Assembly (NCBI GenBank): GCA_002695065.1
Contig: NZNW01000148.1
Coordinates: 1 to 64,000 of the forward strand
DNA: 64,000 nucleotides
Direction: 5' to 3'
Source: Salinicola sp.
Lineage (GTDB): Bacteria > Pseudomonadota > Gammaproteobacteria > Pseudomonadales > Halomonadaceae
Below the pieces are notes generated by a model, which did no database searches, was not told where the DNA came from, and saw only the letters and a program-made list of their open reading frames with translations. Of this stretch, positions 1 through 64,000 are shown in pieces. Position 1 is the stretch's first letter; the number at the start of each line of letters is the position of its first letter. Position numbers and translations under genes: made by a program.

Positions 1-40
1 AAGACCGTGGTATGCAGGGTTTCGAGGCCAACTCAAAGGG

Positions 41-760
41 ATGGATGACAGCTTGGACAGCACTGCACATCAAGATCGCGTATTGATCATCGAAGACGAC
101 GAGCGTCTGGCACATCTGACGCGTGAGTATCTGGAGGCGAACGGGTTCCAGGTCGGGCTGGAGCACGATGGCGCGCATGGCGTGGAGCGCATCGTCGAGG
201 AGCAGCCGGACATGGTGATCCTCGATCTGATGTTGCCCGGCGAGGATGGCCTGTCCATCTGCCGGCGGGCGCGTCCGCACTATGCCGGCCCCATCCTGAT
301 GCTGACGGCACGCACCGACGACATGGATCAGGTCCTGGGCCTGGAGATGGGGGCCGACGACTACGTCCCCAAGCCGGTTCAGCCCAGGGTCCTGCTGGCG
401 CGCATGAGGGCGTTGATGCGCCGCGCCGACAGCCTGGTCTCTTCCAGTGGGGCGACGCGCCTGACCTTCGACAATCTGGTCATCGACAGCGCCACTCGCG
501 AAGCCTGGCTGGAGGAGGAGCGGGTCGATCTCACCAGCGCCGAGTTCGATCTGCTCTGGCTGCTGGCCGACAATGCCGGCCGCGTGCTGACTCGCGAAGA
601 GATTTTTTCCCAGCTGCGCGGCATCAAATACGATGGACAGGATCGCTCCATCGACGTGCGGGTCTCGCGTATTCGTCCCAAGATCGGTGACGACCCCAAT
701 CACCCCCACCGCATCAAGACCGTGCGGAGCAAAGGGTATCTGTTCGTGAGAGATAGCTGA
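41..760 (+). CDS. rstA: OmpR-family response regulator, RstA-like
   Basis: DNA-binding response regulator of 239 aa, the cytoplasmic output half of a two-component system with the kinase at 1031. The receiver domain (about residues 13-125) has the acidic pocket IIEDD, the phospho-acceptor D62 in the stretch VILDLMLPGEDG, T89 and K111 in the K-P turn. The C-terminal winged-helix domain (about 140-237) is of the OmpR/PhoB type. The stretch from the phosphorylation site through the ALEMGA-like segment resembles E. coli RstA closely. A purine-rich AAAGGG lies just before the ATG. The inducing signal cannot be read from the sequence. The symbol is by similarity recalled from E. coli, not by a search. 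Confidence 0.85.
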   Translation: MDDSLDSTAHQDRVLIIEDDERLAHLTREYLEANGFQVGLEHDGAHGVERIVEEQPDMVILDLMLPGEDGLSICRRARPHYAGPILMLTARTDDMDQVLGLEMGADDYVPKPVQPRVLLARMRALMRRADSLVSSSGATRLTFDNLVIDSATREAWLEEERVDLTSAEFDLLWLLADNAGRVLTREEIFSQLRGIKYDGQDRSIDVRVSRIRPKIGDDPNHPHRIKTVRSKGYLFVRDS

Positions 761-1030
761 AGCGGACCGGCAGCGGTCTCCGCTCGAGTTTCCCCGCGCC
801 GTGATCCCGGCCGGTTCCCGGGCTATCGCGATCGGCACTGTCGCGCCTCGGCTTGCCACGCCCCGCGGGGGCGAGAGGCCGACCGTCGGGGCGCCTGCTG
901 AGCGCGGGGCCCCGGGTGCCGTGCGGCGGGCATCGATCGCCTCCTGCAGAAAGCTCCCGTCTCCCCCGAGGGGCGGGCGACACTAGCCTTTCTGGCCATC
1001 CACGAAGCCGATTGCCGCGCGAGATTCAAC

Positions 1031-2665
1031 ATGCGTCGTTCCTTTACCGACAGCACTTTCTTTCGGTTCTACGTGTCGTTGCTGGCGGCACTGGTCATCA
1101 CCTTCGCGCTGGTCCTGTTCGGCTTCCTGATGGTCGACAAGGTGCGCCAGGAGCACTATCGGGAAAATCTCGTCAGCGGCCCATTGGCGCTGCTTTCCGA
1201 CCTCGTCTCCCGCCAACCGCTGTCGCAGCGGGACGACTGGCTGGCATCGATGGCATCGACGCTGGGCATGCCGTTGGGGCTGTTCAAGCTCGAGGACCTT
1301 TCACTCAACTACTTCGAGCGGGCTCGCCTGCGCGAGAACCGCCCCGTCATCGAGTCGACCGACAAAGGCTGGCGCTCGCTCTATCAGTTGCCGCACTCCA
1401 AGTGGGTACTGGCGGCACGCATCAACAGTCTCAACGAGATGCAGCTTCGCGGCATCACCGAGGTGTTGCGGAGTTGGCTGAGCGGCGAGACGGAGGAGAT
1501 CCAGGCTCGACGCTTCGAGCGGGTTAAACGGCAGTTCCACGTGCCGCTCGGTCTCTATACCGAGCCACCGACGGATGTCGACCCCATCCAGGCGACGCGA
1601 CTCGACGCCGGCGAGGTCGTGGTGCGTCTCGAGACAGGGCTCAGCGCGCTCTATATTCACGCCAGGGTCGGGCCGGATCGGTGGTTGCGAATCGGTCCAC
1701 TGCCCAGTTTCGAATCGATGCCGCTGTCGCTGGCGCTGGCGCTGCTGATCATGGTGCTCTCGACCCTGGCCGGGGCCATCTATCTCATCGTATGGGGCGT
1801 CGAAGGCCGCGTGGGCAGGCTGGAGCGTGCCGCGACGCGGATTGCCGCCGGGCATCTCAACTCGCGGGTACGGGTCGACAGCAACGATTTCGTCGGCCGT
1901 CTGGGCATGGCGCTCAACGGCATGGCCGCGCAGGTGCAGTCGCTGCTGCGCAGCCAGCAGGAGATGATTCGCGCCGTCTCCCACGAATTGCGTACGCCGG
2001 TGGCGCGTATTCGCTTCGCGGTCCAGATGCTCGAGGATCTCAGCAAGGATGAGAGCGCCCAGCGCCAGCTGGCGGGGATCGACGAGGACATTTCCGAACT
2101 CGATCGATTGATCGACGAAATCCTCACCTACGCCAAGCTCGACAGCGAGAACGCACAGGGCGTCACGCTCAAGACGGAGAGCATGGAGTGCCGTGCGGTC
2201 GCCTGGCGAGTGCTGGACACGCTGAGCCCGCTGCATCCGCATCTCGAGCTCGGCGTCGCCGATGGCGAGGAGCTAGAGGTGGAAGCGGAACCGCGCTATC
2301 TGCAGCGCGCGGTGCAGAACCTGGTCGCCAATGCCTGCCGTCATGCCGAGAGTCGGGTCATGGTGACGGTCCACCGCGAGCCGAGAGCCGTCCGGATCGA
2401 TGTCGAGGACGATGGTCCTGGCGTGCCGGAAGAGAAGCGTATCGCCATCTTCAAGCCATTCGCCCGACTGGACGACAGCCGAACGCGGCGCTCCGGCGGG
2501 TACGGACTGGGGCTCTCCATCGTGCAGAAGATCATGGCCTGGCACGGGGGGAACGTCGTGGTGGACCGCAGCGCCAGCCTGGGGGGCGCCCGGTTCAGCC
2601 TGCTGCTGCCGCTCCATGGGAGAGAGGCGATTCACCCGCTGAACTTCGACGAGGATTCGACCTGA
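1031..2665 (+). CDS. rstB: Sensor histidine kinase, RstB-like
   Basis: Membrane-bound sensor kinase of 544 aa, partner of the regulator at 41-760. Order: TM1 about residues 12-36, a periplasmic sensor region to about 225, TM2 about 231-257, a HAMP linker, a dimerisation/phospho-acceptor helix with H318 in AVSHELRTP, then an HATPase_c domain with N box (QNLVANACRH), G1 (DDGPGVP) and G2 (GGYGLGLS). The catalytic half matches the RstB pattern. It is longer than E. coli RstB (about 430 aa) because of a larger periplasmic part. About 270 bp separate it from the regulator gene, more than is usual within an operon; nothing recognisable lies in that gap. Confidence 0.82.
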   Translation: MRRSFTDSTFFRFYVSLLAALVITFALVLFGFLMVDKVRQEHYRENLVSGPLALLSDLVSRQPLSQRDDWLASMASTLGMPLGLFKLEDLSLNYFERARLRENRPVIESTDKGWRSLYQLPHSKWVLAARINSLNEMQLRGITEVLRSWLSGETEEIQARRFERVKRQFHVPLGLYTEPPTDVDPIQATRLDAGEVVVRLETGLSALYIHARVGPDRWLRIGPLPSFESMPLSLALALLIMVLSTLAGAIYLIVWGVEGRVGRLERAATRIAAGHLNSRVRVDSNDFVGRLGMALNGMAAQVQSLLRSQQEMIRAVSHELRTPVARIRFAVQMLEDLSKDESAQRQLAGIDEDISELDRLIDEILTYAKLDSENAQGVTLKTESMECRAVAWRVLDTLSPLHPHLELGVADGEELEVEAEPRYLQRAVQNLVANACRHAESRVMVTVHREPRAVRIDVEDDGPGVPEEKRIAIFKPFARLDDSRTRRSGGYGLGLSIVQKIMAWHGGNVVVDRSASLGGARFSLLLPLHGREAIHPLNFDEDST

Positions 2666-2707
2666 GTACGACGACACGCCTTCCCATCCCGTATCGCGCT
2701 GCTTCGT

Positions 2708-3640
2708 TCAGGCGGGTTCCGTCGAACCCGCCGGCTTGATGCCGCTGAGTACCGCAAACGACGTATCTCTTGCGGTGCGAATGAAGTCCTCCATCCACGG
2801 TAGCGACAGATTGTCCTCCCGGACCGCCGCGTATAGCGTGCTCCACACGCCGTCCTTGCCCAGTGGCAGCGCCTTGACGTAATCGCGCTCCAGATACTCC
2901 GTCAGCGCCCAGTTGGGCAGGGCGCACACGCCCCGCCCGCTGGCCACCAGCTGCATCATCATCACCGTGAGCTCCGCGCTGCGAATCTCCCTGGGCCGTG
3001 CGCCGACCGGGTCGAGAAACTGGGTGAAGACATCCAGCCGGGAATGGTCCACCGGATAGACGATGAGCGTTTCCTCGGCCAGATCCGCAGGCTCGACCCA
3101 GCTTCGGGTCGCCAGGGAGTGCTGTTTGGCCACGGCCAGCAGGCCCTCGTAGCGAAACAGCGGAGCATAGTGCACCCCCGGCAGCGGCTCCGGATTGTCG
3201 GTGATCACCAGGTCGAGGGCTTCGCGGGTCAGCCCGGGCAGCAGGTCGAAATTCTGGCCGCTGGGGATGTCGACCTCGACTTCCGGCCAGTGATTGCGGA
3301 AGTGATCGACGGTCGGCATCAGCCACTGGAAGCAGCTATGGCACTCGATCGCCATGTGCAGGCGTCCCTGTTCATGACCCGCCAGCCGGGCCAGGTCCCG
3401 CTCCGCCAGTCGCAACTGAGGCAGTACCTGTTCGGCCAGTGTCAGCAGGCGCTCCCCGGCCCGCGTGAACGACACCGGGCGCGTCTTGCGCGTGAACAGC
3501 GGCATGCCGAGACGCGACTCCAGATCCTTGATCTGGTGGGAAAGCGCCGATTGGGTCAGGTGGACGCGCTCCGCCGCTTCGACCAGGGAACCGGTATCGC
3601 GCAGGGCGATCAGCGTGCGGAGGTGGCGGAGTTCGAGCAT
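2708..3640 (-). CDS. metR: LysR-type activator of methionine biosynthesis MetR
   Basis: LysR-family regulator (310 aa), divergent from metE. An N-terminal helix-turn-helix (about residues 1-60) is followed by a substrate-binding domain. The segments AIECHSCFQWLMPTV and LIVYPVDHSRLDVF are close to E. coli MetR, where the effector is homocysteine. The start is placed at the ATG at 3640 because the protein then begins MLELRHLRTL, like known MetR proteins; a GTG 18 bp upstream is in frame. Known role: activates metE (and in some bacteria metH and glyA) when homocysteine accumulates. The metE-metR divergence is the classical arrangement. Confidence 0.88.
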   Translation of the reverse strand: MLELRHLRTLIALRDTGSLVEAAERVHLTQSALSHQIKDLESRLGMPLFTRKTRPVSFTRAGERLLTLAEQVLPQLRLAERDLARLAGHEQGRLHMAIECHSCFQWLMPTVDHFRNHWPEVEVDIPSGQNFDLLPGLTREALDLVITDNPEPLPGVHYAPLFRYEGLLAVAKQHSLATRSWVEPADLAEETLIVYPVDHSRLDVFTQFLDPVGARPREIRSAELTVMMMQLVASGRGVCALPNWALTEYLERDYVKALPLGKDGVWSTLYAAVREDNLSLPWMEDFIRTARDTSFAVLSGIKPAGSTEPA

Positions 3641-3644
3641 GCTA

Positions 3645-3657
3645 TGAATTTTGCTCA
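3645..3657. promoter_or_regulatory. Possible MetR operator
   Basis: TGAATTTTGCTCA fits the MetR consensus TGAA-N5-TTCA at 7 of 8 positions. It lies immediately upstream of the metR start, in the metR-metE divergent region, where MetR both autoregulates and activates metE in E. coli. It is a single weak match, so only tentative. Confidence 0.35.
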
Positions 3658-3765
3658 CGTTGAGGATTAGATAAACGCGTTTGATTCAGGGTGCGCTGCC
3701 GGGGACACTGCCCGCCAAGCCATGATCTCCCTCATTCTAACCGCTAACTCCGAGAGACCCTACAC

Positions 3766-6054
3766 ATGACCACCCTGGTGCATACCCTGGGCTACCCGAG
3801 AATCGGTGCTCATCGAGAACTGAAGAAAGCCGTCGAAGCCTACTGGAAAGGTGAACTCGATCGCGATGGACTCGAACGGGAGGGGGCGCGCCTGCGCAGG
3901 GCGCACTGGCAGGACCAGATCGACGCGGGTCTGGACTTCGTGACGGTGGGCGACTTTGCCTTCTACGATCAGGTGCTCAACGCTTCCGTGCTGATCGGCG
4001 CCGTTCCGCCACGCTTCGGTGGCATCGACGGTGAGGTCGATCTCGACACCAGTTTCCGGATGGCGCGTGGACGCGCGCCCAGTGGCGAGCCGGCGGCGGC
4101 GTGCGAGATGACCAAGTATTTCGATACCAACTACCACTACCTCGTGCCGGAGCTATACCGGGGGCAGACGTTCCGTATCGCCAGCGAGCGGCTGTTCGAG
4201 GAGGTCGCCGAGGCCAGGGCCGAAGGGCATCCCGTCAAGGTGGCGCTGACGGGGCCCGTCACCTGGCTGTGGTTATCCAAGGCCAAGAGCGACGGGCTCG
4301 AGCGTCTCTCGCTGCTCGACGATCTCGTCGCCACCTACGACGAGATCCTGGGTCGCCTGGCAAGCGCGGGGGTCGAATGGGTGCAACTCGACGAGCCGGC
4401 GCTGGTTCAGGACTTGCCGGGCGAGTGGCAGGGCGCTTTCGAGTCGGCTTACCACAAGCTGCAGTCGACCCCGGTCAAGCTGCTGGTGGCAACCTACTTC
4501 GGTGGTCTCGGCGACAATCTGGGGTTGGCCGTTTCGCTACCGGTCGAGGGGCTGCACGTGGATGTGGTGCGGGCGCCGCAGCAACTGAACGCGGTGCTCG
4601 ACCGGCTACCGCCCTACAAGGTGCTCTCCGTGGGCGCCATCGACGGCCGCAACATCTGGCGTGCCGATCTGGCCCGACTTGCCGGCGAGCTCGAGGATGC
4701 CAAGGCACGCCTGGGAGACCGCCTGTGGCTGGCGCCGAGCTGCTCGCTGCTCCATGTCCCCGTCGATCTGGACAACGAAACCAGGCTCGATCCTGAACTG
4801 AAGAGCTGGCTGGCGTTCGCGCGGCAGAAGCTCGGCGAGGTGGTGACGCTTGCCCACGTGCTCGACGGTACCGAAACGGAAACGGATCGCCAGCGCGTCG
4901 AGGACGCCAGCCGGGCCCTGTCGGCGCGCCGGGAGTCGCGGCGTATCCACAAGCCCCGGGTCGCCGAGCGTCTGGCCAGGGTGGGCGCCGCGGACACGCG
5001 CCGTGCCAACGTCTACCCGATACGTGCCACCGCCCAGCGAGAGCGCCTCGCCCTGCCGCTGTTCCCGACGACGACGATCGGTTCCTTCCCCCAGACGCAG
5101 GAGATCCGTGCGGCACGCCGTGACTTCAAGAAGGGCATCCTCGACGTGGCCGACTACGAAGCCAGCATGCGAGAGGAGATCGCGCGGGTCGTCGAGCGCC
5201 AGGCGCAGTTGGGGCTCGATGTGCCGGTGCACGGCGAGGCCGAGCGTAACGACATGGTCGAGTACTTCGGCGAGCAGCTCGACGGCTTTGCCTTTACCCA
5301 GAACGGCTGGGTGCAGAGCTACGGCTCACGCTGCGTCAAGCCGCCGGTGATCTTCGGCGACGTGGAGCGGCCGGAGGCGATGACGGTGCGCTGGAGCGAA
5401 TATGCCCAGTCGCTCACCGACAAGCCGATGAAGGGCATGTTGACCGGTCCGGTCACCATTCTGCAGTGGTCGTTCGTGCGCGACGATCAGCCGCGCGCCA
5501 AGACCTGCCGTCAGATCGCGCTGGCGCTGCGCGACGAGGTCGCCGATCTCGAGCGGGCGGGTATCGCGATCATTCAGATCGACGAGCCGGCACTGCGGGA
5601 GGGGCTGCCGCTGCGCCAGGCCGAGTGGCAGGCGTATCTCGACTGGGCGGTGGAGTGCTTCCAGTTGAGCGCTGCCGTGGCCGCCGACGAGACCCAGATC
5701 CACACCCACATGTGCTACGCCGAGTTCAACGACATCATTGGCGCCATCGCGGCCATGGATGCCGATGTCATCACCATCGAGACCTCGCGCTCCGACATGG
5801 AGTTGCTGGATGCGTTCCAGCACTTCGACTACCCCAACGAGATCGGACCCGGGGTCTACGACATTCACTCGCCGAACATCCCCGAGCGCGCCTGGATGGT
5901 CGATCTGATGGCCAAGGCAGCGGAGAAGATTCCGCCCGAGCGACTCTGGGTCAATCCGGACTGCGGCCTCAAGACGCGCGGCTGGGCCGAGGTGGAACCG
6001 GCGCTGGCCAACATGGTCGAGGCGGCCCGGGAGCTGAGGCAGCGCTACGCCTGA
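3766..6054 (+). CDS. metE: Cobalamin-independent methionine synthase MetE
   Basis: 5-methyltetrahydropteroyltriglutamate-homocysteine methyltransferase, the last step of methionine synthesis without vitamin B12, cytosolic. At 762 aa it is the usual length, with two homologous barrel halves (N-terminal about 1-390, catalytic C-terminal about 420-762). The zinc site is visible: H648 and C650 in HTHMCYAEF and C733 in [11 protein letters not shown]. The start [14 protein letters not shown] is typical. It is divergent from metR, so induction by MetR plus homocysteine is expected. A strong intrinsic terminator follows at 6126-6157. Confidence 0.97.
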
Positions 6055-6125
6055 GGCGAGTGTCGAGGGATGAACGGGTTCATGGTCTGGCCCGCCGGTA
6101 CGCCTGGCATGTTAGGCTGGACGTT

Positions 6126-6157
6126 GCGCCGCGAGACGACCTCGCGGCGCTTTTTTT
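6126..6157 (+). terminator. Rho-independent terminator of metE
   Basis: A perfect 10-bp stem (6126-6135 with 6141-6150, GC-rich) and a 5-nt loop are followed by seven T residues. Confidence 0.9.
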
Positions 6158-6170
6158 ATGACGGCTATCC

Positions 6171-6367
6171 GAGGGTGTTTACAAAACAGGCGAACGAAGA
6201 CAAGGCAAGGCGAAATTGGACGAGAAAGCGGAATTTACAGGGCGTAAATGAGTATTTGACTCGCACCGCTCGCCCTTCGGGCCGTCCTGCGGACGTTCTG
6301 AACTGAAGTTCGGTGAGGTCAATTTCAACGCCGCATTGTCGAGTGCAGCCCTTTGGTAAACACTCTC
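6171..6367. repeat. Dispersed inverted-repeat element (MITE/REP-like)
   Basis: About 197 bp bounded by imperfect 12-bp terminal inverted repeats (GAGGGTGTTTAC at 6171-6182; complement at 6356-6367, 11/12). Inside, gaaattg (6212-6218) pairs with caatttc (6320-6326), and a hairpin-rich centre reads cgcccttcgggccg. No coding capacity. From memory, elements with AGGCAAGGCGA near one side and TTCAACGCCGC near the other are spread through Vibrio and Halomonas genomes; no database check was possible. It fills most of the gap between the metE terminator and the lipoprotein gene. Confidence 0.6.
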
Positions 6368-6400
6368 TTCGTGTCCAGACACCTCTCGGGAACCTTGCTC

Positions 6401-7189
6401 ATGTCCAACGCGCTCCAGGCTGGCAAAGACCGCCGCGCCTTCCTCGGTCGTTATCGCTCATCGCTCCGCTGGCTGGCGTTGCCGGCCGCTTCGCTCCTGC
6501 TGACGGCGTGTGCCGGCGGCGGGCAGCACCAGGAGATGAAGCCCACCGCGCCCTCGGGCCTGGCTGCGCTCAAGTCGCCGCTGATGCCGAGTGCCTTCTT
6601 CGCCGATGGCGGCGAGACGTTCACCGCCTGGCGCTGCACGCCGTCCCAGGATCTGGTCACCACCACGCCCGACGACAGCCGACTGCGATTGTGGACCGCC
6701 CTGGGCGAGACGGAACTGCCGAGCGCCGTGGTGGGCTCCGGCTCCCGCTACGAACTCGGCGGGGTCTCGTTCTGGCGTCAGGGGCGCGATGCCCGTGTCG
6801 AGAGCGACAACGGCCGGCTGGTCTGCACGCTGGCCAGCGAGCGCCAGACGACGACCCGCAAAGCGCATCCGGACACCATCTTCTACGCCAGCGGCAACGA
6901 GCCCGGCTGGAACGTCTCCCTCGACCGCAACAGCCATTCTCTGACGCTGGTATCCGATTACGGCCAGGCCACCGATACGTTCGATTATCGTGTCGCCTCG
7001 GTGAAGAACGGCGGCGATGCGCGCATGATCCTGGTCAGCGACAGCGGCCAGTATCCCATGGAGCTCGATCTACGCGCTGGCGCCTGTTTCGATGACATGA
7101 GCGGCCAGCCATGGCCGGTCAGGGTGACGCTGCGTTACGGGGAGCGCGAGTTCCAGGGGTGCGGGCAGGGTGTCGAGGCCGGCCGCTGA
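6401..7189 (+). CDS. Lipoprotein with MliC-like and NEPGW (COG3650-like) domains
   Basis: Predicted outer-membrane or periplasmic lipoprotein of 262 aa. After a basic N-terminus, a hydrophobic signal ends in the lipobox LLTAC (cysteine near residue 39). The first domain (about 65-150) looks like MliC, the membrane-bound inhibitor of C-type lysozyme: a YxC-like start, GSRYELGGVSFWRQG and a late cysteine. The second (about 165-260) carries FYASGNEPGW, the signature I associate with COG3650. Likely protects the wall against lysozyme; the role of the second domain is unknown. The ATG at 6401 is chosen because an earlier in-frame GTG lies inside the upstream repeat and would bury the signal peptide. 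Confidence 0.72.
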   Translation: MSNALQAGKDRRAFLGRYRSSLRWLALPAASLLLTACAGGGQHQEMKPTAPSGLAALKSPLMPSAFFADGGETFTAWRCTPSQDLVTTTPDDSRLRLWTALGETELPSAVVGSGSRYELGGVSFWRQGRDARVESDNGRLVCTLASERQTTTRKAHPDTIFYASGNEPGWNVSLDRNSHSLTLVSDYGQATDTFDYRVASVKNGGDARMILVSDSGQYPMELDLRAGACFDDMSGQPWPVRVTLRYGEREFQGCGQGVEAGR

Positions 7190-7349
7190 GCGACCAGAGC
7201 CATGCGGCGACAACGAACGAAATTATCGAATGCTCGATGCTATTTTTAGCGATTTTCATTTCATGGAGTGCAATGAATAATCCCAGCAACGCTTGCCGGT
7301 CATCGTCGGCATCTTGGTTGGGTATGACTTCAGCATTGGAGACGGCTTC

Positions 7350-7958
7350 GTGACACGACGTGTTCTTCTCATCACCAGTTCCATTTTCGGCGAGGGTGGC
7401 CAGTCCCGGGCGCTGGCGGAATCGTTCAAGGCTGCCTTGCAGGGGCGTGACGTCGAGTTGACCGAGCGCAACGTGGTCGAGCAGCCGCTGCCCCACCTGA
7501 CCGGTGCCGAGATGGCGAGCTGGATGACCGATCCTGCCGAGCGCAGTGACGAGCAGCGACAACTAGCGCAGGTATCGGACGAGTTGCTGTCCGAGATCGA
7601 TGCCTGCGATCTCCTGGTGCTGGCGGTGCCGCTCTACAACCTGGGCATTCCGAGCCAGCTCAAGTCATGGTTCGACCGCATCCTGCGCGCCGGCAGGACC
7701 TTCCAGTACACTGCCAATGGCCCGGTAGGCCTGCTGGAGGGCAAGTCGGGGCTGATTCTGGCGGCTCGCGGTGGCATGTACGCCGGCACCGAGATGGACT
7801 CGCAGACGCCCCACCTCAGGCACATGCTGGCCCTGATCGGCATCAAGGACGTCGACGCCATCTACGCCGAGGGCCTGAACATGGGCGACGAACGCAAGCA
7901 ACAGTCGCTGACCGAAGCCAAGCAGGCGATCGGCCACTACGTCGACTCGCATTTCTGA
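7350..7958 (+). CDS. azoR: FMN-dependent NADH-azoreductase (AzoR)
   Basis: Flavodoxin-fold quinone/azo reductase of 202 aa, the usual AzoR length. It reduces quinones and azo compounds by two-electron transfer from NADH using FMN, in the cytosol. Diagnostic stretches: LLITSSIFGEGGQS near the N-terminus (FMN phosphate loop), PLYNLGIPSQLKSWFDRI and SRGG-like AARGGMYAG. The GTG at 7350 gives MTRRVLLITSS, matching the family; a longer reading adds an unrelated 19 residues. It converges on the gene at 8029, with a shared hairpin between them. Confidence 0.88.
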   Translation: MTRRVLLITSSIFGEGGQSRALAESFKAALQGRDVELTERNVVEQPLPHLTGAEMASWMTDPAERSDEQRQLAQVSDELLSEIDACDLLVLAVPLYNLGIPSQLKSWFDRILRAGRTFQYTANGPVGLLEGKSGLILAARGGMYAGTEMDSQTPHLRHMLALIGIKDVDAIYAEGLNMGDERKQQSLTEAKQAIGHYVDSHF

Positions 7959-7985
7959 TCGTCGGATCGCGCTCCAGCGTCGACC

Positions 7986-8024
7986 AGAACCGCCCGCCAT
8001 CGATGGACGATAGCGGGCGGTTCT
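7986..8024. terminator. Bidirectional terminator between azoR and the YdjM-like gene
   Basis: A 12-bp perfect stem (7986-7997 with 8013-8024) lies between two convergent genes. The T-tract is weak on either side. Confidence 0.7.
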
Positions 8025-8028
8025 CGTT

Positions 8029-9054
8029 TCACTCGGGGGCGGTGATCGGCTCCACCCGCGGCGAGGTGATTCGCGCCAGCAGACGTTGCATGACGGCCCG
8101 CTCCGGCCGGCCCGAACTCGAGCGCTCGCTGGCCATGGGCTGCCACTTGCCGTCATCACCGCGTTCGGCGATCGAGAAGGTGAAGGGGTGGGTTCCCGGC
8201 ACGCCCAGGCGAATATCGGTGGCCAGCAGTCTCTCCCTTCCCGCCTCCCGGCGGATGTCGTAACGCAGGAACGGGCCGCTGAACCAGGCCAGGCGCCGGC
8301 CATCCCGTGTCCGCTGTGCGGCCTCTTGCCATTCGTCGCCCAGTGGCCAGGGTGCCAGCGTCGGCGGGCTGTCGCCGTCCAGCAGGCTGACCCAGCCTTC
8401 GTAGGCCGCACCGTCATGAATGACGGTGACGCGCCACAGCAGGGTGGTGAGGGGGGCCGGTTGAACCAGGATGGGGTCGTCGCTCATGCCCCGCTGGGCC
8501 AGGAAGGGCGCGATCCGTTGCTCGACGAACGCCTGGGCACCCAGGCTGAAACCGATGTAAAGACACGAGACTCCCAGTAGCGCGGCCAGGAGCCGACGGG
8601 TAGCGGGGCGTATGGCGAAGACGATCACCCCGGTCAGCAGGGGCAGCGTGTAGAGCGGGTCGATGATGAACAGCGTATGCCAGCTGACCGGCCGCAGCGG
8701 GATCGGCCACAGCAACTGGGTGCCATAGGTCGTGAAGGCATCGAGTAACGGGTGGGTCGCCAGGCAGAGGGTGAACAGCCACCACCAGTGCCAGAATGAG
8801 GCGAGATCGCGCGTGCGTGACCATCGCGCGGCGAGCCCGGCGCAAAGCGTCGCGACACCGGTCAGCACGATCAGCGAGTGGCTGAAGCCGCGATGGCGGG
8901 TGTAGTCGGCAACGGCGTCTCCGTAATCGATCAACACGTCGAGATCCGGCAGGGTCCCGAGGGCGGCCCCGATCAACAGCGCGCGCCGGCCGAGTCGAGG
9001 CATGACCACACCGCCGATGGCGGCGCCCAGGCAGGCTTGGGTAACGGAGTCCAT
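8029..9054 (-). CDS. YdjM/DUF457-type membrane-bound metal-dependent hydrolase
   Basis: Inner-membrane protein of 341 aa of the family often annotated as LexA-regulated, membrane-bound metal-dependent hydrolase. The N-terminal half has four or five membrane segments with conserved polar motifs: MDSVTQACLGAAIGG, PDLDVL, HRGFSHS and THPLLDAFTTYG, whose His and Asp residues probably bind metal. The C-terminal part (about 190-341) is soluble. The start at 9054 has an AAGGAGA ribosome-binding site, and family members begin MDSxTQ. The biochemical substrate is unknown. Confidence 0.75.
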   Translation of the reverse strand: MDSVTQACLGAAIGGVVMPRLGRRALLIGAALGTLPDLDVLIDYGDAVADYTRHRGFSHSLIVLTGVATLCAGLAARWSRTRDLASFWHWWWLFTLCLATHPLLDAFTTYGTQLLWPIPLRPVSWHTLFIIDPLYTLPLLTGVIVFAIRPATRRLLAALLGVSCLYIGFSLGAQAFVEQRIAPFLAQRGMSDDPILVQPAPLTTLLWRVTVIHDGAAYEGWVSLLDGDSPPTLAPWPLGDEWQEAAQRTRDGRRLAWFSGPFLRYDIRREAGRERLLATDIRLGVPGTHPFTFSIAERGDDGKWQPMASERSSSGRPERAVMQRLLARITSPRVEPITAPE

Positions 9055-9225
9055 ACGATCTCCTTGTCGGGGCGTTCGTGAGTGAAGGGAGCTGCCGAAC
9101 GTCGCAGTTTGTGCGAGGTTGGCTGCCACGTCGACTCGAACGTGGCGAGGGGGCGTCATTCACCGATCGGCGCTGGTGGTCTACCATTGGATGGTCCAAC
9201 ACACTGACGAATCAGGAACAAATTC

Positions 9226-9666
9226 ATGGAATACCTGCATACGATGGTTCGCGTCGCCGATCTCGACGCGTCACTGCATTTCTACTGCGACTTGCTGGGC
9301 CTGCAGGAAGTATCACGCAAGGAGAGCGAGAAGGGGCGTTTTACGCTGGTCTTCCTGGCCACGCCCAACGACACGCCGCGCGCCAAGACCGAGCAATCGC
9401 CGATGGTCGAACTGACCTACAACTGGGATCCGGAAACCTACACCGGCGGTCGCAATTTCGGCCATCTGGCCTATCGGGTCGATGATATCTACGCACTCTG
9501 CGAGAAGCTGCAGGCGGGTGGCGTGACCATCAACCGGCCGCCACGGGACGGGCACATGGCGTTCGTTCGCTCCCCCGACGGCATTTCGATCGAACTGCTC
9601 CAGAAAGGCGAGGCGCAAGCCCCGAAGGAGCCCTGGGCTTCGATGGAAAACAGCGGCAGCTGGTGA
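9226..9666 (+). CDS. gloA: Lactoylglutathione lyase (glyoxalase I)
   Basis: Converts the hemithioacetal of methylglyoxal and glutathione to S-lactoylglutathione. At 146 aa it is a single VOC-fold protein. Metal-ligand regions are visible: the N-terminal [17 protein letters not shown] (His), VELTYNW (Glu), [11 protein letters not shown] (His) and SIELLQ (Glu). The gene starts with ATG and is followed after four bases by the TspO gene, so the two are probably cotranscribed. Confidence 0.9.
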
Positions 9667-9670
9667 CGCC

Positions 9671-10144
9671 GTGAATCGCTCGACACGCATCTTCCTCGGC
9701 TGGCTGCTGCTGGTGGCGATCGCTGCCAGCAGCGGCATCCTGGCGCCGCCCGGCGAGTGGTACGCTGCGCTCGCCAAGCCGCCCCTGACGCCACCGGACT
9801 GGCTGTTTCCGGCGGCCTGGACGCTGCTCTACCTGATGATGGCGGTCGCGGCGACGAAAGTGACGTTGGCGGCACCGCCCGGTGCACGTCGGTCTGCCGT
9901 GGCGCCATTCGTCCTCCAGCTCGTCGCCAACGGCCTGTGGTCGTGGCTGTTCTTCGCCGCGCACTGGATGCTGATCGGGCTGCTGGACCTGCTGCTGCTG
10001 TGGGGGTTGATCGTGTGGACGATCGTGACGTTCTCCCGCCATTCACGCTTCGCCGCCGGCTTGTTGGTGCCCTACCTGATATGGGTGAGCTTCGCCGCCT
10101 ATCTCAACGCGGGGGTTCTGGTACTCAACGCGCCATGGAACTGA
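9671..10144 (+). CDS. tspO: TspO/MBR-family tryptophan-rich sensory protein
   Basis: Five-helix membrane protein of 157 aa. It carries the family pattern AKPPLTPPDWLFPAAWTLLY and is rich in Trp, as usual for TspO. Members bind porphyrins and other small hydrophobic ligands and affect tetrapyrrole and stress responses; the role here is not known. GTG start, four bases after gloA, so a gloA-tspO operon is likely. Confidence 0.88.
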   Translation: MNRSTRIFLGWLLLVAIAASSGILAPPGEWYAALAKPPLTPPDWLFPAAWTLLYLMMAVAATKVTLAAPPGARRSAVAPFVLQLVANGLWSWLFFAAHWMLIGLLDLLLLWGLIVWTIVTFSRHSRFAAGLLVPYLIWVSFAAYLNAGVLVLNAPWN

Positions 10145-10208
10145 TATCGCGGCGATCCCCGGCAGCCACGGCTCCCCGTCGCAGCGGCCGGACGCTTCAG
10201 GAGCCATC

Positions 10209-10895
10209 ATGAGCCAGGCAACACGATCGATACCCGCCGATATCGAACACGCCATGCGCCGCGAGGCAGCCGAGCTCGAGCGGCTGGATCGGGAGGTTTA
10301 TCGCCAGTACGACCGCGATCCTCTGGCGCCAATCGTCGGCCTGGGGCCCAGGCAGGCGAGGCTGGCCGTCTTCGGGCGCGACCCCGGCAAGCGAGAGGTC
10401 GAGATAGGGCTGCCGTTCGTCGGTGCCGGTGGGCAGAAGGTCCGTGAGGCGCTCTACCGGCACCGGCATGGACGGCCGATGCCGGATTTCGACGCTTCGC
10501 TGGAGGTGGGGGAGGATCTTTACTGGATCAACACCGTCCCCTACAAGCCGCTGGGCAACAAGGCCTGGCCGATGGCGGTGAAGCGGCGGTTCCAGCCGCT
10601 GATAGCGGCACTGCTGACGCAGCAGTGGTCCGGCGAGCATGTCATCACGCTCGGACGGGAAGCCTTCCACTGGTTCGGGATCGGCCAGTCGCGCGAGATT
10701 CGCGATGGGCTGGAGGCCTTCTGGTCCCGGGAGGATCGCTTCACCGCGACCTGCGTCACGGAGCTGACGCTATCGACCGGCGAGTCCAGACGCTTCACCC
10801 TCGCGCCGCTTCCACACCCCTCGCCACTCAACCAGCGCTGGTTCAAGCGCTTCCCCGAGCTGCTGGACCGGCGCCTGTCGGCGCTGGGGGCCTGA
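10209..10895 (+). CDS. Uracil-DNA glycosylase superfamily protein
   Basis: Protein of 228 aa with a family 4/5-like UDG fold. The early glycine-rich loop reads VFGRDPGKREVEIGLPFVGAGG (residues about 54-75), followed by YWINTVPYKP and late LPHPSPLNQRW, the position of the catalytic/minor-groove HPS loop. Likely cytosolic, removing uracil or a related base from DNA, but the substrate is not provable here. No Fe-S cysteine cluster is seen. It ends eight bases before the convergent DoxX gene. Confidence 0.72.
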   Translation: MSQATRSIPADIEHAMRREAAELERLDREVYRQYDRDPLAPIVGLGPRQARLAVFGRDPGKREVEIGLPFVGAGGQKVREALYRHRHGRPMPDFDASLEVGEDLYWINTVPYKPLGNKAWPMAVKRRFQPLIAALLTQQWSGEHVITLGREAFHWFGIGQSREIRDGLEAFWSREDRFTATCVTELTLSTGESRRFTLAPLPHPSPLNQRWFKRFPELLDRRLSALGA

Positions 10896-10903
10896 ACCGC
10901 TGC

Positions 10904-11305
10904 CTAGTCCGGGCGGGCCGCGATGCGTCCGCTTCCCAGGAACATGATCGCCAGGGCGCCGAACAGGAACATGCCCTGCAGTTCCAGCGTCCATCCCCCC
11001 TGGCTGTTGAGCGTCCACAGCTGCGAGGTGTGGACCAGTATCAGCGCCACGATCATGTTGACTGCCATCAGTAGCCCGCCAATGCGCGCTTGCCAGCCGA
11101 CGATCGCCATCAGCGGCGCGACGATCTCGCCCACCAGGACCCCGTAGGCGATGAAGGAGGGCAGCCCCATCCCCGACAGCTGATGGGCGATGCCATTGAG
11201 GCTGGTCGGATCCATCAGCTTGCTGACGCCGTGCAGCAGTATCAGGACGCCGACGCACAGACGCAGCAGAAGCTTGCCCAGATCATCGTTTTGCAGGAAG
11301 CGCAT
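10904..11305 (-). CDS. DoxX-family membrane protein
   Basis: Small four-helix inner-membrane protein (133 aa). The conserved N-terminal segment LLLRLCVGVLILLHGVSKL and the later GEIVAPLMAIVGWQAR are typical of DoxX/YphA. Family members are linked to quinone or thiol redox functions, but the activity here is unknown. The ATG at 11305 is preferred; a TTG at 11326 would add seven residues. The 283 bp between it and the next gene contain no recognised element. Confidence 0.8.
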   Translation of the reverse strand: MRFLQNDDLGKLLLRLCVGVLILLHGVSKLMDPTSLNGIAHQLSGMGLPSFIAYGVLVGEIVAPLMAIVGWQARIGGLLMAVNMIVALILVHTSQLWTLNSQGGWTLELQGMFLFGALAIMFLGSGRIAARPD

Positions 11306-11588
11306 AAGGGGTTCCGTATTGTCCAAGGTTCCAGTGCCTTATCGGCGCGCATAGGCTAACAGACTTGCGCGAGATTCGTGGCGCGAGGATATTGGTATCG
11401 TTTTGTAAGCGTGGGACTACACAAGCCATGGCGATTCTGACAATGTCCCCGATCACCGAAAACGGTGATACCTGAATCGAGTCTCTGGTGAGAGGGAGTC
11501 TTGTCAGTCGGATCGATGTTTCCACTGGCGCCGGCCCGAGCAGAGTCCTCGTCAAAGGGTCCTACCCAAGCACAATAACGAGTCGCAA

Positions 11589-12728
11589 ATGCGGAGCCAG
11601 TTCTTCTCTCTTTGGCGAAAATGCACCAAGGCACCCGACTCCCTCCCGGCGGAGCGTCGGCGCAGCTTCGAGATCATGGCCGAAATCTATCTGCTGGCGC
11701 TCTGCGTGCAGTTGATGCTCGCTCCCATGCTGTTTCTCGTTGGCCGTCCAATCCTCGGCTGGCTCAATCTGGTCTGTCTTGCAGGCTACGTGGTGGCGCT
11801 GTTTCTGCATCGCCGGCTGTTCGTGGCGACCGCGCTGGCGGTCAAGCTGAGCACTTTTCTGATGTTCGTCATCGTCGGTGTCGTCGTCACCGCCAATCAG
11901 GCCAGTCTGGTCTACTTCCTGCTGTTTGCCGAAGTCGAAATGATGCTTGCCGACCTCAGGCGTCGCACCAAGGTCATCGCGACCGGCTGTCTCGTCGCGT
12001 TCTCTCTCGGTGTCCTCCATCTGCCCCCGTTGCCCGGCACGCCCCTGCGTACCTCCGGCGTCGATACGTTTCTTGCCGAACTGGGCCTGGGACTGGTCTT
12101 CATCATGCTGTGCATCGTGATCCTGCGCATGCTGGCGATCACCGACCACCATGAGCATCGCTACCGACGCGATGCCATGCATGACTCGCTGACGCGGGTA
12201 CTCAATCGACGCGCGATCTTCGAGCGGGCCTCCAACTACTGGAAGACCAACCGCGAATTTGCCGTGGCGCTGGTGGATGCCGACCGCTTCAAGGAGATCA
12301 ACGACAACCACGGGCACTCGGCCGGCGATGCCGTACTTCGCCACCTGGCCGGCCTGCTGCGGGGGACGCTGCGCAGTGACGACAGCGTCGGCCGGGTCGG
12401 CGGAGAGGAGTTCCTGATATTGTTGCCCGATGCCGGCAAAAGCCAGGGCATTGAAGCCGCCATGCGCATTCGCGATCGATTGGCGCGTCATCCCTGCCGG
12501 CTCGACGGCACCGCATTGCCGGTGACGCTGTCGATGGGAATCGCCACCTCCGAGGAGGGGCTGCATCTGCGCGACCTGATCGAACTGGCCGATCGGCGAC
12601 TCTATGCCGCCAAATCCGCCGGGCGCGATCAAGTGGTGGCCGAAGGACACGCCGATGCCGCGACATCACGCAATTCGCAGCGCCTCGCCCAGGGGGTCGA
12701 ACGGGCGCTGGAGGCGGATCGCGTCTGA
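11589..12728 (+). CDS. Membrane-anchored diguanylate cyclase
   Basis: Protein of 379 aa with about six transmembrane helices (about residues 28-185) and a C-terminal GGDEF domain (about 195-355). The active-site loop is GRVGGEEF (a GGEEF variant that is normally active). The RSDD motif five residues before it is a canonical RxxD inhibitory site, so product feedback by c-di-GMP is expected. Likely makes c-di-GMP in response to an unknown signal and so affects motility and biofilm. It stands alone, convergent with the PAP2 gene. Confidence 0.88.
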   Translation: MRSQFFSLWRKCTKAPDSLPAERRRSFEIMAEIYLLALCVQLMLAPMLFLVGRPILGWLNLVCLAGYVVALFLHRRLFVATALAVKLSTFLMFVIVGVVVTANQASLVYFLLFAEVEMMLADLRRRTKVIATGCLVAFSLGVLHLPPLPGTPLRTSGVDTFLAELGLGLVFIMLCIVILRMLAITDHHEHRYRRDAMHDSLTRVLNRRAIFERASNYWKTNREFAVALVDADRFKEINDNHGHSAGDAVLRHLAGLLRGTLRSDDSVGRVGGEEFLILLPDAGKSQGIEAAMRIRDRLARHPCRLDGTALPVTLSMGIATSEEGLHLRDLIELADRRLYAAKSAGRDQVVAEGHADAATSRNSQRLAQGVERALEADRV

Positions 12729-12787
12729 CGGGAGTCGCGACCGGATGCTCTGCTTCGGGACGCGCCGCCGGATGCCGTCAGCGCGGG

Positions 12788-13495
12788 TCAGCGGTTCAGT
12801 GTCAGTCGCGACAGCCCGCGCTGGACCAGCGTCGCCATGGTGGTCGCCACCGGTGTGCACAGAACCCACGGCAGGGCGAGCAGCGCAATGCTGAGCGCGC
12901 CCATGTAGACATCGCTGAACCAGTGCGCTCCGACCATGATCCGGGGGGCGCTCAGCAGTAGCACGAAGGCTACGCTCCAGGCGGCGGTGCGGCGATCGGC
13001 AAAGCGCAGCATGAATCCGGCGAAGATCATCAACATCAGCCCATGGTCGCCGGGGAAACTGTTCGACGCCGAATCCTTGGTGGGTATCGAGACGATATCC
13101 GTGAGGCGGGCGGCGTGCTCGAAGAATCGTGTCGGGCTGGGGTGCCCATAGGTGATGGCCTTGTTGGTCACGATCGCGATGACGCCGGCGGTCAGCAGCA
13201 TCGTCACGCCGATGCCGAACCAGCGCCGCAGGCGGTCGGGACGCGGATCCCGGCGCATGGCGATGGCGAACAACACCCCCATGACGCCGAACGACGCGGC
13301 GTCGAAGAAGCGCGTGTTGAGCAGCGCCAGCAGATCGTCCCATAGTCCGTTTTCCGGCGTGATCCACTGGTTGAAGGCCCAGAAGATCCTGTCGTCCAGG
13401 TCGGTCCAGGGCAGTCCGTGGGGCAGTGCCCAGCTCAGCAGCAGCAGAAGGCCGGTAACGTTGAGCCCTAACAGGCGTTTCCATTGTGTGTTCAT
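12788..13495 (-). CDS. PAP2-superfamily phosphatase, inner membrane
   Basis: Membrane phosphatase of 235 aa with about six helices. The three PAP2 signatures are present: NKAITYGHPSP (C1, arginine replaced by His), SFPGDH (C2, a variant of PSGH) and PRIMVGAHWFSD (C3 with catalytic His). The SFPGDH variant is one I associate with LpxT-like lipid A or undecaprenyl-phosphate enzymes, so the substrate is probably a lipid phosphate. It is not closer to a named enzyme than that. Confidence 0.78.
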   Translation of the reverse strand: MNTQWKRLLGLNVTGLLLLLSWALPHGLPWTDLDDRIFWAFNQWITPENGLWDDLLALLNTRFFDAASFGVMGVLFAIAMRRDPRPDRLRRWFGIGVTMLLTAGVIAIVTNKAITYGHPSPTRFFEHAARLTDIVSIPTKDSASNSFPGDHGLMLMIFAGFMLRFADRRTAAWSVAFVLLLSAPRIMVGAHWFSDVYMGALSIALLALPWVLCTPVATTMATLVQRGLSRLTLNR

Positions 13496-13606
13496 ACGTC
13501 GCTCGCAGGTGAGTCGTCTGCGACGATTATAGTTTAAGCATTTTATAAGGAACAGTGTTCTATAACTGGCGTGGGTTTCGCCGCGTCGGGGCTGACCTCC
13601 TCGTCA

Positions 13607-13635
13607 TGAAAAGCCCCCGACGAATGGCGGGGGCT
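13607..13635 (-). terminator. Rho-independent terminator of valS
   Basis: An 8-bp stem (13612-13619 with 13628-13635) reads on the minus strand into a short T-run, 34 bp after the valS stop. Confidence 0.8.
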
Positions 13636-13668
13636 GGGCGGTTGCGGGTAGCGCTTGCCGGCCCCGGA

Positions 13669-16518
<2,850 letters not shown>

Positions 16519-16668
16519 GGCGGCTATCGGGCTCGAATCGGTGACGACGACACGCGGCACGGCGAAATGCCGCGTAGCGAAAAATGGCGGGGATTATACC
16601 TTGTCGATGGCCGCGGAGTCAGGCCGGCGTGTCGGATACGAGAGCAGGGCATCAGCCGTTGCCTCGGG

Positions 16669-17094
16669 TCAGAGCTTGTGTGCCTCGACCCGATACCCCC
16701 GATCCTTGTAGGTCTTCCAGCAGGCGCGCTTGGTACGCAGCACGTCCTGATGCTGGTTGATGATCTCGGCGACGCGCTCCAGCCGCGAGAACCACTCGGG
16801 AATCTCGTCGTTCAGATTGAGCATCGCCTGCACGCCCGGTTCCGGCACGGTTTCCCAGCCGATCGTCACCGGCGGAGGCGGCTCCATGGCATCCCCCGCG
16901 ACGCGATGCGGGACGTAGCTCTCCTCGCGGAACGTCCACAGCAGCTCGTCGAGCTCGCGGGCCATGGTTTCGTCCTGGGTATGGATATGCAGCTGATAAC
17001 CCTTGCGATAGATCGTCTCCGCCAGTCGACAGGCGAAGCTCAACCGCGCTTCCAGCGTGGTATCGGGCAGGATGTAGAAATCGACTTTGGTCAT
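16669..17094 (-). CDS. holC: DNA polymerase III chi subunit
   Basis: Clamp-loader accessory subunit of 141 aa that links the DnaX complex to SSB. The protein begins MTKVDFYIL and contains FACRLAETIYRKGYQLHIHTQD, the usual chi features, followed by LDELLWTFREESYVPHR. It is upstream of valS on the same strand, about 150 bp apart. In many gammaproteobacteria the order is pepA-holC-valS; here about 2.9 kb lies between pepA and holC. Confidence 0.92.
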   Translation of the reverse strand: MTKVDFYILPDTTLEARLSFACRLAETIYRKGYQLHIHTQDETMARELDELLWTFREESYVPHRVAGDAMEPPPPVTIGWETVPEPGVQAMLNLNDEIPEWFSRLERVAEIINQHQDVLRTKRACWKTYKDRGYRVEAHKL

Positions 17095-17167
17095 AAATCC
17101 CCTTCGGGGAGCTGTAAGCGGTAAGAGCGGCGCTTCGCGCCTGGAAGCGGGAAGAAGGACAATCCGG

Positions 17168-17246
17168 GCTACGAGCTACGAGCTACGAGCTACGAGCTAC
17201 GAGCTACGAGCTACGAGCTAAGAGCTAAGAGCTAAGAGCTAAGAGC
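17168..17246. repeat. Heptanucleotide tandem repeat (VNTR-like)
   Basis: Seven perfect copies of ACGAGCT (17171-17219) are followed by three of AAGAGCT and a partial fourth. CCGGGCT before and AGCCCGG after form an inverted pair bracketing the array. Each unit contains the palindrome AGCT, so the array can fold on itself. Perfect short tandem repeats of this kind usually vary in copy number between strains. Confidence 0.9.
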
Positions 17247-17336
17247 CCGGGTTGCGAGTTACCAATGTTACCTGAGTCGGCGCCGAGAGAGATGGGTGAT
17301 CTCAAGCGAACCCGAGCGATTGCGCGAGCTAGCTTC

Positions 17337-17413
17337 AGGCAAGGCGAATCCAGCTAAGCGAGCGCAGTTGAGGGTTCTTCAATGAGCATCGCGAAGCTGG
17401 ATTCAACGCCGCC
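17337..17413. repeat. Short inverted-repeat element related to the 6171 repeat
   Basis: AGGCAAGGCGAATCCAGCT (17337-17355) and AGCTGGATTCAACGCCGCC (17395-17413) share a perfect 10-bp inverted repeat (17346-17355 with 17395-17404). The outer parts AGGCAAGGCGA and TTCAACGCCGC also occur, in the same order, in the 6171-6367 element. No coding potential. Confidence 0.6.
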
Positions 17414-17442
17414 TGGGCGACGCGCAGCCAATCGATGGAGGA

Positions 17443-18183
17443 CTAGACGCCGCCGTCGATGTCGACGAATGCCCCAGTGGTGAACCCGGCCTCGGCCAGC
17501 CACAGGATGCCGTTGGCGATCTCCTCCGGCTCGCCGATGCGACCCATCGGGATCACCGAGCCGGCGATGTCGGGCTTGTCAGGGTTGCCGCCGCTGGCAT
17601 GAATGGTGGTGCGGATGACGCCGGGCCGGATGGTGTTGACGCGAATGCCTTCGCCGGCGACTTCCTTCGAAAGCCCCTCGGTCATGGTATCGATGGCGCC
17701 CTTGGAGGCGGCGTAGTCGACGTACTCACCGGCCCCACCGAGGTGCGAGGCGGCGGAGCCGACGTTGATGATCGCGCCGCCCCTGCCGCCACTCTGGGTC
17801 GACATGCGCTTGATCGCTTCGCGGGCGCAGATGAACGGCCCGACCACGTTGATCTTCATCATCCGGTCGACGCGTTTGAAGCTCATCTCGTCGACACGAC
17901 TGATCTGGTCGACCACGCCGGCGTTGTTGACCAGTACGTCGACCCGGCCCAGCTCGCGGTCGACGGTCTCGAACATGGCGACGATCGCCGCTTCGTCGAC
18001 GACGTCGGCCTGAATCGCGATGGCGCGGCCACCGTCGGATTCGATCTCGGCCACCACCTTGTCGGCGGAGGCCTTGTCGCTGCGGTAGTTCACGGCGACG
18101 GCATAGCCCTTCTGGGCGGCCATGATCGCGGTGGCAGCGCCGATGCCACGACCGGCACCGGTAATGATCATCACGGGTTTCAT
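17443..18183 (-). CDS. Short-chain dehydrogenase/reductase (SDR)
   Basis: NAD(P)-dependent oxidoreductase of 246 aa with a classical SDR Rossmann fold: cofactor loop TGAGRGIGAA (residues about 8-17), LVNNAGV, the catalytic Ser in INVGSAASHLGGAGEYVDYAASKGA, with Y and K of the YxxxK motif (YAASK). Substrate unknown; it resembles glucose-1-dehydrogenase or 3-oxoacyl reductase-like SDRs. The start at 18183 has an AAGGATG ribosome-binding site. Confidence 0.85.
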   Translation of the reverse strand: MKPVMIITGAGRGIGAATAIMAAQKGYAVAVNYRSDKASADKVVAEIESDGGRAIAIQADVVDEAAIVAMFETVDRELGRVDVLVNNAGVVDQISRVDEMSFKRVDRMMKINVVGPFICAREAIKRMSTQSGGRGGAIINVGSAASHLGGAGEYVDYAASKGAIDTMTEGLSKEVAGEGIRVNTIRPGVIRTTIHASGGNPDKPDIAGSVIPMGRIGEPEEIANGILWLAEAGFTTGAFVDIDGGV

Positions 18184-18329
18184 TGCGTCATCCTTATTCG
18201 TGAGTGGGTCGCCTCGTGCGAGGTTCCTCGAGAGCCTCGAGACGAAACGACCGCCGGTGGGCGGTCGTTTCGGCACCGGCGATCGATCCAGTTCCTACAG
18301 GAGCTTAGGACGAAATCGGGCCACCCGCA

Positions 18330-19430
18330 TCAGGCCAATCGCATCAGCCAGCCGCGGCTGTCTTCGCTACGACCGTACTGGATATCCAGCAGTCGCTTGC
18401 GCAGTCTGGCGCTGATCGCCTCGCCGTCGACTGGCGGCGTGACGATTCGGTCGCTCTCGGTCACCAGCTCGCCGATCTGGGTGATGACGGCGGCCGTGCC
18501 GCAGGCGAAGACCTCGACGATCTCGCCGCTGGCGACGCCGTCGCGCCACTCGTCGATGCTGATGGGGCGCTCTTCCGGCGTCAGGCCGGCATCGCGAGCC
18601 AGCTCCAGAATGGAGTCACGGGTGACGCCTTCGAGAATGGTGCCGGTCAGCGCCGGGGTCACCAGGCGGCCATCGCGGTAGACGAAGAACAGGTTCATGC
18701 CGCCCAGCTCTTCGATCCACTTGTTTTCCGCCGCGTCGAGGAAGGCGACCTGGTCGCAGCCGTGGCTCTCGGCTTCGGCCTGGGCCAGCAGCGAAGCGGC
18801 GTAGTTGCCACCGCACTTGGCGAAGCCGGTACCGCCGGGCGCGGCGCGGTTGTAATGCTGGGAGAGCCAGATCGAGATCGGCTTGCCGCCACCCTTGAAG
18901 TAGGAGGCCGCTGGTGAGGCGATCAGGTAGTAGTCGACCTCGGCGGCCGGCTTGACGCCCAGCGACTTGCCGTTGCCGATCATGAACGGGCGCAGGTAAA
19001 GACTGCACTCTTCGGCTTCGTTTTGCGGGGTCGGCACCCAGGCGGCATCTTGCGCGACCAGCGTCTTGAGCGATCCGAGGAACGTCTCGTCATCGAGTTC
19101 CGGCAGCGCCAGGCGGCGGGCGGAGGCGCGGAAGCGAGCGGCGTTCTTCTCCGGACGGAAGGTCCAGACCGAGCCGTCGGCGTGACGATAGGCCTTGATG
19201 CCCTCGAAGATCTCCTGACCGTAATGCAGCACCGGCGAGGCCGGGTCGATCAGCAGCGGCCCGTAGGGGCGAATCTCGCCGCGCTGCCAGCCGTCCGACC
19301 TGGTCCAGCGTACATGTACCATGTGATCGGTGAAGTAGCGGCCGAAGCCCGGGTTGGCAAGAATCTCGTTGCGCAGAGTGGCATCGAGCGGGTTGGAGGA
19401 AAGGCGGGCTTCGAAACCTGAAGTGGACAC
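18330..19430 (-). CDS. ilvE: Branched-chain amino acid aminotransferase
   Basis: PLP-dependent transaminase (366 aa) for the last step of Leu, Ile and Val synthesis and the first of their breakdown. The fold-type IV pattern is clear: HYGQEIFEGIKAYR, RPFMIGNGKSLGV, the PLP-lysine region in FAKCGGNYAASLLAQAEA and the EELGGMNLFFV segment. The GTG at 19430 is taken as the start: AGGAGA precedes it at good spacing, and MSTSGFEARLSSNPLD is family-like. A longer frame upstream is not supported. Confidence 0.93.
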   Translation of the reverse strand: MSTSGFEARLSSNPLDATLRNEILANPGFGRYFTDHMVHVRWTRSDGWQRGEIRPYGPLLIDPASPVLHYGQEIFEGIKAYRHADGSVWTFRPEKNAARFRASARRLALPELDDETFLGSLKTLVAQDAAWVPTPQNEAEECSLYLRPFMIGNGKSLGVKPAAEVDYYLIASPAASYFKGGGKPISIWLSQHYNRAAPGGTGFAKCGGNYAASLLAQAEAESHGCDQVAFLDAAENKWIEELGGMNLFFVYRDGRLVTPALTGTILEGVTRDSILELARDAGLTPEERPISIDEWRDGVASGEIVEVFACGTAAVITQIGELVTESDRIVTPPVDGEAISARLRKRLLDIQYGRSEDSRGWLMRLA

Positions 19431-19581
19431 TGCGACTTCTCCTGACAGTCCATGATGCCTGGCCCCGCGAGCGCGGCGGCAGGCGGTCGACGACCTCGGT
19501 TGGGAACTGCCCGGGACCCCAGGCAGCGGACCATCCAAATTAGCACGCAAAGCGTTGGGGTGGGTAGTGGGGGATAGCGGC

Positions 19582-19866
19582 TTATTCCAGCAGTCCTTCC
19601 AGGCCTGGCGCCGCGAGAGATGGCTCGAATTCGACGATCTCGTAATCCGCAAGGTCGTGGATCTTGAACGGATCCTCGGCCAGGCATGCCTCGAGCGTGG
19701 CACGATCCCCACGCGCGAGTAGAACGCCACCGGTACGTGGCACCTTGCGCCCCGATGCCAGCAGTATCTGGCGCTGATAGGCGCTCTTCAGCCACGCGAT
19801 GTGGCCTTCGAGATGCGCTTCGACCTGATCGATCGACACCTTGTAGGAGAGTGAAACGATAAACAT
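19582..19866 (-). CDS. YciI family protein
   Basis: Ferredoxin-like small protein of 94 aa. It matches the YciI pattern: MFIVSLSYKVSIDQVEAHLEGHIAWLKSAY, GVLLARGD and a late DPF (EDPFKIHDLADYEIVEF), with the conserved His and Asp. The function is not established; some relatives are chlorinated-catechol or muconolactone-like enzymes. It is on the same strand as ilvE. Confidence 0.85.
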   Translation of the reverse strand: MFIVSLSYKVSIDQVEAHLEGHIAWLKSAYQRQILLASGRKVPRTGGVLLARGDRATLEACLAEDPFKIHDLADYEIVEFEPSLAAPGLEGLLE

Positions 19867-19969
19867 GTCGGGCCTTTCATGTTGAGAGGAGCGTGCCTGT
19901 TGAGAGGAGCGTGTCAGCGATGCGCCGGACGACGAACCGGGCCTGTGCGGCCCGGCTCGCGATTCGACA

Positions 19970-21487
19970 TCACGCCTCCGGCGTCACCACCAGTTCGCTC
20001 TCGCGATCCAGCAGGTAGCGGGTCAGCAGTCCCACCGGGCGGCCACTGGCGCCTTTCTGCTTGCCGCTGTCCCAGCCGGTGCCGGCGATATCGAGGTGTG
20101 CCCATGGATACTTGTCGGCGAAGCGTGACAGGAAGCACGCCGCCGTGATGGCGCCAGCCGGCCGACCGCCGATATTGGCGAGATCGGCGAAGTTGGAGTC
20201 CAGTTGCTGTTGGTAGTCGTCCCACAGCGGCATGTGCCAGGCGCGATCCCAGGAGGCCTCGCCGGCTTCGAGCAGGTCCAGCGCGAGATCGTCGTCGTTG
20301 GAGAACAGGCCGCTGGCGTGATCGCCCAGCGCGATGACGCAGGCCCCGGTCAGGGTGGCGATGTCGACCACACTGGCCGGCTCGAAACGCTCGGCATAGG
20401 TCAGGGCGTCGCACAGCACCAGACGACCTTCGGCATCGGTATTGAGAATCTCGACGGTCAGTCCCTTGAGCGTGGTGACGATATCGCCGGGCTTGATCGC
20501 GCGGCCGTCCGGCATGTTCTCGGCGCTGGCGACGATCGCCACCACATTGAGCTTCGGCTTCAGCGCGATGAGACTCTTCATGGTGCCGAAGACGCTGGCA
20601 GCGCCGCACATGTCGAATTTCATCTCGTCCATGCCGGCACCCGCCTTGAGCGAGATGCCGCCGGTATCGAAGGTAATGCCCTTGCCGACCAGCACGTGGG
20701 GCGACTCTTCGGCGTCGTCGGCACCCTGATACTTCATCACGATCAGCTTGGAGGGCTCGGCGCTGCCGCGACCGACCGCCAGCAGCGAGTGGGCACCCAG
20801 CGCCTCCAGCTCGGCTTCATCGAGGATCTCTACCGTCAGCGAGCCGGCGGATTCCCCGGCCAGCGTCTCGGCCTGATTGGCCAGGTAGGTCGGCGTGCAG
20901 ATGTTGCCGGGCAGATTGCCCAGGGTGCGGGCGAGGTTGACGCCGTCGCCCAGGGCCGCGCCGATACGGGCGCCGGCCTTGGCGCCGTCGGCCTGATTGG
21001 CCTCCGAGACCAGCAGTTCGATCTTGCGCAACTGCGGCAGTGTCGGCTGGGTGGATTTGCACTCGGTGAAGCGGTAGACGGCGCGGGTGGCGGCTTCCAG
21101 CGTCATCTGCGCGTTCCAGGCGGTATCGCGATCTTCGACTTCTGCATCGGCGAACGCCACCGCGGCGCCATCCACCGGCAGTTTGGCCAGCGCGGTGAAG
21201 GCACCGTCCAGCGCCTTGCGCAGGGCGCCTTCATTGAAGGTCTCGCGCTTGCCCAGGCCAACCAGCAGCAGTCGCTCGGCGGCGAGGCCCGGCGCGAACG
21301 GGATCAACTGGACATTGGCCAGTTCGGGGGTGAAGTCGCCGCGCTCGACGAGTTGTGCGATCAAGCGCTCGCTGGCGTCATCCAGCTTGGCAGCGGCGGA
21401 CAGCAGATCGCCATCCTGAAACAGCGGTACCACGAGGCAGGCTGTCTCGACCTTGGCCGGATTGACGGTCAGTACGGAAAATTCCAT
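19970..21487 (-). CDS. pepA: Leucyl aminopeptidase (M17)
   Basis: Cytosolic two-metal exopeptidase of 505 aa releasing N-terminal leucine and other residues. The C-terminal catalytic domain has VGKGITFDTGGISLK (metal-ligand lysine and aspartate) and the M17 signature NTDAEGRL. In E. coli PepA also binds DNA (Xer recombination, carAB repression). The ATG at 21487 gives MEFSVLTVNPAKVE. It is divergent from lptF. Confidence 0.95.
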   Translation of the reverse strand: MEFSVLTVNPAKVETACLVVPLFQDGDLLSAAAKLDDASERLIAQLVERGDFTPELANVQLIPFAPGLAAERLLLVGLGKRETFNEGALRKALDGAFTALAKLPVDGAAVAFADAEVEDRDTAWNAQMTLEAATRAVYRFTECKSTQPTLPQLRKIELLVSEANQADGAKAGARIGAALGDGVNLARTLGNLPGNICTPTYLANQAETLAGESAGSLTVEILDEAELEALGAHSLLAVGRGSAEPSKLIVMKYQGADDAEESPHVLVGKGITFDTGGISLKAGAGMDEMKFDMCGAASVFGTMKSLIALKPKLNVVAIVASAENMPDGRAIKPGDIVTTLKGLTVEILNTDAEGRLVLCDALTYAERFEPASVVDIATLTGACVIALGDHASGLFSNDDDLALDLLEAGEASWDRAWHMPLWDDYQQQLDSNFADLANIGGRPAGAITAACFLSRFADKYPWAHLDIAGTGWDSGKQKGASGRPVGLLTRYLLDRESELVVTPEA

Positions 21488-21824
21488 GTCGTCTCCAATG
21501 AACGATTGAGCGGACAAGCCTGTCGGTAACGAGACAAGCGAGCGGTGATTCAGGATAATGGCGCCGGGTGGAGGTGCGCGGCAATGGCGGTGAGCGCCGG
21601 GATCGACACCGCGAACGTTTTCGAGCGGCCCGAACCCATCGCCGCCGACGAATGTCCCATCGATTGGCCAGTTTACGCAAAGCCGAAGCGCGTTGCACAA
21701 GCCGTATCGGCGGTTCGTATCGTCGGGGGCGTGACGGCAGACTTACCGGCGGCAGGTGCGATGGCCGGGATCGTCCGGTCCGAGCGCTGGGTCGGGCTGC
21801 GGCAGGAAGCCAAATCAGGAGTCG
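21488..21824. promoter_or_regulatory. Divergent pepA / lptF promoter region
   Basis: 337 bp with no gene. It must carry the promoters of pepA (leftward) and lptFG (rightward). I see no confident -35/-10 pair or operator. Confidence 0.5.
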
Positions 21825-22907
21825 ATGTTGATTGTATCCCGTTATTTGACACGCGAGATTCTGCTGACCATGTCGGCGGTGGCCGGCGTGCTGCTGCTGG
21901 TGATCATGGGCAGTCGCTTCATTCGCTACTTCACCGACGCGGCCCAGGGCGAACTGCCACTCAGTGCGCTGGGCACGCTGATGCTCTTCCACATGCCCAG
22001 CTTCCTCGAGCTGGTGCTGCCGCTGTCGTTCTTCCTCGCGATTCTGCTCGCCTACGGCCAGCTCTACCTGAACAGCGAGATCACCGTGCTGGTCGCCTGC
22101 GGCATCAGCCCCAACCGGCTGTTGCAGGTCACGCTGCTGCCGGCGGCGCTGATCGCGGTGCTGGTCGGGCTTTGCAGCCTGTGGCTGACACCGGCGGGCG
22201 CCGCCCACAACGAGCGTCTGATCGACGAGCAGCAGAGTCAGCTCGATTTCTCGCTGCTGACACCCGGTCGATTCCAGGATTTCGGCAACGACCGCACCGC
22301 CTACACCCAGTCCCTCAGTGATGACCGGTCGCGCATGCAGAACGTCTTCATCAGCGAGCGCCAGACCGGCGGCAACGGGTCGCCGCAGCAGGTGGTGACG
22401 CGGGCCGAGGGCGGCTACCAGACCACCGACCCGGATACCGGCAGCCGCTACCTGGTACTCGAGAACGGCCAGCGCTACAGCGTCGAGCCCGGCAGCCCGG
22501 TCGCGGAGAAACTGGAGTTCGGTAGCTATGGCGTTCGCCTGGCGACCGACGACACCGGCGAGGTCGACGTCGACAGCGAGCTGATGAGCACGCCGGAACT
22601 GATCGCCGACGGCGACGACGAGTCGATGGCGCAGCTGCAGTGGCGCCTCTCGATGCCGTTGATGATTCCCATCCTGACCCTGCTGGCACTGCCGCTGTCG
22701 CGGGTCAATCCGCGCCAGGGACGCTTCGCCAAGCTGCTGCCGGCGATCTTCCTGCATATCAGCTATCTCAGCCTGCTGCTGGCGGCCCAGGACGCGATCG
22801 CCCGGGGCGGCCTGCCGTCCGGCATCGGCATGTGGCCGATCCACCTGGTCTACCTGACGCTGGGGCTGTTCCTGATCCGTCGCGACCAGACGCGGGGAGG
22901 CCGCTGA
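21825..22907 (+). CDS. lptF: LPS export permease LptF
   Basis: One of the two membrane subunits of the LptB2FG ABC transporter that extracts lipopolysaccharide from the inner membrane and hands it to LptC. 360 aa, with three helices at each end and a periplasmic beta-jellyroll (about 130-270). MLIVSRYLTREILLT at the N-terminus is typical. The ATG at 21825 gives this start. The stop overlaps the lptG start by one base (TGATG), so the two are translationally coupled. Confidence 0.93.
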   Translation: MLIVSRYLTREILLTMSAVAGVLLLVIMGSRFIRYFTDAAQGELPLSALGTLMLFHMPSFLELVLPLSFFLAILLAYGQLYLNSEITVLVACGISPNRLLQVTLLPAALIAVLVGLCSLWLTPAGAAHNERLIDEQQSQLDFSLLTPGRFQDFGNDRTAYTQSLSDDRSRMQNVFISERQTGGNGSPQQVVTRAEGGYQTTDPDTGSRYLVLENGQRYSVEPGSPVAEKLEFGSYGVRLATDDTGEVDVDSELMSTPELIADGDDESMAQLQWRLSMPLMIPILTLLALPLSRVNPRQGRFAKLLPAIFLHISYLSLLLAAQDAIARGGLPSGIGMWPIHLVYLTLGLFLIRRDQTRGGR

Positions 22908-23971
22908 TGTTGATCGATCGTCTCGACCGTTACATCGCCCGCAACGTGCTCGGCGCGATGCTGGTGGTTCAGGTCATGGTGCTGGGCCTGGACCTGGTGA
23001 TCTCCTACATCAACGACCTGGGAGACGTCTCGGGCGGCTACACCGCCCTGGACGTGCTGCTCTATCTGATCATGCGGCTGCCCTGGCGCTTCTACGAATA
23101 CGCCCCTGTCGCGGTGCTGATCGGCGCGCTGGTCGGCCTCGGCGGCATGGCTTCCAACAACGAACTGACGGTGATGCGCGCCTCGGGCCGTTCGCTGGGC
23201 CGTATTCTGCTGGGCGTGCTCAAGCCCCTGGTGCTGGTGATCCTGATCACCATGGCGATAGGCGAGTTCGTCAGCCCGGCGACGGAGCAGCACGCCGAGG
23301 CGTGGCGGCTGGAGCAGTCGGAAGGCTCGGAAGCCGTGCTCTCGCACCGTGGCGGCTGGCAGCGCGAGGGGGACGACTTCTATCGCTTCGGTACCATTCG
23401 TGCCGACGATACCCTGATCAACTTCACCCGGTACCACTTCGATGGGCAACGGCTGGTCGATGCCACCCAGGCTGCGCGAGCGGTTTGGGATGGCGACGCC
23501 TGGACGCTGGAAGATGTCAGGATCACCCATTTCGAAGAGGGCGCGACTCGCGCCGAGACGCTGCCCAGCGAGAGCTGGGACACGGCGCTGACCCCGGCGC
23601 AGTTGACCCGACTGCTGCGCCCGCTGGACAGCCAGCCCATCACCAGTCTCTGGCGCTATGCCGACTATCTGCGAGCGCAGGGGCAGGAGGCCACGCAGCC
23701 GCTGCTCTACTTCTGGCAGAAGAGCCTGCTGCCGGTGACGCTGGCCGGACTGGTGCTGCTGGCGGCCTCGTTCGTGTTCGGCCCGCTGCGCAGCGTGGCC
23801 GCGGGGACACGTATCTTCTACGGCGTGATCGTCGGCCTGACCTTCAAGTACCTGCAGGACCTGCTGGCGCCGGCGTCGGTGCTGTTCGGCTTCTCGCCCT
23901 CGCTGGCGGTGGTGGTGCCGACGGCGGCCTGTTATCTACTCGGTTTTTGGCTGCTGCGCCGTACCGGCTGA
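22907..23971 (+). CDS. lptG: LPS export permease LptG
   Basis: Second transmembrane subunit of LptB2FG, 354 aa, same topology as LptF: MLIDRLDRYIARNVLGAM, a first helix pair, a periplasmic domain, then LLPVTLAGLVLLAASFVFGPLR and C-terminal helices. It functions with LptF and the ATPase LptB, which is not in this window. An intrinsic terminator follows. Confidence 0.93.
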   Translation: MLIDRLDRYIARNVLGAMLVVQVMVLGLDLVISYINDLGDVSGGYTALDVLLYLIMRLPWRFYEYAPVAVLIGALVGLGGMASNNELTVMRASGRSLGRILLGVLKPLVLVILITMAIGEFVSPATEQHAEAWRLEQSEGSEAVLSHRGGWQREGDDFYRFGTIRADDTLINFTRYHFDGQRLVDATQAARAVWDGDAWTLEDVRITHFEEGATRAETLPSESWDTALTPAQLTRLLRPLDSQPITSLWRYADYLRAQGQEATQPLLYFWQKSLLPVTLAGLVLLAASFVFGPLRSVAAGTRIFYGVIVGLTFKYLQDLLAPASVLFGFSPSLAVVVPTAACYLLGFWLLRRTG

Positions 23972-24022
23972 GAATCAGATCGTGGACAGGTTCTGACAGA
24001 CATCACAAAAGTGGATCACCGA

Positions 24023-24054
24023 GACGCCGCGACCCGAAAGGGCGCGGCGTTCTT
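24023..24054 (+). terminator. Rho-independent terminator of lptFG
   Basis: An 8-bp GC stem (24024-24031 with 24043-24050) is followed by TTCTT. Confidence 0.7.
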
Positions 24055-24216
24055 GCGTTCGGGGAGGGGGAGGGGAGGAGCAATCGACAGCGACGGCGGG
24101 TTCAATGGCACGGGGAAAAGCGTGGCTGGCGAGCGTTGGCGGCGGCATCAGGTTGCGTTAAGCCGGCCTCCACTAACGTCAGGCGAGATGATTTCGATTA
24201 CGGGTTGAAATTGCCT

Positions 24217-24240
24217 ATGCGAATCATTTACATTTGCTAT
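24217..24240. promoter_or_regulatory. Fur-box-like site upstream of bfd
   Basis: GCGAATCATTTACATTTGC (24219-24237) is a near-palindrome of the AAT-rich type bound by Fur and lies 27 bp before the bfd start. In Pseudomonas, bfd is iron-repressed through Fur, so the position is sensible. Confidence 0.6.
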
Positions 24241-24263
24241 CACGTTACCAGTGAGGTTTGGCC

Positions 24264-24467
24264 GTGTACGTCTGTCTTTGTGTTGGGGTCACTGACCGCG
24301 ATATCGAAAATGCCGTCTCGAGTGGCGCCCGCAGCTGGCGTGAAGTTCGCGAGGCCACCGGTTGCGCCGGCCAGTGCGGCAAGTGCGCCTGCACCGGCAA
24401 GAGCGTCATGCGCGAAGCGATCAGCCAGGAAATGGCGATGGATCCGGACCTCGCCTACGCGGTCTGA
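24264..24467 (+). CDS. bfd: Bacterioferritin-associated ferredoxin
   Basis: [2Fe-2S] protein of 67 aa that delivers electrons to bacterioferritin to release stored iron. The four cluster cysteines are visible: CLC at the N-terminus (MYVCLCVGV) and CGQCGKC-type GCAGQCGKCAC. GTG start at 24264, with GAGG seven bases upstream; a TTG six bases earlier lacks spacing. It precedes bfr on the same strand. Confidence 0.92.
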   Translation: MYVCLCVGVTDRDIENAVSSGARSWREVREATGCAGQCGKCACTGKSVMREAISQEMAMDPDLAYAV

Positions 24468-24769
24468 CCGCGCTTGCCCCCTCCCGCGGCCACGGCTTCT
24501 ACTTGATTTCGAACCGATTTCCGCCTTCGCGTCGTGACGGCGACCGCCCTGCGATAGCGCGAGTCGTTATCAGCCGCGTTTCCATCTGCCAACGGCTTGC
24601 AGATGAGATATTGTCGTAACCTACTGTAATGGTTGTAATTTCTGGATCGCATGGGTGATACTGCGATCACTGGATCGATGCTGCCCGGCCGGGTGGTGCC
24701 GATCCGATGGGAGTGCGTGGCCACAACGTGCCTCCCCATCGCCAGAGACACCATGAGGAGAACACGACA
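24468..24769. other. Gap between bfd and bfr
   Basis: 302 bp without a gene. Probably carries a bfr promoter; no confident operator or hairpin was found. Confidence 0.5.
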
Positions 24770-25252
24770 ATGAAAGGCGACGCCAAGGTCATCACCTATC
24801 TCAACACCGTGCTCGGCAACGAGCTGGTCGCGATCAACCAGTACTTCCTGCACAGCAAGATGTACAAGGACTGGGGGCTCAGCGTGCTGGCCAAGTGGGA
24901 GTACGAAGAGTCCATCGAAGAGATGCAGCATGCCGACAAGCTGATCGAGCGCATCCTGTTCCTGGAAGGCATTCCCAACCTGCAGGACCTGGGCAAGCTC
25001 AATATCGGCGAGAACTGCCAGGAGATGCTCGAGAGCGATCTCAAGATCGAGCACAAGGCCCGCGCCGACCTGCAGGAAGCGATTCCCTACTGCGAATCCG
25101 TTCGCGATTACGTCAGCCGCGACCTGTTCATCAAGATTCTCGACGACGAAGAAGAGCACATCGACAAGCTCGAGGCGGAGCTGGGCCTGATCGACAAGGT
25201 TGGCATCCAGAACTATCTGCAGAAGCACATGTTCACGACCGACAAGGAGTGA
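24770..25252 (+). CDS. bfr: Bacterioferritin
   Basis: Heme-containing iron-storage protein of 160 aa forming a 24-subunit shell. The start [26 protein letters not shown] is nearly that of E. coli Bfr. E18, E51 and H54 of the diiron ferroxidase centre and the heme-ligand M52 are in [11 protein letters not shown], and the later YVSRD and DDEEEHID carry the second diiron ligands. ATG at 24770 with GAGGAG upstream. A hairpin terminator ends the unit. Confidence 0.96.
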
Positions 25253-25288
25253 GGCGCTGCGCCTGACCAGGCGCACGCTTCAACCAAA

Positions 25289-25327
25289 AGCCCCGATGTC
25301 AGCTCGAGCTGACACCGGGGCTTTTTT
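25289..25327 (+). terminator. Rho-independent terminator of bfr
   Basis: A long stem (25289-25304 with 25307-25322, one unpaired base on each side) runs into six T residues. It lies between bfr and the convergent purK. Confidence 0.9.
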
Positions 25328-25346
25328 CGTGAGGTCCGGGCGACGC

Positions 25347-26438
25347 TCAGCCGAGATCGTTGACCAGTAGCGCCTCGACCGCCTCGACGCGCGTCTTCAG
25401 CGTCTCGTCGTCTTCGGCGAGAATCGTGACATGGCCGATCTTGCGGCCCGGCCGGGGTGCCTTGCCGTAGTCGTGCCAGCGGGTGCCGGGCAGGGCGAGC
25501 ACGGCGTCGCGCTCGGGGAAGGCGCCGATCAAGTTGAGCATCGCGCACGGTGCCAGGCGCTCGGTCTCGCCCAGCGGCAGGCCGGCGACGGCGCGGACGT
25601 GATTCTCGAACTGGCTGATCACCGCGCCCTCGATGCTCCAGTGGCCGGAGTTGTGGACCCGGGGGGCGATCTCGTTGGCGAGCAGCCCGGCGGCGGTGAC
25701 GAAGAACTCGAACGCCATCACCCCGACATAATCGAGTTCGTTCATGACCCGGCTGGCGTAATCCTCCGCTTGCGCCTGCAGCGGATGCGCGACCTGCGGC
25801 ACCGAACGGTGCAGGATGCCCTGGCGATGCTCGTTGCGCACCACCGGCCAGTGGCGGATCTCGCCGTCGCGGCCGCGCACGGCAATCACCGAGATCTCGT
25901 GGTCGAAATCGATGAACCCCTCGAGGATCAACGGCACGCCGCCCAGCTCCTCGAAGGTGCCGGCGACGTCTTCCGATTCGCGCAGCACCTTCTGGCCCTT
26001 GCCGTCGTAGCCCATGGTCCGGGTCTTGATCACCACCGGCAGGCCGATCTCGGCCACCGCGGTATCGAGGTCGGCCTGGCTATCGATCCGGGCAATGGGC
26101 GGTACGTCGATATCCAGCGAGCGGAACAGCGACTTCTCGAGCCAGCGATCCCGCGCCGTGGCCAGCGCCGAGGCGGGCGGATAGGCCGGGCGGCGTTCGG
26201 CCAGCCGCTCGACCGCCTCGGCCGGCACGTTCTCGAATTCGAAGGTGATGGCGTCACAGGTGGCGGTCAGCGTGTTCAACGCCTCCGGGTCCTGCCAGTC
26301 GGCCTGCAGGTGCTGGCCGTGGACGGCCGCACACGGCTCGCTGCCGGGATCGAGGAAGGTGAAGCGAATATCCAGTGGCGCGCCCGCCTGGGCGAGCATG
26401 CGGCCGAGCTGGCCGCCGCCGACGATGCCGATTCTCAT
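25347..26438 (-). CDS. purK: N5-carboxyaminoimidazole ribonucleotide synthase
   Basis: ATP-grasp enzyme (363 aa) of de novo purine synthesis that makes N5-CAIR from AIR, ATP and bicarbonate. [17 protein letters not shown] opens the protein; the ATP-grasp signatures ([41 protein letters not shown]) are complete. Its ATG overlaps the purE stop (ATGA), so purE-purK is a coupled operon. Confidence 0.96.
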
Positions 26439-26941
26439 GAGGGCTCCTGATCTGCGGGTCGAGGATCGGGGTTGTCGAGCACCTGCTGCGTCTGTTCGGC
26501 GCGGAACGCTTCCAGCGCCTCGCGGATGCGCTCGTCGTGGTTGGCCAGCATGGCGGCGGCGAGCAGGGCGGCGTTGATCGCCCCGGCGCGGCCGATCGCC
26601 AGCGTCGCGGTGGGAATGCCGGCCGGCATCTGGACGATGGAGAGCAGCGAATCGACCCCGGAGAGCGTGCTCGACTTCACCGGCACGCCCAGCACCGGCA
26701 GCCGCGTCTTGGCGGCGCACATGCCGGGCAGGTGGGCCGCGCCGCCGGCGCCGGCGATGATCACTTCCAGGCCCCGGTCGGCAGCGGTCTCGGCGTATTC
26801 GAACAGCAGGTCCGGCGTGCGGTGGGCGGAGACCACCTTGGTTTCATGCTCGATACCCAGCTTTTCCAGGGTCTCGACGGTATGGCAGAGAGTCGACCAG
26901 TCCGACTTCGAACCCATGATCACGCCGACGCGTACGCTCAT
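26435..26941 (-). CDS. purE: N5-CAIR mutase
   Basis: Class I PurE of 168 aa that rearranges N5-CAIR to CAIR. The signature [13 protein letters not shown] is near the N-terminus and AHRTPD and [11 protein letters not shown] are present. The start at 26941 gives [14 protein letters not shown]. It overlaps purK by four bases. Confidence 0.95.
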
Positions 26942-27100
26942 GCTTCCTCCCGTGGGAAATGATTCGCCGGCCCTTGTTGTGGATACCACCGTGTGGATTG
27001 TCGGGCCGTCGCTTGGAAAGCAGCGAATTGTACGGGAATACGGGAAATCGATCAGCCGTAAAATCGTTCATGCGGGAAACCGTAATCTTTCAAGCAGCGC

Positions 27101-27331
27101 TTAGCGGAACGCCTTCTCCAGCGCGAACCGTGCCACCGGTTCGTCGCTGACGCTGACCTGCTCGCAGAACATGGCGAGCGGGCGCACCCACAGCCCGTAG
27201 TCGCCGTAGAGCGCCCGGTAGACCACCAGCCACTCCTCGGTCTCGCTGTGCTGGGCGACATCGAGCACCTCGTAGAGCTGGCCCTTGTAGTGACGATAGA
27301 TGCCCGGTACCGGCTTGCGATGTTCACTCAT
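27101..27331 (-). CDS. DUF1653-family protein
   Basis: Short protein (76 aa), an uncharacterised bacterial family. It shows the family's hallmarks: PGIYRHYKGQLYEVLDVAQHSETEE, LVVYRALYGDYGLWVRPLAMF. No predicted catalytic residues. Its start overlaps the tcdA stop by eight bases, so it is cotranscribed with tcdA. Confidence 0.85.
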   Translation of the reverse strand: MSEHRKPVPGIYRHYKGQLYEVLDVAQHSETEEWLVVYRALYGDYGLWVRPLAMFCEQVSVSDEPVARFALEKAFR

Positions 27332-28256
27332 GGGGGGTCTCCTGGGTGTCGACTGACGGTTCTGCCGATGCACGGTGCGTCTCGGCCGCCGCTGGCGTCT
27401 TCGGGGGTTCGGCCGAGCCCGCGGCCCTGGCGGCAAGCCGGGTCAGTACGCGTCCGGCCGCCACGAAGCCGAAGGTGCCGGTGACCACGCTCACCGCGCC
27501 GAAGCCGGCGGCGCAGTCGAGGCGCGTGGCCTGGCCCGGAGCCGGCTTCTGCAGGCAGACTTCGCCATCCTCGCCGGGGTAGACCAACTGCTCGTCGGAA
27601 TAGACGCACTCGACGCCGAAGCGGCGCTTGGGATTGCGCGAAAAGCCGAAATCCCGGCGCAGCTTCGAGCGCACCTTGGCCAGCAGCGGATCGTGTTCGG
27701 TGCGGGTGAGATCCGCCACCTGCACGCGGGTCGGATCGCTCTGGCCGCCGGCGCCGCCGGTCACGGTGATCGGCAGCTTGCGACGGTGGCAGTAGTGGAT
27801 CAGCGCCGCCTTGGCGCCGACGTGATCGATGGCGTCGATCACGTGATCGGCATCAATCGGAATCCGCTCGGCGAGGTTGGTCGGGGTGATGAAGGCGGCA
27901 TCGGCGTGGATCTCGATGCCCGGCCAGATCGCGCGGCAGCGCTCGGCCAGCACCTCGACCTTGGGCTTGCCGATCTGGCCGTCCAGGGCGTGAAGCTGGC
28001 GGTTGACGTTGGAGACACAGACATCGTCCAGGTCGATCAGGGTCAGCCTGCCGATGCCGGAGCGCGCCAGCGCCTCGGCACTCCAGCTACCGACGCCGCC
28101 CACGCCGATCACGACCACATGCGCGCGCCGGAAGGCGTCGGCCGCACGGGTGCCGTAGAGACGCCGAATGCCGCCGAAGCGGAAGTCGTAGTCGTCACGC
28201 TCGCCGTCGTTGGCGGGTTCGGGGGCGTCGTTGAGAGTCTTGGCGTCGTCGCTCAT
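27324..28256 (-). CDS. tcdA: tRNA t6A37 cyclase TcdA
   Basis: E1/MoeB-like adenylating enzyme of 310 aa that dehydrates t6A37 to cyclic ct6A in tRNAs reading ANN codons. The nucleotide loop VVIGVGGVGSWSAEALARSG, the LTLIDLDDVCVSNVNRQ motif and DAIDHVGAK are clear. The C-terminus (about 270-310) is a longer tail than in E. coli (268 aa). It starts with ATG at 28256. In E. coli the partner is CsdE/CsdA; none is nearby here. Confidence 0.9.
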   Translation of the reverse strand: MSDDAKTLNDAPEPANDGERDDYDFRFGGIRRLYGTRAADAFRRAHVVVIGVGGVGSWSAEALARSGIGRLTLIDLDDVCVSNVNRQLHALDGQIGKPKVEVLAERCRAIWPGIEIHADAAFITPTNLAERIPIDADHVIDAIDHVGAKAALIHYCHRRKLPITVTGGAGGQSDPTRVQVADLTRTEHDPLLAKVRSKLRRDFGFSRNPKRRFGVECVYSDEQLVYPGEDGEVCLQKPAPGQATRLDCAAGFGAVSVVTGTFGFVAAGRVLTRLAARAAGSAEPPKTPAAAETHRASAEPSVDTQETPHE

Positions 28257-28266
28257 GGGGTCTCGA

Positions 28267-29085
28267 TCATGAAAGGGCATCGCTCGGTTCGGCCGGTGTC
28301 GTGCTCGCATCGGGCATCTGCCATCGGGCGCCGTGTCGCGTCAGGTGCGCCTGCCAGCCGAACCGGATGAGCAGGGCGGAGAAATGGTCGTCGGGGGCCG
28401 CCTCCAGCGTCAGCCGGCGCTCCTCGAACGGATGTGTCAGCGTCAATTGTACGGCGGACAACAGCAGATGCGGGCAATCCAGGTGATCGCGGAAGTAGCG
28501 GTTGTGAATGCCCTTGCCGTGCTTGGCGTCATTGATGATCGGATGGCCGCAGCGGGCCAGATGGCGACGGATCTGGTGGCGCCGGCCCGTTTCCGGCCGC
28601 GCTTCCATCAGCGAGTAGCGCGACTGCGGATAGCGGTCCACCGCCACCGGGAGCTCCGCCGTCGCCAGTCGCCGAAAATGGGTCAGCGCCGCCTGCTCGG
28701 GCATCTCCGCCTTGGGTCGAAGGCCGTCCTCCTCGCGCAGCGAGGCATCGACGCTGATCGCTTCCGGCCCCCAGCCGCGTACCACGGCCAGGTAGCGCTT
28801 GGTCACGCGCTGCTCGGTGAAGGTGCGCGTCAACGCCGCGGCCGCTTCGCTGTCCAGCGCGAACAGCAGCACGCCGCCGGTGGGGCGGTCCAGCCGGTGG
28901 ACCGGATAGACGTGCTGACCGATCTGATCGCGCAGCGTCTGCATCACGAAGCGGGTTTCGCCGCGGGCCAGCGCCGTGCGATGCACCAGCATCCCGGGCG
29001 GTTTGGCCACGGCGATCAGCCGCGCATCGCGGTAGATCACCGCCAGCGGCGCAGGGCGCGCGGTCGTGGCAGGCGTCGCGGTCAT
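28267..29085 (-). CDS. truC: tRNA pseudouridine(65) synthase TruC
   Basis: RluA-family pseudouridine synthase (272 aa) modifying U65 in tRNA. IYRDARLIAVAKPPGMLVHR and QIGQHVYPVHRLDRPTGGVLLFAL contain the HRLD motif with the catalytic aspartate. The order of motifs matches E. coli TruC rather than RluC/D. Start at 29085; an ATG 20 codons upstream (29145) is in frame and cannot be excluded. It runs into tcdA with a 10-bp gap. Confidence 0.88.
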   Translation of the reverse strand: MTATPATTARPAPLAVIYRDARLIAVAKPPGMLVHRTALARGETRFVMQTLRDQIGQHVYPVHRLDRPTGGVLLFALDSEAAAALTRTFTEQRVTKRYLAVVRGWGPEAISVDASLREEDGLRPKAEMPEQAALTHFRRLATAELPVAVDRYPQSRYSLMEARPETGRRHQIRRHLARCGHPIINDAKHGKGIHNRYFRDHLDCPHLLLSAVQLTLTHPFEERRLTLEAAPDDHFSALLIRFGWQAHLTRHGARWQMPDASTTPAEPSDALS

Positions 29086-29258
29086 GAGATGGGCTCGCAA
29101 AGCGGAACGGGTCGCTATTGTCGGGGCTGGGGCGGGGTATCTCAAGGGGCCTGTCGCGGGACCGAGGGTAGCGTGGCGTCTGTCGGCGACGGGTGTCCGC
29201 GGCGGCGGTGCATGCTAGCCTCGCTGAAGGTCCAGCTTGAAGGAAGGCGTATTGCGTC

Positions 29259-29987
29259 ATGAGTGATCACACCCAACCCCATCTGGTGGTGCTGACCGGC
29301 GCCGGCATCAGCGCCGAGAGCGGCCTCAGAACCTTTCGCGACGGCGACGGCCTGTGGGAAAACCATCGTGTCGAGGATGTGGCGACCCCCGAAGCCTGGG
29401 CGCGGGATCCGGAGACCGTGCTGCGCTTCTACGACGAGCGTCGCGAGCAGGCCCGCCGGGCACGCCCGAACGCCGCGCACCTGGCGCTGGCCGAGCTCGA
29501 GGCGGCGGGGTTTCGGGTCAGCGTGGTCACCCAGAATATCGACGACCTGCACGAGCGCGCCGGTTCCCGCCATGTGCTGCACCTGCACGGCGAGATCCGG
29601 CTGGCGCGATCGTCCGTCGATGCCGATCTGCGCTACCCGGTGGAAGAGGTCTCGGCCCGAGGTACCATCGCGATCGGCGATCTGTGCGACAAGGGCAGCC
29701 AGTTGCGCCCGGACGTGGTCTGGTTCGGCGAGGCCGTGCCGCGCTACGCGGAAGCCTGCGACATCGTCCTGGAGGCCGATGCCCTGCTGGTCGTCGGCAC
29801 GTCACTGGCGGTGATGCCGGCGGCACTGCTGCTGGAACAGGCGCCGCTGGAGGCGCCGTGCTGGCTGGTCGACCCCCACGCCCGCGACCTGGCGCCGCCC
29901 GGTGTCAGCCCCGTCGCGGAACCGGCCAGCCGGGGCGTGCCGGCGCTGGTGGCGCGGTGGCGCGAGCAGGGCGGTTTCGACGGCTGA
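29259..29987 (+). CDS. cobB: NAD-dependent protein deacylase CobB (sirtuin)
   Basis: Sirtuin of 242 aa removing acetyl or succinyl groups from lysines using NAD. The NAD-binding core is present: GAGISAESGLRTFRDGDGLW, TQNIDDLHERAG and the catalytic HGE in VLHLHGEIRLARSS. The zinc-ribbon insert has lost the usual CxxC pairs: only one Cys is seen near GDLCDKGSQLRPDVVWFGE, as in a known zinc-free subgroup of bacterial sirtuins. ATG start; divergent from truC. Confidence 0.88.
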   Translation: MSDHTQPHLVVLTGAGISAESGLRTFRDGDGLWENHRVEDVATPEAWARDPETVLRFYDERREQARRARPNAAHLALAELEAAGFRVSVVTQNIDDLHERAGSRHVLHLHGEIRLARSSVDADLRYPVEEVSARGTIAIGDLCDKGSQLRPDVVWFGEAVPRYAEACDIVLEADALLVVGTSLAVMPAALLLEQAPLEAPCWLVDPHARDLAPPGVSPVAEPASRGVPALVARWREQGGFDG

Positions 29988-30190
29988 AGGCCTCTCGGGC
30001 TTGCGGCCGGGGCGGGTATCCCCGGCGCCTGCCGCCTTTTGCCTATTTAGTCGCGGCTCGCGGTACGGCAGAATAGCGCGCCCGGCCGATATTGGAGCCG
30101 TGGCTTCTTTTCGTATCGATCCCGACAGAGCCGCTCGAGCGGCCCCGGCTTGCCCACCGGCGAGTCACACCATCGCTAGGACACATCATC

Positions 30191-31144
30191 ATGTTTGAAC
30201 GCATCAACCGGCTGTTCCCGGTCTGGGCCGTCTTGCTGGCCGTCATCGCCGCCTTCGAGCCGCAGCTGTTCGTCGGGCTGAAAGCGGATATCAAGACGCT
30301 GCTCGTGGTGATCATGTTCGCCATGGGGCTGACCCTGACCCGCGAGGACTTCGCCCGCGTGATCAAGGCGCCCAAGCCGATCGCCGTCGGCGTCATCCTG
30401 CAGTTCCTGATCATGCCGGTGGCAGCGCTGCTGGTGTCGCGCGTGCTGGGCCTGAGCCCGGAGCTCACCACCGGGATGATCCTGGTCGGCGCCACCGCCG
30501 GGGGCACCTCCTCCAACGTGATGACCTGGCTCGCCGGCGGCCACGTGGCGCTGTCGGTCTCGATGACCATGGTCTCCACCGTGATCTCGGTCGTCGCCAC
30601 GCCGTTCATCACCTGGCTGCTGGTCGGCCAGACCATCGACGTGCCGGTCCTGGGCATGCTGATGAGCATCGCGCAACTGGTCATCGCGCCGATTGCACTG
30701 GGGGTCATCGTCCACCACCTGCTGGGGGCACGGATCCGCAAGATCGAATCGGCCCTGGCGACGCTGGCCATGGCCGCCATCGTGCTGATCATCGCCATCG
30801 TGGTCGCGCTCAACGCCGGTAACCTGGCGACCCTGGGGCCGATCGTGGCGATCGCGGTCATCGCTCACAACAGCATCGGGCTTGCCGGCGGCTACTGGCT
30901 GAGCCGCGCGCTGGGCTTCGATATCCGCACCGCGCGCACCATCGCCTTCGAGGTGGGCCTGCAGAATTCCGGGCTGGCGGTCACCCTCGCCAATCAGTTC
31001 TTCACCGCCGGCGCCGCACTGCCGGGCGCGCTGTTCTCGGTCTGGCACAACGTCTCCGGCTCCGTGCTGGCGGGATACTGGAAACAGCGCGGCGTTCCCT
31101 CTCACGGCGAGACGTCGAAAGCGAGCGAGAGCACTGGTCGCTAA
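30191..31144 (+). CDS. panS: Bile acid:sodium symporter family transporter, PanS-like
   Basis: Membrane protein of 317 aa with about ten helices. It follows the pattern of Salmonella PanS, which takes up ketopantoate or pantoate: MFERINRLFPVWA, MFAMGLTLTREDFARV, GGTSSNVMTWLAGG and AFEVGLQNSGLAV, then LFSVWHNVSGSVLAGYW. ATG at 30191. The substrate here is inferred by similarity and could differ, since BASS carriers are broad. Confidence 0.8.
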   Translation: MFERINRLFPVWAVLLAVIAAFEPQLFVGLKADIKTLLVVIMFAMGLTLTREDFARVIKAPKPIAVGVILQFLIMPVAALLVSRVLGLSPELTTGMILVGATAGGTSSNVMTWLAGGHVALSVSMTMVSTVISVVATPFITWLLVGQTIDVPVLGMLMSIAQLVIAPIALGVIVHHLLGARIRKIESALATLAMAAIVLIIAIVVALNAGNLATLGPIVAIAVIAHNSIGLAGGYWLSRALGFDIRTARTIAFEVGLQNSGLAVTLANQFFTAGAALPGALFSVWHNVSGSVLAGYWKQRGVPSHGETSKASESTGR

Positions 31145-31240
31145 GGCAATTGATACAGATCTTTCCTCGATTGCGGGTCCGAGACAGCGGGGCGAGGTGG
31201 TAGAATGCGCGCCCCGCTGTAGTGCAGAGACTGCCGAGCC

Positions 31241-32047
31241 ATGCGTAACGATGCTGACTGGATGACCGACTACGGGTCGCCGAGCGAGAACGACGCGCCC
31301 GCCGCCGATGCTTCACACGCACCGGCGTCCGGCGAGGCGATGCCGCCGCGCCGCGAGTTCAAGGCGCGGGGCAGCTTCGTCGTGCGTTGCGACGGCTGCC
31401 GTCTGCCCGCGCTCAACTGTCTGTGCCCGTATCGGGTCACGGCGACGAGCGACGCCCAGGTGTGGCTGCTGACGCACCCCTACGAGCACAACAAGCCCAC
31501 CAATACCGGCCGCCTGATCGCCGATGTATTGCCGCAGACCCAGACCTTCACCTGGTATCGCACCGCGCCGGAAGCGCGCCTGCTTGCCCTGCTGGCTGAC
31601 CGGCGCTACGTGCCGTTCGTGGTCTTTCCCGACGACCAGCCGGACTACCAGCATCGCGTGGTCGACGAGCGGGCGGTGATCGGCGCCAAGCAGGACGGCT
31701 TCATTCCCGTGTTCATCCTGATCGACGGGACCTGGCGCCAGGCGCGGCGCATCTTCCGCAAGAGCCCGTATCTGGCAGACCTGCCGGTATTGCCGCTCCA
31801 CACGGATCGTCTGACCCGCTATCGGCTGCGCAAGCCGGCCTCGGCCTCGCACCTGTGCACCGCCGAAGTCGCCGCCGAACTGCTGCGCAAGACCGGCGAC
31901 GCCGACGCCGCCAACGTGCTCGACGACTACTTCGACGCCTTCAACGAAAGCTACGCCGCGAGCCGCTTCTACCACAAGATCGAAAAGCCCAATGCCGCCA
32001 TGCAGCGGCTGCTCGACCGACGGGCCTTCGGCGCCAGCTACGCCTGA
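31241..32047 (+). CDS. DTW-domain protein (tRNA-uridine aminocarboxypropyltransferase, TapT/YfiP-like)
   Basis: Protein of 268 aa with the DTW domain signature IDGTWRQARR (about 160-170) and a YxCDGCRLP-like cysteine pair (RCDGCRLPALNCLC) near the N-terminus. E. coli YfiP/TapT, a member, makes acp3U47 in tRNA using SAM. Cytosolic. Not coupled to a neighbour. Confidence 0.8.
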   Translation: MRNDADWMTDYGSPSENDAPAADASHAPASGEAMPPRREFKARGSFVVRCDGCRLPALNCLCPYRVTATSDAQVWLLTHPYEHNKPTNTGRLIADVLPQTQTFTWYRTAPEARLLALLADRRYVPFVVFPDDQPDYQHRVVDERAVIGAKQDGFIPVFILIDGTWRQARRIFRKSPYLADLPVLPLHTDRLTRYRLRKPASASHLCTAEVAAELLRKTGDADAANVLDDYFDAFNESYAASRFYHKIEKPNAAMQRLLDRRAFGASYA

Positions 32048-32180
32048 CCCAGTCGCGTGACCGCTGCCCGCCACTGCGCCTCGCGCCCGGGATCCCGCCC
32101 GACGCGAGGCTAGCGCCGCGTTGCATCCGTAACCCATCCTCTCTGGCCGCTTCGTTTCCTGGCGCTTGCCGTGGTTGATC

Positions 32181-32202
32181 AAATGTTATGATATAACGTA
32201 TT
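32181..32202. promoter_or_regulatory. Zur box upstream of zinT
   Basis: AAATGTTATGATATAACGTATT has the inverted repeat GTTAT-GAT-ATAAC, close to the enterobacterial Zur consensus (GAAATGTTATANTATAACATTTC). It sits 50 bp before the zinT ATG, and zinT is a known Zur target in E. coli. Confidence 0.75.
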
Positions 32203-32251
32203 GTGTCAATCGCGTTTCGATCTTCGTCCGTTCAAAAAAGAGAGCCAGTTC

Positions 32252-32935
32252 ATGAAATTGTTGTCAGCGCGCAGTGCGGGTGTGGTGGTCGTCGGACTAT
32301 TGACGATGGGGAGCTATTCAACCGTCTGGGCGGCGGATCACGAGCACGACCATGACGATCACGGCCATGGCCACGATCACGCTCATGACCACGGTCAGGA
32401 CAAGGACATCTACGCCGGTTACTTCGACGACGACCAGGTCGAGGATCGGAAGCTCTCCGACTGGGAAGGGGACTGGCAGTCGGTCTATCCCTACCTGCAG
32501 GACGGCACCCTCGACCCGGTGTTCGCCCACAAGGCGGCGCACGGCGACAAGACGGCAGCCGAATACAAGGCCTACTACGAGAAGGGCTACCAGACCGATG
32601 TGAACCGTATCGTCATCGACGGCGACGAGGTCACCTTCTACGAGGGGGACGAGGCGCGCACGGGCGAGTACGTCTACGACGGTCATGAAATTCTGACCTA
32701 TGAAGCCGGCAATCGCGGCGTGCGCTATGTCTTCGAGCGGGAAGGTGGCGACGAGGAAGCGCCGAAATACTTCCAGTTCAGCGACCATGCCATATCGCCC
32801 AACGACGCGGACCACTACCACCTCTACATGGGAGACGACCGAGACGCGCTGCTTGAGGAGGTCACCAACTGGCCGACCTACTACCCCTCCGACCTGAGCG
32901 GTGAGGAAGTCGCCGAAGAGATGATGGCGCACTAG
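32252..32935 (+). CDS. zinT: Periplasmic zinc-binding protein ZinT (YodA)
   Basis: Periplasmic zinc/cadmium carrier of 227 aa, induced in zinc starvation. A signal peptide (residues 1-28, ending VWA) is followed by a His/Asp-rich stretch (HEHDHDDHGHGHDHAHDHG) and a lipocalin-like body with LSDWEGDWQSVYPYLQDGTLD, YYEKGYQTDV and the metal site in SDHAISPNDADHYHLYMG. The end EEVAEEMMAH is the family C-terminus. It has its own Zur-like operator. Its stop codon is the first three bases of the repeat element that follows. Confidence 0.93.
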   Translation: MKLLSARSAGVVVVGLLTMGSYSTVWAADHEHDHDDHGHGHDHAHDHGQDKDIYAGYFDDDQVEDRKLSDWEGDWQSVYPYLQDGTLDPVFAHKAAHGDKTAAEYKAYYEKGYQTDVNRIVIDGDEVTFYEGDEARTGEYVYDGHEILTYEAGNRGVRYVFEREGGDEEAPKYFQFSDHAISPNDADHYHLYMGDDRDALLEEVTNWPTYYPSDLSGEEVAEEMMAH

Positions 32936-33203
32936 GGCCTGTTAACACTATTCACGCGGCCACGACGGAGCCGGTTTAGTCGCGAGGCTAGGCGCGAGCC
33001 TCGGGTTTTGGTGGTTCCAAACGCGTGGCGAGCAACAACGCCTCGCGGCAAAACTGGCCCGTCCCCCCGGGTTGCGCGTCAACGACGCCCGGGCGGCGTT
33101 GCGTGACTGGATCAGGGAACCACCCTGATCGGTGTCCCGCGCCTTGCCTGAACGCCGTTGACGCAGCGACGTGGCTCGCGACGCATAGTGTTAGCAGGCC
33201 CTA
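32933..33203. mobile_element. MITE-like element with 18-bp terminal inverted repeats
   Basis: 271 bp bounded by TAGGGCCTGTTAACACTA (32933-32950) and its inverted copy TAGTGTTAGCAGGCCCTA (33186-33203, 17/18). No ORF of note. The outermost bases are TA on both sides, as after insertion of an IS630/Tc1-type element that duplicates TA. The zinT stop codon TAG is formed by the left end. No transposase is near, so it is non-autonomous. Confidence 0.65.
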
Positions 33204-33204
33204 A

Positions 33205-33361
33205 GGAAACGCTGAATAAATCGCCGAACGAGATGAAGCGCAAGGCGCACGGCACGCAGAGACCGAGACACTTGGGGTTAGGCGAGTTCCGATCGGACCG
33301 GCGCACCGGTACCGCGCAACGCAGCCATTCGCTCGTGTAGACAGTTATGCAGCGGTTCCCT
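33205..33361. mobile_element. Second small inverted-repeat element, abutting the first
   Basis: About 157 bp between GGAAACGCTGAATAAATC (33205-33222) and the inverted AGTTATGCAGCGGTTCCCT (33343-33361), which share GAA-CGCTG-ATAA. Match is imperfect. Such ends (GGAACCGCTGAATAA) occur on some IS5/IS4-like elements, from memory. No coding. Confidence 0.4.
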
Positions 33362-33396
33362 CAGCGTCGGATAAGCGCAGGCGTTCGGGCGCTTCA

Positions 33397-33455
33397 TTTC
33401 GGGCCCCGATGCACTCGCATCGGAGGCCCGAGCAATGTTATCTTCTGCGCCGTGC
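33397..33455 (+). promoter_or_regulatory. tRNA-Arg upstream region with a hairpin
   Basis: An inverted repeat (about 33397-33430, gcatcg stem) is followed by TTATCT (33439-33444), a plausible -10 just upstream of the tRNA. The -35 is not clear. Confidence 0.4.
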
Positions 33456-33532
33456 GCCCGAATAGCTCAATTGGATAGAGTACCGGCCTTCGAAGCCGTG
33501 GGTTGCAGGTTCGAGTCCTGCTTCGGGCGCCA
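33456..33532 (+). tRNA. tRNA-Arg (anticodon UCG)
   Basis: 77 nt with encoded CCA. Acceptor GCCCGAA pairs with TTCGGGC, D stem GCTC/GAGT, T arm GCAGG-TTCGAGT-CCTGC. The anticodon loop CTTCGAA places TCG at 33490-33492, reading CGA. One C-T mismatch in the outer anticodon stem. Its 3' end is the left attachment site of the island (33514-33528). Confidence 0.93.
33514..33528 (+). repeat. Left copy of 15-bp direct repeat (attL candidate)
   Basis: AGTCCTGCTTCGGGC inside the 3' end of tRNA-Arg, identical and in the same orientation as 41495-41509. tRNA 3' ends are usual integration sites. Confidence 0.75.
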
Positions 33533-33819
33533 GTCCCTCGCTCCCGCGTTGACGACCTTCCGCAGTGACGACTTTGCTCGCGAGCTGCGGATATGCAGCG
33601 GTATTCGAGACACTCTCTTCCCCGCCGTTCCTTCTCATTCCCGGTCCATGCAATACCCTCGTGGTATAGCGTATGGTCTATCGCCTGTTCGAATTCGAGC
33701 GCTATACCAGGACGCCCCTGGCCGCCCGCCAGCTCGAGAAGCCCAGCCTGTACCCCGAAGCTCAAACCTTGGGCAAGGCAGGCGTGGCCGGCGCAAGCCA
33801 CCAAGCGCGTAGTGGTGAC

Positions 33820-34770
33820 TTACGGCTCCGGCATGCCGGGGGTGGTCAGGCTGAAATGACGGGCCTCGTCGAGCAGCCAGTCGATGAACTCGCGAATCCC
33901 TGGCGGCGGCTTGCCGTTGTCGGGGATGACCAGTTCATAACGGAACGGAGACGGCAGCATCCATCGATCGCCGAACGGGCAGGTCAGGACGCCGCTGACC
34001 AGACGGTCCGCGACCACCGGCAGGCTGGCGAGGATCAGGCCGCGACCCGCGATGACCTGATCCAGGGCGAGGCCATACAGCGAGTAGTGACGCAAGGTCG
34101 GAAGCGGCTGCCCGGCCAGGCCCGCCGCGGAAAACCAGTCTCTCCAGTTCGGAAAGCCGCCACTCCCCGACGTCGACCAGCAGACATCGAACAGGGTGTG
34201 TGCCAGCAGGTCTTGTGGCCGTTCGATGGGCCGGTGGTCGAGCAGTGTCGGCGAGCAGACCGGGACCAGTACATCTCCGAACAGTGGCAGCGTGCTGACG
34301 CCGGGCCAGGGCGGCCTGCCGTAGCGCAGTGCCAGACGGGCGTCCGTATCGTGCCAGCTGGGTTCGCTAAGCGCCTGGCTGGCGTCGATCGAAATCTCCA
34401 GCTGGCGGTGGCGGAGTTCGAAATCGGCCAACCGTGGCAGCAGCCACAACTGGGTGAAAGAGGGTGGTGCGCTGAGCAGCAGGCGGGTGACGTCAGGCGT
34501 GATATTGGCGATCGCTTCCATGCCGACCGCGATACGTGCCAGACCGGCATCGACATCCTCGGCCAAGCGTCTTCCGGCGGCCGTGGTTCTGACACCGTTG
34601 GCATGGCGCTCGAACAGCGTCACCGTCAGACGCTCCTCGAGCTGCTTGATCTGACGGCTGACCGCCCCAGGCGTGACACCCAGTCGGTCTGCCGCCACCT
34701 TGAAGCTGCCCTCGCGAGAGGCCGCTGCGAGGGCTCGCAGGCCATTGAGAGGCAGGCGTTCGATCTTCAT
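33820..34770 (-). CDS. LysR-type regulator (GcvA-like)
   Basis: LysR protein of 316 aa: MKIERLPLNGLRALAAASREGSFKVAADRLGVTPGAVSRQIKQLE is the HTH, then a substrate-binding domain. It is of the GcvA/AmpR-like branch (LPLNGLRAL). It is divergent from the DMT transporter, so it probably controls it. Ligand unknown. Lies in the tRNA-bounded segment but has high GC like the core genome. Confidence 0.88.
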   Translation of the reverse strand: MKIERLPLNGLRALAAASREGSFKVAADRLGVTPGAVSRQIKQLEERLTVTLFERHANGVRTTAAGRRLAEDVDAGLARIAVGMEAIANITPDVTRLLLSAPPSFTQLWLLPRLADFELRHRQLEISIDASQALSEPSWHDTDARLALRYGRPPWPGVSTLPLFGDVLVPVCSPTLLDHRPIERPQDLLAHTLFDVCWSTSGSGGFPNWRDWFSAAGLAGQPLPTLRHYSLYGLALDQVIAGRGLILASLPVVADRLVSGVLTCPFGDRWMLPSPFRYELVIPDNGKPPPGIREFIDWLLDEARHFSLTTPGMPEP

Positions 34771-34921
34771 GAGTTGAGTTTTCCTGAGCCTGGCCCTGCA
34801 AGATAATCGCTTGGCGGCCCAGGCGGCAAATGGTCCACTTCCCGACCTGGTTCATCGGATTTCCAGGCACGGTGGAGATAGCGCCGATGCCTGTGTGAGC
34901 CGTATCGAGGGGGGAGGTCCC

Positions 34922-35848
34922 ATGTCTTGTTCTTCCGCATCATCCACAGCCGGCGCGGCGTTACCGACGCGTCGTGCCATCGATGTGCCGGCCGGCGCGG
35001 CCATGGTGCTGTTCTGTGTGGCGCTGGGCCTGCAGCAGGTGGCGATCAAATCGGCCGCGGCGGACATTGCGCCGCTGAGTCAGATTGCGCTGCGTTCGAT
35101 GCTGGCGGCCATTCTCATATGGGGGCTGGCGGCCCTGCGAGGCATCCAGTGGCGTGATTTCGTGGCGGGCCTCGGGCCGGGGATACTGGTTGGCCTGGGC
35201 TTTACCTTCGAATTCGTGTTCGTGGCATTGGGGCTCCACTACACCACGGCATCTCACATGTCGGTCTTCCTGTATACCGCGCCGGTATTCGCGGGCCTGG
35301 GGCTGCATTTCCTGGTACCCGGAGAACAGCTGGCCAAGCGCCAGTGGTGGGGCATGGCGCTGGCCTTTGCGGGCCTGGTACTCGCCATGGCGCCCAGCGG
35401 CGAGGGCGCGAATGCGGGTGCCATGTTGGTGGGGGATATCTTCGGTCTACTGGCGGGCATGAGTTGGGCGGCCACGACGTTGGTGCTGCGGCGTACCTCG
35501 TTGTCGGAGGCGCCGCCGCTGCAGACCCAGGGTTATCAACTGCTGACCGCAGGCGTGCTGTTGTTGCCGGTGGCGCTGTTCAGCGGCGATCTTGCGGCGA
35601 TACGATTCAGTTGGATCGCCGTTACCAGCCTAGCCTTCCAGACGCTGGTGATCTCCTGCGCGGCGCTGTTGCTGTGGTTCGCGCTACTGCGCCGGTACTG
35701 GGCATCGCAGCTGGGGGTATTCTCGTTTCTGTCGCCCATCTTCGGGGTGATGTTTGGCGCACTGCTGCTTGATGAACCGCTGACCGTCAGTTTCCTGGTC
35801 GGCGGAGCCATGCTGTTGGCCGGAATCGTCACTGTCTCACGCGGCTAA
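34922..35848 (+). CDS. EamA/DMT-family transporter
   Basis: Ten-helix drug/metabolite exporter of 308 aa with two EamA repeats (about 30-155 and 165-305). Segments FVALGLHYTTASHMSVFLYTAPVFAGL and SPIFGVMFGALLLDEPLTVSF are typical. ATG at 34922 with GGGGGGAGG upstream. Divergent from the LysR gene. Substrate unknown (amino acids or similar). Its stop is three bases from the start of the truncated GNAT gene, so the 3' end is a recombination joint. Confidence 0.88.
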   Translation: MSCSSASSTAGAALPTRRAIDVPAGAAMVLFCVALGLQQVAIKSAAADIAPLSQIALRSMLAAILIWGLAALRGIQWRDFVAGLGPGILVGLGFTFEFVFVALGLHYTTASHMSVFLYTAPVFAGLGLHFLVPGEQLAKRQWWGMALAFAGLVLAMAPSGEGANAGAMLVGDIFGLLAGMSWAATTLVLRRTSLSEAPPLQTQGYQLLTAGVLLLPVALFSGDLAAIRFSWIAVTSLAFQTLVISCAALLLWFALLRRYWASQLGVFSFLSPIFGVMFGALLLDEPLTVSFLVGGAMLLAGIVTVSRG

Positions 35849-36150
35849 ACCTCAACGACATCGTTCGCGGCGCGCTCCAGTCCGCGTATCGCGGTGACTA
35901 CGCGCTCGGCCCGAACCAGGGCAAAGGGCTGATGAAGGAAGCGTTGAGCGCCGTGATCTCCCGCGCCTTTGGCGAACACGAGCTTCATCGGCTGGAGGCC
36001 AACATTCAGCCAGACAATGTGCGGTCGGCTGGCCTGGTCAAATCCCTGGGCTTTCGCTTGGAGGGGTATTCCCCGCGGTACCTGAAAATCGATGGGGAAT
36101 GGAGAGATCACGAGCGCTATGCGATCACGTCGGAAGAGTGGGCTGCGTAG
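35846..36150 (+). pseudogene. GNAT N-acetyltransferase, 5'-truncated (RimJ-like)
   Basis: A reading frame from about 35846 gives LNLNDIVRGALQSAYRGDYA, then NQGKGLMKEALSAVI, ending YLKIDGEWRDHERYAITSE. This is the middle and C-terminal part of a RimJ-type ribosomal-protein acetyltransferase; the first 70 or so residues are missing. The frame enters directly from the end of the DMT gene. An internal ATG at 35932 would give only 72 aa without the acetyl-CoA loop entry. Probably non-functional. Confidence 0.75.
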
Positions 36151-36220
36151 GCAGCCGCAGCCCGCGACTGGCCCAAAGACACCCGAACGTAGCCGCCGCC
36201 TGAGCGCGCCCTGTGGGCAG

Positions 36221-36943
36221 TCAAACCCTGGCGTCGGGTGACCGTGCACAACATGACGAACGGGACTTGCAGCAGGTCTCGTCATCCGACCTGTCAGGGG
36301 GAATCGAAGGCTTGTTTGCCTTGTCTGGATCCGTGTTTCGCCACGCCGCCCATGCCTCGGTCGAGACCTGCCAAGCTGAATGCAGGAAGAGCGCCGCAAT
36401 GGCCAGACCGACTACCACATCGGGCCATACCGTGCCGGTCACGCCGACGGCTATTGCAGCCAGAACCACGCTGGTATTCGCGATGAGATCATTGCGCGAA
36501 CAGAGCCAGGTCGAGCGCATGTTGAGATCCGCCGAGCGATAGCGCAGCAGCATGATGAAACAGACCGTGTTGGCGGCCAGCGCCAGCATACCCATGATCC
36601 CCATCGCGCCGGCCTCTGGCACGCTGCCGACCACGCTCTTGTGGATCGCCTCGGCAATGACCGCTAGACCGAATACGAACATGAACAGGCTTTTGACCAG
36701 CGCTGCGCCGGCTCGCGTTCGATCACTTCGGTTCAGCGCGTATAGCGTCAGCACGTAGACGGTGGCGTCGCCGAACATATCGAGCGAGTCTGCCAATAGC
36801 GCCGTAGACCCGATCAGCCAACCCGCCACGAACTCGATCACGAACATCGAGCCGTTGATACCAAGCACCCAGTACAACACCTTGGCCTGCGCGCCCCGCA
36901 ATTGCGCCAGCTCGCCAGCCTTGTTCTCGCAGCAGGAATCCAT
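36221..36943 (-). CDS. Cation diffusion facilitator (metal efflux)
   Basis: Membrane protein of 240 aa with about six helices: VLGINGSMFVIEFVAGWLIGSTALLADSLDMFGDATVYVLTLYAL is TM1-2 with the CDF metal-site Asp/Asp motif (DSLDMFGD). It starts MDSCCENK and ends in a Cys-rich tail (TCCKSRSSCCARSP). It exports Zn, Cd or a related divalent metal to the periplasm. AGGAGG precedes the ATG. It lacks the usual large cytoplasmic domain, so it is a short CDF. Divergent from the MerR gene. Confidence 0.85.
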   Translation of the reverse strand: MDSCCENKAGELAQLRGAQAKVLYWVLGINGSMFVIEFVAGWLIGSTALLADSLDMFGDATVYVLTLYALNRSDRTRAGAALVKSLFMFVFGLAVIAEAIHKSVVGSVPEAGAMGIMGMLALAANTVCFIMLLRYRSADLNMRSTWLCSRNDLIANTSVVLAAIAVGVTGTVWPDVVVGLAIAALFLHSAWQVSTEAWAAWRNTDPDKANKPSIPPDRSDDETCCKSRSSCCARSPDARV

Positions 36944-36973
36944 GCCAGTGCCTCCTCGAATGATTGGCTGATA

Positions 36974-37003
36974 GCATGAAGGTTCTAGCCGCTATAGGGT
37001 CAA
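36974..37003. promoter_or_regulatory. MerR-type operator and divergent promoter
   Basis: Read leftward, TTGACC (complement of 36998-37003) is followed by CTATAGCGGCTAGAACC, close to the cadA/pbrA operators TTGACCCTATAGTGGCTACAGGG. MerR regulators act on such over-long (19-20 bp) spacers. The left half-site is imperfect. Confidence 0.65.
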
Positions 37004-37008
37004 GCATC

Positions 37009-37407
37009 ATGGAATCCCGGATAACCATCGGTCAGCTTGCCAAGGCCACCGACACCAAGGCGGTGACCATCCGTTATTACGAAAGCGCGGAGCTACTCTC
37101 GCCGGTGACCAGAACGGAGGGTGGCTATCGCCTCTACACGGATCGGGAGCGGGATCGCCTGATCTTCATAAAGCGCGCCCGTCATCTGGGGTTGAGCCTG
37201 GAAGACGTGAAATCGTTACTCGGGCTCGCCGATGACGAGAACGCACCGTGCGGGCAGGTCGACTCGATCATCCACGAGCAGCTGGAGCGAGTCAGGTCGA
37301 GGCTGAAGGATCTACAGCAACTGGAACGGGAACTCGACCGGCTCAAGCAATGCTGCCAGGCGGACACGGTGGCCGACTGCAAAATCATCGAGTCGCTCTC
37401 GCGGTGA
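37009..37407 (+). CDS. MerR-family metal-responsive regulator (CadR/PbrR-like)
   Basis: 132 aa: N-terminal winged helix MESRITIGQLAKATDTKAVTIRYYESAELLSP, then a dimerisation helix and metal-site cysteines: C in NAPCGQVD (about residue 80) and CCQADTVADC near the C-terminus, the CadR/PbrR-type arrangement. It senses Cd, Pb or Zn. Start at 37009 gives MESRITIG; an earlier ATG exists. It is divergent from the CDF gene, which it probably activates. Confidence 0.88.
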   Translation: MESRITIGQLAKATDTKAVTIRYYESAELLSPVTRTEGGYRLYTDRERDRLIFIKRARHLGLSLEDVKSLLGLADDENAPCGQVDSIIHEQLERVRSRLKDLQQLERELDRLKQCCQADTVADCKIIESLSR

Positions 37408-37870
37408 CAGCGGCGAATGGGTGGCCACGCCCCTGTGGCCACCATCCTGCCCTCATCTCGGCGTAACCTGCCGGCGCGCTGTCGACTCCCCGCCCCGCCT
37501 GCGCGCTAAATGGGTCGATTCTGATGCAGTGATGCGGGTTGCTGCGAGCCGCGCCAGCACTGGGGCGGTGGGGCGATTTGGGGCTCTAGAAAACGATGCG
37601 CAATGATGCACTTTGCTACCTACACGACCAAAGATGATGGGATGCCGATAGAGAAGTGAAACGGAATGTGGCAGATTGATACTAAAGGTATTCCATATAA
37701 GGCTGCAGTAAGCTTGAATTTACCGACTAATCAAAGAAGGTTATCCGTATTGCAGCATCATGAAGGCGAGAAGGAGAGCTCTTCTTCGAAAAAGTATCGT
37801 GGCCGTACCTCCTGAGCGAAAAAATGGAGTTTAGAGCATAACTGTTAACAAAATATTTGGAGGTAATGGC
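37408..37870. other. Gap at the junction of GC-rich and AT-rich DNA
   Basis: 463 bp. Base composition changes from GC-rich to AT-rich between about 37580 and 37650. A 49-codon open frame (37666-37815, MWQIDTKGIPYKAAV...) is possible but not significant in length. No promoter is assigned. Contains GGAGG at 37859-37863, the ribosome-binding site of the SIR2 gene. Confidence 0.5.
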
Positions 37871-39157
37871 TTGATTAATTTTAGAAAAGGCAATAAAGAC
37901 CAATTTTCCAAGCTTGATCCGGATGCGACGTTTGAAGAACGGGCCGTAGTGATTAGGCGTAATCTAGCCGAGGTGTTCGGGTCTAAGAATTTATCGTTTC
38001 TTATTGGTTCGGGATGCTCGTCATATGTTGAGGATGGCGAAGAGCTTGGGATTCCAACTATGGGGCCATTGGCGAGAGAGTTTCAGTCGAATTTCCCAAC
38101 AGCTTTTGATTTCCCCGAAGATGATGCCTATATCACGTTTGAGCAGAAAAGCACTCTGAAAGAAAAGCTTGGAATCGATCTAGAACATCCAGACTTTCGA
38201 AAAAATATCGAACGAATGATGGAAGTTTTAATGACTGCGCATCAGTTTTGCACTGCCAGTGATAAAAAAGATGCTCAGAGTGCGCTTCCTGTTGTTGAAG
38301 CTGTTATCGCTGGGGTGAAGAAGTTTATCCTCAAGAAGTGTGCGGATGGCGAGTTTGCCCACGGCGACGAGACCGTGGTCTCACTTTACCGACGCTTCTA
38401 TCTATCTCTTGCTACCCGTTCTCGTGGTCTTTCGCCGCCTTGGGTCTTTACAACGAATTACGACCTCTTTAATGAAAGGGCGATGGACCGGTCTAGTATT
38501 CCTTATTCAAACGGATTCTCTGGCACCGTCGAACGTCGATTTAATCCTTCTACATATCGAAGAGCGCTAGCTGAGCAGCTTGATATTTCATCGAAAAGAT
38601 GGGCGGCGGTTGATGGTTATATCCACTTCTGTAAGCTTCATGGCTCTCTAAACTGGACAGAGGAGGAACGTGGGCTTTTCCCAATACGAGAGTCGGCCGA
38701 GAAGCTTGATCCTATTCAAGATCGCGTCATGATTTATCCAACGCCCTCAAAGCAAACGGCCAGTTTTGGTTCGCCTTACTCTGATATGTTTCGTGAGTTT
38801 CAACGTCAGATAGTCCAAGATCAGAGTGTTCTTCTTGCAATGGGGTTTAGTTTTGGAGATGAACACATAAATAATATTATATTTCAGGGTTTGACTCTGC
38901 CTAGTTTTAGACTAATAGTCTTTCTTAACCCTGATGATGGAAGCAATCGAGTGGTCGGAGAGCTAGCGTCGCTAGGCGATCCCAGGATCTGGTTTATTTG
39001 GGGTGAAGACGAGGAAACTGGCAAAAAAGCTCATTATTTTTGCAATTTGGTGCAAGATTTAATGCCGACCGGCGCTGACCAGAAAGAAGATAGAGCCATA
39101 GGTGAGGTTCTTAAGAAGTTGCTTTCGAAGCAGCAAGGTGATCATGATGTCGAGTAA
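37871..39157 (+). CDS. SIR2-family antiphage NADase (SIR2-HerA system)
   Basis: SIR2_2-type protein of 428 aa, NAD-binding core: SFLIGSGCSS (G46-S50), WVFTTNYDLFNERAM (N196, D198), FCKLHGSL (catalytic H257) and late AMGFSFGDEHINNI. Such SIR2 domains deplete NAD upon phage infection. TTG start at 37871 with GGAGG 7 bp upstream. AT-rich with codon use unlike its neighbours. Its end overlaps the start of the HerA gene by about 14 bases, as in a translationally coupled pair. Membership in a known defence pair is by gene family and order, not tested. Confidence 0.85.
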   Translation: MINFRKGNKDQFSKLDPDATFEERAVVIRRNLAEVFGSKNLSFLIGSGCSSYVEDGEELGIPTMGPLAREFQSNFPTAFDFPEDDAYITFEQKSTLKEKLGIDLEHPDFRKNIERMMEVLMTAHQFCTASDKKDAQSALPVVEAVIAGVKKFILKKCADGEFAHGDETVVSLYRRFYLSLATRSRGLSPPWVFTTNYDLFNERAMDRSSIPYSNGFSGTVERRFNPSTYRRALAEQLDISSKRWAAVDGYIHFCKLHGSLNWTEEERGLFPIRESAEKLDPIQDRVMIYPTPSKQTASFGSPYSDMFREFQRQIVQDQSVLLAMGFSFGDEHINNIIFQGLTLPSFRLIVFLNPDDGSNRVVGELASLGDPRIWFIWGEDEETGKKAHYFCNLVQDLMPTGADQKEDRAIGEVLKKLLSKQQGDHDVE

Positions 39158-41192
39158 CGATGCTAGCCGAGCCATAGGTAAGATCGTTAGTGTTTCTGCT
39201 GATCGCTTGGTCGTTGAGCTACATAGGGGGAGCGACAATTTCACTGTTGTTGGCTTCGATGATGTGCACTACGTAGCGACCTTGGGCTCATGTCTAATAG
39301 TACCAACGCAATCTGAGTATGTAGTTTTGGAAGTCATTGGCCTTCGGGAAAAGGATTTGTCGACAGCGTATGAAACCGGACCGGAAATGAACAAGGCGAC
39401 GGCAGCCAAGTTTCTCGATGTGGTGCCAGTCGGCTCGATGCCCGTCCAAGAGGGATTATTTAAGTTCGGGGTCTCAACCTTCCCGCCACTCTACGCTGAC
39501 GCCCTCTATGCACGTGACGAGGATTTAGATCGCATCTTCAACGTAGATCAACTAGCTGAAGATGTGACGAAAGCTGATGCCCAAGGCGAGGAAAAGCGTG
39601 GCACGGTGCCCCATGTATTTGAGATTGGCACATCGGCTGTATTTAAGAACTATCCCGTTAAGGCGCAACTCGATGCCTTTTTCGGCGGACACGTCGCAGT
39701 ACTAGGTAATACCGGAAGTGGAAAGTCATGTACCGTGGCATCAATTCTTCAGTCCGTGTTCATACGGGCTGAAGAATTTAAGGCCATTGGCGCTTCGTTT
39801 GTCATCCTTGATGTCAACGGTGAGTATCGAGCAGCATTTGAAAATATGCCATGGCATATTTACGCTAGTTATTTTAAAGCTACTAGAACCGCCGCCGAGG
39901 CAGAGGGGATTGAAGAAGGGTATTTAGGGGCTAGCTTAGTAGAACGCTTTCTTTTGCCACACTGGTTTATGACTGTGGATGAATGGGTTCTTTTGCTCAG
40001 AGCTAGTGAAAAAACACAACAGCCAGTACTAAAAGCTGCTCTCGGGCTTACTACTCTTTTCTGTGAAGGCTCAAGATCCAAAGAAATTTCCGAGACGAAT
40101 GGCTCGCTAATCGATCTCCAGAATCATGTGTTGGCCAAGATTATTTTAGCTATTCTCCATGACGATTCTAGTATACCAAGTAAAGAGGGGCGCGTTCTTG
40201 CTGTTCTTCAGGTTTTTTCAACTTTAGAGATTTCAAGGCAAACTGTTAAGCGTGGATTGTACAATGATTTTGGCAAGTTCAAAGACGGGGATAAAATAAA
40301 TAGTGCGGTCAACTATGAAGCTTTGCTAGAACTCCTAAATTCTCATGTCCAGGATGAACCGACGCTTCCCGCCTATGGTAACGTCCCATTCTCTTTCGAA
40401 TACCTGCAGTCCGCGCTTGATTTGGCGATTTTGTATGAGGAGTCGAACGGCAATAAGCAAATAAGGGAGTATTGTTCGCAATTGGTGACGCGACTGAAAT
40501 CCGTTTCTGATAACCCCGACTTCGAATTTCTTCGTACACCAGTTGGAGATATTGAGCAGCATTGTAGGGAATCCGGCTATTTTGTAGATCGTCTTCTGGG
40601 TATCGAACCCAGCGGAAAAGAGTATGTCAAAGAGCGCCAAATATGCATTATTGATTTAAATGATGCCTCAGACGAGATTGTTGAGCTCGTTTCTGCTGTT
40701 GTTTCAAGATTGATATTTGATCGTTTGCGCTACGCCATTCCTAGAAATAGGATGCCCGTTCATCTAGTGCTAGAAGAGGCCCATCGCTATATTTCTGAGC
40801 GTTCCAGTCGTTTTGCTATAGATGCTAGTGTCATTTTTCATCGAATTGCTAAAGAAGGTCGTAAATATGGCGCTTTCTTGATGGTGGCTTCGCAGAGACC
40901 AAGCGAACTCTCAAAAACGGTGCTCTCGCAGTGTAATAATTTTATAGTTCACCGAATTCAAAACCCTGATGACCTTTCTCAGATAAGACAAATGACGCCT
41001 TTTATATCGGAAACAGTTCTAAAGCGTCTTCCGTCTTTGCCCAAGCAACATGCTTTGATTTTTGGGAGTGCTGTTAAAATACCTACGACCTTTCGTGTCC
41101 GGGATGCTTGTCCTAAGCCCAATAGTGATGACACGCAGATACGGGATCTTTGGTATATTCCCGAAAATCCCAAGCTAGACTGGAGTTTATAA
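39144..41192 (+). CDS. HerA-like hexameric ATPase (SIR2-HerA system)
   Basis: HerA/FtsK-type ATPase of 682 aa: N-terminal HAS-barrel-like region (GKIVSVSADRLVVEL), Walker A GNTGSGKS with K194, Walker B region VHLVLEEAHRY, arginine-finger-type segment RIAKEGRKYGAFLMVASQRP. HerA assembles with SIR2 into a large complex that controls NADase activity and DNA sensing. ATG at 39144 or 39147 (AAGGTG upstream fits the second better). Lower GC than the core. It precedes no further defence gene. Confidence 0.88.
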   Translation: MMSSNDASRAIGKIVSVSADRLVVELHRGSDNFTVVGFDDVHYVATLGSCLIVPTQSEYVVLEVIGLREKDLSTAYETGPEMNKATAAKFLDVVPVGSMPVQEGLFKFGVSTFPPLYADALYARDEDLDRIFNVDQLAEDVTKADAQGEEKRGTVPHVFEIGTSAVFKNYPVKAQLDAFFGGHVAVLGNTGSGKSCTVASILQSVFIRAEEFKAIGASFVILDVNGEYRAAFENMPWHIYASYFKATRTAAEAEGIEEGYLGASLVERFLLPHWFMTVDEWVLLLRASEKTQQPVLKAALGLTTLFCEGSRSKEISETNGSLIDLQNHVLAKIILAILHDDSSIPSKEGRVLAVLQVFSTLEISRQTVKRGLYNDFGKFKDGDKINSAVNYEALLELLNSHVQDEPTLPAYGNVPFSFEYLQSALDLAILYEESNGNKQIREYCSQLVTRLKSVSDNPDFEFLRTPVGDIEQHCRESGYFVDRLLGIEPSGKEYVKERQICIIDLNDASDEIVELVSAVVSRLIFDRLRYAIPRNRMPVHLVLEEAHRYISERSSRFAIDASVIFHRIAKEGRKYGAFLMVASQRPSELSKTVLSQCNNFIVHRIQNPDDLSQIRQMTPFISETVLKRLPSLPKQHALIFGSAVKIPTTFRVRDACPKPNSDDTQIRDLWYIPENPKLDWSL

Positions 41193-41646
41193 ATTGTTCT
41201 AGTGCAACCTCCTTACAGCTTCGGACAAAATAATTTCCCTCCATGTGGGGAACACGCACAGACCGATAACGATCCTTCTCCACTGAGAGCGCCGCATTTG
41301 TAACCAGGGGGCCGCATGAAAGATCCGTTGGTTGGCTCATATCATCCTGTGAACCTCGGTTGATGTCGCAAACGGCCTCCTTTATGAGGGTGAGCGTGAT
41401 CCTTTGGTTCACCCCTAGGGTATACTAGGAGGCATACCTTGCTGCATATCTTTCTAGTTAATCCATATAAATCATGTGCTTGATGCTATTTTATAGTCCT
41501 GCTTCGGGCTTCGTCTCTGCTTATGGCACAAGCCACCGGCTTATTAGTTATTCCTGCTGATACGGCACGTCCAGTAACACGAACCATTTTCTTCGCTCTA
41601 TCTATCGACCAATACCCAATCCTGATCGAGGGATGGCGTCGCTAGA
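41193..41646. other. Gap holding the right island end
   Basis: 454 bp AT-rich without a supported gene. It holds the right copy of the 15-bp repeat at 41495-41509. A 99-codon frame on the minus strand (41113-41412) overlaps the HerA 3' end and looks like no family I know. Confidence 0.5.
41495..41509 (+). repeat. Right copy of 15-bp direct repeat (attR candidate)
   Basis: AGTCCTGCTTCGGGC, identical to the tRNA-Arg 3' end at 33514-33528 and in direct orientation, 7,981 bp apart. The following bases (TTCG) differ from the tRNA GCCA, which may be decay. Confidence 0.75.
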
Positions 41647-42090
41647 ATGATCTCCTCCGATGAAGTAGACGCTATCGATATGAATGAGGCCATCACGCTA
41701 AGCGTTACCGTCGATCGTCCCTGGCGTTCGCTGTATGAGGCCTTCTGGCGCCCAGAGGCTTTTCCGGCCTGGGCATCCGGGCTGAGTCAGTCCGAGTGGG
41801 TCGAGCAGGCAGGTCGTTGGTTGGCGAAAGGGCCAGGGGGATCTGTCCTGATCCGCTTTACGGACCACAATCCATACGGCGTCATGGATCATTGGGTTGA
41901 GCTGGCGTCGGGCGACGTGGTCTATGTACCGTTGCGGGTAATCGCCAACGGTCCAGGGGCGGAGGTTCAGTTGACGCTCTTCCGGCAGCCCGGCATGGAT
42001 GAGGCGACGTTCGAGCGGGACGCCGATTGGGTTCGCCAAGATCTGCTCGCGCTTAAAAGGCTGGCCGAAACAGCTATCTCGTCAGGCTAG
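41647..42090 (+). CDS. SRPBCC-family protein
   Basis: START/Bet v1-like fold of 147 aa (AITLSVTVDRPWRSLYEAFWRPEAFPAWASG, then DHNPYGVMDHWVELASGD). Such proteins bind small hydrophobic ligands. Function unknown. ATG at 41647; another at 41680 would drop 11 residues. It is the first gene right of the proposed island end. Confidence 0.75.
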   Translation: MISSDEVDAIDMNEAITLSVTVDRPWRSLYEAFWRPEAFPAWASGLSQSEWVEQAGRWLAKGPGGSVLIRFTDHNPYGVMDHWVELASGDVVYVPLRVIANGPGAEVQLTLFRQPGMDEATFERDADWVRQDLLALKRLAETAISSG

Positions 42091-42193
42091 CGTTGTCCGA
42101 AGGCTCGGCACTGGCAGGGCGGCCGGCTCCTGGAACGCGGCATACACTTTCTCTCTAACCGACCGCGCGAGCTCAGTCCCGTATGGATGCGTT

Positions 42194-42937
42194 GTGAATT
42201 TCGAAACGATCGCGATCATCGCCTTTGCCTACCTGGTGGCGGCCTTCGTCAAGGGTGCCACTGGCCTCGGCTTCTCGACCTCCGCGCTGCCCATCCTGGC
42301 GCTGGGCCTGGGTCTGAAGTCGGGGATGCCGCTGGTGATCATCCCCTCGCTGGTCAGCAATCTCATCGTGATGCGGCAGGCGGGGCACTTCGGCGAGACG
42401 CTGCGACGCTTCTGGCCGATGTTCCTGGCGACCGTTCCCGGCCTGCTGCTCGGTCTCGCCGTGCTGGATCTCATCGATAGTCTCGTGGCCGGGGCAATAC
42501 TCGGCGTCGTGCTGATCGTCTACGGGGCGTTTACGCTGTTTCGCCCGGGGCGACCGCTATCGGATCGGTTGGGGCGCAAGCTGGCACCGGTCTCTGGGTT
42601 CCTGACGGGACTGGTGAACGGCACGACCGGATCGCAGGTGATGCCGATCCTGCCGTTCCTGCTGGCGCTACGGCTCGATCCGAAGCGGTTCATCCAGGCG
42701 ATCAATATCTCCTTCACGCTGTCGAGCCTGATCATGGCGCTGGGGCTGGCGAAGCTCGGCCTGATGACGGCGGATTCGATCTGGATTTCGTTGGCGGGGC
42801 TGGTGCCGGTCTATCTCGGCACCCGGCTTGGCGGGGCCGTGCGTCAGCGGATGGACGCCGAGTTCTTCCGCAGGGTGGTTCTCATGATGCTGATCGTCTT
42901 CGGCGTGGTGCTGGTGGGCAAGACCGCGCTGGCGTAG
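42194..42937 (+). CDS. Sulfite exporter TauE/SafE-family protein
   Basis: Membrane protein of 247 aa with about eight helices. VAAFVKGATGLGFSTSALPILAL is the first repeat signature and GFLTGLVNGTTGSQVMPILPFLLAL the second. It may export sulfite or sulfoacetate; substrate uncertain. GTG start at 42194 (no good ATG in frame upstream). Convergent with ycaC. Confidence 0.83.
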   Translation: MNFETIAIIAFAYLVAAFVKGATGLGFSTSALPILALGLGLKSGMPLVIIPSLVSNLIVMRQAGHFGETLRRFWPMFLATVPGLLLGLAVLDLIDSLVAGAILGVVLIVYGAFTLFRPGRPLSDRLGRKLAPVSGFLTGLVNGTTGSQVMPILPFLLALRLDPKRFIQAINISFTLSSLIMALGLAKLGLMTADSIWISLAGLVPVYLGTRLGGAVRQRMDAEFFRRVVLMMLIVFGVVLVGKTALA

Positions 42938-43064
42938 TCGGAGCCGTGCGGGCCGGCGGGCGAATGTCCAGGGTCGAGCGCCAACGTGGCCTGTCGTCTC
43001 GTTCCCTGGCGTGTGAACTACCGAACCACGCTCGCGAGGCCTCCTGGGCGTGAAACCCACGCGC

Positions 43065-43103
43065 AAAAAGGCTGCCGCCGCCGAGTGTAGCGGCGGCGGC
43101 AGC
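43065..43103 (-). terminator. Rho-independent terminator of ycaC
   Basis: A 13-bp perfect GC stem (43071-43083 with 43091-43103), read on the minus strand into five T residues. Confidence 0.88.
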
Positions 43104-43120
43104 GCGGTTGCGGTGCTCGG

Positions 43121-43744
43121 CTAGTTTTTCAGCGTCGCATCGCGGCTCTGGATCAGGTTCGAGTAGTGGGGCAGGTGATTGGCGAGAATGCCGCCGAAGC
43201 CCTCGATGTCGTTACGCCAGTCGCGATGCAGTTCGCCGGCGACCGAGAACCAGTTCATCAACTGCACGCCGGCCTGGGACATGCGATCCCACGCGGCGTC
43301 GCGCACGGTCGTGTTGAAGGTGCCGGAGGCATCGGTGACGACGAACACCTCGTAGCCCGCTTCACGCGCGGCCAGGGCCGGGAAGGCGACGCAGACATCG
43401 GTGACCACGCCGGCGATCAGCAGCTGTTTCCTGCCGGTCTCCTTGACGGCCTGGACGAACTCTTCGTTGTCCCAGGCGTTGATCTGGCCGGGGCGGGCGA
43501 TATAGGGCGCATCGGGAAACTTCGCCTTCAGTTCCGGCACCAGCGGGCCATTGGGGCCGTCCTCGAAGCTGGTGGTCAGGATCGTCGGCAGGTCGAAGAA
43601 CTCGGCGATGTCGGCAAGCGCCATCACGTTGTTCTTGAACTCGTCGGGGCCGAAGTCGCGAACCAGCGATAGCAGTCCGGCCTGATGATCGATCATCAGC
43701 ACGGTGACATCGTCCTTGTCGAGTCTCTGGTAGGAATAGGCCAT
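43121..43744 (-). CDS. ycaC: Isochorismatase-family hydrolase YcaC
   Basis: Cysteine hydrolase fold, 207 aa. It is very close to E. coli YcaC: VLMIDHQAGLLSLVRD, TILTTSFEDGPNGPLVPEL, INAWDNEEFV, AGVVTDVCVAFPA with the catalytic Cys, and DASGTFN. Physiological substrate unknown. The second of two adjacent ATGs (43744) has better spacing to GGAG. In an operon with the pirin gene. Confidence 0.88.
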   Translation of the reverse strand: MAYSYQRLDKDDVTVLMIDHQAGLLSLVRDFGPDEFKNNVMALADIAEFFDLPTILTTSFEDGPNGPLVPELKAKFPDAPYIARPGQINAWDNEEFVQAVKETGRKQLLIAGVVTDVCVAFPALAAREAGYEVFVVTDASGTFNTTVRDAAWDRMSQAGVQLMNWFSVAGELHRDWRNDIEGFGGILANHLPHYSNLIQSRDATLKN

Positions 43745-43832
43745 CATCCATCTCCTTCTATTGTTGAAGAGGCGGGATATCGACGTCGATATCCCGCGGG
43801 TCGTCGGGCGTTGCCGAGAACGCCCGAATCCT

Positions 43833-44699
43833 TCACGCCGTGGTGCCGAACTCTCCGGCCTGGAACTGGCGCATCGAGTCTTCGATCTCCTCGCTCGTGT
43901 TCATGACGAACGGCCCGTAGCCAACGACCGGTTCGTCGATCGGTTCCCCGGTCAGCACCAGCAGCTTGGCGTCGTTGTTGGCCTCGACCGCGATCTCGCT
44001 GCCTTCCCGCGCGAACAGGGCGAGCTCGGCGTCCCGGGCGATCTTGGTGCCATTGAGCTGCACGGTGCCGCTGAGCACGACGATCATCGTGGTGTGGCCT
44101 TCCGGCACGCCGAGCGTGGTGAAGCCGCCCCGGTTCAGGCGCAGGTCCCAGACGTTGATGGGGCTGAACGTCCTTGCCGGGCCGCTCGCTCCGGCGTATT
44201 CCCCGGCGATCACCGCCAGATGCCCGGCGCCTTCGGCCAGTTCGAGACGGGGGATCTCGGCGGCCTTCAGCGACTGGTAAGCCGGGGGCGCCGATTTGTT
44301 CGCGGCCGCCAGGTTCACCCACAGCTGAACGACTTCGAAGCGCCCGCCGTGCTCGGTGAAGGCCGGGGAGTGGAACTCCTCGTGGACGATGCCGCTGCCC
44401 GCCGTCATCCACTGCACGTCCCCCGGGCCGATGATGCCGCCGTTGCCGGTGGAATCCCGGTGCTCGACTTCGCCGTCGTAGACGATGGTCACGGTCTCGA
44501 AGCCGCGATGGGGGTGCGCGCCGACGCCGCGTGGCTTGACCGCCGGGGTGAAATCTCTCGGCCCGGCGTAGTCGAGCATCAGAAACGGCGTGACGTGATG
44601 CGCCCCCAGGCGGTCGTAGGTGAACAGCGAGCGCACGGGGAAGCCGTTGCCGACCCAGTGGGCCCGAGGAGCGGAATAGATACCCGTGATCTCTTTCAT
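43833..44699 (-). CDS. Pirin-family protein (quercetinase-like cupin)
   Basis: Bicupin of 288 aa. N-terminal cupin with GVGAHPHRGFETVTIVYDGEVEHRDS (metal-binding His and Glu), DVQWMTAGSGIVHEE, then a degenerate C-terminal cupin. Members oxidise quercetin or act as redox-responsive regulators. Start at 44699. Next to ycaC and divergent from a LysR gene, which probably controls both. Confidence 0.88.
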   Translation of the reverse strand: MKEITGIYSAPRAHWVGNGFPVRSLFTYDRLGAHHVTPFLMLDYAGPRDFTPAVKPRGVGAHPHRGFETVTIVYDGEVEHRDSTGNGGIIGPGDVQWMTAGSGIVHEEFHSPAFTEHGGRFEVVQLWVNLAAANKSAPPAYQSLKAAEIPRLELAEGAGHLAVIAGEYAGASGPARTFSPINVWDLRLNRGGFTTLGVPEGHTTMIVVLSGTVQLNGTKIARDAELALFAREGSEIAVEANNDAKLLVLTGEPIDEPVVGYGPFVMNTSEEIEDSMRQFQAGEFGTTA

Positions 44700-44831
44700 T
44701 GTGATCTCCTTCGCCGGTCGTTCGGCGTCCCGTGATGAGGAAGTGCGTCGATGGGATGATTGTACGGGTGGGACGCCGACCCGATTAGCGGGGTAAAATC
44801 CAACGCAGCGTCTCATTCATGGAACGATCAC

Positions 44832-45782
44832 ATGCAGGATCTCAACGATCTCTACTACTTCGTCCAGGTGGTCGAGCACGGCGGCTTCGCGCCGGCGAGC
44901 CGGGCGATCGGGGTGCCGAAGTCCAAGCTGAGCCGGCGTGTGGCCGAGCTCGAGACCCGTATCGGTGTGCGCCTGATCCATCGCACGACGCGCAGCCTGG
45001 CCGTCACCGACCTCGGGCGGGCGTACTACGAGCACTGCGCTGCCATGGTGGTGGAGGCCGAGGCGGCCCAGGACACCATCGACCGCTCGATCGCCGAGCC
45101 CCAGGGGCTGGTACGGATGAGCTGCCCGCCGGGCCTGCTCTGCTTCATCGTGGGGGATCTGCTCACCGCGTTCATGGCGAGGCATCCGCTGGTCAGGGTC
45201 GAGCTGGAGGCCAGCGGCCGGCGGGTGGACGTGGTTCGGGAGGGGTTCGATCTGGCGATACGGGTGAGATTCCCGCCCATCGAGGACAGCGATCTCAGCC
45301 AGCGCCTGCTCTCGCGCAGCCCGCAGCGTCTGATGGCGTCGCCCGCGCTGTTCGAACGTTTCGCCCGGCCGCGTGTGCCGGGGGATCTCCACGGCTTGCC
45401 GTCGCTCGACTGGGAGCGTCCGGGCACGGGCCATACCTGGTGCCTTGAAGGGCCGGATGGGGTGAGTACGCTGATCGATCACCGCCCGCGCCTGGTGACC
45501 GATGACATGGTCACCCTGCGCCGCGCGGCCCTGGCGGGCCTGGGGGTCGTGCAGCTGCCGATGCTGGTGGCGGGGTCGGATATCGCCGAGGGGAGTCTGG
45601 TGGACGTTCTACCCGACTGGGTGCCGCGCGACGGCGTGGTCCAGGCGGTGTTCCCTTCGCGACGCGGTCTGTTGCCCGCCGTGCGTTCGCTGCTCGATTT
45701 TCTTGCCGACAGCTTTGGCCAGGAAGATGTCACCACGCAGCTTCAACCGCCGGTGCAACCTGGGCATGAAGCCGGACGCTGA
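44832..45782 (+). CDS. LysR-type regulator, divergent from pirin/ycaC
   Basis: 316 aa. HTH in MQDLNDLYYFVQVVEHGGFAPASRAIGVPKSKLSRRVAELE, then a substrate-binding domain. Divergent from the pirin-ycaC unit 132 bp away, so it probably regulates it. No effector can be named. ATG at 44832. Confidence 0.87.
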   Translation: MQDLNDLYYFVQVVEHGGFAPASRAIGVPKSKLSRRVAELETRIGVRLIHRTTRSLAVTDLGRAYYEHCAAMVVEAEAAQDTIDRSIAEPQGLVRMSCPPGLLCFIVGDLLTAFMARHPLVRVELEASGRRVDVVREGFDLAIRVRFPPIEDSDLSQRLLSRSPQRLMASPALFERFARPRVPGDLHGLPSLDWERPGTGHTWCLEGPDGVSTLIDHRPRLVTDDMVTLRRAALAGLGVVQLPMLVAGSDIAEGSLVDVLPDWVPRDGVVQAVFPSRRGLLPAVRSLLDFLADSFGQEDVTTQLQPPVQPGHEAGR

Positions 45783-45794
45783 GCCGTCTCGTCG

Positions 45795-46637
45795 TCAGCG
45801 CTTCAGGAACTCGATGACCAGGCGGGCGATCTCTTCCGGCCGATCCTCGGGCGAAAAGTGGCCGCACTCCTCGAGCACGCTGAGATCCGATCCCGGTATG
45901 TCGGCATGCAGGCGATAGGCGTAGTCGACACTCTGCCAGGCGTCGTCCGCGCCCCAGATCAGCTTGACCGGAATTCGCCCGAGCTCCGGCAGGCGGGCGG
46001 CGACCTCCAGGGTGTGTTTCGGGTCGTAGTGGCGTATCTGATGCTGGAACAGGCTGGCCTGGCCGATGGGCCCGCTGATGAAGTCGAGGTAGGTCTCGAG
46101 CGTGGATGACTCGAAACGCTGCGGGTCATGGACCGCGGTCAACAACCATTCCCTGAAATGCGCGCGGTGTTCGTCGTCGGGCACCTTGATCAGTCGCTCC
46201 AGCCCCGCGGCCATCTGCTGTCGGGTCCTGGGCGACGGATAGCTGTCGTAGCTGACGACATCGATCAGCGTCAGCGACTGCAACCGGCGTGGGTGAAATA
46301 CGCCGAGGCGCTGGGCGATACCCCCGCCGAAATCGTGGGCCACGATGTGTGCCGTCTCCAGCCCCCAGTGGTCCATCAGGGCTTCCAGCACCGGGACCTG
46401 GGCCGAGATCGAGGTGTCGACCGAGGGATCCCGGGGGCGCTCGGAGTGACCGTAGCCCAGCAGGTCGAAGAGATGGACTCGATAGCCGGCCCCGACCAAC
46501 TGAGGCACGACATTGCGCCAGATCAGGGAGGAGGAGGGCGTGCCGTGCAGCAGCACGATGGGCTCGCCCTCACCGTAGACGCCGTGGGCGATACGCTTGC
46601 CATCGATCAATACGTTGTCGGTCGCGATCGGATTCAT
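45795..46637 (-). CDS. Alpha/beta hydrolase (haloalkane dehalogenase/epoxide hydrolase-like)
   Basis: 280 aa. HGTPSSSLIWRNVVP (H31), nucleophile elbow VAHDFGGGIAQ with D102 as the nucleophile, as in dehalogenases and epoxide hydrolases, IWGADDAW (acid) and CGHFSPEDRPEEIA (His). Substrate unknown. ATG at 46637; upstream frame is not family-like. Divergent from the LysR gene at 46786 and convergent with that at 44832. Confidence 0.83.
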   Translation of the reverse strand: MNPIATDNVLIDGKRIAHGVYGEGEPIVLLHGTPSSSLIWRNVVPQLVGAGYRVHLFDLLGYGHSERPRDPSVDTSISAQVPVLEALMDHWGLETAHIVAHDFGGGIAQRLGVFHPRRLQSLTLIDVVSYDSYPSPRTRQQMAAGLERLIKVPDDEHRAHFREWLLTAVHDPQRFESSTLETYLDFISGPIGQASLFQHQIRHYDPKHTLEVAARLPELGRIPVKLIWGADDAWQSVDYAYRLHADIPGSDLSVLEECGHFSPEDRPEEIARLVIEFLKR

Positions 46638-46785
46638 GGTGTGGCTCCGCGTTGAGTGGGTATCGATGAGCTTGCGAAAGTTCCCCGCATGACACAAATG
46701 AGGTTTATGATGAAATCGATCTATTTTTGTCATGGCGTGGGTTGCGTCTTTGCGAACGCGAACCGAAGGGCGAGGAGTACGACGA

Positions 46786-47655
46786 ATGAGTGCGAGGCTG
46801 GAGCTTGGCGCGCTGCAGGCGCTGGCAGCGATCGTGGAGACGGGCGGAATCACGCGGGCGGCACAGTCGCTGGCGCTGTCTCAGTCGGCGATCTCGCACA
46901 AGATCCGCCGGCTGGAAACCGCGCTCGGCTGTGAGCTGCTGACCCGGCGCAGCGGGGCGGGGCTGTTGACGCCGGAGGGCGAGAAACTGCTGGGCTATGC
47001 GCGGCGCATCCTGGCACTTCACGACGAGGCGCTCTCCTGCCTGGGGACGGAGCCGTTGCGAGGAAAGATTCGGCTCGGCGTGACCGAGGATACGACCAGC
47101 GGCGGCGTGGCCCGTATCCTCGGTCGGTTCGCCCGTCGGCATCCGGATGTCTCGGTGCGGACCCACGTCGGCCAGAGTCTCACCCTGGAGGGGCAGCTCG
47201 ACCGTGGCGAGATCGACGTCGGCTTCATGCAGGTGTTCGAGCATCGTCAGCGAGTGTCCGATACCGTCGTCGCCAGGGAGCCGCTGCATTGGGTGAAGTC
47301 ACGGGACTTCGATCTGGACATGAGCCGTTCGATACCGTTCGTCGCCTTCGACGACGACTGCTTCTACCGTCAGTGGGCGATGGAGGCGGGGCAGTCGCTC
47401 TCCCCGGGCCTGAATACCGTCATGACCTGTGCGAGCGTCGCCGGCGTGAAGTCGGCGGTACTCTCGGGGCTGGGCGTGACGCTGTTGAATCGCCGCCATG
47501 TGACGCCGGAGATGGAGGTGATGCAGGCACCGTTTCCCGAGCCGCCGCCGATCGTCTATCTCCTCCGGACCGGGCGACAGCGTCACTCGAGCGCGGTTCG
47601 TGGTCTGGTCGGCGCGATAACCGAGGAGGTGGAAACGCCCGCGGTGCCGGGGTGA
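46786..47655 (+). CDS. LysR-type regulator
   Basis: 289 aa with MSARLELGALQALAAIVETGGITRAAQSLALSQSAISHKIRRLE and a typical C-terminal effector domain (CASVAGVKSAVLSGLGVTLL). Divergent from the alpha/beta hydrolase gene, its probable target. ATG at 46786. Confidence 0.86.
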   Translation: MSARLELGALQALAAIVETGGITRAAQSLALSQSAISHKIRRLETALGCELLTRRSGAGLLTPEGEKLLGYARRILALHDEALSCLGTEPLRGKIRLGVTEDTTSGGVARILGRFARRHPDVSVRTHVGQSLTLEGQLDRGEIDVGFMQVFEHRQRVSDTVVAREPLHWVKSRDFDLDMSRSIPFVAFDDDCFYRQWAMEAGQSLSPGLNTVMTCASVAGVKSAVLSGLGVTLLNRRHVTPEMEVMQAPFPEPPPIVYLLRTGRQRHSSAVRGLVGAITEEVETPAVPG

Positions 47656-47951
47656 GATCGTCATGGTTCCCGAGCCGGCGGCGGCCTGGCGGGGGAGGAG
47701 AGCCGCATCGGGATGGGCAGCAAAATGAAGACGTTAGGTCGAGATGACAAGATTTTCGCCTTCCGACCAACACACCTGTTGACTATCGGGCGATGAGGGC
47801 GCAGACTGGCGATCAGTTGGTTAGCAAGTCGCATATTGTCAGTTGCACTCGAATCATTCGGTAGCCTGGTTATATCCCCTTGTTTTACCCACTACATCGG
47901 GTAGCACCCGGCAATCGTAATTACGCGCTAAGCGCATAAGGAATTCGGAAC

Positions 47952-48155
47952 ATGGCAACTGGCACAGTTAAGTGGTTCAACGACACTAAAGGCTTTGGCT
48001 TCATTTCTCCGGCAGACGGTGGCGACGACCTGTTCGCACACTTCTCCGAGATCCAGGCTGACGGCTTCAAGTCTCTGCAGGACGGTCAGGAAGTTTCTTT
48101 CGACGTCACTCAGGGCAAAAAAGGTCTTCAGGCTGCTAACATCAAGCCGCTCTAA
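47952..48155 (+). CDS. Cold-shock domain protein (CspA family)
   Basis: 67 aa single cold-shock domain: [20 protein letters not shown] carries RNP1 (KGFGFI), DLFAHFSEI is RNP2. RNA-binding chaperone. About 296 bp of gene-free sequence precede it, so a long 5' leader is likely, as in cspA genes; a cold-shock box could not be assigned. Confidence 0.95.
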
Positions 48156-48199
48156 GACTTTCGGTAGATCCATCGCCCTAGCGCGATAGAGATTCCAGC

Positions 48200-48233
48200 A
48201 CCAAGGCCCGCTCACGCGGGCCTTGGTGTTTTT
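48200..48233 (+). terminator. Rho-independent terminator of the cold-shock gene
   Basis: A 10-bp perfect stem (48201-48210 with 48217-48226), then TGTTTTT. Confidence 0.88.
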
Positions 48234-48389
48234 GCGTGTCCGAATTGATTCTCGCGACCCAGTGGATTCCAGGATGGCCTTGCTTGGTCAGGCGGGATTC
48301 GTGGGGAGCATTGAGATAGGGCTTCGGCTACACACCTCGGCCGCGTCAGCGACCGGGGTGTATTCCGTTAGGTAGGTCCGGCTTTCGAT

Positions 48390-48653
48390 TCAGCTCTGGC
48401 GACGCGATGTTACGCTGCCGAAACGACGCTTGAACTGGGCGGCACGGCCTTCGGTGCCGACCTCGCGCTGCTTGCCGGTGTAGAACGGGTGGGATGCCGA
48501 GGAGATGTCGAGGTGCACGAGGGGATAGGTGTTGCCATCCTCCCACTCGATGGTCTCGTCGGAGGTCATGGTCGAGCCAATCTTGAAATACTGGTTGACG
48601 CTGGTGTCGTGGAAGATCACCTGACGATATTCGGGGTGGATGCCGGCTTTCAT
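48390..48653 (-). CDS. rpmE2: Ribosomal protein L31 type B (zinc-free)
   Basis: 87 aa: [54 protein letters not shown]. No cysteine at all, i.e. the zinc-free C- form that replaces zinc-binding L31 when zinc is scarce. A Zur-like site lies just upstream. ATG at 48653. Confidence 0.94.
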
Positions 48654-48677
48654 GGGATTCTCCGTTCGGTTTGTTTT

Positions 48678-48695
48678 GTAATGTTATTACATTTC
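48678..48695. promoter_or_regulatory. Zur-box-like site upstream of rpmE2
   Basis: GTAATGTTATTACATTTC (48678-48695) is palindromic around AATGT..ACATT and close to the Zur consensus. It is 25 bp before the rpmE2 start on the minus strand. ykgM (rpmE2) is a known Zur target in E. coli. Confidence 0.6.
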
Positions 48696-48810
48696 TTGTT
48701 TGCAGGGCAATCGTCCGCGTCATGGGGACGCATCGCCCGCCACGCCTGTGCGAAACGTGGCGGGATCCGCTATCATCGCGTTTCCCCAGCCGGCCAGATA
48801 GCCTCTCTCC

Positions 48811-49116
48811 ATGCATAATCTCTACATCCCCGTCGCCGCCATCCTGCTGGCGTTCGCCGTCATCTTCGGTGGGCAGGCCTTGTCGGATAGCCAGGTCGAC
48901 GACGACATCAAGTCCCTGATCGCCCGGCAACTGGGCGGGGACGACGAGATCGAGTTACAGGCGATGAGAGAGATTCAGAAGGGGTACGGCGTGTGCGGCC
49001 AGTATCGGGCCGCCGGGCAGCGCCACTCCTTTTCGCCGTTCTACTACAGCAAGGTCAACGAGCGCGTGACGCTGGGCGCCGAATCCGAGCGGTATCGGCG
49101 CCACTGCGGTCACTGA
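48811..49116 (+). CDS. Hypothetical membrane-anchored protein
   Basis: 101 aa: one N-terminal membrane segment (residues 4-24, YIPVAAILLAFAVIFGGQAL), then a small soluble domain with two Cys (YGVCGQYR and a late CGH) that could form a disulfide. No family recognised. Convergent with the next gene. Confidence 0.6.
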   Translation: MHNLYIPVAAILLAFAVIFGGQALSDSQVDDDIKSLIARQLGGDDEIELQAMREIQKGYGVCGQYRAAGQRHSFSPFYYSKVNERVTLGAESERYRRHCGH

Positions 49117-49125
49117 GCGACAGGT

Positions 49126-49404
49126 TCAAATCTGCTGAAATCGCTCGATGCGCTCCCGGATGGCGTTCTCGGGGCCGATGAGATCCAGCAGGTCCGATTC
49201 GGTCAGGCCGATATGCTGATGGCCGCGGGCGATCGAGGTGTAGTTTTCCCCCTCCCGAATCGCCTCCTCGACCAGTAGTGAAAGCTCCTTGCGATCATCA
49301 AGCGAGGCGGGGTCGTAGCTCTGTCGCGCACGCTGGAACTGGTTGGCCTGTTCCCTGCGACAGCGCTGCAGCAGACTCTCGGTGATGAACGGTGTGCTTT
49401 TCAT
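49126..49404 (-). CDS. Hypothetical protein, small charged
   Basis: 92 aa, charged and mainly helical (MKSTPFITESLLQRCRREQANQFQRARQSYD). ATG at 49404 with AAGG upstream; longer frame is possible but not convincing. No family recognised. Confidence 0.5.
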   Translation of the reverse strand: MKSTPFITESLLQRCRREQANQFQRARQSYDPASLDDRKELSLLVEEAIREGENYTSIARGHQHIGLTESDLLDLIGPENAIRERIERFQQI

Positions 49405-49565
49405 GGACCTTACCCCATCGACGGCGAAGTTCCCCTTGAGATTAGAACCGATTCGAAGGCCGCCACCATTGGCATTTTGGTGTAGAGCGCTCTCCCAGGC
49501 GTCTGCTCCGGATTTGGCTAGACTGGTTTCATCGCCCATCGATTCCCGGGCGCGTGGGAGGCGTC

Positions 49566-50456
49566 ATGCCATACCGGTTGAAGGCGCGTGAAGAGATCGA
49601 GTCCGGCGTTCGGCGTATCGCCACGGAACAGGTCGATCGTGCCAGGAGGGCGCTGGCGGACGAGCATCCGGCCGACGCGATACACGAGTTGCGCCAGCGC
49701 TGCAAAAAGATTCGTGCCCTGCTGAGGCTGGTCAGGCCGGCGCTGGGGAAGCGCTATGCGCTCGAGAACCGTCGCTTTCGCGACCTGGCTCGCGAAGTGG
49801 CCGGCGATCGCGACGATCAGGTGCTGGTGACGACGTTCGATGCGCTGCTCGCGCAGGTCGACGAGCGCATCGATCGTCGTCACTACGCGGCGATCCGGCG
49901 CAAGCTCGATCTGCGTCGCCAGCACGCCTGCGGTCAGGAGACCTCGTCCGATCCGGGCGCCCTCGATGCGCGCCTGCTCGAGGCGCGCGAGGCGATCGCC
50001 CTATGGCGTCTCGATCGTTCCGGCTTCGCCGCTATCGCCGGTGGCTGGCAGCGGAGCTATGAACAGGGGCGCGATGCGCTGGCTCGGGTGCGGGACGAAC
50101 CGACGACGGTGGCGCTGCACGACTGGCGCAAGCGCGTGAAGTATCACCGTCACCACTGCAGCCTGCTGCGTGAAGCGTGGCCTCGTGTCTTGGAGGCGCG
50201 CGCCGAGGAGGGCCATCGGCTGTCGGACATTCTCGGTGACGACCATGATCTGGTCATGTTGGCCGAGCGTCTGAATGCGGGGGAGATGTCCAGCGTCGAT
50301 GCGTCCCGGCGAGCGCAGCTCGCGACCTGGGTCGAGCGCCGCCGGGCGAAGCTGCGGTCCGAGGCGCTGCCGCTGGGGCGGCGGTTGTTCGCCGAGCCGG
50401 GAAAGCCGGTTCGCAAGCGGATGGCCCGCTACTGGGGTATCGCCACCGCTCGGTGA
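49566..50456 (+). CDS. CHAD-domain protein
   Basis: 296 aa, a complete CHAD (conserved histidine alpha-helical) domain, with conserved His residues: ADAIHELRQRCKKIRALLRLVRPAL, FRDLAREVAGDRDDQVLV, VALHDWRKRVKYHRHHCSLL, LSDILGDDHDLVML. CHAD domains bind polyphosphate. No triphosphatase (CYTH) domain adjoins. ATG at 49566, GGGAGG upstream. Confidence 0.9.
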   Translation: MPYRLKAREEIESGVRRIATEQVDRARRALADEHPADAIHELRQRCKKIRALLRLVRPALGKRYALENRRFRDLAREVAGDRDDQVLVTTFDALLAQVDERIDRRHYAAIRRKLDLRRQHACGQETSSDPGALDARLLEAREAIALWRLDRSGFAAIAGGWQRSYEQGRDALARVRDEPTTVALHDWRKRVKYHRHHCSLLREAWPRVLEARAEEGHRLSDILGDDHDLVMLAERLNAGEMSSVDASRRAQLATWVERRRAKLRSEALPLGRRLFAEPGKPVRKRMARYWGIATAR

Positions 50457-50606
50457 GACGCTCCGGGAAAAAGCGGATACTGTCCCTGATACCTTCGCGG
50501 GTATTTCGCGGGGACATGGTCCGCGCATTAGCGACGTCGAATTTGCGCTATTAGACCAAGGTCGGTAGTGTGGCGCGCTTCATGCCCAAAGAACCCTCCC
50601 TCTGAT

Positions 50607-52184
50607 ATGACCTCCGACACCAACGTGCCATCGACGCAGGGTGGCCGTTTTGGCGATCCCGTCGTGCTTGTGCTGACCATCGGTTTCATCCTGATCTTTC
50701 TGGCGGCATCGGCGATCGCGCCGGATACCGTCGCACGGGTGATCGATATCGGCTTCTCCTGGTCCGCCAGAACTTTCGGCAGCCTGTTCCAGTTGCTGAT
50801 GCTGTTGACCTTCTTCATCGCCATCGGCGTGGCGCTATCCCCGGCCGGGCGGGCGCGAATCGGGTCCCAGGACCGGCCCGACATGAGCACCTTCCGGTGG
50901 GTCTCGATCATCCTGTGCACGCTGCTGGCAGGCGGTGGCGTATTCTTCGCCGCCGGCGAGCCGATCTATCACTTCGTGGTCACGCCGCCGGCGTTCGACT
51001 CCCAGCCCGGGACCGCCGACGCCGTACCGAACGCCTTGGCCCAGGCCTTCTTCCATTGGGGATTCACCGGCTGGGCGATTCTCGGCACCTTGCCGGTCGC
51101 GATCCTCTCGCATCAGCATTACCAGCGCGGCATGCCGTTGCAGCCGAGAACGCTGCTGGCACCGGTGCTCGGTGACCGCCTGGTGAGCGGTTTTCTCGGC
51201 GGTGTGGTCGATGCCATCTGCGCGATCGCCGTCACCGCCGGTACGGTCGGGCCGCTGGGTTTTCTAGCGACCCAGGTCAGCTTCGGTCTCCACGACCTGT
51301 TCGGCTTTCCGCGCGGCTATGAAGTGCAGTTGGGGATTCTGGCGGCGCTGGGGGCGATCTACGTGACGTCGGCGGTGACCGGGATCGATCGCGGCATCCA
51401 GGTCCTGAGTCGCCTGAACGTCATTCTGGCCATGGTGATCGGTGGCATCATTCTGCTGTTCGGGCCGACGCAGTTCCTGGTCGATAGCTGGTTCCAGGGC
51501 TTCGGCACCTATCTCGGCAATTTCTTCGAGATGTCGACCATGACCACGGTGACGGCGTCGCCGGGCTGGATGAAGTGGTGGACGGTGTTCTTCTTCGCCT
51601 GGTTCGTCGGCTTCGCGCCGCCCATGGCGATCTTCGTCACCCGGATCTCCCGCGGGCGCACGGTGCGCGAGATGATCATCGCCACGGCGGTCATGGCGCC
51701 GGTGGTCACCACGGTCTGGTTCACCTTGCTGGGCGGCTCCGGCATCTTCTACCAGCTCCAGGGCGCGATCGATCTCAGCCAGCCGCTGCAGAACTTCCAG
51801 TTCGACGTGGCGACGTTGACCGTGGCCCAGGCGTTGCCGGGCGGCGTCTGGATGGCGCTGGCCGTGCTGGTGCTGACCACGGTGTTCGTGGCCACCACCG
51901 GGGATTCGATGAGCTATGCCGTGTCCGTGGTCTGTGCCGGTAACGATGATCCCGGGTCGGCGCTAAGGGCGTTCTGGGGTATCGTCTTCGCGCTGATGGC
52001 GGCCATCCTGCTGGGAATGGGCGAAGGCCAGGTCAGCGTGCTCCAGCAGTTCCTGGTGATCCCCGCCGTGCCGGTGGCACTGCTGCTGGTGCCGACCTTG
52101 TGGCACGGGCCCAAGGCGGCCTATGCGATGGCCAGGGCGCAGGGCGTGCTGGACGACTCGCCGGCGACACGGCCGCCGCGCTGA
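50607..52184 (+). CDS. BCCT-family betaine/choline/carnitine transporter
   Basis: 525 aa, about twelve helices. The BCCT motif is WWTVFFFAWFVGFAPPMAIFVTRISRGRTVREM. It imports compatible solutes or their precursors by Na or H symport, fitting a salt-adapted host. The Trp-rich box that binds betaine is not fully canonical, so the substrate is not assigned. ATG at 50607. Confidence 0.88.
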   Translation: MTSDTNVPSTQGGRFGDPVVLVLTIGFILIFLAASAIAPDTVARVIDIGFSWSARTFGSLFQLLMLLTFFIAIGVALSPAGRARIGSQDRPDMSTFRWVSIILCTLLAGGGVFFAAGEPIYHFVVTPPAFDSQPGTADAVPNALAQAFFHWGFTGWAILGTLPVAILSHQHYQRGMPLQPRTLLAPVLGDRLVSGFLGGVVDAICAIAVTAGTVGPLGFLATQVSFGLHDLFGFPRGYEVQLGILAALGAIYVTSAVTGIDRGIQVLSRLNVILAMVIGGIILLFGPTQFLVDSWFQGFGTYLGNFFEMSTMTTVTASPGWMKWWTVFFFAWFVGFAPPMAIFVTRISRGRTVREMIIATAVMAPVVTTVWFTLLGGSGIFYQLQGAIDLSQPLQNFQFDVATLTVAQALPGGVWMALAVLVLTTVFVATTGDSMSYAVSVVCAGNDDPGSALRAFWGIVFALMAAILLGMGEGQVSVLQQFLVIPAVPVALLLVPTLWHGPKAAYAMARAQGVLDDSPATRPPR

Positions 52185-52202
52185 ATCCAGGTCGACCCCC
52201 TC

Positions 52203-52250
52203 AACGGCAACGCCCCCGACGGATGCATCCATCGGGGGCGTTGCCGTTCT
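52203..52250. terminator. Bidirectional terminator between BCCT and hsp20 genes
   Basis: A perfect 17-bp stem (52203-52219 with 52232-52248) lies between the two convergent genes. Confidence 0.85.
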
Positions 52251-52306
52251 ACCGCGGCGCTTTGCCATGGCTATGACAGCCGTGGCATCTCCACGTCGTC
52301 ATCGGC

Positions 52307-52777
52307 TCAGACGGTCACGGCTTCATCCGCCGGCTGGGTCTCCAGACGGCCCTGGCTGCCGTTGATCGGGATCTGGCGCGGACGCTGCTCTTCCGGCACG
52401 ACGCGCAGCAGGTCGACGATCAGCAGCCCATTCTCGAGCCGGGCGCCCTGGACCTCGATGTTCTCGTCGAGGCGGAACGACAGCTTGAAGGCGCGCTGGG
52501 CGATGCCCTGGTGCAGGTACTGCACCTTGTCGTCTTCCTGACGCTCGCCTTTGCCGGCGGTGATGGTGAGCACACGCTTCTCGACATTGACGTCGAGTTC
52601 ATCCTCGGCGAATCCCGCCGTGGCCACGGCGATGCGGTAGTCGTTCTCGCCATACTTCTCGACGTTGTAGGGCGGATAGCTGGGCACGTCGTTCTGCATC
52701 GCGGATTCGAACAGGTCGTTGAGACGGTCGAAGCCGACGGAGCGACGGAACAGCGGTGAGAGTGACAGGGTGTTCAT
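52307..52777 (-). CDS. Small heat-shock protein Hsp20 (IbpA-like)
   Basis: 156 aa with an alpha-crystallin domain: YPPYNVEKYGENDYRIAVATAGFAEDELDV, LTITAGKG, AFKLSFRLDENIEVQGARLENGLLIVDLLR (with the I-x-I-like C-terminal motif IPI). Holdase chaperone. ATG at 52777. A sigma-32-type promoter is upstream. Confidence 0.93.
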   Translation of the reverse strand: MNTLSLSPLFRRSVGFDRLNDLFESAMQNDVPSYPPYNVEKYGENDYRIAVATAGFAEDELDVNVEKRVLTITAGKGERQEDDKVQYLHQGIAQRAFKLSFRLDENIEVQGARLENGLLIVDLLRVVPEEQRPRQIPINGSQGRLETQPADEAVTV

Positions 52778-52923
52778 GGGTAACCTCCTGATTGACAGCG
52801 AAGTTTCAGCGACACTCGGGTCCATCCCGAAGTGCCGGGTCGCAGACCCGCTTGGCGGCATCTGCCGTCGAGAGAAGCGGTGCAGCGGGAGTGTCGTCCC
52901 GGGCTGTGCTCTCGACATTATGT

Positions 52924-52952
52924 TAAATAGGGGCGCCGAATACGTTTTCAAG
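52924..52952 (-). promoter_or_regulatory. Sigma-32 type heat-shock promoter of hsp20
   Basis: On the minus strand CTTGAAA (52946-52952), 13 bp, CCCTATTTA (52924-52932); the E. coli consensus is CTTGAAA-N11-16-CCCCATNT. It lies 147 bp before the start. Confidence 0.8.
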
Positions 52953-53081
52953 CGATCGATACGACGGAGCATGAAAATTTTTTCGCTGCGCCCGAGACCG
53001 GCGTGGTTGCCGGCCTCGGGCGCTATATGGCGACGCCGGCGCGGGATTCAAGTGTCCGGTATCGACGAGAGGGGAAGGCGT

Positions 53082-54296
53082 TCAGCCGAACAGCTGCCCG
53101 GCGATTCGCAGCCCGGCGACCCAGGTCGCGATGGCGGAGCCCAGGCTCGAGAGCAGAAAGACCAGCAAGGTGCGGGCGACGCGATTGCGCCACCAGCCGC
53201 GCCAGTGGCTAACATCGCTGCGTAGCCGCGAGAAGTCGCCGACAGTGGGGCGGCGCAGGTAGAGTTCCACGCCGGCGGTCACGAAGCCGACGCCGATGGT
53301 CGGGTTGAGAGAGGTGAGCGGGGCGCCGACGAAGGCGGCGGCGATGGTCAACGGGTGGCCCAGCGCGATCAGGGCGCCCAGTGCCGAGAAGCTGCCGTTG
53401 ATCAGCACCCATTCGCCCACCAGCGACCAGCCGAACGCCGTGTCGCGGCTGAAGCCGATGGCGAAGCCGGTCAGTACCAGGGCGACGATCACCCACGGGA
53501 TCGCTTTCCACCAGCGGGCGCGGGGCGCGGTCGATTCCAGGTTGGCGCGCTCCTGGATCACGGCGTCCAGTTCGGGCGGGCGCTGGCCCAGGGTTTCGAG
53601 GTGCGCCTTCATGCCCTTGAGGTGGCCGGCACCGATCACCACCAGCACCCGCTGGGTGCCGCCGTCCGGCAGCTCCTCGACCAGCCTGAGCGCCATGTAG
53701 CGATCGCGTTCGGTGATCAGCGGCTCGTACAGGGTCTGGGACTGCTCGGCGAATTCGGCGAAGGTGGACTCGAGTACGTCCCCCTGCTTGAGCTTCTCGA
53801 TCTCCTCGCTGGAGACCTTCTGGCGCGACAGCACGCTGCCGAGCAGGCCGGATATCAGGCTGAAGCGCTTGTACCACGGCACGTTCTGGTAGATGCGCTT
53901 GAGGGTGACACCGATCTCGCGATCGATCAGGTAGAGCGGCAATCCGGCCCGCTGGGTCTCCTTGACCGCCGTGCGCATCTCCGCACCGGGTTCGATTCCC
54001 GACTGCTCCGCCACACGCTGCTGGAAGGCGCCGAGCGCGAGGCTGGCGGCGACCATGCCGGCCTTGCCCTGCTTGAGAACCTGGAACAGGTCGAGCTTGG
54101 CCATGGCGTTGGGCTGGACCAGGCTCTGATGACGCGAGGTGCAGAGTTCGATCGCGACGGCGTCGAACTCGCCGGAGCGGATCAGTTCGCGCACCTCGTC
54201 GGCGCTGGCCTGGGAAACGTGGGCGGTGCCCAGAAGCGTCAGGTGATGGGCGGCGAGGTCCACGGTCTCGCGAGGTCCGGCGGCATTGTCAGGCAT
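53082..54296 (-). CDS. TraB/GumN-family membrane protein
   Basis: 404 aa. The N-terminal domain has the TraB signature HLTLLGTAHVSQASADEVRELI and VVIGAGHLKGM, and the C-terminus three to four membrane helices. Pheromone-shutdown TraB relatives; role in bacteria unknown, a protease-like function is suspected. ATG at 54296. Confidence 0.82.
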   Translation of the reverse strand: MPDNAAGPRETVDLAAHHLTLLGTAHVSQASADEVRELIRSGEFDAVAIELCTSRHQSLVQPNAMAKLDLFQVLKQGKAGMVAASLALGAFQQRVAEQSGIEPGAEMRTAVKETQRAGLPLYLIDREIGVTLKRIYQNVPWYKRFSLISGLLGSVLSRQKVSSEEIEKLKQGDVLESTFAEFAEQSQTLYEPLITERDRYMALRLVEELPDGGTQRVLVVIGAGHLKGMKAHLETLGQRPPELDAVIQERANLESTAPRARWWKAIPWVIVALVLTGFAIGFSRDTAFGWSLVGEWVLINGSFSALGALIALGHPLTIAAAFVGAPLTSLNPTIGVGFVTAGVELYLRRPTVGDFSRLRSDVSHWRGWWRNRVARTLLVFLLSSLGSAIATWVAGLRIAGQLFG

Positions 54297-54417
54297 CAAG
54301 GGAGCGTTCCAAGGCTGAAAGAGAGTCGCCCCATATTGCACGTCACGCCGCCGATTCCAAGCCGTTGACAGCGAAAAACGCCGGTCGCCGTCAACGTCGG
54401 CCCTGTTCGACGCTCGA

Positions 54418-55659
54418 TCACTCGCCGGTGAGGCGCTCCCGGGCGCGCGGCGAACGGCAGGCGGCGGCGGTGAACAGCACGTCGGTGGAGGAGTTGAGCG
54501 CGGTCTCGGTGGAGTCCTGGATCACGCTGATCACGAAGCCGATCGCCACCACCTGCATGGCGACGTCCGCCGAGATACCGAACAGGCTGGCCGCCATCGG
54601 AATCAGCAGCAGGGAGCCGCCGGCCACGCCGGAGACGCCGCAGGCCGCCAGCGCCGAGACGATGCAGAGCAGCAGCGCGGTAGCGAAATCCACGTCGATT
54701 CCCAGCGTATTGGCGGCCGCCAGGGTCATCACCGTGATGGTGACCGCGGCGCCGGACATGTTGATCGTGGCGCCCAGCGGAATCGAGACGGAGTAGGTGT
54801 CGGCATGCAGGTCGAGGCGCTTGCACAACTCCATGTTGACCGGGATGTTGGCCGCGCTGCTGCGGGTGAAGAAGGCGGTGATGGCGCTTCCGCGCAGGCA
54901 GGTGAAGACCAGCGGGTAAGGGTTGCGGCGCGTGTAGAGGAACACGATCAGCGGGTTGCTCACCAGTGCCACGAAGAGCATGCAGCCCAGCAGTACCGCG
55001 AGCAGTTGGGCGTAGTCGGCCAGGGCGCTCATGCCGGTGGAGGCGAAGGTGTTGGCGACCAGTCCGAAGATGCCCAGCGGGGCCAGGCGAATCACCCAGC
55101 GAACCAGGCCGGAGACCGCATCCGACAGATCGGCCAGCGAGCGGCGCGTGGTGTCGCTGGCGCGGCGCAGCAGCAGGCCGAGCCCGACGGCCCAGGCCAG
55201 GATGCCGATGAAGTTGGCATCGGTCAGGGCGTGGATGGGATTGTCCACCGCGCTCATGGCCAGGTTGCGCAGGATCTCGGCGACGCCGGTCGGCGGCGTG
55301 CCATCGGCCCGTGGGGCGTCGATGATCAGCGAGGTCGGGAACAGGAAGCTCGCCGCCACCGCGATCAGCGCGGCCACCAGCGTGCCGATCAGGTAGAGCA
55401 TCAGCACGCCGCGCACCTGGGTCGGTTGGCCACGCTGGTGGCTGGCGATGGCCGCCATCACCAGCACGAAGACCAGAACCGGGGCGACCGCCTTGAGCGC
55501 GCCGATGAACAGATCGCCGAGAATGGCGACCGACGGCGCGATCGACGGCGCCAGGGTGGCGAGGAGCAGGCCGGCCGCGATCCCGATCAGGATCTGGGGG
55601 ATGAGCCCGATACGGGGAAGAAGCGAGGAAGCGGTGCGGGTGTCGGAACTGGCGGACAT
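54418..55659 (-). CDS. sstT: Serine/threonine:sodium symporter SstT
   Basis: 413 aa DAACS transporter with Na-coupled uptake of serine and threonine. Typical stretches: [42 protein letters not shown], then [22 protein letters not shown] at 55659, AGAGAGA upstream. Confidence 0.92.
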
Positions 55660-55851
55660 GACTCTCTCTTGGGGTTGCCGAGGCGGCGTGGCCGCGAAGG
55701 GCGGCATTCTATCACCGCTGCTTCCGTCGAACTTCTCGAAAAACCTGTCCGTAGCTCAATCTTTAGTGTCATTCACCCATATCCGGCGGAGCGGGCGGTG
55801 AAAAAACGATGCGCTGTGGACGGGCGAGAGTGGTTACTCGCGACAGTATCG

Positions 55852-57300
55852 TCAGCGCCGCCAGAATGCCGGTGTGAACAGCACCAGGATGGTGAAGATC
55901 TCCAGTCTTCCGAGCATCATCGCCAGCACCAGGATCCACTTGGCGGCGCTGGGGATGTCGCCGTAGTCGGTCGAGACATCGCCCAGTCCCGGACCCAGGT
56001 TGTTGAGCGCCGAGCCGATCGCCGACCATGCCGTCACCTGGTCGAGGCCGGTTGCGAGCAGGGCCAGCAGCATCACCACGAACAGCATCATGTAGACGGA
56101 GAAGAAGCCCCAGACGGCTTCGGCGACGCCTTCGGAGATGCGCATCTTGCCGACCTTGACGGCAAACACGGCGTTGGGATGGATCAGTCGGTGAATCTCG
56201 CGGATGCCCTGCTTCAGGATCAGCAGGATGCGGATCACCTTCATGCCGCCACCGGCCGAGCCCGAGCAGGCGCCGACGAAGGCCGCCATGAACAGCATGA
56301 TCGGCAGCACGCCGGGCCAAAGCGTGAAGTCGGCCACGCTGAAGCCCGAGGTAGTCGCCACCGAGACCGCTTCGAACAGCCCGTGCCGAAAACCGGTGGC
56401 GTCGTGATAGGTGCCGGTAGCGAACAAGGTGATGACGGTGATCGCGATCAACAGGCCCAGGAAGGTGACGAAGAAGCGAAACTCCGGGTCGCGGATGTAC
56501 TGCAGCAGGCGTCGTTCCCGCCATACCGCGAAGTGCAGTCCGAAACTGACCGAGGAGGCGACCATGAAGAAGACGCAGATCATCTCGATCGTGGCACTGT
56601 TGAAGTGCGCGATGCTGGCGTCGTAGGTGGAGAACCCGCCGACGGCCACGGTGGCGAAGCTGTGGCCGATGGCGTCGAACCAGTTCATGCCCGCTCCCCA
56701 GTAGGCCAGCGCGCAGACGACGGTGAGGATCACGTAGATGTACCACAGCGCCTTGGCCGTCTCGGTGATCCGGGGCGTCAGCTTGGAGTCCTTCAGCGGG
56801 CCGGGGATCTCGGTCCGATAGAGCTGCATGCCGCCGATGCCCAGCGTCGGCAGGATCGCCACCGCGAGCACCACGATCCCCATGCCGCCCAGCCACTGCA
56901 GCTGCTGGCGGTAGAAGCGGATCGAGGCGGGCAGATGATCGATGCCGCTGAGCACCGTGGCACCGGTGGTCGTTAGGCCGGAGAAGGATTCGAAGACGGC
57001 GTCGGTGAACGACATCGACGGCGCATCGGAGACCATGAACGGGATCGTGCCGAACAGCCCGAGAACGCTCCAGAACAGCACCGTGATGATGAAGCCGTCA
57101 CGCGTACGCAGTTCGCGCTTGGCACGACGGTTGGGCCAGTAGAGCAGCGCGCCGGTGACGATCGAGATCGCCATGCCGGCGCCGAAGGCGTGCCAGTTGC
57201 CGTCATGGAAGATCCGCGCGATGACCATCGGCGGCACCATGGTCAGGCTGAACACCATCAGCAGCAGCCCGACAATGCGGAGGATCACCAGTAGGCTCAC
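55852..57300 (-). CDS. trkH: Trk potassium uptake permease TrkH
   Basis: 482 aa, four M1-P-M2 repeats. The P-loops are visible: GLTTTGATVL (P1), ATVAVGGFSTYDAS (P2), VATTSGFSVADF (P3) and SALNNLGPGLG (P4). Potassium import, regulated by TrkA next door. Main osmoadaptation system in halophiles. Downstream of trkA on the same strand with a 52-bp gap. Confidence 0.95.
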   Translation of the reverse strand: MSLLVILRIVGLLLMVFSLTMVPPMVIARIFHDGNWHAFGAGMAISIVTGALLYWPNRRAKRELRTRDGFIITVLFWSVLGLFGTIPFMVSDAPSMSFTDAVFESFSGLTTTGATVLSGIDHLPASIRFYRQQLQWLGGMGIVVLAVAILPTLGIGGMQLYRTEIPGPLKDSKLTPRITETAKALWYIYVILTVVCALAYWGAGMNWFDAIGHSFATVAVGGFSTYDASIAHFNSATIEMICVFFMVASSVSFGLHFAVWRERRLLQYIRDPEFRFFVTFLGLLIAITVITLFATGTYHDATGFRHGLFEAVSVATTSGFSVADFTLWPGVLPIMLFMAAFVGACSGSAGGGMKVIRILLILKQGIREIHRLIHPNAVFAVKVGKMRISEGVAEAVWGFFSVYMMLFVVMLLALLATGLDQVTAWSAIGSALNNLGPGLGDVSTDYGDIPSAAKWILVLAMMLGRLEIFTILVLFTPAFWRR

Positions 57301-57352
57301 GCGGCGTCCCCCACCGGTCGGGACGGGCAGGCGGTGTCGGATGAATGGACCA

Positions 57353-58726
57353 TCAGAAAAAGGTCAGGCCGACCTGGAACAGCCGCTCGACGTCACGAAT
57401 GCGTCGCTTGTCGACCACGAACAGGATCAGGTGATCGCCGCTCTCGATCATGACGTCGTCGTGGGCGATCAGCACTTCCTTGCCACGGACGATGGCGCCG
57501 ATGCTGGTGCCGCTGGGCAGGTCGACCTCGCCGATGGTACGGCCGACCACCCGGGAGGAGCGCTTGTCGCCATGGGCGATCGCCTCGATCGCTTCGGCGG
57601 CGCCGCGGCGCAGCGAGTGGACGTTGACAATATCGCCACGACGAACGTGGGTGAGCAGGCTGCCGATGGTGGTCTGCTGGGGAGAGATCGCGATGTCGAT
57701 CTCGCCGCCCTGGACCAGGTCCACGTAGGCGGCGTTGTTGATCAGCGTCAGCACCTTCTTGGCGCCCAGGCGCTTGGCCAGCATCGACGACATGATGTTG
57801 ACCTCGTCGTCATTGGTGAGCGCGCAGTAGATGTCGCAGTCCTCGATGTTCTCCTCGAGCATCAGGCGCTTGCTGGTGGCGCTGCCGTGCAGCACCACGG
57901 TGCGGTCGAGCTTCTCGGAGAGCGCGCCGCAGCGGCCGAGATCGTGCTCGATGATCTTGACCTGATGCTTGTGCTCCAGCGTCTCCGCCAGGCGTTCGCC
58001 GATGTTGCCGCCGCCGGCGATCAGCACCCGCCGGAAGTCGCGGTCGACCTTGCGCAATTCGCCCATGACCGTGCGGATGTCGCGGCGCGCGGCGATGAAG
58101 AAGACTTCGTCGTCGGCCTCGATGACGGTGTCGCCGGTGGGGATGATCGGGCGATCGCGACGATAGATCGCGGCCACGCGGGTGTCGATGTTGGGCATGT
58201 GGCGACGCAGGAAGCCGAGCTCCTGCCCCACCAGCGGACCGCCGTAGTAGGCCTTGACCGCCACCAGCTGGGCCAGGCCGCTGGCGAAATCGAGCACCTG
58301 CAGCGCGCCGGGATATTCGATCAGGCGGCGGATGTGGTCGGTGACTACCTGCTCGGGGCTGATCAGCACGTCCACCGGGATGGCGTCGTTGGAGAACAGG
58401 CTCTTGCGCGTCAGATAGGCGGTCGAGCGCACGCGACCGATCTTGGTCGGCGTCCGGAACAGCGTGTGGGCCACCTGACAGGCGACCATGTTGATCTCGT
58501 CGGAGCTGGTCACCGCGATCAGCATGTCGGCGTCTTCGCCGCCGGCCTGACGCAGAATGTTGGGGTAGGATGCGGTACCGATCACCGTGCGGATATCGAG
58601 ACGATTCTGCAGCTCGCGCAGTCGCTCCTCGTTGATATCCACCACCGTGATGTCGTTCTCTTCATTGGCCAGATGTTCTGCCAACGTACCGCCGACCTGA
58701 CCGGCACCCAGAATAATAATTTTCAT
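57353..58726 (-). CDS. trkA: Trk system NAD-binding protein TrkA
   Basis: 457 aa, two RCK (TrkA-N/TrkA-C) halves: [20 protein letters not shown] with a Rossmann GxGxxG, and the second [18 protein letters not shown]. Peripheral gating subunit of the TrkH channel, binds NAD/ATP. Order trkA then trkH on the minus strand. Confidence 0.96.
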
Positions 58727-58892
58727 GCCAAACCATCACGGAAATACAGCGTACCGCCTGCCAGTTTACCCGGCCCCGGAGGATCGGAACGAAACCCGCC
58801 CGGCACCGAAATCAGCGCGTAGCATAACGAGCCGGGCCCCCGAATGACAGGACCGCGGACGACATCCCGTCCGCGGTCGCCGGCCGCGCCGC

Positions 58893-59099
58893 TCAATCCA
58901 GCGAGACACCCACCTTGATGGTCACCTGCCAGTGGGCCAGCTTGTCGTCCTCGAGGTGGCCGCGAGTCTCGGTGACCTCGAACCAGCGCATGCCGTGCAG
59001 CGTCTTGCCGGCTTTCTGCAGCGCGTTCTGGACGGCGTCCTCGATGCTGGTGGGAGAAGAACCGGTCAGTTCGATCTGCTTGTAGACGTGGTCGCTCAT
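58893..59099 (-). CDS. Dodecin (flavin-storage protein)
   Basis: 68 aa. [47 protein letters not shown] matches dodecins, which bind flavins as dodecamers and buffer them. The residue W in RWFEV stacks the flavin pair. ATG at 59099, AAGGAGC-type site upstream. Confidence 0.93.
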
Positions 59100-59253
59100 G
59101 AGACAGCTCCTTGGTTGGAAAGGCCCCGGCGATCATCGCCGGCGGCCGATGGCCCCTGGATTCCGTGGGGCGTCGGGAAATGTCCGGGGCACCGACAAGA
59201 CTCGAGTCGCTGACGGTGCGCGGCCTGTCGATGATGCCTGGAACGGGCACGGC

Positions 59254-59994
59254 TCAGGCGTCGACGATCGCGATGCCCAGGGCCGAGAGCCGCTGCCGGG
59301 TCTCGTCGTCGGTCTCGAAGGTGACGGGGCGCGTCAACGACCACAGGAAATGGGTGTTGAAGCCCGCCGCTACCGCGTCCTCGGCGGTCCACAGCACGCA
59401 GACGTCCCGTGCCAGCCCGCAGAGATAGACGTCGGTGACGCGCCGGTCGCGAAGCCAGCCGGCGAGGCCGGTGGCGGGGCGGTGGCCGTCGGGGCCGACG
59501 TTGTTGCGAAAGGCGCTGTAGGAGTCGATGCCGGGATCGGTACCCTTGCGGATGATCGCATCGCAGCAGGACCAGTCGATGGCCGGGTGCAGGGCCGCGC
59601 CCTCGGTGCGCTGGATGCAGTGATCCGGCCACAGGGTCTGGGAGTGGCCGTAGAGGTCGATCGCCTCGAAGGGCTGGTGTGGCGGATGGCTGGAGGCGAA
59701 CGAGACGTGTCTCGTCGGGTGCCAGTCCTGGGTGGCCACCACGTGGGCGAAGGCGTGCTGGGCGAGCAGCCACTCCAGCCCCAGCAGGATCTCGTCGCCC
59801 TCGGCGCAGGCCAGCGCGCCGCCTGGCATGAAGTCCGGCTGGACGTCGACGACGATCAGGGCGCTGTGCGGGGCGACGCCACCGAGTGCCAGCCCGGCGG
59901 GCTGCGTCTCGGTGATCGCCCTCTCGGTGGTCTGCGTCTCGGTAGTCTGCGTCTCGGTGGTCTGAATAGTATCGATGACCTCGTTGTCAGGCAC
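59254..59994 (-). CDS. pncA: Nicotinamidase PncA, with N-terminal repeat extension
   Basis: 246 aa, hydrolyses nicotinamide to nicotinate for NAD salvage. Catalytic triad by pattern: D50 (VVDVQPDF), K150 (IIRKGTDP), C199 (CGLARDVCV); the DWHP metal-site His is at 92. The first about 35 residues are an unusual extension with repeats of TTETQ. GTG start at 59994 with GGGAAG upstream. Sits within trkA-rsmB. Confidence 0.9.
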   Translation of the reverse strand: MPDNEVIDTIQTTETQTTETQTTERAITETQPAGLALGGVAPHSALIVVDVQPDFMPGGALACAEGDEILLGLEWLLAQHAFAHVVATQDWHPTRHVSFASSHPPHQPFEAIDLYGHSQTLWPDHCIQRTEGAALHPAIDWSCCDAIIRKGTDPGIDSYSAFRNNVGPDGHRPATGLAGWLRDRRVTDVYLCGLARDVCVLWTAEDAVAAGFNTHFLWSLTRPVTFETDDETRQRLSALGIAIVDA

Positions 59995-60147
59995 GACAGG
60001 CGCTTCCCGGATGGCGGATTCGTCTTCAGTATCGAAGGCGGGCGGGGATGTCGCAAGTGCGGGCCGCCCCGACGTGTCGTGGTCTACGTCGGGGCGTCGC
60101 GCTATCCCGTTGGCGTGACTGTCGAGATGGGGACGACGGAGAGACGG

Positions 60148-61476
60148 TCAGGCGTGCTTGCGCAGCCGTGCATAGAAGAAGCCGTCGTGGCCTGTCGGTA
60201 TCGGCAGCAGCTGCCGGCCATGGCCGGTTGGGCGGCCCCAGTCGAGCTCCCGGGGCATGTCGGCGTCGGCCTCCGGCGTGCGTGCCAGGAAGGCGTCGAT
60301 CTGGGCTTCGTTTTCCGCCGGCAGCACCGAGCAGGTGGCGTAGAGCAGGACACCGCCCGGCGCGAGCTTGCTCCAAAGCGTATCCAGCAGACGCGATTGC
60401 AGCGCCGCCAGTTCGGCGATGTCGCTGTGGCGACGGGTCAGCTTGATATCCGGATGGCGTCGAATCACGCCGGTGCCGGAGCAAGGGGCGTCGAGCAGGA
60501 TCGCATCGTACGGCTGGCCGTCCCACCATTCGCTGTCGGCTTTCGGATCGCTGGCATCGGCAGCCCGAAGCCTGGCGTCGAGACCCAGTCGCTGCAGCGT
60601 CGACGCGACCCGCTTCAGGCGCGACGGGTCGATGTCCAGCGCGGTGAGTTCAGGGGCGAAACGTTCGAGCAGGTGGGCCGTCTTGCCGCCGGGGGCGCTG
60701 CAGGCATCGAGCACGCGTTTACCTTCGGTATCGCCGAGAACCGGCGCCAGCAGGTCGGCACAGAGCTGGGCCGATTCGTCCTGGACGCTGACGTCGCCGT
60801 CGGCGAAGCCGGGCAACTGGGTCACGTCGCAGGCGGTCGCCAGCCGAACGCCGTCTTCGGCGAATTCGCAGGGTGTCGCGTCGAGCCCCGCGGTCTCGAG
60901 CCGTTTCAGGTAAGCCTCGCGGGTGACGCGACGCCGGTTGACGCGCAGCGTCATCGGCCCCGCCTCATTGTTGGCCTCGCAGATCGCGCGCCAGTCGTCA
61001 GGCCAGGCATCGCGGAACTCCAGCAGTAGCCACGCGGGATGCCACAGTGCGACCGGCGCGTCCTTGTCCACCTTGGCCTGCAGCGCCACCGACTCGCGCT
61101 GGAACCGGCGCAGGCAGCCATTGAGCACTTTCGTCGCCCACCCCTTGCCGAGCGCGCGCGCGGCGCCCGCCGTTTCGCTGACGGCGGCATGGGGCGGTAC
61201 GCGCATATGGAGGATCTGGTACAGCCCGATCAGCAGCAGCGCCTGGATGTCGGTATCGCGCTGCTTCATGGGTTGGCGCAGCAGCTGGCCAGCCAGGGCA
61301 TCGAGGCGTGGATGGGCGCGGCAGACGCCGTAGCAGAGCGCCTTGACGAAGCCTCGGTCGCGCTCCTTGATCACGCTGGCGGCCAGGTCGGCATCGAGAC
61401 CGGAGAGCGACCCCTTGCCGTCGAGCACCGGTACCAGCAGTCGCGCGGCAAAGGCGCGGGTATCGCCAGGATTCAT
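60148..61476 (-). CDS. rsmB: 16S rRNA m5C967 methyltransferase RsmB
   Basis: 442 aa: N-terminal NusB-like domain ([16 protein letters not shown]), then a SAM methyltransferase with [17 protein letters not shown] (SAM loop), [17 protein letters not shown] (PC motif, one of two catalytic Cys) and [10 protein letters not shown] (second Cys). Its start overlaps the end of fmt by four bases. Confidence 0.95.
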
Positions 61477-62468
61477 CGGTCGGCTTCCTTGGGCTGGCCC
61501 AGGCGCTGGCCGGGGCTGAGACGGGGATGGTTGGCGTTGAGCAGGTCGCGGGCCGCGAGCGGCTTGCCGCCCGGCATCTGCAACTGCGTCACGCGCAGGA
61601 CGTCGCGGCCGTCATCGCCACAGGCGATGCGGATCGCGCCCGCGTCGGGTTCGAGCAGCGTGCCTGGCACGGTGTCCTTGCCGCTGGCTTCGGTTTCCGG
61701 GGTCGCGAACCATAGCCGCAGTGGCTCGCCGTCGAGCCGGGTCCAGGCCACCGGCCAGGGGTTGAAGGCGCGAATCCGGCGCGACAGCGCCGCCGCCGGC
61801 TGGCGAAAATCGAGCTCCGCCTCGGGCTTGGAGAGCTTGTTGGCGTAGGTGACGCCGGACGCCGGTTGCGGCGTGACACTCAGGCCGCCCTCGGCCAGCG
61901 CATCGACGCCCTCGACCAGTGTCCGGCCACCGAGCTCGGCAAGGCGATCATGGAGGTCACCGCCGGTGGTGGTGGCGTCGATGGGGGTCCGTTCGATCAG
62001 CAGCATGTCGCCGGTGTCGAGACCGGCATCCATCTGCATCAGGGTGATGCCGCTCTCGCTGTCGCCGGCCTCGATGGCGCGCTGGATCGGCGCCGCCCCG
62101 CGCCAGCGCGGCAACAGCGAGGCGTGCACGTTGAGACAGCCCAGCCGGGGAGTGTCGAGCACCGCCTGCGGCAGCAGCAGGCCATAGGCGACCACGACCA
62201 TCACATCGGCAGCGAAGTCGGCCAGCCGTCGTTGGGCGTCCTCGTGCTTGAGGCTGAGCGGCTGTTCCACCGGCAGATCGTGCTCGAGCGCCAATGTCTT
62301 GACCGGACTGGGCGTGAGCTTGCGCCCCCGGCCGGCGGGGCGGTCCGGCTGGGTGTAGACGCCAACCACCCGATGGCGGGAGGCGAGCAGCGCCTTCAGG
62401 CTCTCGGCGGCGAAGTCGGGCGTACCGGCGAAGACGATCCGCAGCGACTGCCCTTCACGATGAGGCAT
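61473..62468 (-). CDS. fmt: Methionyl-tRNA formyltransferase
   Basis: 331 aa, formylates initiator Met-tRNA using 10-formyl-THF. [39 protein letters not shown] (HxSLLPxxRG, active site), and [15 protein letters not shown] are characteristic. Overlaps rsmB. Confidence 0.96.
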
Positions 62469-62516
62469 TCGATAGGTTCCTGATGCTTGAAGATGAACGA
62501 TGCCGGGGAATGACGA

Positions 62517-62550
62517 AAGGCCGGCGTCGCGGGGACGGCCGGCCTTGGAA
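62517..62550 (-). terminator. Terminator downstream of def
   Basis: A 9-bp stem (62517-62525 with 62538-62546), with a short T-run on the minus strand, lies between def and fmt. Confidence 0.55.
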
Positions 62551-62576
62551 AGCCCGCGGATCGACGAGGCAGGCGA

Positions 62577-63083
62577 TCAGGCTTCCTGCTTCTGGCGCTT
62601 CTGCATCTTCTTGAGAATGCGGTCGCGCTTGAGCGGCGACAGGTAGTCGACGAACAGTACGCCTTCCAGGTGGTCGCATTCGTGCTGGATGCAGTGGGCC
62701 AGCAGGCCGTCGGCGTCCAGTTCGTAGCCGTTGCCGTCGCGATCGGTCGCCTTGAGATGAACGCGCAGCGCCCGCGGTACCTCGGCGTAGTAGTCGGGTA
62801 TCGACAGGCAGCCTTCCTGCAGCGGCTCGCGCTCGTCGTCCAGCGGCTCGTAGCTCGGGTTGATCAGCACCAGCGGATCGTTGCGGTCGTCGCTGACGTC
62901 CATGACGATCACGCGCTGGTGAACGTCGATCTGCGTCGCTGCCAGACCGATGCCGGAGGCGTCGTACATCGTCGCCAGCATGTCGTCGACCAGAGTGCGG
63001 ATGCCGTCGTCGACCTGATCGACCGGCGCGGCCTTGGTGCGCAGGCGCGGATCGGGGTATTGAAGAATGGTTCTGATGGCCAT
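62577..63083 (-). CDS. def: Peptide deformylase
   Basis: 168 aa, Fe/Zn enzyme removing the N-formyl group of new proteins. Motif 1 [10 protein letters not shown], motif 2 EGCLSIP (Cys ligand), motif 3 [11 protein letters not shown] (His ligands). Next to fmt and rsmB in the usual order. Confidence 0.97.
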
Positions 63084-63275
63084 AGTCGTTTTGCGTGCCT
63101 ATCGGCATGAGTGGCGTTAACTCACTATTGTAGATCGACAGCGTCGGCGGGGAAACCGCCGCGCCGGTTCGAGGCTCGCGAGCGACGATCCCGGGGTGCC
63201 GGACCCTCAAGTCCGGCGCTGCGGCGCCGATCTATGCAGCAATACCTCGAGGGAATCACCGGTGGGACGACGCCA

Positions 63276-64000
63276 ATGATCAGTCTGGAGAGGGCGCGGC
63301 CGCGCCGCGGGCGCGCCATGATGTGGCGCTGGCTGCTGGCCGGCGGCGTGAGCATGATGGTGGCGCTGCCGACTCCGGCATGGGCGCTATCGCTCAAGGC
63401 GGACGCGCCCGCCCGGTACACCGTGCGCGAGGGCGACACGCTGTGGGGAATCGCCTCGCGCTTTCTCGATTCGCCGTGGCAGTGGCAGGCGCTGTGGCGT
63501 CAGAACCCGCAGCTGTCCTCGCCCCAGAAACTCTATCCCGGCGACCTGCTCAGACTCGACGCTGGCGCACCCCGGCTCTCCCTGGAGCGCGGGCGCGGCC
63601 AGACGGTGCGGCTCTCGCCCGGCGTGCGCCGGGCGCCGGCGCGGGATGCCGTGCCGGGTCTGCCGCTGGATCGCATCAAGGTCTTCCTCGACGCCTATCA
63701 GATCGTCGATCCCGCCATTCTCGATGACGCGCCGACGGTCGTTGCCGGGCAGTCGCAGCGGCTGCTGAGTGGCGCCGGCGACACGCTCTACGCGCATGGA
63801 GCCCTGCCGCCCGTGGGCACGACACTGGGCGTCTATCGGCCGGGAACCGATTATCGGATTCCCCTGCCGACCGCTGCCCCCCGTCAGGCGGCGCAACAGC
63901 CGGAGGCCGGGACGACGCCCGGTCAGGAGGCGCTCGGCCGGACGCTGCGAGGGCTGGAGCTGCGGCGGCTCGGACACGCCAAGGTGGTTCGAAGCGTGAA
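63276..64000 (+). CDS. LysM-domain protein, partial at the right edge
   Basis: Divergent from def; 241 codons seen, with no stop before the window ends. A signal peptide (residues about 15-38, ending AWA) is followed by a LysM domain (YTVREGDTLWGIASRFLDSPWQWQALWRQNPQLSSPQKLYPGDLLRL). It binds peptidoglycan in the periplasm. In many gammaproteobacteria such a gene precedes dprA. ATG at 63276; two later in-frame ATGs at 63318 and 63321 are alternatives. Confidence 0.85.
   Translation, partial: MISLERARPRRGRAMMWRWLLAGGVSMMVALPTPAWALSLKADAPARYTVREGDTLWGIASRFLDSPWQWQALWRQNPQLSSPQKLYPGDLLRLDAGAPRLSLERGRGQTVRLSPGVRRAPARDAVPGLPLDRIKVFLDAYQIVDPAILDDAPTVVAGQSQRLLSGAGDTLYAHGALPPVGTTLGVYRPGTDYRIPLPTAAPRQAAQQPEAGTTPGQEALGRTLRGLELRRLGHAKVVRSV

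Follow-up and report, generated by a model that had tools for sequence, protein, structure and literature searches.

A probable decayed P4-type phage satellite with adjacent SIR2 and HerA genes at a tRNA-Arg gene of Salinicola sp.

The segment 33533-41509 of the window (the whole stretch of 64,000 nucleotides analysed here) is very probably a decayed P4-type phage satellite that was integrated at the 3′ end of a tRNA-Arg(TCG) gene. The original prediction of a tRNA-borne island devoid of an integrase is well supported, as the island retains the left end, including an integrase stub, and the right end of a family of satellites, complete members of which are present in two relatives (G011 and G014). 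The att sites, the cos site, the integrase stub, the complete satellites at the same tRNA and the assignment of the cargo to defence families are established at the level of sequence.

The direct repeat and the two parts of the island

The integration site is the tRNA-Arg gene with anticodon TCG (33456-33532, forward strand; detected with ARAGORN), which is occupied in relatives as well. An exact-match search located the 15-mer AGTCCTGCTTCGGGC within the 3′ end of this gene (33514-33528, forward strand, the attL core) and again, as predicted, in the same orientation at 41495-41509, which gives the segment the direct repeat that an integrated element borne by a tRNA has at its far boundary. The claim that such a repeat is very unlikely to arise by chance holds: the genome (4,682,890 bases in 153 contigs, 96% complete) contains these two exact copies only, the reversed control pattern has no match in the same 4.68 Mb, and simple arithmetic gives about 1e-5 for an exact 15-mer within 8 kb. 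A coincidental repeat is further contradicted by the sister islands, in which repeats of the local tRNA end are found behind cos, and by the complete satellites, all seven of which have the repeat with at most 2 mismatches; it can be practically dismissed. The repeat tracks the sequence of the local tRNA, with the variants CTTCGGGC or CCTCGGGC at TCG and other 15-mers at CCG and CCT, and an AT-rich shoulder (41467-41494, forward strand), which forms the satellite right end, recurs ahead of it in sister islands, which occupy three different tRNA-Arg genes. From these comparisons, 41495-41509 is assigned as the attR of the P4-type phage satellite family.

The island consists of two parts because the GC content per 1 kb is 0.61-0.66 from 33 to 37 kb and 0.43-0.48 from 38 to 41 kb. 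The repeat indeed lies at the end of the AT-rich segment, as had been noted, but this segment starts at about 37.6 kb and not at the tRNA. Delimitation of the island by GC content alone was rejected, the AT-rich part being the cargo slot only.

Directly behind the tRNA, the satellite left end (33533-33708, forward strand; attL side) is shared with the island of G001 according to a blastn comparison of left ends, and local alignment of 33557-33708 to the locus L034 yields a score of 183 compared to 29 for the best of 200 shuffles. It is followed by the stub of the integrase gene (33709-33751, forward strand; blastn and local alignment), the remains of approximately the first 13 codons, with the rest of the gene lost. 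The region 33617-33751 aligns through the integrase start with the left end of the complete satellite L046 (score 58 versus 28, the best of 200 shuffles) and also matches the left end of L037 (50 versus 29, the best of 200 shuffles). The island in the window contains neither a full integrase nor AlpA nor an alpha primase.

The adjacent GC-rich slot encodes a LysR-type regulator (33820-34770, reverse strand; PF03466/PF00126), an EamA-family transporter (34922-35848, forward; PF00892), the C-terminal part of a truncated GNAT acetyltransferase (35851-36150, forward; positions 84-138 of the 138 of PF13302), a cation-efflux (CDF) transporter (36221-36943, reverse; PF01545) and a MerR-family regulator (37009-37407, forward; PF13411/PF09278). 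In G007 and G010, a LysR-type regulator also adjoins the tRNA, and the C-terminal part of the GNAT gene is preceded by about 1 kb of extra sequence. The locus has been rebuilt repeatedly, as TauE belongs to the island in G001 and is external to it in the window, and the GC-rich genes between 33820 and 37407 are not accounted for by a single event. These genes could belong to a composite in which only the cos-SIR2-HerA-attR portion (37470-41509) is one unit, 33533-37407 being host DNA or an insertion of its own; the tRNA and the right repeat would then not mark the two ends of a single integration. The change of GC content at about 37.6 kb, the differing combinations of LysR-EamA and CDF-MerR among relatives and the serial insertion at one tRNA-Arg seen in G010 fit such a composite; however, what follows the tRNA directly is a satellite left end with its integrase stub, and the complete satellite L037 itself has a CDF transporter and a MerR regulator (96% identical to the copy in the window) in the same position, directly ahead of cos, which makes a composite quite improbable.

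The cos element and the complete satellites of the genus

The boundary between the two parts is occupied by a conserved element (37470-37694, forward strand), the first 40-110 bp of which correspond to a cos (packaging) region, whereas the remainder is satellite-specific. Alignment reveals within it an intact 19-base core of type 1 resembling cohesive ends (37481-37499, forward strand); the cosL of P2 is annotated as 19 bases. The element, by way of its first part, scores above the best of 100 shuffles against the cos of P4 (35 versus 24) and P2 (34 versus 26), and against Halomonas phage vB_HboP_4908 (82 versus 25) and the phages LPM4 (62 versus 24) and ENT4 (70 versus 26). Nine of the stretches fetched by a match to the element are P2-like prophages, one of them in the genome that harbors the window, and in all nine only the first part of the element has a match, located 0.1-2.0 kb past the portal gene; among the stretches fetched, such prophages come from 8 of the 18 genomes. 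The sequence thus points to a cos site common to P2-like phages within the island, and the notion that the element is mere host sequence was dropped since the phage cos matched. A short reading frame beginning within the element was rejected as a gene, given that it diverges just past the element in the compared copies, and the element is taken to be noncoding. Several islands carry two cos sites separated by about 320 bp, and in several cases these are the two cos types of the P2-like prophages of the genus.

Comparison with 17 genomes of the same genus (18 with the genome of the window) identified two complete satellites at tRNA-Arg(TCG), L037 in G011 and L046 in G014. In both, the integrase gene lies 165 bp behind the tRNA and is followed by AlpA, a Toprim primase, a DUF927 protein, a Psu/Sid-like gene, cos, cargo and attR. 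The same layout is found in the genus at three tRNA-Arg genes (TCG, CCG and CCT), each with an integrase type of its own: ten full-length integrases (those of L103 and L120 are too short to be included) cluster by target, with 85-98% identity within a type and 60-70% between the types. The integrase, primase and AlpA are homologous to those of P4 in all six complete satellites tested with phmmer. Apart from these, P4 Sid has weak matches in four of the six (E 8e-5 to 1e-3) and P4 delta in two (E 0.002-0.004), P4 psu and epsilon were not found by phmmer in any of the six, and a Psu-like profile, PHROG 6165, matches in L037 (E 6.5e-14). Hence the P4 core components that are clear in the complete relatives are limited to the integrase, AlpA and primase, and the matches of Sid, Psu and delta are weak or profile-only; in the island of the window, the search for psu, sid, delta and epsilon covered its open frames.

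A census of 54 tRNA-Arg loci in the 18 genomes, selected by the tRNA alone, yielded 35 with the element of 37470-37694 downstream in the same orientation; integrase, AlpA and primase occur together in seven of these islands, and 24 lack all five machinery proteins tested. Four census stretches extend less than 5 kb downstream (L038, L121, L131 and L158), and L162 encodes all five proteins on a contig that ends ahead of any cos. Outside the census are the cos-like sites of L099, L111, L113 and L115, in stretches without a tRNA-Arg, together with L169 and L170, which extend L111 and L113 and again contain neither tRNA nor machinery. Also outside it is a satellite on contig C124 of the same genome as the window (L055), with cos, AlpA, Toprim and DUF927; its tRNA and integrase are probably on contig C57.

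Decay versus movement in trans

In an intact member of the family, a tyrosine integrase specific for one tRNA-Arg would recombine the circular satellite into the 3′ end of the tRNA, leaving a restored tRNA at attL and a displaced copy of the tRNA end at attR. With an active P2-like phage, the presumed helper, the satellite would be excised, replicated by its own primase and probably packaged from its cos by the helper terminase, and the genes between cos and attR would represent exchangeable anti-phage cargo. In the window, the block from the integrase to Psu would have been deleted, with other genes now located between the left end and cos. Decay with retention of the defence genes is the likeliest history, the SIR2-HerA pair having been kept presumably because it protects the cell. 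Of the two possibilities initially proposed, decay or movement in trans, decay is accordingly favoured, and movement is less likely for the copy in the window because the closest integrase matches within its own genome belong to the CCG and CCT types and share 62% identity with the TCG type (the next three share 24-28%).

It is nevertheless conceivable, if unlikely, that the gene-less islands are working elements for which attL, cos and attR suffice and which move in trans by means of P2-like phage capsids and of integrases from matching satellites. In the window, attL, attR and the 19-base core of cos have all remained intact. Of the 35 islands, 24 have none of the five machinery proteins, yet an exact cos core persists in 13 of these and an attR with no more than 2 mismatches in 11, the latter counted in stretches that differ in length (0.7-17.5 kb), a bias towards detection in complete satellites. 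Furthermore, G010 and G011 share, with 96.1% identity, a 5.59-kb island at tRNA-Arg(CCT) that has no machinery in G010 and only an integrase stub in G011; the identity ends about 20 bp past the attR start, the 2.6 kb of upstream chromosome are 79.6% identical, and downstream similarity was not found. However, the left deletion ends of these two islands differ, so a complete element could have reached each genome and decayed separately. The capsids of P4 hold about 11 kb, so elements of 4-8 kb would be small for them. All complete satellites (7/7, or 8/8 with that on C124) possess the exact 19-base core of cos, which is lost in 11 of the 24 gene-less islands (Fisher p 0.03), whereas with a 23-base core the counts are 5/7 and 11/24 (p 0.39). 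The integrity of cos as proof of decay is thus weakened, as it holds for the shorter core and not for the longer one, and this particular argument for decay is fragile. Equally, it is doubtful that the genus harbors a class of cis-only satellites consisting of attL, cos, a defence gene and attR, without integration or replication genes of their own, which would depend for their movement on P2-like capsids and on the integrases that complete satellites residing at the same tRNA-Arg supply; members with two cos sites could use either helper.

The proposed comparison with related genomes was carried out on the 17 relatives. None of them carries the whole segment 33533-41494 and the 15-mer does not recur, so neither of the results named at the outset as refuting the island was obtained; the anticipated empty allele, with the tRNA joined to the sequence after 41510, was not found among them. 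Across the 18 genomes, the flank past 41510 matches only G005, in which other cargo precedes it, and, over a piece of 80 bp, G011. Sister loci do provide clean junctions: at CCG, G013 and G015 are 93.0% identical for 886 bp starting at the first repeat base, and the nested element of G010 is delimited by comparison of G010 with G005 and with G007.

The SIR2-HerA cargo and relationships to known elements

The AT-rich part (37.7-41.5 kb) is the slot between cos and attR and contains adjacent genes of defence families, SIR2 (37871-39157, forward strand; PADLOC PDLC04084, 5.5e-169) and HerA ATPase (39147-41192, forward strand; PDLC04102, 5.2e-277), both full length compared to their homologues. 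Of 14 loci fetched with HerA, 12 show the two genes side by side, with SIR2 aligning in two pieces in two of these, and the HerA protein is 72-78% identical to those of pairs in Rhodobacteraceae and kin (8/14 loci). A close SIR2 relative was not found within the family of the host, where 23 of 250 genomes match including its own and the next two best are 34% and 39% identical. Among ten cargo proteins, three have no PADLOC match at 1e-8 and one has no Pfam match at 1e-5. By analogy with Nezha, a pair of a SIR2-like protein and a HerA-type ATPase (PMC11559045), the products would deplete NAD+ upon phage infection; the pair in the window is a predicted system closest in sequence to those of Rhodobacteraceae and kin.

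The closest known counterparts are the P4-like satellites described in Enterobacterales (PMC8628076; PMC9122126), which resemble the complete satellites in the related integrase, primase and AlpA, the P2-type cos, the anti-phage cargo directly beside cos, the integration into tRNA genes and the P2-like prophages in the genus; SIR2 and HerA are named among P4 cargo (PMC9122126), and P4-like variants without an integrase have been reported (PMC8628076). The present family differs from the satellites of these accounts in its bacterial family, the primase split into Toprim and DUF927 proteins, the integrase on the replication side of att with cargo between cos and attR, the three tRNA-Arg targets with matching integrase types, the missing psu (phmmer) and epsilon, the islands with two cos sites and, in the window, the loss of all machinery. 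The defence hotspot of P2-like phages described in PMC9122126 likewise has variable defence genes adjoining cos, whereas phage structural genes are absent from the island in the window, which is located at a tRNA and bounded by satellite ends. Hitcher elements moved in trans, such as CALIN and MITE (PMC11389934), have also lost the recombinase and kept the cis sites, so that movement would need another element in both cases; those elements, however, use different recombination systems, and mobilisation of the island in the window is hypothetical.

Defence islands in which no mobility machinery is recognised are common. At one hotspot of E. coli, a mobile element was not detectable in 68% of cases, many of which have integrase or recombinase genes (PMC10121019). 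The E. coli islands in this report, with defence genes at tRNA hotspots and unclear mobilization, are similar to the present one but typically keep an integrase; here, the former vehicle can be read from two residual cis sites, the tRNA repeat and cos. A search for cos combined with a tRNA-end repeat could spot such islands where gene-based finders see little, and whether they are dead or rescued in trans becomes a testable question. P4-type satellites with a P2-type cos would also extend to another bacterial family, with one integrase type per tRNA-Arg, and cis-only satellites, if real, would be one travel route for defence islands without an integrase.

Boundaries and gene content of the tRNA-Arg(TCG) island

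The 15-mer AGTCCTGCTTCGGGC is present on the same strand in tRNA-Arg(TCG) (33456–33532) at 33514–33528 and again at 41495–41509, and these are the only two occurrences across the 4.68-Mb assembly, which confirms the exact direct repeat claimed in the original prediction. The proposed tRNA-borne island is bounded by the repeat at both ends (attL and attR); its AT-rich portion starts near 37.6 kb rather than at the tRNA. The part between the tRNA and the predicted packaging site, cos (GC 0.63), encodes, according to Pfam, a LysR regulator, an EamA transporter, the C-terminal part only of a GNAT acetyltransferase (35848–36150, beside the EamA stop) and, before cos, a CDF cation transporter and a MerR regulator. 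The AT-rich cargo stretch (GC 0.45) encodes SIR2 (PADLOC PDLC04084, 5.5e-169) and HerA (PDLC04102, 5.2e-277). At the truncated GNAT gene, two relatives (G007 and G010) contain about 1 kb of extra sequence at the same point, which suggests that the window has probably undergone a deletion there.

Comparison of the window with stretches around tRNA-Arg(TCG) from 17 same-genus genomes shows that the DNA behind this tRNA is highly variable. The suggested search for an empty site yielded none for the exact window locus among these relatives, and the only matches to the flank right of 41468 are G005, where it lies behind different cargo, and 80 bp of G011; clean junctions were, however, found at sister loci. 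At tRNA-Arg(CCG), the sequence flanking the G013 island is joined directly to the tRNA in G015 (93.0% identity over 886 bp), the match beginning with the repeat's first base. In G010, the DNA flanking a complete satellite corresponds to what stands immediately after the tRNA in G005 (94%) and G007 (91%), which shows that a new satellite has entered ahead of an older remnant. For most other attR-bearing islands, this genome set yielded no empty allele.

Complete elements occupy the same tRNA-Arg(TCG) in G011 and G014, in the order tRNA, 165 bp, integrase, AlpA, a conserved unknown protein, Toprim primase, DUF927, a Psu/Sid-like protein, the pre-cos genes (slot 1), cos, cargo (slot 2) and attR. 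In six complete elements tested, homologs of the P4 integrase, alpha and AlpA were detected in all six, a weak match to Sid in four and a very weak match to delta in two, and psu and epsilon in none. The left end of the window is homologous to those of G011 and G014 and reaches into the integrase start, where the homology stops; the remainder of the gene, intact in relatives, is missing, in agreement with the previously noted absence of an integrase. The CDF and MerR genes occupy the same place in the complete G011 element, both at 96% identity to the window. Given this shared left end and the CDF-MerR pair, the window island appears to keep both satellite ends around a replaced middle part. 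The earlier reading of a decayed tRNA-borne island is supported by the complete relatives, the left end and cos, and can be sharpened to a probable decayed P4-type satellite whose cis sites and defence cargo remain intact. The P4-like elements are defined for Enterobacterales, with integrase-less variants mentioned, in PMC8628076; in the open-licence papers searched, P4-like elements in Halomonadaceae were not found, and Halomonas came up in connection with a phage satellite only as a mention in a reference.

Absence of the satellite machinery

A census of tRNA-Arg TCG, CCG and CCT in 18 genomes (54 loci picked by the tRNA alone, four with less than 5 kb downstream) identified a downstream cos element in the same orientation at 35 loci (TCG 14/18, CCG 10/18, CCT 11/18). 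The five machinery proteins (integrase, AlpA, the unknown protein, Toprim and DUF927; tblastn E up to 1e-6) are all present in seven of these islands, between one and three, or fragments, in four, and none in 24, including the window island; for TCG, machinery is present in 2 of the 18 genomes. The ten full-length integrases cluster into three types according to the tRNA target, with 90% (TCG, n=2), 85–97% (CCG, n=6) and 98% (CCT, n=2) identity within types and 60–70% between them. The window genome encodes an integrase of the CCG type and another of the CCT type, both with 62% identity to the TCG type; the remaining matches are at 24–28%.

The gene-less islands could be dead remnants or could have been moved in trans after the loss of the machinery, a mode of transfer discussed for recombinase-less elements in PMC11389934. 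An exact 19-base cos core occurs one or more times in 7/7 complete satellites versus 13/24 gene-less islands (Fisher p 0.033; 8/8 versus 13/24, p 0.029, with contig C124 of the window genome added), a 23-base core in 5/7 versus 11/24 (p 0.39), and attR with up to two mismatches in 7/7 versus 11/24 (p 0.025, over stretches of unequal length). These statistics, which are criterion-sensitive and ignore relatedness, lean towards decay. One pair speaks for rescue in trans: the islands at tRNA-Arg(CCT) in G010 and G011 are 96.1% identical over 5.59 kb, ending about 20 bp past the attR start, while the chromosome upstream shows 79.6% identity over 2.6 kb and downstream similarity was not found. One of these two islands contains an integrase stub and the other no machinery; their left deletion ends differ, so each could have arrived complete and decayed separately. 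In the window island, attL, attR and the 19-base cos core are still intact.

Cargo slots and the SIR2-HerA pair

Both ends of slot 2 were located in 26 of the 35 islands; its GC content (0.38–0.55) is below that of the right flank in all 26 and below that of the pre-cos part in 25. The whole slot is common to one pair (L117/L120), and the other 26 pairs among the matches listed have 0.5–1.0 kb in common, probably the GNAT gene near attR. Several CCG and CCT islands carry, close to attR, a related GNAT acetyltransferase that is reversed to the cargo (L055 2821–3309, L098 16921–17373, L108 16771–17289, L109 2361–2813, L102 3121–3618, L104 17645–18097 and L056 5578–6069, the latter apparently broken); this gene may mark the slot's fixed end. 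Ten of at least 57 slot-2 reading frames, from ten islands, were scanned with PADLOC, and seven match defence families (ThsB-like TIR, AriA/Old/GajA-like, HamB in two, PsyrT-like helicase, NsnA and ShosT); of ten frames compared with Pfam, nine gave matches, which add an Mrr nuclease, a CAP12-type TIR, SIR2-STAND, an OLD-like protein with a UvrD helicase and a protein kinase. The window SIR2-HerA pair fits this slot. PMC9122126 describes a P4 defence hotspot that directly adjoins cos, with SIR2 and HerA among the cargo, and raises exchange via cos ends as a speculation; PMC11559045 describes Nezha, a system of a SIR2-like protein and a helicase that depletes NAD+.

A HerA search over genome contigs, which is limited to close relatives, yielded 14 confirmed loci; SIR2 adjoins HerA in 12 (aligned as two pieces in two). 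Nine of the 14 are from Rhodobacteraceae or related genera (62–78% identity). Within the host family, SIR2 is matched in 23 of 250 genomes, the window genome included, and the best two other matches show 34% and 39% identity. Together, the weak matches in the family and the HerA relatives in Rhodobacteraceae and kin suggest that the pair was probably acquired from afar.

Slot-1 genes, too, seem to move between tRNA sites: those at L055 8505–10000 (contig C124 of the window genome) and L120 12230–13726 (the G011 CCT island) are 95.4% identical over 1685 bp and, named by eye, encode a LysE-type exporter and a racemase-like protein. On contig C136 of the window genome, immediately beyond attR of the complete satellite, a frame (L056 4216–5283) resembles a class A beta-lactamase by eye.

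The cos site and P2-like prophages

A noncoding element at 37470–37694 (about 225 bp), present in most relatives and at other genomic places, stops at the cargo start, and its first part is a predicted cos site. It aligns with the P4 and P2 cos junctions better than every one of 100 shuffles, and far better still with Halomonas phage vB_HboP_4908, Aeromonas phage LPM4 (Peduoviridae) and Enterobacter phage ENT4 (whose record is marked unverified). Nine stretches picked for carrying the element turned out to be P2-like prophages, in all of which it lies 0.1–2.0 kb past the portal gene, the match being limited to its first 40–100 bp; the cos of P2 is also next to the portal gene. The cos core has 34 exact copies, spread over 15 of 18 genomes; the backwards control has none. 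In vB_HboP_4908, an annotated transposase (PQ368759.1 3313–5094) lies between scaffold and portal, the place of the large terminase in P2-like phages, and its relatives occupy the same place in the nine prophages.

The window genome contains a P2-like prophage on contig C62 (L130 9949–14089) with a type-2 cos; because the window island carries type 1, this prophage may not be its helper. Tandem cos-like sites about 300–330 bp apart are seen at L056 8501–9045 (contig C136) and in L107, L103, L117, L120, L134, L102, L124 and L127, and two sites with a wider spacing of about 1.9 kb in L106. Several pairs combine both cos types of the P2-like prophages of the genus, and some copies are broken or hybrid. 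Among the matches listed, no satellite with two cos sites is named in titles or abstract openings of the open-licence literature. Such tandem sites could possibly let an island use two helpers.
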